A stretch of DNA of 36,249 nucleotides from Bacillus sp. AFS055030 (lineage in GTDB: Bacteria; Bacillota; Bacilli; Bacillales; Bacillaceae_G): positions 1 through 36,249 of the forward strand of contig NZ_NUGT01000014.1 of the NCBI RefSeq assembly GCF_002574545.1, given 5' to 3'. The translations under genes were made by a program, and so were the position numbers. Positions 1-36,249 of this stretch are shown here, one piece after another. How positions within the stretch are numbered: the first letter of the stretch is position 1; the number at the start of each line of letters is the position of its first letter. The notes beneath the pieces are model-generated. The model did not search any database. It had not been told where the DNA came from and saw only the letters and a list, made by a program, of their open reading frames with translations.

Positions 1-1
1 T

Positions 2-205
2 CATGAGGAAGTAAACCAGCAAAAATTAGAATGTTCCTTACTCATGACAGGTTTTAGTGGAAATCAACCAAAGATTGGCGTAGTTGACAAGCTCATTTTT
101 CAACACTCTAAAGTTGCATCTGCAGCTTTTAGTAGAATCATCTTTTCCGCCGTGAAGAAATACCTCCTTAGAGATGATCTAAAGGGGTATTTTTTTATGT
201 TATAA
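2..205 (+). CDS. 3' end of an unidentified reading frame (partial)
   Basis: An open frame enters from the left edge and runs 67 codons to a TAA at 203-205. I do not recognise the product. The visible part is mixed polar and hydrophobic, with KVASAAFSRIIFSAVKKYLL near the end. The last codons overlap a strong intrinsic terminator (158-196), which is unusual for a true C-terminus. The frame may therefore be open by chance, with the real upstream gene ending elsewhere, for example at the TGA at 4-6 in another frame. Low confidence. Confidence 0.25.
   Translation, partial: HEEVNQQKLECSLLMTGFSGNQPKIGVVDKLIFQHSKVASAAFSRIIFSAVKKYLLRDDLKGYFFML
158..196 (+). terminator. Intrinsic terminator
   Basis: The arms AAATACCTCCTTAG (158-171) and CTAAAGGGGTATTT (179-192) pair with one mismatch and one G-U around a 7-nt loop. 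A T run follows. It separates the upstream unit from the two-component operon. Confidence 0.75.
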
Positions 206-423
206 AGAGCAAGAAGTTTATAAATAATATTTTGAAAAAGTTCAGCAATATACCAAATTGGACCATATTCTTGAAGAATAAGAGGAAATAATAGAAAATA
301 ATACAGAGAACCAAAGCTGGTTTGTGACCCGAATTATTAATTTTTAGTGTTTAAAAGAAATCATCGTTAGCATATATAATTGGATAATCATCCACTGAAT
401 GTGACGATAAAGGAGGGAAATGA
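206..423 (+). other. Intergenic region upstream of the VanRS-like operon
   Basis: Frame 3 from about 204 to 345 reads as polar, coiled-coil-like protein interrupted by two TAA codons (for example VYK-stop-YFEKVQQYTKLDHILEE-stop-EEIIENN). It may be a decayed gene fragment; I cannot name a family. A perfect TATAAT at 375-380 is a -10 candidate for the operon but has no good -35 at 17 bp. The ribosome site AGGAGG is at 411-416. Confidence 0.3.
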
Positions 424-1122
424 ATGAAACCTATCTCTATTTTAATAGCGGATGATGAACAGGAGATTGCTGATTTAATAGCCTTACATTTAGAAAAAGA
501 AGGGTATCATATTATTAAAGTTTCAGATGGACATGAGGCTGTTCGTGTAGTCGAGACTGGGTCAATAGATTTGTTGATATTAGATATTATGATGCCAAAA
601 ATGGACGGTTATGAGGTAACTCGGCTCATTCGCGAGCGGCATAATATGCCAATCATATTTTTGAGTGCTAAAACATCTGATTTCGATAAAGTACAAGGAC
701 TGGTTATTGGAGCAGATGATTATATAACAAAACCATTTACCCCCATTGAATTAGTTGCACGTGTGAATGCTCAATTGCGACGCTTTATGAAGTTGAACCA
801 ACCGAAAGTAGATGATCATAAAGCTCTTTTGGAATTTGGTGAAATAATGATTTCCCCTGATCAACGGACAGTTTTGCTTCATGGTGAAAACATTGGGCTA
901 ACGCCGAAAGAGTTTGATATTTTGTATTTATTAGCTAGACATCCGAAGAAAGTTTTCAGTGTAGAAACTATTTTTCAGCTCGTTTGGGGTGATGCCTATT
1001 TTGAAGGTGGTAATACAGTAATGGTACATATTCGCACCTTGCGGAAAAAACTCGGAGAAGATAAACGAAAAAATAAGTTAATCAAAACGGTTTGGGGAGT
1101 GGGGTATTCTTTTAATGGATAA
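424..1122 (+). CDS. VanR-like OmpR-family response regulator
   Basis: DNA-binding response regulator of 232 residues. The receiver domain (about 4-118) has the acidic pair D10-D11, the phospho-acceptor D54 in LILDIMMPK, S81 and K103 in ITKPF. The C-terminal winged helix (about 135-231) has the typical LTPKEFDILYLLARHP segment and ends with KTVWGVGYSF. The ATG follows AGGAGG by 7 nt. It overlaps the sensor-kinase gene by 8 nt, so the two are translationally coupled. With vanY and vanZ directly downstream it most resembles VanR-type regulators. The family call is firm; the Van label is inferred from context and general resemblance. Likely targets are the direct repeats at 2235-2258. Confidence 0.9.
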   Translation: MKPISILIADDEQEIADLIALHLEKEGYHIIKVSDGHEAVRVVETGSIDLLILDIMMPKMDGYEVTRLIRERHNMPIIFLSAKTSDFDKVQGLVIGADDYITKPFTPIELVARVNAQLRRFMKLNQPKVDDHKALLEFGEIMISPDQRTVLLHGENIGLTPKEFDILYLLARHPKKVFSVETIFQLVWGDAYFEGGNTVMVHIRTLRKKLGEDKRKNKLIKTVWGVGYSFNG

Positions 1123-2227
1123 AATTATACACAGTTTTCGCTCCAAAATAATCGTATTATTCGGTTTAAGTATGATGCTGGCTGGTATGATCACTTATTT
1201 AATTTTTAAAGGATTACAGCTTTATTATCACACGATGGTTCGTTTTGGTGACCCTTTGGCCCAGCTTCGTCAATTCATGCAGAGTATTGGAGACGTTAAC
1301 TTCTTTTTATTTCTATTTATCCCACTTTCGATATTGTTTTTCTATTTACTCACTAAGCCCTATTCTACTTATTTTAAAGAAATAGCAAACGGAATTCATT
1401 ATCTTGCACGTGGCAACTTTACACATCGAGTTTCAATCCAATCAAATGATGAATTTGGAGATATTGCTCAAGCAATTAATCTAGCAAGTGAAAAATTAGA
1501 AGAAGCTGTACAAAGAGGCGATTTTTCAGAAAACAGTAAAGAACAGTTAGTTGTAAATTTGGCTCATGATTTACGTACTCCGCTAACCAGTGTATTAGGT
1601 TATTTGGATTTAATTCTTAAGGATGAGAAGCTAACTAAGGAACAAGTTAAACACTTCTTAACGATTGCTTTTACTAAATCTCAGCGTTTAGAAAAGCTAA
1701 TCGATGAATTATTCGAAATAACTAGAATGAACTATGGGATGTTACCGCTTGAAAAAGAGCAAATAAATTTAAGTGATTTACTGTTTCAATTAAAAGAAGA
1801 ATTGTATCCTGTTTTCGAGAATAATCATTTGATTGCACGAATGAATCTGCTACCACATTTGCCTATTTTAGGTGACGGAGAGATGTTAGCTCGTGTGTTT
1901 GAAAATCTTTTAACAAATGCAAATCGTTATGGATATGATGGTCAGTTTGTCGATATTAATGGGTTTGTTGATGAGAAAGAAGTGGTTATTCAGGTTATTA
2001 ATTACGGAGATTGTATTCCTCCTGAGGAACTCCCATATCTTTTTGATATGTTTTATACTGGTGATAAAGCAAGAACTCATCAAGAAGATAGCACAGGTCT
2101 CGGTTTATTCATTGCAAAAAATATTGTGGAACAACATAATGGAACAATTACAGCAGAAAGTAGTGTAATCAAAACAGTTTTTGAAGTTCGATTACCGCAA
2201 GAAAGTAGCTCAATTGACCAAGTTTAA
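1115..2227 (+). CDS. VanS-like membrane sensor histidine kinase
   Basis: Sensor kinase of 370 residues, partner of the preceding regulator. Two membrane segments (about 12-33 and 62-80) enclose a short external loop of about 28 residues, so there is no large sensor domain; the cue may be read in or at the membrane. A HAMP-like linker (about 80-135) leads to the H box LVVNLAHDLRTPLTSVLGYL with H151. The N box is ENLLTNANRYG (about 263-273) and the G box is DSTGLGLFIAKNIVEQHNG (about 325-343). The gene overlaps the regulator by 8 nt. VanS family membership fits the short loop and the vanYZ neighbours. The actual signal (glycopeptide, lipid II or envelope stress) cannot be read from sequence. 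Confidence 0.9.
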   Translation: MDKIIHSFRSKIIVLFGLSMMLAGMITYLIFKGLQLYYHTMVRFGDPLAQLRQFMQSIGDVNFFLFLFIPLSILFFYLLTKPYSTYFKEIANGIHYLARGNFTHRVSIQSNDEFGDIAQAINLASEKLEEAVQRGDFSENSKEQLVVNLAHDLRTPLTSVLGYLDLILKDEKLTKEQVKHFLTIAFTKSQRLEKLIDELFEITRMNYGMLPLEKEQINLSDLLFQLKEELYPVFENNHLIARMNLLPHLPILGDGEMLARVFENLLTNANRYGYDGQFVDINGFVDEKEVVIQVINYGDCIPPEELPYLFDMFYTGDKARTHQEDSTGLGLFIAKNIVEQHNGTITAESSVIKTVFEVRLPQESSSIDQV

Positions 2228-2234
2228 AAGAGTA

Positions 2235-2290
2235 TTTAAGAAAAATTTAAAGTTTACCCCACTTTTTATTTAAAAAATTTTTCCTATTCT
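2235..2290 (+). promoter_or_regulatory. Putative VanR-type operator and promoter of vanYZ
   Basis: TTTAAG (2235-2240) and TTTAAA (2246-2251) are direct repeats with starts 11 bp apart, the spacing expected for a dimer of an OmpR-family regulator. TTTACC (2253-2258) follows. A -10-like TATTCT lies at 2285-2290 with no recognisable -35 at 17 bp, as expected for an activator-dependent promoter. The binding protein is inferred from adjacency. Confidence 0.5.
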
Positions 2291-2321
2291 AGAATCAATC
2301 AGAAATAGGAGGAATGTGATA

Positions 2322-3227
2322 ATGAAGAAGTGGGGATTTTTAGTGATAATAGTAATTTTACTTAGTTTTACAATCGTGAATAAAGAAACGACGCTTCAAG
2401 ATAGCGTAGTCATACAAACAGATAAAAAAATGAACGATGAACAATTAGATGATAGTAAGTCTTCTGAAAGTTTCCAAACGAAGAGCATAACAAAAGAATC
2501 GGTCTATAAAGGGAATTTACTCTTGGTAAACAAAAAATTTCCAGTGCACCAAGGGAGTATAAAAAAAGATGTTTTAAACTTATTTACTCACAAAGAATTG
2601 ACAAAGGGATATGAATTGTTTGATACGAACATCGAATTGTCAGAGGATGTTGCCAGCAAATTTTTAAAGATGATCATTGCTGCAAACAATGAAGGGGTTA
2701 GGCATTTTAAAATTAATAGCGGCTTCAGAGACTTTGATGAGCAAAATGTGCTTTATCAACAAATGGGTTCAGACTATGCCATGCCTGCGGGTCGTAGTGA
2801 ACATAATTTAGGTTTATCACTTGATGTAGGTTCTACCAAAATGAAAATGAATGAGGCACCTGAAGGTAAGTGGCTAGCAAATAATGCTTGGAAATACGGC
2901 TTTATCATACGCTATCCAAAGGATAAAACACAAATTACAGGTATTCAGTATGAACCGTGGCATATTCGTTATGTAGGATTGCCACATAGTGTGATTATGG
3001 AAGAAAAGAATTTTTCTTTAGAAGAGTATTTGGATTTCTTAAAAAAACAAAAGTCTATTTCAACTACTATAAATGGAGAAGAATACAAAATCTCTTATTA
3101 CCCCGTTCGTAAAAGTACGACGATTCAGGTGCCTACCAATCTTCATTATGAACTATCAGGAAACAATATGGATGGTGTGATTGTGACGGTATTTAATAAC
3201 TCAAAGGAGGATCGCATTGCAAAATGA
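2322..3227 (+). CDS. vanY: VanY-type D-Ala-D-Ala carboxypeptidase
   Basis: Zinc D,D-carboxypeptidase of the VanY/peptidase M15B family, predicted to remove the terminal D-Ala from peptidoglycan stem peptides outside the membrane. An N-terminal hydrophobic segment (about 4-18) is a signal or anchor. The zinc and catalytic signature is complete: SEHNLGLSLD supplies H161 and D168, and YEPWHIRYVG supplies E211 and H214 (numbered from the chosen ATG). About 85 residues after the catalytic core form an extra C-terminal tail. A GTG at 2316 also opens the frame but lies only 3 nt from AGGAGG (2307-2312). The ATG at 2322 is spaced 9 nt and is preferred, giving 301 residues. The stop overlaps the vanZ start (ATGA). 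No vanH, vanA/B ligase or vanX is present in the window. Confidence 0.88.
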   Translation: MKKWGFLVIIVILLSFTIVNKETTLQDSVVIQTDKKMNDEQLDDSKSSESFQTKSITKESVYKGNLLLVNKKFPVHQGSIKKDVLNLFTHKELTKGYELFDTNIELSEDVASKFLKMIIAANNEGVRHFKINSGFRDFDEQNVLYQQMGSDYAMPAGRSEHNLGLSLDVGSTKMKMNEAPEGKWLANNAWKYGFIIRYPKDKTQITGIQYEPWHIRYVGLPHSVIMEEKNFSLEEYLDFLKKQKSISTTINGEEYKISYYPVRKSTTIQVPTNLHYELSGNNMDGVIVTVFNNSKEDRIAK

Positions 3228-3763
3228 AAATCGTAAAATTAATGAATAAACTAATTGTTTTTGCACTATTCGCCTTTTATCTATATGCAATCATTCGAGT
3301 TATTCTTTTTAAATTCCGCTTTAGAGATCTAACCTATCTTACGGATCAACTACAGACGAATCTAGGGAACCCTGTTCATCTCATAAATGAATTTAAAATG
3401 GGTAATTTTATCCCATTTAAAACAATATTCCTTAATAGTCATAGACTATCATCTTGGCCAGATTTTAGTAATTTAGTTGGAAATATTGTAGCGTTTATCC
3501 CATTTGGAATGTTTCTTATTCTCTTGTCGAAAAATAGAGGGATGTCATTTGGAGGCGTATTCGTTGGTTCTTTTTGTTTTACTTTATGCATAGAAAGTTT
3601 ACAAGTTGTTTTTTCTTTAGGGGTTTTTGATGTGGATGATCTAATACTAAATACCTTTGGTGGATTATTAGGTTATTGTGCGATTAAACTTTGTGATACT
3701 GTTTATAATAAATTTATTCATACATCAAGCAGTATCCAGGATAGAGAAATTGTTGATAAATAG
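3224..3763 (+). CDS. vanZ: VanZ-family membrane protein
   Basis: Membrane protein of 179 residues with about four hydrophobic segments (roughly 8-28, 83-103, 107-129 and 138-157). It carries the VanZ-family pattern: NLVGNIVAFIPFGMFL, then a conserved ESLQ (CIESLQVVFSLG), then FDVDDLILNTFGGLLGY. The start overlaps the vanY stop in an ATGA. AAGGAGG at 3204-3210 is rather far (13 nt), which suggests reliance on coupling. VanZ proteins are linked to low-level teicoplanin or lipoglycopeptide tolerance in some hosts, and their biochemical role is not settled. Here it forms the last gene of the vanYZ unit, before a terminator. Confidence 0.85.
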   Translation: MKIVKLMNKLIVFALFAFYLYAIIRVILFKFRFRDLTYLTDQLQTNLGNPVHLINEFKMGNFIPFKTIFLNSHRLSSWPDFSNLVGNIVAFIPFGMFLILLSKNRGMSFGGVFVGSFCFTLCIESLQVVFSLGVFDVDDLILNTFGGLLGYCAIKLCDTVYNKFIHTSSSIQDREIVDK

Positions 3764-3775
3764 GAATTTTAAAGA

Positions 3776-3807
3776 AACGGCTGCTTTTGAGTAGCCGTTA
3801 TTTTATT
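3776..3807 (+). terminator. Terminator of the vanYZ operon
   Basis: AACGGCT (3776-3782) pairs with AGCCGTT (3793-3799), followed by a T-rich tract. Confidence 0.75.
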
Positions 3808-3888
3808 AAAACGAGCTAAATACAATGTTAGAATAGATTGAAGTTGTGGAGTAGACACTAACTGTAGAATGGATTGTCAAAACAAAAT

Positions 3889-3911
3889 CATAGAAAATCT
3901 ATGGTTTTTTT
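3889..3911 (+). terminator. Short terminator-like hairpin before selO
   Basis: CATAGA (3889-3894) pairs with TCTATG (3898-3903) around a 3-nt loop, followed by seven T. The stem is only 6 bp. It may be a weak second terminator or lie in the selO leader. Confidence 0.35.
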
Positions 3912-3965
3912 GATATATGTAGAGAGTACATATTAAAAAAGAAAAAAATGGAAATGGGGGATCTG

Positions 3966-5444
3966 ATGACTCAGGGAAACGTAAAAAATGATGCAGGATG
4001 GAATTTTGACAATAGTTATGCAAGATTACCGGAATTCTTTTTTGCTATTCAAGACTTAAATCCGGTCAGTTCGCCGAAATTAGTTGTTCTAAATGAGCCA
4101 TTGGCATTATCACTTGGTCTCGATGTTCAATCGCTTCAAAGCGAAGAAAGTGTAAATGTTTTTGCCGGGAATCGAGTACCAGAAGGTGGATTGCCACTTG
4201 CTCAAGCATATGCAGGGCATCAGTTTGCACACTTTAATATGCTAGGAGATGGAAGAGCTTTATTACTCGGTGAACAGATTACGCCAAAAAATGAGCGATT
4301 TGATGTACAACTGAAAGGTTCAGGTAGAACACCTTATTCACGAGGTGGAGATGGTCGTGCAGCACTTGGCCCGATGCTTCGCGAATATATTATAAGTGAG
4401 GCGATGCATGCGTTAAGGATACCAACTACAAGAAGCCTAGCCGTTGTAACGACAGGTGAACAAATCCAGCGTGAAACTCGATTACCTGGGGCAGTAATGA
4501 CACGAATTGCTGCTAGTCATATTCGTGTCGGTACGTTTCAGTATGTTTCCAGATGGGGCAGTGTGAATGAACTTCAAGAACTTGCTGATTATACAATTCA
4601 AAGGCATTATCCTGAAATTGATCAAAATGATCAGAATCGATATCTTTCACTACTTCAAGGCGTCATTAAGCGCCAAGCTTTCTTAATTATCAAATGGCAA
4701 TTAGTTGGTTTTATACATGGTGTGATGAACACTGATAATATGACGATTAGTGGTGAAACAATTGATTATGGTCCATGTGCATTCATGGATGCATATGATC
4801 CTGCAACTGTTTTTAGCTCAATTGATTTACGCGGTCGCTATGCATATGGAAATCAACCAAAAATGGCTGGATGGAATTTGGCTCGATTTGCTGAAACATT
4901 ATTACCTTTATTGCATGATGATCAAGAAAAGGCATTAGAAATAGCACAGAATGCCATTTCTGAATACCCTATTATTTATGTTGATAATTGGATCGCAGGA
5001 ATGAGAAAAAAAATAGGCCTATTTAATGAAGAAGAACAAGATAAGACATTAATTGATGAGTTACTTGAAATAATGGAAAGGCAAAAAGCTGATTATACGA
5101 ATACATTTAGAGCGTTATCTTACGGTAATCAAGATGAGCTACCTTTATTTGCTTCATCTGAGTTTAAACAGTGGGAGAAGCAGTGGCAGGATAGATTAAG
5201 TAGACAATCAGAATCAAAAGAAGCCTCTCTTCAATTAATGCGAGACAATAATCCGGTTGTCATTCCAAGAAATCATCGCGTAGAAGAAGCTCTAGAAGCA
5301 GCGGTAGAGAACGGAGATTATAGCGTGATGGAGAAATTGCTTAAAGCACTTTCTACTCCATTTGTTGAATCAAAAGAACAGATAAATTATTGTACACTAC
5401 CTCCTGATCCGGATCGTCCTTATCAGACTTTCTGTGGTACTTGA
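3966..5444 (+). CDS. selO: Protein adenylyltransferase SelO (UPF0061/YdiU family)
   Basis: Pseudokinase-fold enzyme that in characterised members transfers AMP from ATP to Ser, Thr or Tyr of target proteins and is linked to redox stress. Family landmarks are all visible: [11 protein letters not shown] near 95, [20 protein letters not shown] near 115-134, HGVMNTDNM near 251-259 (catalytic loop) and [10 protein letters not shown] near 266-275 (metal-binding D). The C-terminus ends YQTFCGT; the Cys takes the place that is selenocysteine in some homologues. The frame also opens at an ATG at 3948 without a ribosome site. The ATG at 3966, after GGGGGA (3956-3961), is preferred, giving 492 residues, a normal family length. 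Monocistronic between terminators. Confidence 0.92.
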
Positions 5445-5447
5445 TGA

Positions 5448-5485
5448 TAAAAATACTACCTTTTTCAAGGGTAGTATTTTTATTT
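5448..5485 (+). terminator. Terminator after selO
   Basis: AAAATACTACC pairs with GGTAGTATTTT around a short loop, followed by a T-rich run. Confidence 0.8.
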
Positions 5486-5531
5486 TTAAGAAAAATATTG
5501 AACATATTTTTAGTGAATTTGAGCATACACT

Positions 5532-5560
5532 TTGAATAATTCTCAAAAATTTACTATATT
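5532..5560 (+). promoter_or_regulatory. Sigma-A-type promoter of the EamA gene
   Basis: TTGAAT (5532-5537), a 17-bp spacer, then TATATT (5555-5560). Spacing is ideal and both boxes match the consensus well. The expected start near 5567 is about 65 nt before the gene. Confidence 0.6.
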
Positions 5561-5583
5561 AGAAAAAGTACTTAAAAGTTTTT

Positions 5584-5610
5584 AAAAGAGGGGAACGTTC
5601 CCTCTTTTTA
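5584..5610 (+). terminator. Leader hairpin, attenuator-like
   Basis: AAAAGAGG(G)GGAAC and GTTCCCTCTTTT form a nearly perfect stem followed by a T-rich stretch, only about 17 nt after the predicted start site and about 25 nt before the EamA ribosome site. It has the form of an intrinsic terminator inside the 5' leader. Confidence 0.5.
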
Positions 5611-5631
5611 TATTTTGGCCAGTAGAAAGAA

Positions 5632-6561
5632 GTGGGGAAGTTGAAGAAGCAACAAATTTATATCATTTTATTTTGTATTATGGTGGTATGGGGATTTAAT
5701 GTAATTGCCACTAAAGTTCTAGTAGAGAACTTTATGCCAGTTACGATGACAGCTATTCGTGTTTTCACTGCTGGAGTAAGTGTTTTTATCATTTTATTTT
5801 TAATAAAAAAAGTTCGTCTGCTTACTAAGAGGGAGTTTGGGTATGTTTTTTTTGCGATGTTATTGAATGTCGTTGCACATCATTATTTTTTATCGATCGG
5901 TCTTTCTCAAACTTCAGCATCAAACGGGGGGCTAATTCTCGGAATGGGGCCGCTTTTAACAGCCTTATTGTCGGTTTTCTTTTTAGGTAGTGTAATGAAC
6001 TTTGTTCGAATTTTAGGCGTGTTATTTGGTTTTGCAGGTGTTGCATTTATTGTGTTCCAGAGCGGTGGAGGTTTTCATGGCGTTTCACATGGCGATTTTT
6101 ATGTGTTTTTAGCAATATTGGCGCAAGCATCTAGCTTTGTTTTAATAAAAAAGGTTTCAAAAACATTAGATCCAAGATTAATGACTGGATATATGCTAGT
6201 TATGGGTTCAATTATATTATTTGGAATTAGCCAAATTCTTGAGCCAGGTGGAATGGCTAGTATGGTGCATCATTCAGTAGGAATTTGGGCGGTATTTTTT
6301 GCATCAGCCGTTATTGCAACAGCTATGGGGCATATGCTATATAATTTTGCCCTCGGTAAAGTTGGCACAACAGAGGCGGCCATCTTTTTAAATCTAAATC
6401 CATTCTTTTCACTTATTGGCGCGGTATTATTTTTAGGTGAAAAAATTGTTTTAACTCAAGTAGTTGGATTTATTTTAATTTTAATAGGTGTGATGTTTGG
6501 TTCAGGAGTATATGAAGATGTATCTCGCAAATTTAAAAGGGATCATCAAATCCAAATCTAA
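5632..6561 (+). CDS. EamA/DMT-family permease
   Basis: Integral membrane transporter of about 309 residues with about ten hydrophobic helices arranged as two EamA repeats. The first repeat starts at IYIILFCIMVVWGFNVIATKVL and the second near GDFYVFLAILAQASSFVLIKKV. Conserved features include WGFN near the start and a C-terminal repeat ending in FLGEKIVLTQVVGFILILIGV, typical of drug/metabolite exporters. The substrate cannot be predicted. The frame starts with GTG at 5632; TTG at 5641, with GTGGGG upstream, is an alternative three codons in. The gene stands alone between its own promoter and a terminator. Confidence 0.85.
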   Translation: MGKLKKQQIYIILFCIMVVWGFNVIATKVLVENFMPVTMTAIRVFTAGVSVFIILFLIKKVRLLTKREFGYVFFAMLLNVVAHHYFLSIGLSQTSASNGGLILGMGPLLTALLSVFFLGSVMNFVRILGVLFGFAGVAFIVFQSGGGFHGVSHGDFYVFLAILAQASSFVLIKKVSKTLDPRLMTGYMLVMGSIILFGISQILEPGGMASMVHHSVGIWAVFFASAVIATAMGHMLYNFALGKVGTTEAAIFLNLNPFFSLIGAVLFLGEKIVLTQVVGFILILIGVMFGSGVYEDVSRKFKRDHQIQI

Positions 6562-6582
6562 AATAAAATAGTAATGTATTTT

Positions 6583-6615
6583 AAGACAATTACCGATTAG
6601 GTGATTGTCTTTTTT
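6583..6615 (+). terminator. Terminator after the EamA gene
   Basis: AAGACAATTACC pairs with GGTGATTGTCTT (one G-U) around GATTA, followed by a T run. Confidence 0.85.
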
Positions 6616-6713
6616 CATTTAGAAATGATTTCTAATTCTTCATTTCATGAAAAAAACCTGCTTATTTAGGGCATATTATAAAGTATTCAAGCTATTAGGA
6701 AGGACTCATCAAG

Positions 6714-7052
6714 ATGACAATCGATCCAAGAACTCATTCATTAAATGCAGAAACATATGAGAATGAATTAGAAATACCTAGTTGGTTTATAAAATTAAAT
6801 AAGTTTAAATCGAATTTAAATAATATGGAAATAGAGTCTCATTTTTATGAACAGTTCTTAACTTTATTAATGAATGAAGAAAAAGCGTTAGAGCTGCAAT
6901 ATAAAAATTTAAAGTATATTGAAAAGCTAGAAAATGAAATTCAAATAATGGAAGAACGATATCGAAAAGTAATGCACTCGAAGCTTGGCAGATTCATTCA
7001 GTTTTATTGGAAAGTTAAAAGATGGCTAATTAGAAAGTTAAGAGGTTGGTGA
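6714..7052 (+). CDS. Small coiled-coil protein of a glycopolymer cluster
   Basis: A 112-residue soluble protein without signal peptide. Residues about 45-88 are charged and heptad-like (EKALELQYKNLKYIEKLENE and onward), predicting a coiled coil. The C-terminus SKLGRFIQFYWKVKRWLIRK is basic and amphipathic. From memory, similar SKLG-R-x-x-x-YWK segments occur beside glycosyltransferase domains in Gram-positive surface polysaccharide proteins, so it may tether or partner the next gene product. The next gene starts 7 nt after the stop. The ATG follows a weak AGGAAGG site at 6696-6702. Function unknown; the link to the glycosyltransferase rests on adjacency. Confidence 0.65.
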   Translation: MTIDPRTHSLNAETYENELEIPSWFIKLNKFKSNLNNMEIESHFYEQFLTLLMNEEKALELQYKNLKYIEKLENEIQIMEERYRKVMHSKLGRFIQFYWKVKRWLIRKLRGW

Positions 7053-7059
7053 GTAAGTT

Positions 7060-9312
7060 TTGAACAAATTTGAAATTCAGCAAAGATTAGAAGAAATAGA
7101 AAAAATGAAGATTGAAATTTACCAACGAATGAAAAAGGAAATCCCGGAAGACTTAATATTTTCAAAATACAATTTTAAAAAATTAGTAAACGGTATTAGC
7201 GTAATCATCCCGACATACAAAGGTGAAAAAGTAATAAAAAAATGTATTGAATCATTAAAAAATCAAACTTTGTCACCTAAATATTTTGAAGTAATCTTTA
7301 TTATCAATGGAGAAAAAGATCATACAGAAGAGATATTAATGAATTTCATGAAGGAACATACTATTCAACATTTTACCATTCTTCATTCAGAAGAAGCTAG
7401 TGTTTCTGCTGCAAGAAATATGGGGATTGAACAAGCATCTAAAAAATACATTACATTCTTAGATGACGATGATTATATTTCACCTAACTTTCTTGAAAAA
7501 CTATTCGATCATGCAGATGAAGATTCTGTTGTTATTTCACAAGTTGTTGACGTAGACCTAGAAGGTAAACTTAACCCTAATAATCCTGTTAACTCGCAAA
7601 TTAAAAAAGCATTAGATACTAAAATGTTTACTTATACGGATTTAAATAGTGTTTTAACAATGAATGCTTGTAAGTTAATACCAACAAAGAAAGTAAGAAC
7701 GGGGCGGTACGAACTTGGTTTAAAAAGTGGAGAAGATGTAGTATTCTTTACAAAATTATTTGCTTTGCATCATTTTCATCTAAAAATTGTTCCATTAGAG
7801 GAGCAGGCAATTTATTATCGAGTTTTAAGAGATAACTCAGTTTCTAGACGTAATAATTCTTTTGAGTTTAATGTAAAAGAACGTTTGGAAGTCATGAAAC
7901 ATCTTGATGGACTACTAGGAGAAACGAATAGTCCAACAATCCAACAATTCATTAAAGGAAAAATACATGCTCAATATGGGTTTATCGACAGATATATAAA
8001 CAATAATAATGAATTGAGGGATAAGGTAATCGAAGAAGTAAATAAACATTGTTTCGTCTATTTCCCTTATTTTAAGTTATACAATAGCCAGACGCGTTCT
8101 TTAATTATTTCCTATTGTTTCCCACCATACGTTGATACGAGTGGAACTGTTATGGCTAAGCGTATTATCGAAAATAATGAAGTGGTGGACGTAATTTATA
8201 ATAACATGTCCAAAGTAAGGGATGTTGATTATAGACAAAATGCAATGGTGGATGGTTTTATTAATAATCGGATGGAAATATCATCTACTAGTAGTTTTAA
8301 ACAATGGAAATCAATGAAAGACTTTATTAAAAAATCGCTTAAGGAAATTAAGCTTAATGAAAGAAAAAATGGTACATATCATAAAATTTATAGCCGAGCA
8401 TTATGGCCTGCTTCTCACTTTTTAGCATTTGAATATAAATTAAAAAACCCGAAGGCAAAATGGATTGCAGAATTCTCTGATCCGATTCTATTAGATATTC
8501 ACGGAAATGAACGAAAGTCTGCCATTATTGATTTAGGGTTTTATAAAAAAGTAAATGCTCTATTAAAGAAAAAAAATTTTCCAATAACGTTTAATAACAA
8601 TATGTTTTTTTGGTGCGAATACATTGCTTATGCATTTGCAGATGAAATTATTTTTACAAACGAAAATCAATTGAAATACATGTCAGAAATGTTCCCAATA
8701 AAAGAAATGAGAGAAGTCATTTTAAGCAAAGCAAAAATTTGTCATCAACCGACTTTACCGAAGCAGTATTATTACGTTAAAGCAAGTAAATATAAGATTG
8801 ATGAAAACAAAGTAAACCTTGGATACTTTGGAACGTTTTATCAAACGAGAAAATTAAATGAAATAATTGAAGGGCTTAAGTTAACTAAACCTGAACTACG
8901 AGATAAAATTAAACTTCATGTTTTCACTTCGGATCCTAAATCACTAGCAAATGAACTTTCAGGTGAAGTGATTGAAAAGCTTGTAAAAGTAAACCCATAC
9001 GTTAACTTTTTGGAGTTTTTAAATTTCACAACAAAATTTGATTGTCTAATTGTTAATGACGCATTTACGAAGGATTACAAAAATATTAATCCATACTTAC
9101 CTTCTAAATTAAGCGATTACAAAGGTAGTGGGAATAATATATGGGGAATAGTTGAAGAAGGTAGTATTCTTAGTAGGTTTGAAACAAAATACAAATCAGA
9201 AATAGGCGATATTGAAGGTGCTACTAAAGTGTTTGAATCATTAGTTACGGAGAAAGTAATTCAACAATTCCAGCAGCTTGATGAAGAATTATCGAATGAG
9301 AAATCAATGTAA
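7060..9312 (+). CDS. Two-domain glycosyltransferase (GT2 plus GT-B-like)
   Basis: Large cytoplasmic or membrane-associated glycosyltransferase of 750 residues. After a short coiled coil (1-30), a GT2/GT-A domain runs from about 45 to 290. It has ISVIIPTYKGEKVIKKCIES, the acceptor-side SVSAARNMGIEQASKKYITF and the metal/nucleotide motif FLDDDDY (D135-D138). A second region begins near 345 with SLIISYCFPPYVDTSGTVMA and continues with YGTFYQTRKLNEIIEGL-type sequence, resembling a GT-B fold transferase. The start is TTG, 6 nt after GGTGAG and 7 nt after the coiled-coil gene. Together with the LtaS-like gene downstream it suggests assembly of a surface polymer. Donor and acceptor sugars are unknown. 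Confidence 0.82.
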   Translation: MNKFEIQQRLEEIEKMKIEIYQRMKKEIPEDLIFSKYNFKKLVNGISVIIPTYKGEKVIKKCIESLKNQTLSPKYFEVIFIINGEKDHTEEILMNFMKEHTIQHFTILHSEEASVSAARNMGIEQASKKYITFLDDDDYISPNFLEKLFDHADEDSVVISQVVDVDLEGKLNPNNPVNSQIKKALDTKMFTYTDLNSVLTMNACKLIPTKKVRTGRYELGLKSGEDVVFFTKLFALHHFHLKIVPLEEQAIYYRVLRDNSVSRRNNSFEFNVKERLEVMKHLDGLLGETNSPTIQQFIKGKIHAQYGFIDRYINNNNELRDKVIEEVNKHCFVYFPYFKLYNSQTRSLIISYCFPPYVDTSGTVMAKRIIENNEVVDVIYNNMSKVRDVDYRQNAMVDGFINNRMEISSTSSFKQWKSMKDFIKKSLKEIKLNERKNGTYHKIYSRALWPASHFLAFEYKLKNPKAKWIAEFSDPILLDIHGNERKSAIIDLGFYKKVNALLKKKNFPITFNNNMFFWCEYIAYAFADEIIFTNENQLKYMSEMFPIKEMREVILSKAKICHQPTLPKQYYYVKASKYKIDENKVNLGYFGTFYQTRKLNEIIEGLKLTKPELRDKIKLHVFTSDPKSLANELSGEVIEKLVKVNPYVNFLEFLNFTTKFDCLIVNDAFTKDYKNINPYLPSKLSDYKGSGNNIWGIVEEGSILSRFETKYKSEIGDIEGATKVFESLVTEKVIQQFQQLDEELSNEKSM

Positions 9313-9365
9313 AAGCGAATATAAACAAAGTTAATTTTAATAATTTTGTAAAGGGTAGATTCATT

Positions 9366-11138
9366 ATGATTAAAAAGAGTTTTAATTTGCTAGGACCAAT
9401 TCTAATCGGATTGGTCTGTAGCTATTTACTTGTTATTTGGTCTCATAATTATTTGTGGAAGAACAATGTTAATCTATATCAGAACTTGATCGAAACAGAT
9501 TTTTTTAGGTGGAACTTTCTGATTGTTTCAGTCATTGTTTTAATCCTAATAGTAGGACTTCTTGTGCTTGGGTACAACGTTTGGTGGATCTTAATTACTA
9601 CTGTAGGCTCAATCGGAATGTTCTCATATGCGTTATCAGAAAAAATTAAATATACTGGGGAACCATTTCATCCAAGTGATTTATTTTTCCTGCGTGACCC
9701 AATCGTATTTTTACAGTTTTCAAAACTTCCATTTCTTCTTAAATGGGGTGGACTACTTGCCGTTATTACATTTTTATTTTTAGGAACTTTTTTCGCATAT
9801 AAAGAATGGCGAAATGCTTCTATGAAGAAAAATAGTCTGCGATTTCTTTTAATCGTATCGCTTGGCGTATTTTTTTCATTTGGTACGAAAGAAGGATGCG
9901 CTTATTTTGTAAAAAACTCGAATGTAAAATATATTCCGTGGAATTATGAAACGAGTGTTGAACGATATGGGATGTATAATGCATTTTTAGTAACCTATGT
10001 AAATAGCAAACGCGAAGAACCTAAACTATCGTCTAAAGTAAAAAATGAGGTTATTAAAGAGTTAAAGTCTTTAAAACCACTCACTGTACCTAAACAAAAA
10101 CAATTACCAGATGTTTTAGTGATTCAAAGTGAAGCATATAGCATGTTAGATGACATGAAATTAAAATGGAATACTAATCCAAATGCACCTCTTTTGTCTA
10201 TAAAAGAAGGCATTCATGGTACTTTAATTAGTAATACATTTGGTGGTCGGACAGCTAACGAAGAGTTTGAAATATTAACTAGTTTAAAATTAAAGCGGAA
10301 ATTTGAAAATCGTACACCATATCAAGAAGGAAAAATGGCAAATAGAACTTCTCCTAGTTTCATTCAAGATGTTAGAGAATTTGGTATGGATCCAATCGCA
10401 CTTCATCCGTTTAAAACATCATTCTTTAAACGGAGAGAAGTCTATCCTAACATAGGGTTTAATCAATTTTTGTCGGAAACAGATTTAACTTCTTGTAAAA
10501 AATTTGGCTCATACATATCTGACGATTGTGGCTCGAAAAAAGCATTATCATTAATTAATAAAAAAGGTAGTCAATTTGTATTTTTTGTGACAATGCAAAA
10601 TCATTTTGATTGGCGTAAAGGCCACTTTCCTGAAGAAAACATGAAAGTTAGTGGAGTGCCTATGGATGAGGAGTTAAAAGGAAAAGTGGAGAGTTATGCA
10701 AGTGGTATTTATAAAAGCGGTAATTCTCTAGTTTCAGTATGGCAAGAAATTAAAAAACGTAAGAACCCTACGATCGTCCTTTTTTATGGAGATCATCGTC
10801 CAACATTTGGCGATAAAAAGGCAACATATGAGCATTGGGGAGCACCAGTGGAGAAGAGTGAAGGACAAGATTGGTATAATGAAACACCGATGTGGATTTG
10901 GAGCAATGACAAAAATACAATGGACAAAATAAGAAACTATTCGAAGCCATTTTTAGAGAAAGGAAATCTAAAATTAGAATCCTACGAAATTGCACCTCTC
11001 TTAATGAAAGTCTTAACAAACAATCAGATTGAACAGTCATGGTATGATTGGGTGCTTCAAAATCATTCAAATGATATTTGGGATTGGGTGATTTATGATC
11101 GAGTATATGGTGAAGGGGTAACCTTTAATAGAAAATAA
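9366..11138 (+). CDS. LtaS-like membrane phosphoglycerol transferase
   Basis: 590-residue membrane enzyme with an extracellular sulfatase-fold domain, related to lipoteichoic acid synthase. About five membrane helices lie in residues 9-172 (around 9-28, 50-70, 73-92, 126-144 and 157-172). The catalytic domain starts near 247: DVLVIQSEAYS (E256, metal ligand), GGRTANEEFEIL (T296, the expected catalytic Thr) and FYGDHRPTFGD (D476, H477). LtaS enzymes move glycerol phosphate from phosphatidylglycerol to a glycolipid or polymer. Beside a two-domain glycosyltransferase this member more likely decorates a surface glycopolymer than acts as the housekeeping LtaS, but that is inference. It lies 53 nt after the previous gene and is probably co-transcribed. 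Confidence 0.85.
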   Translation: MIKKSFNLLGPILIGLVCSYLLVIWSHNYLWKNNVNLYQNLIETDFFRWNFLIVSVIVLILIVGLLVLGYNVWWILITTVGSIGMFSYALSEKIKYTGEPFHPSDLFFLRDPIVFLQFSKLPFLLKWGGLLAVITFLFLGTFFAYKEWRNASMKKNSLRFLLIVSLGVFFSFGTKEGCAYFVKNSNVKYIPWNYETSVERYGMYNAFLVTYVNSKREEPKLSSKVKNEVIKELKSLKPLTVPKQKQLPDVLVIQSEAYSMLDDMKLKWNTNPNAPLLSIKEGIHGTLISNTFGGRTANEEFEILTSLKLKRKFENRTPYQEGKMANRTSPSFIQDVREFGMDPIALHPFKTSFFKRREVYPNIGFNQFLSETDLTSCKKFGSYISDDCGSKKALSLINKKGSQFVFFVTMQNHFDWRKGHFPEENMKVSGVPMDEELKGKVESYASGIYKSGNSLVSVWQEIKKRKNPTIVLFYGDHRPTFGDKKATYEHWGAPVEKSEGQDWYNETPMWIWSNDKNTMDKIRNYSKPFLEKGNLKLESYEIAPLLMKVLTNNQIEQSWYDWVLQNHSNDIWDWVIYDRVYGEGVTFNRK

Positions 11139-11142
11139 AAAT

Positions 11143-11165
11143 CGGGCCAATAGGTCCTTTTTTTA
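11143..11165 (+). terminator. Weak terminator after the LtaS-like gene
   Basis: GGGCC (11144-11148) pairs with GGTCC (11153-11157) through one G-U, followed by about eight T. The stem is short. Confidence 0.5.
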
Positions 11166-11294
11166 TTGGGTAAAAAAACTGACTTATTTTTAGATGTTGG
11201 AAAGAAATCTTATTGTATTTCAAAGATGTTTACATAAATTGGGAGTTCTTGAAAAAAATACAAATAGAGATGTTTTAATTTTAGGAGGTTTGAA

Positions 11295-12005
11295 ATGAGG
11301 AAACTAGTTTTTTTAAAAGGGCCGTTAATTTTTTTAATCGCCTTTGTTAGTTTTTTTAGTAATGTTCAACCAAACAATGTAAGTGCTTTTACAAACCAAG
11401 TGCTTCAAATGGGTGCAACTGGAGAAGATGTCATTGAATTACAGACTCGTTTAAAATACAACGGTTATTACACTAGTAAAGTAGATGGTGTCTTTGGATA
11501 CAACACATACTGGGCGGTACGGAATTTTCAAAATAATTTCGGAATGCCAGTCGATGGAGTTGTAGGGGCAAAGACAAAAGCAATGTTAGTGAAAGCTACC
11601 AAATATGAAAATAGCGGTAGCACTGCTGGATCGAATGTGCCAAATGGTTATTCGCAAAATGACATTCAGTTAATGGCTAATGCAGTTTATGGTGAATCGC
11701 GTGGTGAGCCATATATCGGACAAGTGGCGGTGGCCGCAGTTATTTTGAACCGTGTAAGTAACCCTTCATTTCCGAATACAGTTTCAGGCGTTATTTTTGA
11801 GCCACGTGCTTTTACTGCAGTAGCAGATGGACAAATTTATTTAACACCAAATGAAACAGCAAAAAAAGCTGTACTGGATGCAATAAATGGTTGGGATCCA
11901 AGTGAAAATGCAATTTATTATTTTAATCCTGATACAGCAACAAGTGCTTGGATTTGGAGTCGACCACAAATAAAACAAATTGGCAGACATATATTTTGCC
12001 GATAG
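11295..12005 (+). CDS. sleB: Spore cortex-lytic enzyme SleB
   Basis: Germination-specific lytic transglycosylase that cuts muramic-delta-lactam-containing spore cortex. A signal peptide (1 to about 31, ending in SAF) is followed by a peptidoglycan-binding repeat (about 38-98, GATGEDVIELQTRLKYNGYY and DGVFGYNTYWAVRNFQ). A Gly/Ser-rich linker leads to the Hydrolase_2 catalytic domain (about 122-236). NAVYGESRGEPYIGQ contains the family catalytic Glu, E134. The AGGAGG site lies at 11283-11288. It is followed after 15 nt by ypeB, the classical sleB-ypeB pair. Transcription in the forespore (sigma G) is expected from the family; I did not find a convincing sigma G promoter. Confidence 0.95.
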   Translation: MRKLVFLKGPLIFLIAFVSFFSNVQPNNVSAFTNQVLQMGATGEDVIELQTRLKYNGYYTSKVDGVFGYNTYWAVRNFQNNFGMPVDGVVGAKTKAMLVKATKYENSGSTAGSNVPNGYSQNDIQLMANAVYGESRGEPYIGQVAVAAVILNRVSNPSFPNTVSGVIFEPRAFTAVADGQIYLTPNETAKKAVLDAINGWDPSENAIYYFNPDTATSAWIWSRPQIKQIGRHIFCR

Positions 12006-12020
12006 GAAAGGAGTGTTTGT

Positions 12021-13361
12021 GTGATTAAAGAAGCTGCAATAGGAGTTTTAGCAGTTGGTATTTTAGGAACATCATATTGGGGTTACCAAGAGCATAAGGC
12101 TAAAAACGAAATTAATATACAAGCAGAAAATAACTATCAACGTGCATTTCATGAATTAACGTATGAACTTGATCTATTACACGATAAAATTGGCGACACA
12201 TTGGCAATGAAATCGAAAGCATCGATCTCACCAGCATTAGTCGAAGTATGGGGACTTACTTCTCAAGCACACTCCAATGTTGGGCAACTGCCTTTGAGGT
12301 TGTTACCTATTAATAAAACAGAGGAGTTTCTAACTGATATTGGTAATTTTAGTTATCGGACTGCTGTAAGAGATTTGGATAAAGAACCATTAACCGAAAA
12401 TGAATATGCTACGTTGGAAAAATTATATGAGAACTCTGCTGAAATTCAAGGTGAAATAAGAAAAGTTCAGCATATGGTATTTGAAAATAAATTGCGTTGG
12501 ATGGATGTAGAACTAGCCTATGCCAGGGATGAAAATCCTAAAAATAACGTCATAATTGATGGGTTTAAAACGGTTGAAAAGAATGTAATGACATATTCTG
12601 ATGCAAATGCAGAACCTTCGCTGACAAATTATAAAGTAAATCGTTCAAATCTATCGAATGTAAAAGGTGAGAAAATAACAGAAGAACAAGCAAAGGATAT
12701 TGCTAGAAAGTTTCTAGCATTAAATAGTACGGCCCAAATTAAAGCTGAGCTTACTGGTAAGAAATTGAAAGATCGTTACTATAGTTTAGAAATAAAGGAA
12801 CCAAAGACGAATAGTGAAATTTATATGGATATTACCGAAAAGGGAGGATATCCTGTCTGGGTAATTGATAGTCGAGACATAAAGCCACAGAAAATCGACT
12901 TAAATCAAGCTTCAATTAAAGGTCTAAAATTTTTAGAACGCAATAAATTCTCAAATATGGAACTTACTGAAAGCTCGCAATACGATACAATCGGGGTATT
13001 TACCTATGTAACAAAGCAAGACGACGTAAGGATTTATCCTCAATCAGTAACGATGAAAATTGCACTGGATGATGGAAGTATAGTTGGATTTTCATCAAGA
13101 AATTACTTAGCTGCACTTAAAAATAGAACGATCCCAAAACCGAAAATTTCGGTTGAAGAAGCACGTAAGGGAATTAATTCAAACTTGAAAATAATGGAAG
13201 AGCGTCAAGCGATTATTTTAAACAAACTAAATCAAGAAGTCCTTTGTTATGAATTTGTAGGAACAAGAGGAAATGACACATATCAAATATTCATTAATGC
13301 GGATACTGGAATCGAAGAACAGATCAAAAAACTGAATGTCTTAGTCGAAAACTATGATTGA
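12021..13361 (+). CDS. ypeB: Germination protein YpeB
   Basis: 446-residue partner of SleB, needed in studied Bacillus for SleB localisation and stability in dormant spores. An N-terminal membrane anchor (about 3-20, AAIGVLAVGILGTSYWGY) precedes a helical N-terminal region. The C-terminal half contains PepSY-like repeats (ITEEQAKDIARKFLALN near 214-230, then repeats near 290-350 and 370-440, for example ISVEEARKGINSN). The start is GTG, with AAAGGAG 7 nt upstream. It closes the operon before a clear terminator. Confidence 0.95.
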   Translation: MIKEAAIGVLAVGILGTSYWGYQEHKAKNEINIQAENNYQRAFHELTYELDLLHDKIGDTLAMKSKASISPALVEVWGLTSQAHSNVGQLPLRLLPINKTEEFLTDIGNFSYRTAVRDLDKEPLTENEYATLEKLYENSAEIQGEIRKVQHMVFENKLRWMDVELAYARDENPKNNVIIDGFKTVEKNVMTYSDANAEPSLTNYKVNRSNLSNVKGEKITEEQAKDIARKFLALNSTAQIKAELTGKKLKDRYYSLEIKEPKTNSEIYMDITEKGGYPVWVIDSRDIKPQKIDLNQASIKGLKFLERNKFSNMELTESSQYDTIGVFTYVTKQDDVRIYPQSVTMKIALDDGSIVGFSSRNYLAALKNRTIPKPKISVEEARKGINSNLKIMEERQAIILNKLNQEVLCYEFVGTRGNDTYQIFINADTGIEEQIKKLNVLVENYD

Positions 13362-13374
13362 AAGTTAAAATAGA

Positions 13375-13412
13375 AAAGGGAAATGGTTTTAATTATAACC
13401 ATTTCCTTTTTC
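13375..13412 (+). terminator. Terminator of sleB-ypeB
   Basis: GGAAATGGTT pairs with AACCATTTCC around TTAATTAT, flanked by A and T runs, so it could act in both directions. Confidence 0.85.
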
Positions 13413-13760
13413 ATTTTTAGAGCTAGCTACCATTTAAAATATTTCATGTTTAGGATATTTAGATGAAAATACTATTTTAATATTTATGCCTACGATCAGC
13501 GCAAAATCGATCGATTACTCTGACAAGATATCATACTTTAGGCTTGTACAATGCTTTATTTTAAGCGACTTTTGGAGTAGCTATTTATAAAGTTAATTCA
13601 TAAAAAAATATTTTTTATATTTGTCCTAATGTCCAAAATGATGAATATATATTTCTTGAGATTAAAATTCTAGAGGGAGAGAGGTAAGTGATCGATTCTG
13701 TTTGCTAGTAGAAGTTTAATTGCATTGTAAGCGTTTTCCTTAGAGAGAAAGGGGGATGAA
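13413..13760 (+). promoter_or_regulatory. Upstream region of the lic/chb operon
   Basis: No gene is seen in these 348 bases. They hold an AT-rich stretch, a weak sigma-54-like match (GG at 13541-13542, ten bases, GC at 13553-13554), a poorly matched sigma-A candidate (TTGCTA at 13702-13707, 17 bp, TTGTAA at 13725-13730) and the cre site described separately. AAAGGGGG just before the ATG is the ribosome site. No dedicated regulator gene lies next to the operon. Confidence 0.4.
13724..13741 (+). promoter_or_regulatory. CcpA-binding cre site
   Basis: ATTGTAAGCGTTTTCCTT fits the cre consensus WWTGNAARCGNWWWCAWW with a single mismatch (C for A). It ends 19 nt before the licB ATG and overlaps a possible -10, so CcpA bound there would block initiation or elongation when preferred sugars are present. 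Confidence 0.75.
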
Positions 13761-14066
13761 ATGAACATATTATTATGTTGTGCTGCAGGTATGTCTACAA
13801 GTTTATTAGTTACAAAAATGGAAGCTGCTGCAAAATCTGAAGGAATTGATGCAAGGATTTGGGCAGTGGGTGCTAATGATGTTAAAAATCATCTAGATCA
13901 AGCAGATGTATTACTTGTAGGTCCCCAAGTAAGGTACCTACTTCCACAATTAAAAAAAGAAGGTTTACAAAAAGGAATACCAGTTGATGCCATCAATCCG
14001 GTTCATTACGGGATGTGTAAAGGAGCAGAGGTCCTGAAATTTGCAATCGATTTAATAGGTTCATAA
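13761..14066 (+). CDS. licB: PTS EIIB, lactose/cellobiose family
   Basis: Cytosolic phosphocarrier of 101 residues for a beta-glucoside or chitobiose phosphotransferase system. The N-terminal active-site loop [15 protein letters not shown] carries the phosphorylated Cys (C7). The length is normal for the family. It receives phosphate from EIIA (encoded downstream) and passes it to the sugar bound by EIIC. It is the first gene of the operon, directly behind a cre site, with order EIIB-EIIC-EIIA-GH4 as in Bacillus licBCAH. The symbol follows gene order and family; the chb naming would be equally apt if the substrate is chitobiose. Confidence 0.92.
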
Positions 14067-14088
14067 TTTCATATAGGGGTGATTTGTG

Positions 14089-15405
14089 ATGGCCAACTTT
14101 ACTCAAATGTTAGAAGAGAAAGTAATGCCTGTTGCTGGTAAAATTGCAGGTCAAAGACACTTGCAAGCATTGCGTGATGGAATTATTTTAACACTGCCTC
14201 TTATTATTGTCGGTTCCATTTTCTTAATTTTAGGCTTCTTACCATTTGACGGATATCCAGATTTTATGGCAAAAACCTTCGGTGAGGCCTGGCAAACTAA
14301 GCTTCTTTATCCTGTAAGTGCTTCATTTGATATAATGGCGCTCATTGCAGGATTTGGTATTGCATATCGACTCGCTGAACATTACAAAGTAGATGCATTG
14401 AATGCTGGTGCGATCTCGATTGCCGCATTTATATTATCAACGCCATACTTCACAATGTTTTCTCCAGAAGGAGCAACTGCTGCTATTAAAGTAGGCGGGG
14501 TACTTCCTATGGCATTGTTAGGTAGTAAGGGTCTGTTTGTTGCTATTATAATTGCGTTATTCTCAACTGAAATTTATAGATGGGTAATTCAAAGAAATTT
14601 TGTTATTAAGATGCCAGATGGCGTACCACCTAGTGTAAGTAAATCATTCGTTGCTTTATTCCCTGCATTTTTAGTCATTTTACTAGTATGGATTATTCGT
14701 TTATTAATTGAAAATACACACTATGAAACTCTACACAATGTCGTTGGGGATCTCTTACAAGATCCACTTAGTAGACTTGGAGGATCATTAGCTGGCGCGT
14801 TAATTGCTGTTTTATTAATTCAATTATTATGGTCAGTTGGTTTGCACGGTGCGGCAATTGTTGGTGGTGTAATGGGGCCAGTATGGTTAGCAGCAACTGA
14901 TGCAAACCGTTTAGCTCTGCAATCACATCATGCAATGCCAAATGTTGTTACACAACAATTCTTTGATATCTTCATCTACATGGGTGGTTCTGGTGCAACA
15001 ATTTGTTTTGCAATTATGATGTTATTATTTGCAAAGAGTCAGCATGCAAAACAATTAGGAAGGCTATCGATTGGACCTGGTATTTTTAATATTAATGAAC
15101 CAATTACATTCGGTGCTCCTGTAGTAATGAATCCATTGCTTTTAATTCCATTTATTCTAACGCCATTAGTACTTGTTGTCACCACATATATAGGAATGAA
15201 AACGGGATTTGCTCCAAAAACACATGGTATTGCAATTCCTTGGACGACTCCACCAATTATCGGCGGTTGGCTAGCAACTGGAGGTAACTGGAGAGGTTCT
15301 GCAATGCAATTGATTAATCTCGTTGTCGCATTCTTAATTTACTTCCCATTCTTTAGAATGTGGGATAAACAAAATTTACAAACTGAACAAGGCTCACCAA
15401 AATAA
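14089..15405 (+). CDS. licC: PTS EIIC permease, cellobiose/chitobiose type
   Basis: Membrane permease of 438 residues with about ten hydrophobic segments. It has the lactose/cellobiose-type EIIC features: FTQMLEEKVMPVAGKIAGQR at the start, the RDGIILTLPLIIVGSIFLI helix, LWSVGLHGAAIVGGVMGPVW, and FNINEPITFGAPVVMNPLL, the conserved substrate-site NEP. The frame opens at a GTG at 14086, but the ATG at 14089 is better placed behind AGGGGTG. It lies 22 nt after licB. A 240-nt gap with a structured, GC-richer element separates it from the EIIA gene. Confidence 0.92.
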   Translation: MANFTQMLEEKVMPVAGKIAGQRHLQALRDGIILTLPLIIVGSIFLILGFLPFDGYPDFMAKTFGEAWQTKLLYPVSASFDIMALIAGFGIAYRLAEHYKVDALNAGAISIAAFILSTPYFTMFSPEGATAAIKVGGVLPMALLGSKGLFVAIIIALFSTEIYRWVIQRNFVIKMPDGVPPSVSKSFVALFPAFLVILLVWIIRLLIENTHYETLHNVVGDLLQDPLSRLGGSLAGALIAVLLIQLLWSVGLHGAAIVGGVMGPVWLAATDANRLALQSHHAMPNVVTQQFFDIFIYMGGSGATICFAIMMLLFAKSQHAKQLGRLSIGPGIFNINEPITFGAPVVMNPLLLIPFILTPLVLVVTTYIGMKTGFAPKTHGIAIPWTTPPIIGGWLATGGNWRGSAMQLINLVVAFLIYFPFFRMWDKQNLQTEQGSPK

Positions 15406-15568
15406 GAAATGGGGGCTTGCCCAGACTGCTCGCTAAGCGCTCGCTTTCTTTGATGCTTCGTCTGCTAAAGTGGTGCTCATTACCATTAATGGTAACTCCG
15501 CTTTTCATCAGAGACCCCGCTTCGATAAGACAAATGCTTTTGATCATTCTGGGTACTTATGGTTTCTG
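15406..15568. repeat. GC-richer structured intergenic element (possible inserted repeat)
   Basis: By my count about 46% GC over roughly 160 nt, clearly above its surroundings. It is delimited by CCCAGA (near 15420) and TCTGGG (near 15545). In the centre is the perfect palindrome TTACCATTAATGGTAA, extended by AAAGTGG and CCGCTTTT and then TGATG and CATCA, so a long imperfect hairpin can form. It interrupts the otherwise tight PTS operon. No coding frame is convincing. I saw no second copy in this window. Confidence 0.45.
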
Positions 15569-15585
15569 ATTCTTTTTAAACACAC

Positions 15586-15609
15586 TCGAGAAGCTTGCCT
15601 ATAGGCAAG
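15586..15609 (+). repeat. Perfect hairpin before licA
   Basis: AGCTTGCCTATAGGCAAGCT is a perfect 20-nt palindrome about 45 nt before the EIIA start. It lacks a proper T tract, so an mRNA-stabilising or processing role is as likely as termination. Confidence 0.45.
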
Positions 15610-15654
15610 CTCTTGATATTGTTTTCTTAAAATCTAGTAAAGGGTGTGATTCTA

Positions 15655-15975
15655 GTGACTAAAGAAGAATTGTACAACCTTTCTTTTCAGTTAATCTTGC
15701 ATAGTGGAAATGCTAGAAGTCTTTCAATGGAGGGAATTTATGCAGCAAAGGAAAAAAACTTTGAGCTAGCTTTTGAGAAACTTTCAGAGGCAGATCGTGA
15801 GTTTAGTCAAGCACATCGCTTTCAAACTCAACTGATTCAGGCAGAGGCTGGTGGAGAAGACTTTAATACACCAATCCTATTAATTCATGCGCAAGATCAT
15901 TTAATGACAGCAATGACACTTAAAGATTTAGCAAGGGAGATTATTGAACTGCGGCAAGAAGTAAGCAATCAATAA
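15655..15975 (+). CDS. licA: PTS EIIA, lactose/cellobiose family
   Basis: Cytosolic helical phosphocarrier of about 106 residues. The motif LLIHAQDHLMTAMTLKDLA holds the phosphorylated His of the family (first H of HAQDHLM). The first helix SFQLILHSGNARSLSMEGIYAAK is also typical. Two GTG codons open the frame. The one at 15655 is spaced about 10 nt from AAAGGGTG (15639-15645) and is preferred over the one at 15646, which abuts that site. It is separated from licC by the structured element and followed 18 nt later by the GH4 gene. Confidence 0.9.
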   Translation: MTKEELYNLSFQLILHSGNARSLSMEGIYAAKEKNFELAFEKLSEADREFSQAHRFQTQLIQAEAGGEDFNTPILLIHAQDHLMTAMTLKDLAREIIELRQEVSNQ

Positions 15976-15993
15976 AAGGAGGATTTACATAAT

Positions 15994-17325
15994 ATGGGTA
16001 AATCAATCAAAATTGCGACAATTGGTGGAGGTTCAAGTTATACTCCAGAGTTAGTAGAAGGTTTTATAAAACGGTACAATGAGCTTCCATTACGAGAACT
16101 ATGGCTTGTAGATGTAGAAGAAGGCAAAGAGAAATTAGAGATAGTTGGTCAATTAGCAAAACGGATGTTTCAAAAGGCAGGTCTTCCTGTAGAAGTTCAT
16201 TTGACACTGGATCGAAAAGAGGCACTTAAAGATGCTGACTTTGTTACAACTCAATTCCGTGTTGGTTTGTTAGATGCTAGGGCAAAGGATGAAAGAATTC
16301 CTTTAAAATATGGTGTACTTGGTCAAGAAACAAATGGACCTGGAGGGCTGTTTAAAGGTTTACGAACAATTCCAGTAATTTTAGATATCGTAAAAGATAT
16401 GAAGGAGCTTTGTCCAAATGCGTGGTTAGTCAATTTTACGAATCCTGCTGGTATGGTTACTGAGGCTGTACTACGTTACACCGACCATCGAAAAGTAGTA
16501 GGTTTATGTAATGTCCCAATTGGAATGGAAATGGGTATTGCCAAATTATTAAATGTTGAGCATTCTCGTGTAAGGATTGATTTTGCTGGTTTAAATCATA
16601 TGGTTTATGGATTAGATGTATTTGTAGACGGAGAAAGTGTTAAAGATCAAGTCATTGAATTATTAACGAATCCAACAAATTCTAGTTTTGTTAAGAATAT
16701 TCAAGGATATGGATGGGAACCTGAGTTTCTACGTGCTTTAAACGCATTACCTTGTCCATATCATAACTATTATTATAAAACTCGAGAAATGGTTGAAAAA
16801 GATATAAAAAATGCCGAAACTGTAGGGACGCGTGCTGAAGTTGTAAAAAAATTAGAAGATGATCTTTTTGAACTTTATAAAGATCCTAATCTATCAATCA
16901 AACCACCTCAATTAGAAAAAAGAGGTGGAGCTTATTACAGTGATGCAGCAGTTCGCTTAATTTCTTCTATTTATAATGATAAAGGTGATATTCAACCAGT
17001 TAATACGATGAATAATGGTTCGATTGCTAGTATGCCAAATGACTCAGCAGTAGAGGTCAGCTGTGTGATCACTAAGGATGGGCCAAAACCAATTGTAATG
17101 GGGGATCTACCGGTAGCTGTAAGAGGGCTCGTTCAACAAATCAAATCATTCGAAAGAGTAGCTTGCCAAGCAGCGGTAACAGGTGATTATGATTTGGCCA
17201 TTCTAGCGTTAACGATTAATCCATTAGTCGCATCAGACAAAGTTGCGAAAGAAATCGTTGATGAAATGCTAGAAGCCCATAAAAAATATTTACCTCAATT
17301 TTTTAAAGAGGTGAAAATTAAATGA
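15994..17325 (+). CDS. licH: GH4 6-phospho-beta-glucosidase / phospho-chitobiase
   Basis: NAD- and divalent-metal-dependent family 4 glycosidase of 443 residues that hydrolyses the 6-phosphorylated disaccharide delivered by the PTS. N-terminal dinucleotide-binding motif [25 protein letters not shown] near 147-153; metal-site CNVPIG with C172; GLNHMVYG with H202. The length is normal. AAAGGAGG lies 11 nt upstream. It matches LicH/CelF/ChbF by family. With chbG overlapping downstream, diacetylchitobiose-6-phosphate after monodeacetylation is a likely substrate, but cellobiose-6-phosphate is not excluded. Confidence 0.92.
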
Positions 17326-18029
17326 TCAAACTAATTGTGAATGCAGACGATTTTGGTTATTCAAGGGGAATTAATTATGGAATAATTGATGCTCATAAAA
17401 ATGGAATTGTGAACTCAACTACGATGATGATGAATATGCCTGGTGCTAGTCATGCAGTAGAGCTAGCGAAAGAAAATCCTAGCCTTCAAGTAGGAATCCA
17501 TCTTGTTTTAACTTGTGGAAAGCCACTTTTACATGATGTTCCAACACTTGTAAATGGAAAAGGTAACTTTAAAAGTAGACATGAGTTCTTTGAAGATAAA
17601 AATATATCACTAGCTGAATTAGAAAGAGAATGGACTGCACAAATCGAAAAATTTTTAGAGTCGGGCTTAAAACCAACTCATTTTGATAGCCACCACCATG
17701 TTCATACCGTACCTGAGTTTTTACCAGTCGTACAGAAGTTAGCTCGAAAATATAATTTAAGTGCTAGACGCATTTCTGAAAATGCTTTAGAAGGAATCGT
17801 TCCTTTTACGGATGTTTTTCTACATGATTTCTATGGAGAAGGTGTGACGAAAGACTATTTTGAAAAGTTATTAACACGGGTTGAAGACGGTCAATCTGTT
17901 GAAGTCATGTGTCATCCTGGTTATCTTGATCACGAGATACTATACAATTCTTCTTATGCTAAAGATCGCGTTAAGGAGACGCAAATTTTATCTGCTGTAA
18001 AACTACCAAAAGAGATTGATTTATTATAG
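17322..18029 (+). CDS. chbG: ChbG/YdjC-type carbohydrate deacetylase
   Basis: Metal-dependent deacetylase of 235 residues. In E. coli ChbG removes one acetyl group from chitobiose-6-phosphate so that the GH4 enzyme and the operon inducer work. Motifs: [15 protein letters not shown] (D9-D10), GIHLVLT (H60) and [15 protein letters not shown] (H124-H128 cluster), all in the expected metal or catalytic positions. The ATG overlaps the GH4 stop (ATGA), indicating tight coupling. The pairing with GH4 and a cellobiose-type PTS is the main argument for chitobiose as substrate. A terminator follows. Confidence 0.9.
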
Positions 18030-18045
18030 CGTAAATTAAGTTACT

Positions 18046-18080
18046 AGCATGGAGTCTGAAAATAGATTCTATGCTTTTTT
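18046..18080 (+). terminator. Terminator of the lic/chb operon
   Basis: AGCATGGAGTCT pairs with AGATTCTATGCT (two G-U pairs) around GAAAAT, followed by a T run. Confidence 0.8.
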
Positions 18081-18120
18081 GGTATATATAGTTAATTAGA
18101 ATTTTGGAAAAAAATATAAG

Positions 18121-18165
18121 ATGAAATAGGGGTAGTTTTACACTATAATGAATATTAATAATATT
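18121..18165 (+). promoter_or_regulatory. Promoter and candidate operator of the receptor gene
   Basis: A perfect TATAAT (18144-18149) has ATGAAA, a partial -35, at 17-bp spacing (18121-18126). AATATTAATAATATT (18151-18165), a 15-bp palindrome with one central base, covers the expected start site and could be an autoregulatory operator. AT-rich palindromes arise easily by chance, so the operator is tentative. Confidence 0.4.
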
Positions 18166-18190
18166 AAAATAATATTTAAGGAAAATACCT

Positions 18191-19450
18191 ATGAAAATTG
18201 GAAAAATTATTAATTACCATCGAAAAAAAAAAAAGATGACACAAGAGCAACTATGTGATGGAATTTGTTCAATTTCTCATTTAAGTAAGATTGAGAACAA
18301 CTCAAAAGAGGTTAATATCGAAACTTTAAACTTATTGTGTATGAAGTTAAGTATATCAGTTGAAGATGAAAAAAATAAAATTAATCATATTAAAATAAAA
18401 CTACAGGAATTCTACGACGCAATTGAACGACTGCATCATAAAAAAGCAAATACAATCTATCTAGAACTCACGAAATATAAGGAGTTTGTCCAATATACGG
18501 AATTGCTCTATTTATATGAATTATACATGTTAAGATATACTTTGTTTTTAAATCAAGTTGATCTAGCAGAGCAATTGATTGAAAAAATAGGTCAAAATAC
18601 GAAGATGTTTTCTGAGTTTGAACGATTTGTTTGGAATGTATTAAATGCAATTTTTAATCATAAACGGAATAATTTTATTAAAGCTTTAGATTTATTAGAA
18701 GAAGTAAAAGATTTAAGGAAACAGTATCGAGATGAAATAACCGAATATTATTATTTAAAATCGTTAATGCATTGTCGATTAGGACAATCTGCATTAGCAA
18801 TCTATTTCGGTAATAAAGCGCTAGAAGTTTTTAAAAAAAGGAATAATATTATTAGAATGTTAGATGTGAAAACAATATTATCAATCCATTTAACTGAAAC
18901 TGGTGAATATGAAAGAGCAGAAAATTTATTAAAAGAAATATTAGATGATGCAGAATTAATTCAAAATACAACAATAGAAGAAATGGCTTGGCATAATTTA
19001 GGTTTCTTATATGGTACTCAAAATATTTCAGAAAAAGCGTTGGAGTGTTATTATAAATCACTTGCATTAATAGAGAAATATACTGAGAGTTATTACCTTA
19101 CATTAGGAAATATTGCGACTCATTTGCTAAAGCTACAAAAAAATGAACAAGTTGTGAGTATGCTAGAAAAAGAATTAGCGTCATTCGAGGATACATCAAA
19201 ATTAGAATATGTAAAATTACGAGTTTTATATTTTGAAGCAAAAAACGAAGAGAAGGCACTAATCCGTTATTTAATGGCAGACGGGTTACCAATTATGGAG
19301 AAACACGGTAATCGAATGAAGGTTTATGAATACAGTGAACGAATTGCAGAATATTACCAAAAACAAGGCGACCCACTTTTAGCTAATAAGTATTTACAAA
19401 TCAGTTTACATCAAATGAAGAAGACACATAATACAGGAGTTCTTAGATGA
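18191..19450 (+). CDS. RNPP-type quorum-sensing regulator (HTH plus TPR; NprR/PlcR-like)
   Basis: 419-residue cytosolic receptor-regulator. Residues about 4-60 form an XRE-type helix-turn-helix (KIINYHRKKKKMTQEQL, then ISHLSKIENNSKEVNIETL). Residues about 75-415 are helical repeats of TPR type, for example ALAIYFGNKALEVFKKRNNI and EKALECYYKSLALIEKYTES. This layout and length match the Rap/NprR/PlcR/PrgX (RNPP) family, which bind re-imported oligopeptides in the TPR groove. The stop codon overlaps, as ATGA, the start of a 50-codon secreted-peptide gene, the hallmark of receptor/pheromone pairs. It is closest in layout and size to NprR, but I cannot prove orthology. Whether it activates or represses, and which genes, is not visible. 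Confidence 0.85.
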   Translation: MKIGKIINYHRKKKKMTQEQLCDGICSISHLSKIENNSKEVNIETLNLLCMKLSISVEDEKNKINHIKIKLQEFYDAIERLHHKKANTIYLELTKYKEFVQYTELLYLYELYMLRYTLFLNQVDLAEQLIEKIGQNTKMFSEFERFVWNVLNAIFNHKRNNFIKALDLLEEVKDLRKQYRDEITEYYYLKSLMHCRLGQSALAIYFGNKALEVFKKRNNIIRMLDVKTILSIHLTETGEYERAENLLKEILDDAELIQNTTIEEMAWHNLGFLYGTQNISEKALECYYKSLALIEKYTESYYLTLGNIATHLLKLQKNEQVVSMLEKELASFEDTSKLEYVKLRVLYFEAKNEEKALIRYLMADGLPIMEKHGNRMKVYEYSERIAEYYQKQGDPLLANKYLQISLHQMKKTHNTGVLR

Positions 19451-19599
19451 AAAAAAAAATTAAACTTATCACACTTTCCCTAGTCATCACAATGCTGGTG
19501 AATGTAGGAATAAATACTAATCAAAATCATCATTCGCCAAAAAATGATATTTACGCATCCAATAAAAAGGAAGATGATCCAAAACCTCCAGGAAGTTGA
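19447..19599 (+). CDS. Signalling-peptide precursor (NprX/PapR/Phr-like)
   Basis: A 50-codon gene overlapping the receptor stop by ATGA, with its own AGGAG at 19435-19439 spaced 7 nt. The product begins MKKKIKLITLSLVITMLVNV (basic N-terminus, then a hydrophobic core: a Sec signal), continues through a polar stretch to NDIYA, and ends SNKKEDDPKPPGS. IYA-S is a plausible signal-peptidase site. By analogy with NprX, PapR and Phr peptides the last five to eight residues (for example DPKPPGS) would be the mature signal, re-imported through an oligopeptide permease to bind the receptor. Size, position, signal sequence and terminal peptide all fit; the exact mature form is a guess. Confidence 0.75.
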   Translation: MKKKIKLITLSLVITMLVNVGINTNQNHHSPKNDIYASNKKEDDPKPPGS

Positions 19600-19616
19600 T
19601 GGGTGGATTTCTAACC

Positions 19617-19656
19617 AAAAAGGGATATCTCAAAAAACGAGATATCCTTTTTTTTT
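19617..19656. terminator. Bidirectional terminator between the peptide gene and the RND gene
   Basis: GGATATCTC (19623-19631) pairs with GAGATATCC (19639-19647), with A runs before and T runs after. It serves the receptor-peptide operon on the plus strand and the convergent RND gene on the minus strand. Confidence 0.85.
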
Positions 19657-22600
19657 ATAAACTTACTGGCTTACTAGTATCTTGCTGTCTACGTTGTTTT
19701 CTAGATTTTCTAAAATAAAGTAACTCATAAATAACAGGGATGACAATTAAGGTTAATAATGTTGAAACTGTTAATCCGCCAATTACTACAACAGCAAGAC
19801 TTTGGGATACAAGGCTACCGGTTTCGGCTTTTTTGAATAGTAATGGTAGCATTGCGCAAATTGTAGCAACGGCCGTCATAAGAATTGGTCGAATTCGGGT
19901 TACTGCAGCATCGATAATTGCTTCACGAAGAATCATTTGTTTTTCTTTTTGTTTTACACGATCTAGTAATACGATTGCGTTTGTTACAACAATTCCGATG
20001 AGCATCAGTGCTCCTAAAAGTGCTGTTGGTTCAACGGATATACGACTGATCATTAATCCAAGCACTGCTCCAATCGCCGCTAAAGGTAAAGAACATAGTA
20101 TAGCAATTGGTGCACGGAATGTTTTAAATGTAATAATCATGATTAAGAAAACTAATCCGATTGAGACAAGCATGATCATATATAAATCTGAGAAATCTTG
20201 TGATTGTTGTGCAAGGGCACCACCAATATAAACATTCACACCATCTGCAATTTTCATGCCTTTTGATTTTGTATCTCCAAAAATAACTTTATTCAAATCT
20301 GCATTAATTTTTGAAAGCTTATCTGGTTTTACTTCAGCAGATATACTTAAATAAGGATCGCCATCTTTATGATATAGATTAGTAGATTTTTCTTCTACTT
20401 TTAGTGTAGCTACTGATGATACTGGAATCATTCCAGTTTTCGTCATAATCGGTACTAATTTTATATCCTCAGGCGTTTTAGGTTCTAATATTGGTTCAAG
20501 ATAAACATCAGTCGGTTGTTGATCAATTGTAACTGTTCCAAGTGGAGTTCGATTTAACATAACAAATAATTGTTGAGATAGTTGCTCAGTGTTACTTTTT
20601 GAAGGGTCAACTTCTAATGAATAAACAGTTTTTTTATCTTCCTCATTTGTTGTAACCTTTTTAACTCCATCAATCGTTTTAATTTTATTTTTAATCTCAC
20701 TTGCAGTAGTCTCTAAATCATTTAAATTATTTCCAACAACGTCAATTGTAATTTGAGTTTTAGAACCTCCAAATAAACTAGATGCCATTGTACTTAATTC
20801 TGCATCGGCATAGTTAGTTTTTTGTGAATTAATTTTTTTTACAACTTGATCAGTCAGTTTTTTATCATTTAATGTAATTAAATAGATTGCTTGCGTAGAA
20901 GAGCGGACATCCCCATATTTTGCGGCATCAGCTGTACTTCCTAATTGAGTGTAAACACCTTTTATACCTTTTTGTTTAAGAATATACTTTTCTAGTTTAA
21001 GGGTGTTTTGTTTTACTTTTTCTACTGGTGTATCACTTGGATACGTTAAAGTCGTTTGAACAAAGTCTGAAGAAGATTGATCTGTTGCACCTTTTGGCAT
21101 AGCGAAATAAGTACCTATTGAGCCGACGAATAATAAAAATGAAACGACTACTATTACCCATTTATGGTTCAATGACCATGTAAGAACTTTTTTATATCGT
21201 ACTGAAGGATTGTGAGCTTTTAATTTAGCCTTTTTAAGGAAGAATGCACTTAATAATGGAACGACCGTTAATGCGACAAATAATGAAGCTAATAAAGAGT
21301 AAGTTATGGTTAAAGCAAATGGTAGCATGAAATCTTTAAGCCCTGTGCTAATCATTCCAATTGGTAAAAATACAGCAACAGTTGTTAAAGTAGAGGCTGT
21401 GATTGCACTACCGACTTCTTTCGTAGCGTCAATAATCATTTGAACTGAAAACTTCTCTGATTGAGTTTTTCTAAAAATATTCTCAATAACGACGATACTA
21501 TCATCAACTAATCGTCCAACTGCTACAGCTACTCCACCGAGTGTTAAAACATTGAGTGTAATGCCAGACTCAGCAAGTAAAAATAATGTTAAACAGAGCG
21601 ATAGCGGAATTGAAACAATGGTAATTAGTGTTGAACGTACATTTCTTAAGAATAACATGATGACGATCGTAGCGAATAATGCACCGAGTAAAACTTCCTT
21701 AATCATTGCATGTACAGAAGTTTTCACCATATCTGATGTTGCGACCATGACATCTGCATTCATATTTTTATATTTTTTATTTAAGTGTTTAGTAGCTTCT
21801 CTAACATCTTTAGTAATACTAACTGCATTGGAATTACGGTCCTTCGTGACAATTAATAATAATCCGTCTTTTCCGTTGATTCTTGTTAGGTTGTTTGTTG
21901 GCTTTTTTACTTCAACAGTTGCAATATCAGCTAATTTAACTTGATCAGCGACCATAAGATTCTTTACTTTGTCTATCTGATCTAAATTCCCAACAACTTT
22001 TATATTACTAGTTTTATCATTTATTATTCCTTCACCAACTGAAACTGCGGCATTTTGGCCTCGAATAATTCCCATGATCGTTTCTAATGATACTTTATTC
22101 TGCGCAAGCTTCGCATTATCGATTTTTACAGAAACAAAAGATTTTTCTGTACCGTACGTTTGAACGTCAGCTACGCCTTTTATGTCTTTGAAAGTTGGAA
22201 TTACTTTTTTGTTTGCAAACTCAATATTATTTGGACTTAATCCATCTTCGAAAGTGATTGCAACATCTGCGATTGGGATCATGGAAGTGTTTAATTGTAC
22301 AATTGTAGGTTTACTAACAGTTTGAGGTAGAGTGATATTATTTAAAGATTCTTGTACTTCTTGTTTAGCGTCTTTCATATTTGTTCCTGATTCATAATAA
22401 ACATCAATTTTTGAAAAACCATTGCTTGTGCTTGAATAAATATGACTTTTACCTTTCACACCAGAGACCGCACTTTCAATAGGAGTTGTTACTTGTTCCT
22501 CCATTGTTTTCGAATCAGTACCATGGCCCATAACAATGACAGATACAATTGGTTGGTCAGCAGCAGGTAGGAATTCCATTGGAAGCTTTTTATAACTTAA

Positions 22601-22681
22601 GACCCCAATCAATAAAATGAGAATTGATAAAAAGGTAATGGCGGCTTTATTATTAAAGGCCCATTTTGTAAACCACGACAT
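19655..22681 (-). CDS. RND-family efflux permease (SwrC/AcrB-like)
   Basis: 1008-residue proton-driven exporter of the RND superfamily. The N-terminus WFTKWAFNNKAAITFLSILI starts helix 1. Two large extracytoplasmic loops follow helices 1 and 7, giving about twelve helices in all. Helix 4 carries VAVGRLVDDSIVVIENIF, with the Asp pair for proton relay. The C-terminal half repeats the pattern (LMISRISVEPTALLGALMLI, then IVVTNAIVLLDRVKQKEKQ). The ATG follows AAAGGAGG. There is no membrane-fusion or outer-membrane partner nearby, as expected in a Gram-positive. SwrC of Bacillus subtilis (surfactin export) is the best-known relative; the substrate here is unknown. Confidence 0.9.
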   Translation of the reverse strand: MSWFTKWAFNNKAAITFLSILILLIGVLSYKKLPMEFLPAADQPIVSVIVMGHGTDSKTMEEQVTTPIESAVSGVKGKSHIYSSTSNGFSKIDVYYESGTNMKDAKQEVQESLNNITLPQTVSKPTIVQLNTSMIPIADVAITFEDGLSPNNIEFANKKVIPTFKDIKGVADVQTYGTEKSFVSVKIDNAKLAQNKVSLETIMGIIRGQNAAVSVGEGIINDKTSNIKVVGNLDQIDKVKNLMVADQVKLADIATVEVKKPTNNLTRINGKDGLLLIVTKDRNSNAVSITKDVREATKHLNKKYKNMNADVMVATSDMVKTSVHAMIKEVLLGALFATIVIMLFLRNVRSTLITIVSIPLSLCLTLFLLAESGITLNVLTLGGVAVAVGRLVDDSIVVIENIFRKTQSEKFSVQMIIDATKEVGSAITASTLTTVAVFLPIGMISTGLKDFMLPFALTITYSLLASLFVALTVVPLLSAFFLKKAKLKAHNPSVRYKKVLTWSLNHKWVIVVVSFLLFVGSIGTYFAMPKGATDQSSSDFVQTTLTYPSDTPVEKVKQNTLKLEKYILKQKGIKGVYTQLGSTADAAKYGDVRSSTQAIYLITLNDKKLTDQVVKKINSQKTNYADAELSTMASSLFGGSKTQITIDVVGNNLNDLETTASEIKNKIKTIDGVKKVTTNEEDKKTVYSLEVDPSKSNTEQLSQQLFVMLNRTPLGTVTIDQQPTDVYLEPILEPKTPEDIKLVPIMTKTGMIPVSSVATLKVEEKSTNLYHKDGDPYLSISAEVKPDKLSKINADLNKVIFGDTKSKGMKIADGVNVYIGGALAQQSQDFSDLYMIMLVSIGLVFLIMIITFKTFRAPIAILCSLPLAAIGAVLGLMISRISVEPTALLGALMLIGIVVTNAIVLLDRVKQKEKQMILREAIIDAAVTRIRPILMTAVATICAMLPLLFKKAETGSLVSQSLAVVVIGGLTVSTLLTLIVIPVIYELLYFRKSRKQRRQQDTSKPVSL

Positions 22682-23009
22682 TCAAGTTATCCTCCTTTAT
22701 GGTAAAAATATCCAGTGATACACAAGTTGAATCGTAACATACTCATCTTGAAAATAAAATACATTTTATTTGGAATTTACAAAATATTTAAAAGCACAAT
22801 TCGACATCTGTTAATGAGATCAATTAATCAGTGCACTTTATTAAAATATGAGACAATTTACCTTTTATACTTGTTTAATGAAATTCAGTTTTGTGTTAGT
22901 TTCTTTTGTTAGTTGGAAAATTCAGAAATAATAGCACACTTAAATTACATGTGTTAAGGTATTAACATCTAACAAACTAGAAATTCAATAAAACTCGAGG
23001 TGTTGTATT
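22682..23009. promoter_or_regulatory. Divergent intergenic region between the RND and ABC exporter genes
   Basis: AT-rich, with no convincing gene. On the plus strand TTGTTA (22906-22911), 17 bp, TAATAG (22929-22934) is a moderate promoter for the ABC gene. On the minus strand a TTGTAA-17-TTTTAT candidate faces the RND gene. An open frame at 22715-22912 has no ribosome site and looks non-coding. Confidence 0.35.
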
Positions 23010-24722
23010 TTGATTAAACGTTTTTTTAGTTATTATCGCCCGCACAAAAAGCTATTTTATATAGACTTTTTCTGTGCAATATTAGTAGGATTAATGGAAC
23101 TTGGATTTCCTTTAGCAGTATCTTGGTTTATTGATCAACTGTTGCCTGAAGGGAATTGGAGCAAAATTATCTCAATCAGTATCGGACTTTTATTACTTTA
23201 TTTGATCAGCTCTGGTATGCAGTTTGTTGTGAATTATTGGGGACATAAACTTGGTATTAATATTGAGACGGATATGCGTCGTGAGTTATTTAATCATGTA
23301 CAACGTCAATCTTTTCGTTTCTTTGATAATACGAAGACTGGTCATATAATGAGTCGTATCACAAATGATTTAATGGATATTGGGGAATTAGCGCACCATG
23401 GTCCAGAGGATTTATTTATTGCAATTATGACCTTCATCGGGGCATTTTGGATTATGCTAGCCATTAATGTGAAGCTTGCATTAGTAGCAATCATAATCGT
23501 TCCTTTTTTAGTTTGGTTAATCTCATACTCAAACATGAAAATGAATAATGCATGGAGTAAAATGTATGGAAACATTGCCAATGTAAATGCGCAAGTTGAA
23601 GATAGTGTTTCAGGCGTAAGAGTAGTTCAATCGTTTACTAACGAAGAATATGAAATGAAACGATTTAATAAAAATAACCAATACTTCCGTAAAACAAAAC
23701 TAAAAGCTTATAAAGTCATGAGCATGAATTTACTAGGAATCTATGTATCTACTCGATTAATGACGCTTGTTATTCTCGTTTTTGGAGCTTGGTTAAGTTA
23801 TACGAAAATTTTATCATACGGAGAATTAGTAGCGTTTATTTTATATTTAAACATTTTATTTAAACCGATTGATAAGATTAGTGCTTTACTTGAATTATAT
23901 CCAAAAGGTATGGCGGGCTTTAAACGTTTTACTGAATTAATTGATAATGAGCCAGATATTGTAAATACGCCTGATGCAATTGAAGTAGTTAATTTAAGAG
24001 GGGATATTAAGTTCAAAAATGTTTCGTTCGGTTACGAAAACAAACGTAGAATCTTAAATGATCTATCCTTCTCTATTGAGGCCGGTAAAACAATTGCCTT
24101 TGTAGGACCTTCAGGAGCTGGGAAAACAACAATTTGCTCATTAATTCCAAGATTTTATGATGTCCTAAACGGAGCGATCACAATCGATGGAATTGATATT
24201 CGAAACATGACGAAAGAATCGTTGCGATCAAATATTGGAATCGTACAACAAGATGTCTTCTTATTTACAGGTACATTGAAAGAAAATATAGCTTACGGTA
24301 AGTTAAATGCAACAGATGAAGAAATAGAAGAAGCAGCCAGAAAAGCCCACTTAACTGATTTAATTGCTTCATTGCCTGATGGTTACGAAACTCAAATTGG
24401 CGAAAGAGGATTAAAGCTTTCTGGGGGACAAAAACAACGATTAGCAATTGCTAGAATGTTTTTGAAAAATCCACCAATCCTAATACTGGACGAGGCTACT
24501 TCGGCATTAGATACAGAGACAGAAGCAATTATTCAAGAGGCATTAAATGATTTATCAAAGGACCGAACAACATTAGTGATTGCCCATCGATTAGGCACAA
24601 TTAAAAAAGCAGATCGAATTTTAGTTATTACGGAAGAAGGAATTGCTGAAGATGGTACGCACACAGAATTACTATCTCAGGAAGATGGAATTTTTGCTAG
24701 ACTGCATGCTCATCAAATTTAA
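23010..24722 (+). CDS. ABC exporter, fused permease and ATPase (half-transporter)
   Basis: 570-residue type-IV ABC exporter half-molecule. Six membrane helices lie in residues about 15-290. The nucleotide-binding domain covers about 330-565, with Walker A GPSGAGKT (366-373), Q loop IVQQDVF (411-417), signature LSGGQ (470-474), Walker B ILILDE (490-495) and H loop IAHRLG. It must dimerise; no second half-transporter gene is adjacent, so a homodimer is likely. The start is TTG with AGGTG upstream (22998-23003), making residue 2 Ile in MIKRFFSYYRPHKK. It is followed after 31 nt by a methyltransferase gene. The substrate (lipid or drug) is unknown. Confidence 0.9.
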   Translation: MIKRFFSYYRPHKKLFYIDFFCAILVGLMELGFPLAVSWFIDQLLPEGNWSKIISISIGLLLLYLISSGMQFVVNYWGHKLGINIETDMRRELFNHVQRQSFRFFDNTKTGHIMSRITNDLMDIGELAHHGPEDLFIAIMTFIGAFWIMLAINVKLALVAIIIVPFLVWLISYSNMKMNNAWSKMYGNIANVNAQVEDSVSGVRVVQSFTNEEYEMKRFNKNNQYFRKTKLKAYKVMSMNLLGIYVSTRLMTLVILVFGAWLSYTKILSYGELVAFILYLNILFKPIDKISALLELYPKGMAGFKRFTELIDNEPDIVNTPDAIEVVNLRGDIKFKNVSFGYENKRRILNDLSFSIEAGKTIAFVGPSGAGKTTICSLIPRFYDVLNGAITIDGIDIRNMTKESLRSNIGIVQQDVFLFTGTLKENIAYGKLNATDEEIEEAARKAHLTDLIASLPDGYETQIGERGLKLSGGQKQRLAIARMFLKNPPILILDEATSALDTETEAIIQEALNDLSKDRTTLVIAHRLGTIKKADRILVITEEGIAEDGTHTELLSQEDGIFARLHAHQI

Positions 24723-24753
24723 CGAAAAAACATTTTATAGAAGGTGTTTTAAA

Positions 24754-25503
24754 TTGATTGAAAATTTTACAGGTAAGGCAGATCTATATTCGAATTTTCG
24801 TCCAAGCTATCCGAACGAATATATCCATTATTTGCTTTCAAGAAATCATTTAGGACCAAAAAGTGTTGTTGCAGACATTGGATCAGGTACGGGTATTTTA
24901 ACGGAGCAATTACTTGAAAAAAGGTTAACTGTTTTAGCAATCGAACCAAATGATGACATGCGAGGGATCGCTGAGAAGACTTTAAAGGTATATGATCAAT
25001 ATAAGTCAATTAATGCAACAGCTGAACATACTTCTTTAAAAAATAATAGTGTTGATTTAATAACAGTAGCACAAGCATTCCATTGGTTTGATAAAGAAAA
25101 GTTCCGATTAGAATGTAAACGGATTTTAAAAAAGAATGGAAAAGTATCGCTAGTTTGGAATAGTAAAGATTTATTGAATCCATTAATGATTGAATTGCAG
25201 GAGATTTGCAAAGAAACTTGTCCTAAGTTTAAAGGATTTAGTGGTGGAATAGAAGATACGCCCGAAATGTATAACCAATTTTTTAAAAACGGGATTTATG
25301 AAACGATGATTTATAAAAATGATTTGGAAATGGATTTAGAAGGATTTTTAGGTAGAAACTTATCTTCTTCTTTTTCTCCATTAAGCGGTGAAAAAGAATT
25401 TGAGCCATATCGAACTGCACTGACAAATTTATTTTATAAATACAGTTTAAATGGGAAAATCATTTATCCTTATATTACTAAAAGTTATTTAGGTTTTGTG
25501 TAG
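24754..25503 (+). CDS. Class I SAM-dependent methyltransferase
   Basis: 249-residue methyltransferase of the UbiE/Methyltransf_11 type. Motif I VVADIGSGTGILTEQLL binds SAM; the acidic end of strand 2 is in VLAIEPND; NSVDLITVAQAFHWFD is motif post-I/II; KRILKKNGKVSLVWNSK is the motif III area. The frame stays open upstream to 24643, inside the ABC gene, but TTG at 24754, 8 nt after AGAAGGTG (24739-24745), gives the natural N-terminus MIENFTGKADLYSNFRPSYP typical of this group. It lies 31 nt after the ABC exporter, so co-transcription is likely. The substrate is unknown. Confidence 0.87.
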   Translation: MIENFTGKADLYSNFRPSYPNEYIHYLLSRNHLGPKSVVADIGSGTGILTEQLLEKRLTVLAIEPNDDMRGIAEKTLKVYDQYKSINATAEHTSLKNNSVDLITVAQAFHWFDKEKFRLECKRILKKNGKVSLVWNSKDLLNPLMIELQEICKETCPKFKGFSGGIEDTPEMYNQFFKNGIYETMIYKNDLEMDLEGFLGRNLSSSFSPLSGEKEFEPYRTALTNLFYKYSLNGKIIYPYITKSYLGFV

Positions 25504-25506
25504 ATA

Positions 25507-25550
25507 AGAAGAGTGGGGCAACGTATGTTTTTTTGCGTTGCCTCTTTATT
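25507..25550 (+). terminator. Terminator after the methyltransferase gene
   Basis: GGCAACG (25517-25523) pairs with CGTTGCC (25536-25542), with AAGAG and CTCTTT extending the stem, followed by a T-rich end. Confidence 0.7.
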
Positions 25551-25620
25551 ATTCATTTTGTGATATTTAAAGATTGAATGTATATTTAAAGGGAAAGTCA
25601 TTAAGATTAGGAGATCAATC

Positions 25621-27001
25621 ATGAGCGAGCAATTCACAGTAGATAAAGAAAAGAATTTAAAACAAATACTTTCTGCACTTAAAAAAGAAGAAATCATAAG
25701 CATTGTTCTAGACCTAGCACAGGAATATGAAGAAATCGAAAAAGGTTTATTATTTAAGTATTCATCAAATGATGACGTACTATCGAATAGCAAAAAATTA
25801 ATTAAGGAAGGAATATATCAAAAAATCTAAATATCAAGGGTTTATAACATGGAATAATTTAGACGATGCATTACAAGGTGTTTATATGACATTAGATAAA
25901 GCGAGAGAAATGCTTTTAGAAGAAGATCATGATACGGCTATTTCATTATGTTTAATTATTCTTCCAGAAGTTATAAAAATGATGAATTATAGTGATGACT
26001 CTGGAGGCTACATAAATCCCGTTATTTCTAATAGCTTAGACATTATTGATGATGCAGCATACTTTGTAAGCTATTTAGATGAAAAGCAGCAAGAGTCTTT
26101 TTTTATGAAGATTTTAAAAGAGGCAGCTCATTCACGATACGATGATTGGAGTGAATGGAGATATAGTCTATTAGAGAGTTGTATACATTTTTGCAGCATT
26201 GAAAAATTAAGAAAGAAACTTGAGAATAAACTTGAAAAACTATTAAGTGAAATAAAGGGTAATTCTTGGAGTGCAGATTACAATAAAGAAAATATAAAGT
26301 TACTTCAATATCAGATCATTGAACAATATGATGGAAAAGAAGATGCAATGCAGTTCGTCTATAAAAATGTAAAATTAGGTGAATTTAGAGAAAAAGCAAT
26401 TGATTACTTAATTGAAACGAATGATTATCTAGAGGCGCTGAGACTTTGTGAGGAAGGCATTATTGAAGATCAAGAATACCGTGGACAAGTTTTGAAATGG
26501 AAACAATATCAATTGAATATATACGAAAAGCTTGAAGACAAAAATAAACAATGTGAGTTACTCTTAGAATTTATTTATGAAAGCAATTTTGAGTGTTATT
26601 CAAAGTTAAAAATGCTTTGTCAACCAAGTGAATGGCCTAGTGTTTTAGAAGAAATTTTAACTGAATTAGAAAAGCAACGCTATATCCCTATCTATGAACA
26701 AATACTAATTGAGGAAAAAATGAGTAATAAATTGCTTCAATATTGTAAATCTCATATTTCATCAATTAAAAATCTATATCCTTATTTATTAAAAGAATAT
26801 TTAGAAGAGGCAAGAGAAATCTATGCAAAACTTATTGAAGAAGAAGCAGGACAAGCAACTGACCGGAAAATGTATAAAAAAGTTTGTAAAACAATTGTAG
26901 AATTTAATAAAATTTTTGGTAGTCAATACGCTCAAGATATTATTAGCGACTTAAAAGAAAAATACGTTAATAAGCCAGCATTTATTGATGAATTAGGTTA
27001 A
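25621..27001 (+). pseudogene. Helical-repeat protein gene split by a +1 frameshift at an A6 run
   Basis: The first open part (25621-25830, 69 codons, AGGAG upstream) ends just after CAAAAAATCTAA. Removing one A from the run at 25820-25825 joins it to the frame of the second part, which continues through SKYQGFITWNNLDDALQGVY into the ATG at 25886 and on to 27001. The repaired product would be about 459 residues, all helical. From memory it resembles the C-terminal half of Bacillus SWIM zinc-finger proteins, but no SWIM domain is present. The second part has its own AAGGTG (25874-25879) before ATG 25886 and may still yield a 371-residue protein. A true mutation, a sequencing error and slippage-corrected expression are all possible. 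Confidence 0.65.
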
Positions 27002-27020
27002 TTAAAATAAAAGGGTAAAA

Positions 27021-27053
27021 AAGAAGGTCATTCCATCAATTGACCTTCTTTTA
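27021..27053. terminator. Bidirectional terminator
   Basis: AAGAAGGTCA and TGACCTTCTT form a perfect stem flanked by A and T runs, between convergent genes. Confidence 0.85.
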
Positions 27054-27063
27054 ATATATTTCC

Positions 27064-27975
27064 TTATGAAAGTACTAAATCCCATCTTTCCTCAATTAAC
27101 TTTGAGCCAGTCCATTCGAAGTTAGGTTTCTCCTCAGTTAAAGTAAAGTTATATTTTTTATAAAGATAACGTGCGGTCTCTAATGTGCTTACCGTCCATA
27201 AAAATACATTTTCGAATTGATTCTCATTACAGAAGTTGAGGGCTGTTTCGATCAGCTTTTTCCCGATCCCTAATCCTTGGTATTTTTCGTCTAATACAAA
27301 CCATCTAAGCTGTGCTACTGACTCGTTTGATTTTGTAATAGCAATTGATCCGACGATTTCTCCATTTACTTCTGCGACCCAAAGTTCTCCTCCGCTAGGA
27401 TTCAATAAAAATTCGCTTAGACCTTTCATTACATAATATTCAAAAACACGTCCAAATTGGTAGGTTGTACTATAAATTTTTCCATGAATATAAGCGACAT
27501 ATCCAACATCGCCAGGTTTAAATGGTCGTATTGATAGTTCAGTTAAAGATGTCCGATTTAATGAGAAAATCGCTTCAATTGTTTCCATTGATTTTACTAG
27601 CTCTTTTACTTCAGAAGTAGATAGGTTTTGAATCATATTTTCTACTCCAATATTCGCATCATCAACTAATTTATTGTAAATTTCGTTTCCCTTTGCCGTT
27701 AAACGAAGAGAATATTGACGTTTATCTTCAGCTGATTGGATTTTTGAAATGATGTTCTCGTCATCGAAACGCTGAATAATTCGACTTAAATAACCACGAT
27801 CAATGCCAAGCTTTTCGATAATATCTGTAGCAGTACAGCCTTCGTTTTCGTTGATTTCCGTAATGATTCTAGCTTCGGTTAATGGAAAAGGGTGATTATA
27901 GATTTCTTGATCAATTTTTCCCAATACATTAGCATAATGTCTGTTAAATTTGCGTATTTTTTCAACATGATTCAT
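27064..27975 (-). CDS. MarR-family regulator fused to a GNAT acetyltransferase
   Basis: 303-residue fusion. Residues about 1-140 are a MarR winged helix (CTATDIIEKLGIDRGYLSRI is the recognition area; SAEDKRQYSLRLTAKGNEIY is the wing). Residues about 148-303 are a GNAT domain with FVLDEKYQGLGIGKKLIETA as the acetyl-CoA motif and YLYKKYNFT near the end. Such fusions are a known family; they may acetylate a small molecule and sense it. AAGGTG precedes the ATG. A 17-bp palindrome overlaps the gene's own -35, indicating autoregulation. It diverges from the TerC-family gene, which the same operator could influence. Confidence 0.9.
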   Translation of the reverse strand: MNHVEKIRKFNRHYANVLGKIDQEIYNHPFPLTEARIITEINENEGCTATDIIEKLGIDRGYLSRIIQRFDDENIISKIQSAEDKRQYSLRLTAKGNEIYNKLVDDANIGVENMIQNLSTSEVKELVKSMETIEAIFSLNRTSLTELSIRPFKPGDVGYVAYIHGKIYSTTYQFGRVFEYYVMKGLSEFLLNPSGGELWVAEVNGEIVGSIAITKSNESVAQLRWFVLDEKYQGLGIGKKLIETALNFCNENQFENVFLWTVSTLETARYLYKKYNFTLTEEKPNFEWTGSKLIEERWDLVLS

Positions 27976-28017
27976 ATTTTTATCACCTTCAATATTCTGA
28001 AATTTTAGATTAATAAC

Positions 28018-28046
28018 AATATAAACTAAAAAGTTGACTCAGTCAA
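28018..28046 (-). promoter_or_regulatory. Promoter of the MarR-GNAT gene
   Basis: Read on the minus strand: TTGACT (28046-28041), 17-bp spacer, TATATT (28023-28018). Very good sigma-A match. Confidence 0.7.
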
Positions 28047-28048
28047 CT
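28032..28048. promoter_or_regulatory. MarR-type palindromic operator
   Basis: AGTTGACTCAGTCAACT has perfect 8-bp arms around one central base and overlaps the -35 of the MarR-GNAT promoter. The size and symmetry suit a MarR dimer. Binding by the adjacent gene product is inferred. Confidence 0.6.
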
Positions 28049-28051
28049 AGT

Positions 28052-28119
28052 TTGAGGTGGAAGTAGTGTTAGACTATTCAAAAACTTGGATAAGGAATTT
28101 ATAAAGTAGAGAATATAAT
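28052..28119 (+). promoter_or_regulatory. Promoter candidates for the TerC-family gene
   Basis: TTGAGG (28052-28057), 17 bp, TATTCA (28075-28080) is a moderate match and begins only 4 bp from the MarR operator. A perfect TATAAT at 28114-28119 is a second -10 but has no properly spaced -35. I found no yybP-ykoY (manganese) riboswitch here. Confidence 0.4.
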
Positions 28120-28155
28120 TAAAAAGGTTGAAAGTAAATCAAATAGGAGGAAAAC

Positions 28156-28902
28156 ATGGAACTATCTATGTTATTAGAGTATGGTTGGGTATTAATCATT
28201 CTAATTTTATTAGAGGGTTTATTATCAGCTGATAATGCTTTAGTGCTTGCTGTTATGGCAAAACATTTACCAGAAGAACAACAAAAGAAAGCGATAAATA
28301 TTGGTTTACTTTTAGCTTTTATTTTTAGAATAGGTGCCATCTTTATTATTTCATTTCTTTTTAATGTTTGGCAGGTTCAAGCAATCGGAGCGGCGTATTT
28401 AATTTTCATAGCATTAAAGCATATATTTAAAAAGCATGATGATGAGAAAGAAAAAAAAGGAAAAAGCTTTCGTATGACAGTTGCTCAAATATCATTAGCA
28501 GATATTGCATTTGCGATTGATTCTATTTTAGCAGCAGTAGCACTAGTAATTGATCTACCTAATACAAAAATGGGGAATATAGGTGGCATGGATGGTGCTA
28601 AATTTATCGTCATTGTTATCGGAGCAATTGCAGGTTTAATCGTCATTCGCTTTGCGGCAGGTATTTTTGTTAAATTGCTGACAACCCGTCCAAGTTTAGA
28701 AACAGCAGCTATGCTTTTAGTTGGTTGGGTAGGGGTTAAACTACTAATGCATACTTTGGCACATCCTTCACTACACATTATTTCACATCAATTCGTGGAA
28801 GGACCAATCTGGAATACGATTTTCTGGTCAGTCATGCTATTAATCGCTATAGGTGGTTGGTTTCTCTCTAAAAAGAAAACCACAGATACGAACGTAGAAT
28901 AA
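28156..28902 (+). CDS. TerC-family membrane protein, likely metal exporter
   Basis: 248-residue integral membrane protein with about seven helices. Family signatures are intact: LLEGLLSADNALVLAVMAKHLP (E20, D26) and SLADIAFAIDSILA (D116, D122), acidic residues within helices expected to bind a divalent metal. Bacillus relatives YceF and YkoY are implicated in manganese export and metallation of secreted proteins; that role is a family inference here. GGAGGAAAAC precedes the ATG. Monocistronic, ending at a bidirectional terminator. Confidence 0.88.
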   Translation: MELSMLLEYGWVLIILILLEGLLSADNALVLAVMAKHLPEEQQKKAINIGLLLAFIFRIGAIFIISFLFNVWQVQAIGAAYLIFIALKHIFKKHDDEKEKKGKSFRMTVAQISLADIAFAIDSILAAVALVIDLPNTKMGNIGGMDGAKFIVIVIGAIAGLIVIRFAAGIFVKLLTTRPSLETAAMLLVGWVGVKLLMHTLAHPSLHIISHQFVEGPIWNTIFWSVMLLIAIGGWFLSKKKTTDTNVE

Positions 28903-28905
28903 AGG

Positions 28906-28943
28906 AAAAATCGCTTAGGTTTTAGCGCTAAGCGATTTTTTTA
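28906..28943. terminator. Bidirectional terminator
   Basis: AAATCGCTTAG and CTAAGCGATTT form an 11-bp stem with A and T runs on either side, between the convergent TerC and FusB-like genes. Confidence 0.85.
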
Positions 28944-28949
28944 TTTTCA

Positions 28950-29585
28950 CTATTTAACTAACATAATAAAATCATGCAGTTTATCAAGCGACATAATATT
29001 TTGATTGCATATTTGGCTATCCTTGCAAATGTAATTTCCTCTTTGTGTAAAAGTACCTTCAATTCTTCCTTTTGTTTTTGTCATGAATAATCCTAAGTCA
29101 CTGTATTTATTACATATTGTGCAGTTGCCTCTTTTTTTCATAGGGCTAAAAGTACCTTGTAATCCTATTAGTTTGTCATTTAAATATGTGACAATAAACT
29201 TTGAATTAGAGCCTAAGTCATCCCATCCAATATATGTTGTCTCAACTAAGTCAATAGTTTGTAATAAGGGAAGCTTTAATTTTTTTGCTTTAGGAAATAG
29301 CTTTTTGATCGATTGTTCTGATACTTCTTTAAAAGGAATTACATAAGACTTTAGTCGGTTTAGTAAAGCATCTGCTTGATCAGAATTTTTAATTGTGCTA
29401 ATTGGACTGAAGAGTAAAAGTTGATCTTCAGTTAGCTCAGGAAATAAACTTAGTATTTTATCATTAACTAATGAATGTAAAGCATTTAAAACAGTTTTAT
29501 CATTTACCGTAGAATGTCCATTTGTTAAGACTTGAAGTTGATGTTTAATAAAATTATATTGTTCAGTTCTAATAAAAGGTTCCAT
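28950..29585 (-). CDS. FusB/FusC-family EF-G-binding protein
   Basis: 211-residue protein, the usual size for FusB (213). The N-terminal helical domain (about 1-85) is followed by a C-terminal treble-clef zinc domain with four Cys in GNCTICNKYSDL (C155, C158) and YICKDSQICNQN (C187, C193). FusB-type proteins bind elongation factor G and release it from fusidic-acid-stalled ribosomes. Chromosomal homologues are common in Bacillus and may act in ribosome recycling under stress. TAGGAGTG precedes the ATG; a TTGATG-18-TATTAA promoter candidate lies upstream on the same strand. Whether this member gives resistance cannot be told from sequence. Confidence 0.88.
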   Translation of the reverse strand: MEPFIRTEQYNFIKHQLQVLTNGHSTVNDKTVLNALHSLVNDKILSLFPELTEDQLLLFSPISTIKNSDQADALLNRLKSYVIPFKEVSEQSIKKLFPKAKKLKLPLLQTIDLVETTYIGWDDLGSNSKFIVTYLNDKLIGLQGTFSPMKKRGNCTICNKYSDLGLFMTKTKGRIEGTFTQRGNYICKDSQICNQNIMSLDKLHDFIMLVK

Positions 29586-29927
29586 CTATATCACTCCTAA
29601 TTTGAAAGGAAAGTTTGATTTAATACTTAACATCTTTAATTTACATCAAAAAAGTGGATTTATATATGTTGAGTTTATGTAGGAAACAAAGTTGCCATAA
29701 AAAAAGAAGAATTCACTATTGTTTTGTATTGCCTCGTTATTAATGCGACTCGATGAAGATCTATTTTCTCCTTGTTCTAAAAAATGAAGTTTATTTTCAA
29801 AAAAATTTAACAAAGGTGGAATTTAATAACTTATTTTTTTAAGTATACTCTAATTAAAAGTAAAGGTAATCAATAGACAATTGTTACCCCGACATGGACA
29901 AAATTTAATTAAGTAGGTGTAAAAATA
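29586..29927. other. Intergenic region upstream of the FusB-like gene
   Basis: It holds the minus-strand promoter candidate for the FusB-like gene (-35 at 29649-29644, -10 at 29625-29620) and a TATACT (29844-29849) that may serve the small plus-strand gene at 29928. Otherwise AT-rich with nothing recognisable. Confidence 0.35.
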
Positions 29928-30044
29928 TTGTCAAACTTTCCGATAAATACAGTTATTACATTAATTTTAATAATTGCTCTTATAATTGCTTTAAAAAGGA
30001 TAGTTAGCTTTTTCTTAAAAAAAGCTAATAAGCCAAGAAAATAA
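29928..30044 (+). CDS. Small single-span membrane protein (38 residues)
   Basis: TTG start 8 nt after TAGGTG (29914-29919). The product begins MSNFPINTVITLILIIALII, one hydrophobic helix of about 17 residues, then the basic tail KRIVSFFLKKANKPRK. The positive-inside rule puts the C-terminus in the cytosol. It is followed about 75 nt later by a strong terminator, which supports a real transcript. No family recognised; function unknown. Confidence 0.45.
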   Translation: MSNFPINTVITLILIIALIIALKRIVSFFLKKANKPRK

Positions 30045-30121
30045 AGGTGACTTTTACAATTTCTAAATAACTTGATCTGTTTGCCCTATTGTATGGACGT
30101 ATTAAATTTCGACACTCTGAA

Positions 30122-30156
30122 AAAAAACACTGATTATGCGTTAATCAGTGTTTTTT
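30122..30156. terminator. Bidirectional terminator
   Basis: AAACACTGATTA and TAATCAGTGTTT form a perfect 12-bp stem around ATGCGT, with A and T runs at both ends. Confidence 0.88.
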
Positions 30157-30160
30157 ATAT

Positions 30161-30424
30161 TTATTTAGTATAGACAATTTTTTTTATCGTTTCGACTGAG
30201 AGAAAATATTCTTTCGCTAATTGCTCAATTGATTGACCGTTTTTAAATGCTTCTTTAATCGCTTTATTTCGATTATCAATTAGCTTTCTTGTACCTGAAC
30301 GTGAGCCCCATTTTTTGTGACCTTTTTCAGATTTTGGAATATATAGTGTTTCTCCCTGTACGTATTTTTGTATTTCCAATAATAACTTTTCAGGTAAAAT
30401 AGCAGTTGCTTTTATATATGTCAT
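30161..30424 (-). CDS. CD3324-family HTH protein
   Basis: 87-residue protein of the CD3324 (Mor-like) family. It has the family's start, YIKATAILPEKLLLEIQKYV then GETLYIPK, followed by a basic KKWGSRSGTRKLIDNRNK segment and a C-terminal helix-turn-helix (GQSIEQLAKEYFLSVETIKK). It is probably a small DNA-binding regulator; targets unknown. Its ribosome site (AAGGGG, minus strand, complement of 30435-30440) lies in a hairpin (30437-30461) at the end of a highly structured 180-nt leader, so translation is probably regulated. Confidence 0.8.
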   Translation of the reverse strand: MTYIKATAILPEKLLLEIQKYVQGETLYIPKSEKGHKKWGSRSGTRKLIDNRNKAIKEAFKNGQSIEQLAKEYFLSVETIKKIVYTK

Positions 30425-30606
30425 CTTTGATAAGCCCCTTATTTTTATTCAGTAAATAAGGTGCAAAGCCGTTGAATCAGAACTGCTTACTTGGGCGATT
30501 AGTGAAACCTACCCATGCAAAGTATCGCCTTTCTAAATCTAGGCTTTGCATGGGATGCTGATTTATCTGACAAACTAACAGTATTTGTCATAATAGATCA
30601 CCTCCT
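30425..30606 (-). promoter_or_regulatory. Structured 5' leader with uORF, possible pseudoknot and sequestered ribosome site
   Basis: Reading the minus strand 5' to 3'. Arm A CCCATGCAAAG (30554-30544) pairs perfectly with arm C CTTTGCATGGG (30522-30512). Inside that loop, arm B GGCGAT (30529-30524) pairs with arm D ATCGCC (30499-30494) beyond the hairpin, giving an H-type pseudoknot geometry. GCAAAGCC (30549-30542), overlapping arm A, can instead pair with arm E GGCTTTGC (30470-30463). Finally CCTTATTT (30461-30454) pairs with AAATAAGG (30444-30437), burying the CD3324 ribosome site. Mutually exclusive pairings of this kind suggest a riboswitch or translation attenuator. I do not recognise a known class. 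Confidence 0.6.
30499..30591 (-). CDS. Leader peptide uORF (30 codons)
   Basis: ATG at 30591-30589 follows AGGAGGTGAT (30606-30597) by 5 nt, one of the strongest ribosome sites in the window. The product starts MTNTVSLSDKSASHAKPRFR and ends KAILCMGRFH. Its codons span arms A, B and C of the leader structure and its stop touches arm D, so ribosomes translating it would melt the structure. It may be a regulatory uORF rather than a functional protein. No homologue recognised. Confidence 0.5.
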   Translation of the reverse strand: MTNTVSLSDKSASHAKPRFRKAILCMGRFH

Positions 30607-30638
30607 AAAGTAATCGTGAAAACTTTTATTTATTATAA

Positions 30639-30644
30639 ATTATA
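30639..30644 (-). promoter_or_regulatory. -10 candidate for the CD3324 leader
   Basis: TATAAT read on the minus strand (30644-30639), with only a poor -35 at 17 bp. It would start the leader transcript about 25 nt before the uORF ribosome site. Confidence 0.35.
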
Positions 30645-30681
30645 TCTGTTCGGATTGCATTTGTTACTTATAAATAATATG

Positions 30682-30718
30682 AAAAAGGAATAGAGATGAA
30701 TGATTCCTATTCCTTTTC
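30682..30718 (-). terminator. Terminator after the LysR gene
   Basis: AAAAGGAATAG and CTATTCCTTTT form an 11-bp stem just after the LysR stop on the minus strand, with an AT-rich end. Confidence 0.65.
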
Positions 30719-30719
30719 A

Positions 30720-31622
30720 TTATTTATTTAACTGAAATAATATGTGTTTAATAATCTCACTGGCTGAACTTGATAAGCCATGTTCTTGGGAATAAATTGC
30801 CCATACATCCTGATATATGTAATTTGTTTCGTCAGTATAAGTAATCGGTATTACCTTGAGTTCATCATTACGAAATGTTGGGTAGTTTTTTACTGTAAAC
30901 TCATGAATAAAGGAAAAACCAGCACTTTCCTTAACGACGTTTAATAGCAGTCTAGGATTATTTGTAGTTAAGATAACATGATTCGTAATACATTTTGAAA
31001 ACTTTTTTACGATGCTATTTTTTGTATTTTTTAAAATTACTATTTTCTCATTATTTAAATCTGCGGGTGTTACATATTCGTAGTTGAATAATTTAGAATT
31101 TTTTCCAACTACTATCCCTACTCTTGCTCTATTGATTAACTTTTTATCCAATTTTGGATACTTATCTAATTCTTCTTTCTCTATTGGTAGGAAGCCAACA
31201 TCATATCGATCTGGATTAAAACTTTTTAGTAATTGCTCTTGAAGCATTTCCTCAACATCAATTGAGATTTGAGGATTTTCTAAATTAAAGTTTGTCACTG
31301 CTTCTTGAAAAATATCAAAAAATGCTGTTGCTGCAACGATTTTTAACTGCTTTTCTTTTTTTATATTTAAGCTAAAAAGTTCCTCATTCAATTGCTTAAT
31401 ATTTGATAATATATTTATTGCTTTCATTATTACAATATTTCCTTCAGGTGTGGGAGTAGTGCCTACCCTTGAACGATTAAATATTGTTATATTTAATTCT
31501 CTTTCTAGTTGCGAAATAGATTGGCTTATAGCTGATGTAGAGATATATAACTTTTCGGCAGCTTTAGATATTGATTTTTCATTTGCTACATAAACAATAT
31601 ACTCTAATTGTTCGAAATTCAT
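30720..31622 (-). CDS. LysR-family transcriptional regulator
   Basis: 300 residues. The N-terminal winged HTH (2-60) is canonical: NFEQLEYIVYVANEKSISKA, then KLYISTSAISQSISQLEREL. The effector domain (about 90-295) has the periplasmic-binding-protein-like pattern. The ATG follows AGGAGATT. It is transcribed away from a 520-nt AT-rich spacer and diverges from the LuxR-type gene, which might be its target, since LysR proteins often control the divergent neighbour. The effector is unknown. Confidence 0.9.
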   Translation of the reverse strand: MNFEQLEYIVYVANEKSISKAAEKLYISTSAISQSISQLERELNITIFNRSRVGTTPTPEGNIVIMKAINILSNIKQLNEELFSLNIKKEKQLKIVAATAFFDIFQEAVTNFNLENPQISIDVEEMLQEQLLKSFNPDRYDVGFLPIEKEELDKYPKLDKKLINRARVGIVVGKNSKLFNYEYVTPADLNNEKIVILKNTKNSIVKKFSKCITNHVILTTNNPRLLLNVVKESAGFSFIHEFTVKNYPTFRNDELKVIPITYTDETNYIYQDVWAIYSQEHGLSSSASEIIKHILFQLNK

Positions 31623-32157
31623 AGTAATCTCCTAATAATAAAAAATTCTAATACATGTAGTAACTTAAAAACATAAAAACTTAAAAGATAGTGGACATCG
31701 TTGGTTAATTATCATTTCATTAATTTAGAGGCGCTAGTAAAATTATATTGCGGATATATAGTATGAAGGAAATCTTAAGAAAAGGAAACAGTTTAATAAT
31801 ACACCTTTTTCACTGGAAAATCTTGTAATTTTGAAATTTATATTATTAAAATAATTCTTGAATTTTGCCCTGAACCACTTTTTACTTAAAAAAGCAATAA
31901 GTTAAAACGTTGCAATGCTAAATTTTTCCTCGGGAAAATTATAGTAATAAAAAAATATCTGTACCTAAATATCATAATATAAGAGTGTAGGGATTTGAAA
32001 CCTTTATTTTATGATTTAGTTTAAAATTTAATAACATTAATCCTATGTTTAAGAAGTGCTTAACTTTAATTTCAAAAATATTAAATTTATTTAATCAATT
32101 CAAATATGTACAATACAAATGTTGCTATAAAAAATTTGCAAATTGGAGGTGGCAGTA
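31623..32157. promoter_or_regulatory. Long AT-rich divergent spacer between the LysR and LuxR-type genes
   Basis: About 535 bases with no gene I can support. Notable items are TACATGTA near 31655 (short palindrome in front of LysR), the imperfect inverted repeat AATTTTTCCTCGGGAAAATT (31921-31940), and TACAAT (32109-32114), a weak -10 for the LuxR-type gene. The length leaves room for several operators or a long leader. Confidence 0.35.
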
Positions 32158-32844
32158 ATGTTAGCAAAATTAGTTCCAAATCATCCAAGAAATAATAATA
32201 CTGTTATTTTTGTTGAAAATTCGCTTTTTGTGGCGGGTATTCGTACAATATTAGAATTTAATCGAATAAATGCTATTAAAATTAATTTAGAAGATAGCTT
32301 TTCTTTTCAGGAAGTAAGTAATTCAATTCTTATAACTCAAGTTTCAGGAGAAGAAATGGTAAAGTATGCGAGAAGTATTATGTTACATGATGATTCTACG
32401 AAAATTATTACTATTAAAAACTCTTTAGACTTTTATGAAATAGATCGTTTATTGAATGTAGGAGTAAAAGGTATTTGTTTAACAGATGTTGACGAAGCGT
32501 ATTTAGTGAATACTGTTAAGCTAGTGCAGGGTGGACAATTCATGGTAGATAATCGTTTTACAAATGAATTGATAAAAGAATACAAGTTTCTCAAGGATAA
32601 TTCAATCCATTTTATGCCGCCCAATGATTCATATTTAAAAGAGATTCTTACTAATAGAGAATACGAAATACTTCACCTTTTAGTAAAAGGATTTTCGAAT
32701 ATCCAAATTGGTAAGGAATTATTTATTTCAAATAAAACAGTCAAAAATCACGTAGCTAATATTTTAATGAAATTGGACGTTCCAGATCGTTTAAATGCGG
32801 TAATAAAAGTAATTAAAAATAATTGGATTTCAATCAAACAATAG
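32158..32844 (+). CDS. LuxR/NarL-type regulator with degenerate receiver domain
   Basis: 228 residues from the ATG at 32158, which follows GGAGGTG by 6 nt; a TTG at 32143 also opens the frame but precedes the ribosome site. The C-terminal HTH (about 160-225) is canonical: LTNREYEILHLLVKGFSNIQ, IGKELFISNKTVKNHVANIL. The N-terminal half has a receiver-like order (VIFVENSLFVAGIRTILEFN and VGVKGICLTDVDEAYLVNTV), but the acidic pair is replaced (VEN) and no Asp stands where the phospho-acceptor should be (SILITQVSG). Phosphorylation-independent control is therefore likely. No kinase gene is adjacent. Monocistronic. Confidence 0.85.
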   Translation: MLAKLVPNHPRNNNTVIFVENSLFVAGIRTILEFNRINAIKINLEDSFSFQEVSNSILITQVSGEEMVKYARSIMLHDDSTKIITIKNSLDFYEIDRLLNVGVKGICLTDVDEAYLVNTVKLVQGGQFMVDNRFTNELIKEYKFLKDNSIHFMPPNDSYLKEILTNREYEILHLLVKGFSNIQIGKELFISNKTVKNHVANILMKLDVPDRLNAVIKVIKNNWISIKQ

Positions 32845-32859
32845 TTTAATAAAAGTAAA

Positions 32860-32910
32860 AAGAGCACTCTATTTAACATATTACATTACGTGTTAAATAG
32901 AGTGCTTTCA
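32860..32910. terminator. Strong bidirectional terminator
   Basis: AGCACTCTATTTAACA (32863-32878) and TGTTAAATAGAGTGCT (32891-32906) are perfectly complementary over 16 bp, between convergent genes. Confidence 0.88.
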
Positions 32911-32921
32911 TTTTCGAAGTA

Positions 32922-33686
32922 TTAATTATTAATAGACGATGATTCTTCTAATTTTTTTAAGAAATACATTTCTTCTCTGTACATATGATCTGCCATTAAA
33001 GCGGAAAAGTTGCTTAACATTTGGTTTGATATATCCAATTCTTCAATTTCTTTTAGAAATATTTGAAATAGCTGAATTTCTAATTTTACGTCGTGATTCA
33101 TTCTTTTTAATGCAGGAAATGTACTTAGTTTAGTACGTAAATAGCCGGTAAGTTCTACTGCTTTTAGATAGAAGTGTTCAAAATGCTTTGTGAACTCATG
33201 ACTTTTCTTTCTTAGCATTTTTTCAGTACTATCGAGATTCGTATAAATGGCATCTGCATGACCTGCCGCATCTAGCACCCATAATAAATGATGATGAAGC
33301 TCGTTGAAGATCGGTGGGATTTGATTTTGTTTTAAGTAGGTTAATACTAATAAATATTCTTCCAACTCGTTAACCATATGGTTTAAAAATGTTGGTGTTA
33401 AGTAAATCGTAAAATTAGCGTCAGTAATATGTTTCGTTAGCAATGAAAGTTTGAAATCACGTAGAGCTAAGGCGCTTTTTTCTGCTTGAATTGTAATTTC
33501 GTTCATATTTTCATTGTTATTTACTCTAGTAAATAAATTATTAAAATGTACGTAAAATGACTTTGCAATCTTAATTTCTTCCTCTTGCTTAGATGGTAAA
33601 GCATCCAATATAAATTGAGAATGATCTCTTAACACATGTAACCAAAACGAATGCTCAAAATTGGCGGTTTTGTTAAAATCTGGCAT
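32922..33686 (-). CDS. DUF2935 (hemerythrin-like helical) protein
   Basis: 254-residue all-helical protein of the DUF2935 family, built of two four-helix bundles that may bind metal. Candidate ligands are in FEHSFWLHVLRDHSQFI near the start and in ELHHHLLWVLDAAGHADAIY in the middle; EHSFWLHVLRDH is the family signature. The frame is open upstream to 33764, but the ATG at 33686 has GGGGGG 6 nt before it and gives the family N-terminus MPDFNKTANFEHSFW. Function is unknown. Its neighbours give no clear functional link. Confidence 0.88.
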   Translation of the reverse strand: MPDFNKTANFEHSFWLHVLRDHSQFILDALPSKQEEEIKIAKSFYVHFNNLFTRVNNNENMNEITIQAEKSALALRDFKLSLLTKHITDANFTIYLTPTFLNHMVNELEEYLLVLTYLKQNQIPPIFNELHHHLLWVLDAAGHADAIYTNLDSTEKMLRKKSHEFTKHFEHFYLKAVELTGYLRTKLSTFPALKRMNHDVKLEIQLFQIFLKEIEELDISNQMLSNFSALMADHMYREEMYFLKKLEESSSINN

Positions 33687-33935
33687 ATAATCCCCCCTAT
33701 AAACTCTACAAGGTATTATATTAATGAATGTCCTAAAATATTGCAGAAAGTAGTAAGGTCGCATTGTTGTCTATTATTTTTTATTGTCTCCGTTAATCCT
33801 TTTCTACTCTCTAACTCTTCAAAACTTCAACGATTACTTTTTGAAAAATTCTAAATAAAATTTCACTCTTTTCTTTTACAAATTCGAAATTCTGTTTTAA
33901 GGTAATAGTAATAAAAATATGAAGGAGTGAATCAT

Positions 33936-35084
33936 TTGGGTTATGCGGTTGGATTAATGTCGGGTACATCTTTAGATGGAATCGATGCAGCTTTAGTAGA
34001 AATCAACGGTTGTGGATATGACACAGAAGTAAAATTGATTGATTTTATGACAGTTCCTCTTGAGGAAGGTTTATTAAAAGAAATTCAAGATGCGATTACA
34101 CTTGTTTCTTCAAACGCTCAGCATTTATGTAGTTTGAATTTTAAACTTGGCTATGCTTTTGCAGATGCTGTAAAGCAAATTTGTAGTAAGAACGAATTTA
34201 CATTAGATCAACTTGAATTCATTGGATCACATGGTCAAACGATTTATCACCAGCCTGAAGCTCATGAGAATTTCATTCAATCTACATTACAGTTAGGAGA
34301 GCCAGCGATTATTGCCTATGAAACAAAAACGAAGGTTGTTTCCAATTTTCGAGTGATGGATATGGCAGCTGGTGGGTATGGTGCGCCTTTAGTTCCACAT
34401 TCAGAGTTATTACTTTATAAAAGTAAAACTAAAACGCGTTTACTTCAAAATATTGGTGGGATCGGTAATGTTACGATCATTCCAAGAAATGCTTCAATTG
34501 ATGATTTGGTAGCCTTTGATACAGGTCCAGGTAATATGATTATTGATGAAATTTGTAAGCGCTATTTTGATGTTCCATATGATGCGAATGGTGATTTAGC
34601 TGCTAAAGGTAATGTAAATGAGAGATTACTAGAAAGATGTATGAGTATTCCTTATATTTTAGCACCTATACCTAAAACAACAGGAAGAGAGTTATTTGGT
34701 ACACAGTTTGTTGATGAAATATTGGAAGAGTTTAGTGATATTTCACCGATTGATTTAGTGACTACAATGACGATGTTTACTGCAAAATCGATCGCTGAAA
34801 ATTATAAAAAATATATTTTACCAGACCATCCAATTGATGAAGTAATTGTAGGTGGCGGAGGTAGTCATAATAAAACACTACTACGCATGCTTCAACAATT
34901 ATTAGGTGTGGATTCCAAAGTATTAGTTCAAGAAGATATCGGTTTTTCTTCGGATGCAAAAGAAGCAATTGCTTTTGCAATTTTAGCAAATGAAACATTA
35001 AACGGTTTACCAAGTAATGTACCTGGAGCAACAAAGGCGAGTCGTCTAGTCGTTTTAGGAAATATTACACCAGTACCATACTAG
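33936..35084 (+). CDS. anmK: Anhydro-N-acetylmuramic acid kinase
   Basis: About 382 residues, sugar-kinase (ASKHA) fold. AnmK hydrolyses the 1,6-anhydro ring and phosphorylates anhydroMurNAc to MurNAc-6-phosphate. Motifs: VGLMSGTSLDGIDAALVEI (phosphate 1), GSHGQTIYHQP, FDTGPGNMIID and VGGGGSHNKTLLRML (adenosine site). The frame opens at GTG 33927, which abuts the ribosome site; TTG at 33936, 7 nt after GAAGGAG (33921-33926), is a better start. It is followed after 11 nt by mupG, forming a cell-wall amino-sugar recycling unit that probably continues to the right of the window. Confidence 0.93.
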   Translation: MGYAVGLMSGTSLDGIDAALVEINGCGYDTEVKLIDFMTVPLEEGLLKEIQDAITLVSSNAQHLCSLNFKLGYAFADAVKQICSKNEFTLDQLEFIGSHGQTIYHQPEAHENFIQSTLQLGEPAIIAYETKTKVVSNFRVMDMAAGGYGAPLVPHSELLLYKSKTKTRLLQNIGGIGNVTIIPRNASIDDLVAFDTGPGNMIIDEICKRYFDVPYDANGDLAAKGNVNERLLERCMSIPYILAPIPKTTGRELFGTQFVDEILEEFSDISPIDLVTTMTMFTAKSIAENYKKYILPDHPIDEVIVGGGGSHNKTLLRMLQQLLGVDSKVLVQEDIGFSSDAKEAIAFAILANETLNGLPSNVPGATKASRLVVLGNITPVPY

Positions 35085-35095
35085 GGGGATTAATC

Positions 35096-36190
35096 ATGAA
35101 AAAATTAGGAATTTCAATTTATCCAGAGCACTCAACTGTTGAAAAAGATAAGGCTTATATTCAATTAGCCCATCAATATGGTTTCAAACGAATCTTTACG
35201 TGTTTGTTATCAGTAAATGGTGACAAGGAACAAATTTTAAAAGAGTTCAAAGAAATAATTGATTATGCAAATAGTTTAGAGATGGAAGTCATTGTTGATA
35301 TTGCCCCTCGAGTATTTGGCACATTAAATATTTCATATAATGATTTATCATTTTTTGCAGAATTAGGAGCATATGGAATTAGACTTGATATGGGGTTTAC
35401 TGGGAATGAAGAGTCGATTATGACGTATAATCCATATGGGTTAAAAATTGAAATTAATATGAGTAATGCTACGAAATATTTAGAAAATATTTTAGCTTAT
35501 AAGCCAAATCAATCTAATTTAATCGGATCCCATAATTTTTATCCTCATCGTTATGCAGGTTTGAGCTATTCACATTTCGTTAAATGCAGTGAAGAGTTTA
35601 AAAAGCATGGTATTCGTACAGCGGCATTTATTAATTCACAAGCTGCAACATATGGACCTTGGCCTGTATCAGAAGGGCTTTGTACTTTAGAGATGCATCG
35701 TAATTTATCAGTCGTAACTCAAGCGAAACACTTATTTTATTCAGACTTAATTGATGATGTGATAATCGCAAATGCTTATGCATCTGAAGAAGAGTTCAAA
35801 CAACTAGCAGAGCTAAACGAGAATGGTAAAGACTTGTTTACACTGAATGTTGATTTACATGATTCAATTACAGATTTAGAGAAAAAGATTGTTTTAGAGG
35901 AGTTTCATTTTTACCGCGGGGACGTATCAGATTACTTAATTCGTTCTACCCAATCTCGCGTTAAATATAGAGATGAAGAGTTTAAACCTACTTATACTCC
36001 ACCTATTCGTAGAGGCGATATTTTAATAGAAAATGAGTTATATGGACAATATAAAGGTGAATTGCAAATAGCACTGCAGGATATGGAGAATTCGGGGAAA
36101 ACGAATGTAGTTGGACGCATTGCAGAGGAAGAAATCTTTTTACTAGATTTCTTACATCCTTGGAGTAAGTTTCAGTTTAAAGAAAACTAA
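35096..36190 (+). CDS. mupG: 6-phospho-N-acetylmuramidase MupG (DUF871)
   Basis: 364-residue cytosolic glycosidase of the DUF871/GH170 family. The Staphylococcus aureus homologue MupG splits MurNAc-6-phosphate-GlcNAc into MurNAc-6-phosphate and GlcNAc. Family features: KLGISIYPEHSTVEKDKAYI at the start, GFKRIFTCLLSVNGD, LGAYGIRLDMGFTGNEE, GSHNFYPHRYAGLS and FINSQAATYGPWPVSEGLCT; a C-terminal cyclophilin-like domain (about 250-360) ends the protein. Its product joins that of AnmK at MurNAc-6-phosphate, the substrate of MurQ etherase. No murQ or murP is within the window, but they could follow. Confidence 0.92.
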   Translation: MKKLGISIYPEHSTVEKDKAYIQLAHQYGFKRIFTCLLSVNGDKEQILKEFKEIIDYANSLEMEVIVDIAPRVFGTLNISYNDLSFFAELGAYGIRLDMGFTGNEESIMTYNPYGLKIEINMSNATKYLENILAYKPNQSNLIGSHNFYPHRYAGLSYSHFVKCSEEFKKHGIRTAAFINSQAATYGPWPVSEGLCTLEMHRNLSVVTQAKHLFYSDLIDDVIIANAYASEEEFKQLAELNENGKDLFTLNVDLHDSITDLEKKIVLEEFHFYRGDVSDYLIRSTQSRVKYRDEEFKPTYTPPIRRGDILIENELYGQYKGELQIALQDMENSGKTNVVGRIAEEEIFLLDFLHPWSKFQFKEN

Positions 36191-36199
36191 ATGATAAAA

Positions 36200-36241
36200 T
36201 TTTAAGAAGGTGTGAAATTTTTTTTTACATCTTCTTAAAAT
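36200..36241 (+). repeat. Hairpin after mupG
   Basis: TTTTAAGAAGGTGT and ACATCTTCTTAAAA pair over 14 bp with one G-U. A run of nine T lies in the loop, not after the stem, so it is not a clean terminator. The window ends 8 nt later. Confidence 0.45.
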
Positions 36242-36249
36242 AAAATTTC

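Follow-up and report, generated by a model that had tools for sequence, protein, structure and literature searches.

A chromosomal NprR-like receptor gene with an overlapping propeptide gene in Gottfriedia: a probable quorum-sensing pair with its own peptide

The window, by which we mean the whole analysed stretch of 36,249 nucleotides, carries a gene for an HTH-TPR protein whose end overlaps a small open reading frame (ORF), and the locus raises the question whether the two encode a receptor and its signal, and if so which of the known peptide-sensing systems they resemble. The initial annotation had proposed a quorum-sensing pair of the NprR/PlcR type in which the receptor stop and the start of a 50-codon gene share ATGA, the small gene having its own AGGAG; both ORFs and the ribosome-binding site were found as described (Table 1), and the HTH and TPR assignments held as well, HTH_3 and TPR_12 both scoring above their Pfam cut-offs (48.1 bits against 30.1 for TPR_12). 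The propeptide has no Pfam domain above cut-off. Its N-terminus (KKKIK and a hydrophobic stretch with a best 9-residue hydropathy of 2.7) is signal-like by charge and hydropathy alone, and a signal-peptidase cut between YA and S would leave an unusually long c-region, which counts against the pair reading. RRNPP pairs have been defined, in the available text of PMC10075063, by a receptor of 250-500 aa with TPR and an adjacent Sec-secreted propeptide of 10-100 aa, together with receptor binding. The window receptor (419 aa) lies within this size range and matches TPR models, and the propeptide (50 aa) is within its range and overlaps the receptor gene by ATGA. We propose, with a probability of roughly 85%, that this is a quorum-sensing pair of the RRNPP type that belongs to the NprR-like branch and has a peptide of its own.

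Table 1. Features of the receptor-propeptide locus (positions in the window)
Feature	Position	Strand	Remarks
Terminator-like stem	18046-18075	+	After the PTS/chbG group, before the receptor promoter
Degenerate copy (TTTTGGAAAAA) of the TATTGGGAAAA box	18102-18112	+	At -89
Sigma-A-like promoter	18121-18149	+	Weak -35 ATGAAA, 17 nt, -10 TATAAT
NprR-like receptor gene	18191-19450	+	419 aa; N-terminal HTH (about residues 11-58), then TPR domain
AGGAG ribosome-binding site of the propeptide gene	19435-19439	+	7 nt before ATG
Propeptide gene	19447-19599	+	50 codons, 50 aa; ATGA overlap with the receptor stop
Codons of the invariant end DDPKPPGS, proposed pheromone	19573-19596	+	Mature ends (heptapeptide DDPKPPG or octapeptide) inferred
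Terminator stem	19623-19647	.	Adjoins the 3' end of the convergent RND-type gene; probably bidirectional

On the 5' side the pair is preceded in the window by sleB-ypeB and then by cellobiose-type PTS genes, a family-4 glycosidase-like gene (resembling the alpha-galactosidase type, with a score below the model cut-off) and a chitin-disaccharide-deacetylase gene (chbG), and on the 3' side it faces a convergent gene for an RND-type permease (below the NCBIfam cut-offs) whose stop ends at 19655. The initial annotation had given the pair its own promoter and its own terminator. The promoter is plausible: the -35 is weak, and the -10 TATAAT (18144-18149) is identical in 10 of 10 aligned orthologues; consensus promoter matches are frequent in the region (21 found, 11.4 expected). 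As to the terminator, the stem is present, but it is probably shared with the RND-type gene, since it abuts the 3' end of that gene. Among eight of the nine other Gottfriedia orthologues (G011 was left out of this comparison), chbG lies 5' of the receptor in all eight, and the RND-type gene lies 3' of the pair in all seven whose contig reaches far enough (the contig of L040 ends before it). This makes it a chromosomal locus that has been passed on vertically.

The six nearest named loci (receptor identity 89-95%) belong to Gottfriedia luciferensis, two strains of G. acidiceleris and three Bacillus sp. records, so the source of the window is probably a Gottfriedia as well. In a set of 13 Gottfriedia genomes (that of the window and 12 others), the receptor is found at 82% identity or more in 10, the window included, and the best matches in the other three (G001, G004 and G009) reach merely 34-36%. 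The alignment of receptor and small-ORF homologues that had been suggested as a check on the pair came out in its favor: the overlapping ORF of 50-51 codons is open, with the same overlap, in nine of the 10 orthologues (the window and eight others), and its end does not vary. In the last eight codons (DDPKPPGS) of these nine, pairwise comparison gives 52 differences in total, all of them at third positions and all synonymous (pS 0.27, pN 0), while pN/pS is 0.38 in the propeptide leader and 0.15 in the receptor; selection thus acts on the peptide end. With nine orthologues that have an open ORF, an unchanged overlap and nothing but synonymous differences in the last codons, the small ORF and the overlap are, judged from these alignments, not a chance occurrence. 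The back-translated DDPKPPG occurs once in each of the nine pair-bearing genomes and is absent from the remaining four, and the reversed pattern used as a control occurs in none of the 13. All nine propeptides also have MKK at the start and Gly21, so that the export signature published for NprR propeptides (two adjacent lysines, KK, and a Gly placed past the hydrophobic helix, as given in the available text of PMC9765709) is present in the window group.

The tenth orthologue (L017:1501-2775, genome G008) is a receptor without a peptide gene; the region is shorter, the receptor end is changed, and the receptor is as constrained as its relatives (pN/pS 0.17-0.19). This loss, together with a more distant locus (L019, receptor identity 42-43%) that holds merely the fragment NKKTGHDPPGS, might be taken to mean that this lineage can do without the peptide gene or is losing it, and that the receptor is driven by another signal or is constitutive. 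Against such decay stands the end DDPKPPGS, which is free of amino-acid change in all nine orthologues including the window, and we give it the smallest chance of the readings considered here. The L019 fragment lies about 45 codons on, in one frame that has no usable ORF (L019:2763-3063), and by itself resembles the Gottfriedia peptide end. A locus of a different genus (L018, receptor identity 47%) has a 74-aa ORF (reverse strand) that overlaps the receptor end and contains three DPEDPPG units. The suggestion in the initial annotation that the peptide might be a signal with a specificity of its own has gained ground, given the conserved overlap, the invariant DDPKPPGS, its single occurrence per genome and the three-copy version in another genus.

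In a maximum-likelihood tree the window group (10 rows), L018 and ten receptors in which no peptide gene is visible form a clade of 21 (support 96/91). This sister group consists of L019, L044, L045 and L095-L101; absence of a peptide gene was judged by the fixed rule described below for L019 and L095-L101 (8/8) and by three-frame reading for L044 and L045, the latter being shortened. Two Gottfriedia genomes (G012 and G002) each have the pair plus one orphan receptor of this sister clade, and the sister-clade receptors may possibly be listeners or orphan regulators. Homologues without a visible downstream small ORF, which the initial annotation would have held against the pair, therefore do exist, namely L017 (1 of 10) and the ten sister-clade receptors, and they are not the state of the other nine orthologues. 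They would speak against the simplest view of an obligate pair, and they suggest that the signal can be lost while the receptor stays useful.

That sister-clade receptors manage without a peptide gene also lends something to another explanation, by which the small ORF would encode a secreted peptide with another role (antimicrobial or surface, for example) that is co-expressed with the receptor but not sensed by it. The selection concentrated on the last eight codons, the short, polar and proline-rich end that resembles other putative NprR-family signals, the position directly after a TPR receptor gene in nine of 10 orthologues and the comparable genes at 89 of 133 related receptors all argue the other way, and we consider a role outside sensing unlikely. 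The figure of 89 of 133 NprR-like loci comes from a fixed rule for a downstream small ORF with a signal-like N-terminus (a length of 28-140 aa, a start between -60 and +90 relative to the receptor stop, a basic N-terminus, a hydropathy of at least 2.0 and a loose ribosome-binding motif). The 133 loci include one locus twice (L023 = L109, neither with a candidate), and the rule admits unlikely candidates, such as L008, L028, L133, L156, L162, L163 and L177, that were retained in all counts.

Two or more copies of a unit of at least five residues are found in 29 of the 89 candidate propeptides; according to the available text of PMC9765709, atypically large NprR propeptides contained repeated signals in 17 of 17 cases. 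In 65 of the 89 candidates a proline past residue 18 is preceded, at 0-2 places, by an acidic residue; the other 24 lack this arrangement. Frequent cores of this acidic-x-P kind are EEHPKFN, SEPDHPKIV, HDDSPKIN and AEHPDPT, alongside EDDPKPPG of the window. Composition alone nearly accounts for such a pattern, which 56 of 76 non-redundant candidates show, against a shuffle mean of 48.2 and a maximum of 57. A stricter pattern, which was chosen after the peptides had been seen, gave 55 against a shuffle mean of 33.9 and a maximum of 43. The paired propeptides of L105-L108, L110, L111 and L114-L122 end in (H/Y)PIxPP(V/L) or, in the very short ones, in PPIxPP(V/A/I), and on their letters these ends are a second peptide style in the same branch. 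The genome from which the window comes (4.39 Mb, 91 contigs) has 11 receptor matches, i.e. the window receptor and ten NprR-like paralogues; among the seven paralogues L002-L008, L002 has a convincing secreted peptide gene (core GDEPIHPK) and L008 a doubtful candidate.

Three known systems invite comparison: NprR is followed by a downstream small gene, AimR-AimP has a receptor-propeptide order and size like those of the window pair, and PlcR-PapR has a similar general architecture. The best PDB sequence matches of the receptor are two NprR chains (phmmer, about 1e-17 over residues 58-408), and a profile of nine sequences finds NprR at 5e-31 and a Rap protein at 2e-13, with an engineered TPR protein higher still. 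The receptor is thus related to NprR, and this half of the NprR/PlcR assignment stands; the other half does not, as no PlcR chain is among the PDB matches. Membership of the PlcR and AimR families was considered and rejected: neither PDB sequence search returned a PlcR chain or an AimR chain, and a search against 50,697 phage records gave no match at 1e-5. The parallels to PlcR-PapR and to arbitrium systems that had been drawn from size and order are therefore architectural alone. The window locus differs from AimR-AimP in being chromosomal and syntenic, with no phage match, and the PapR motif is absent from the window peptide.

The likeness to NprR-NprX of the Bacillus cereus group lies in the HTH and TPR receptor (an N-terminal HTH is reported for NprR in the available text of PMC9765709) and in a small propeptide with KK and Gly in its export signal. 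The differences lie in the TPR part, with 23% identity to that of NprR, in key residues that are replaced, in the letters of the peptide and in the neighborhood, where NprR-NprX has a neutral protease and the window pair has the cellobiose-type PTS group and the RND-type permease. NprR of Bacillus thuringiensis (NprR_Bt) groups with L025 and L026 in the tree, in an 11-row group outside the 43-row group of the window (100/96; midpoint root). Residue roles in NprR were taken from the available text of PMC4970707 and transferred by an alignment at low identity (23%), in which positions may shift: R126, W167, H201, N306 and D309, which contact NprX, align with N121, F162, R196, S300 and L303; the stacked Y165 and R343 with N160 and K337; and Y223 and F225 of the tetramer with N218 and I220. 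Another interface could replace that of the NprR tetramer. The NprX signal SKPDIVG is absent and the window peptide ends in DDPKPPGS; placed side by side, NprX SKPDIVG and DDPKPPG have, by eye, Pro3 and Gly7 in common.

Given that NprR and Rap chains are the nearest natural relatives in the PDB, the receptor might mainly be a Rap-like regulator of Spo0F, as apo-NprR is, which the peptide would inhibit. The Spo0F contacts of NprR (D107, Y118, E188 and Y223) align, at the same low identity, with Y102, M113, I183 and N218, i.e. with Y, M, I and N, and we regard a principal role of this kind as very unlikely. With the residues for NprX contact, tetramer formation and Spo0F contact all replaced, the receptor, judged from its sequence and architecture, is NprR-like yet not NprR, and a role at Spo0F is not expected.

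For the quorum-sensing pair proposed above, we infer a course of secretion, processing, import and binding in which the propeptide would be exported by Sec, extracellular proteases would free a short peptide from its C-terminus, of which DDPKPPG and DDPKPPGS are the likeliest forms, and an oligopeptide permease would import this peptide. The peptide would then bind the TPR domain of the receptor and alter the engagement of DNA by the HTH. As for the direction of regulation and the targets, the first site of action would probably be the receptor's own promoter, with its conserved block at the -35/-10, and other genes would follow.

This block spans and precedes the -35/-10 in the window group, and its 28-nt core occurs in the genome, within three mismatches, in the window itself and nowhere else. 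A box at -89, with 0-2 mismatches, is found in nine of the 10 promoters of the window group (the window and eight others) and is missing in L017. Matches to TATTGGGAAAA with up to two mismatches number 33 in the window against 34.4 expected, so that the window copy carries no weight on its own; taken with its relatives, it is a plausible degenerate autoregulatory site. Three other elements were considered and set aside. An inverted repeat TATAAGA-N14-TTTTACA in the window promoter overlaps the -10 and has no match in three of six loci tested (L016, L018 and L019). A degenerate second box (TATTAACAATA) at -38 is 50 bp away instead of 52-53, has three mismatches, is not found in every orthologue and is not claimed here. 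A two-box operator was found in one of the 13 Gottfriedia genomes (G008), which is not that of the window.

Upstream of several relatives the motif TATTGGGAAA(A) was first noticed, and it was then tested on unseen upstream DNA of L114-L193. Of these loci, 58 have a candidate peptide gene, and 33 of the 58 contain TTGGGAAA within 400 bp upstream (in 30 dinucleotide shuffles the mean is 2.3 and the largest value 6); of the 22 without a candidate, six do (shuffle mean 0.7, largest 4). Over the same distance TTGGGAAA was present in all six paired loci of L105-L111 and in four of 10 in the window group, and was found in none of the eight orphans (L095-L101 and L019) and none of six own-genome paralogues (L003-L008). 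Convergent pairs of copies in L114-L193 are spaced 51-53 bp centre to centre in 34 of 44 cases, and the other ten pairs come from promoters with three or four copies. The arrangement TTGGGAAA-N43..46-TTTCCCAA, with N44 and N45 as the main gaps, yielded 117 sites in 23 genomes, summed over the forward counts (reversed control 0); these genomes were selected for having such promoters, and each holds at least one site by construction. The same two boxes at gaps of 13-42 gave three sites (reversed control 13) and at gaps of 47-76 one (control 1), that is, four in total at 60 other gaps against 117 at gaps 43-46. Clustering at 65% reduced 63 spacers to 41, in which the A/T content repeats about every 11 bp, periods of 9.5 to 14 exceeding all 1000 shuffles with a peak at 10.5-11.5.

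When 23 sites in 20 regions (L225-L244, from three genomes and part of a fourth) were read, 22 lay outside ORFs of more than 80 aa. A peptidase gene adjoins seven of the 23 (five S8, one M4 and one M12-like; ten flanking proteins were scanned), the N-termini of these peptidases being export-like by eye, and three other sites adjoin genes for PhoX, urocanase and FdhD. No TTGGGAAA was found in the 300 bp upstream of the two loci that the tree places beside NprR (L025 and L026), and no locus above 36% identity that could serve as a true NprR control for the operator was found among 397 genomes of the order; of four plasmid NprR-like loci, one has a single box and three have none. In the genome of the window, the distance between a TTGGGAAAATTTT site (L054, G000:C1 around 157224) and the called start of a thermolysin-type (M4) peptidase gene is 38 bp, and an NprR-like paralogue (C1:153796-155016) that is without a visible peptide gene lies about 2 kb away. 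Such single-box sites number 41 in this genome against 24 in the control, and five of the 30 that were read were upstream of a gene, so that little can be built on a single box.

In complex with NprX, NprR is reported to be a tetramer, which is believed to occupy two DNA sites simultaneously (PMC4970707, available text), and the AimR operator consists of two inverted boxes with a 25-bp spacer (PMC6458997, available text), which is comparable with the 44-45-bp spacer at other NprR-like promoters; a two-box operator would by analogy fit both. From its position, the two-box element, which is carried by many NprR-like receptor genes elsewhere in the Bacillales, is a candidate binding site of NprR-like receptors. 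The accessible part of the open literature, including PMC3325205, PMC5641580 and PMC7756075, gave no description of an NprR operator of this kind. As a tentative and rather less secure proposal, the window pair may have branched off, with one box, from an NprR-like family spread across the Bacillales. The distinctive operator of this family would consist of two TTGGGAAA boxes in inverted orientation at a distance of 52-53 bp, or five helical turns, and the A/T-rich blocks of the spacer would recur at about each helical turn, as though the DNA curved around a receptor with four heads that the peptide assembles; each lineage would have its own peptide word (in the window, DDPKPPG), and extracellular proteases would be the common output. 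If true, this would add the DNA-binding half of a switch known so far chiefly through its peptides.

NprR has been reported in 21 genera (PMC9765709, available text), and the surveys of the NprR subfamily (PMC9765709 and PMC10075063) describe candidate systems of the same kind; Gottfriedia does not appear in the main texts of these two papers, whose supplementary tables may list the pair. A literature search on quorum sensing in Gottfriedia returned, at the level of titles, nothing beyond a microbiome survey of space habitats, and searches of the accessible literature for DDPKPPG, DPKPPGS and KEDDPKPP gave nothing but a survey of tomato xylem peptides, for DPKPPGS alone. The pair would give the NprR-like branch one more signalling word, fixed in the chromosome. 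Its relatives offer an intact pair, a tandem-signal form, a constrained receptor without a peptide and an orphan clade, states in which the loss of a signal, and possibly eavesdropping, become testable; and the candidate operator in the relatives would make a regulon computable for a family for which no defined DNA targets were found in the literature searched.
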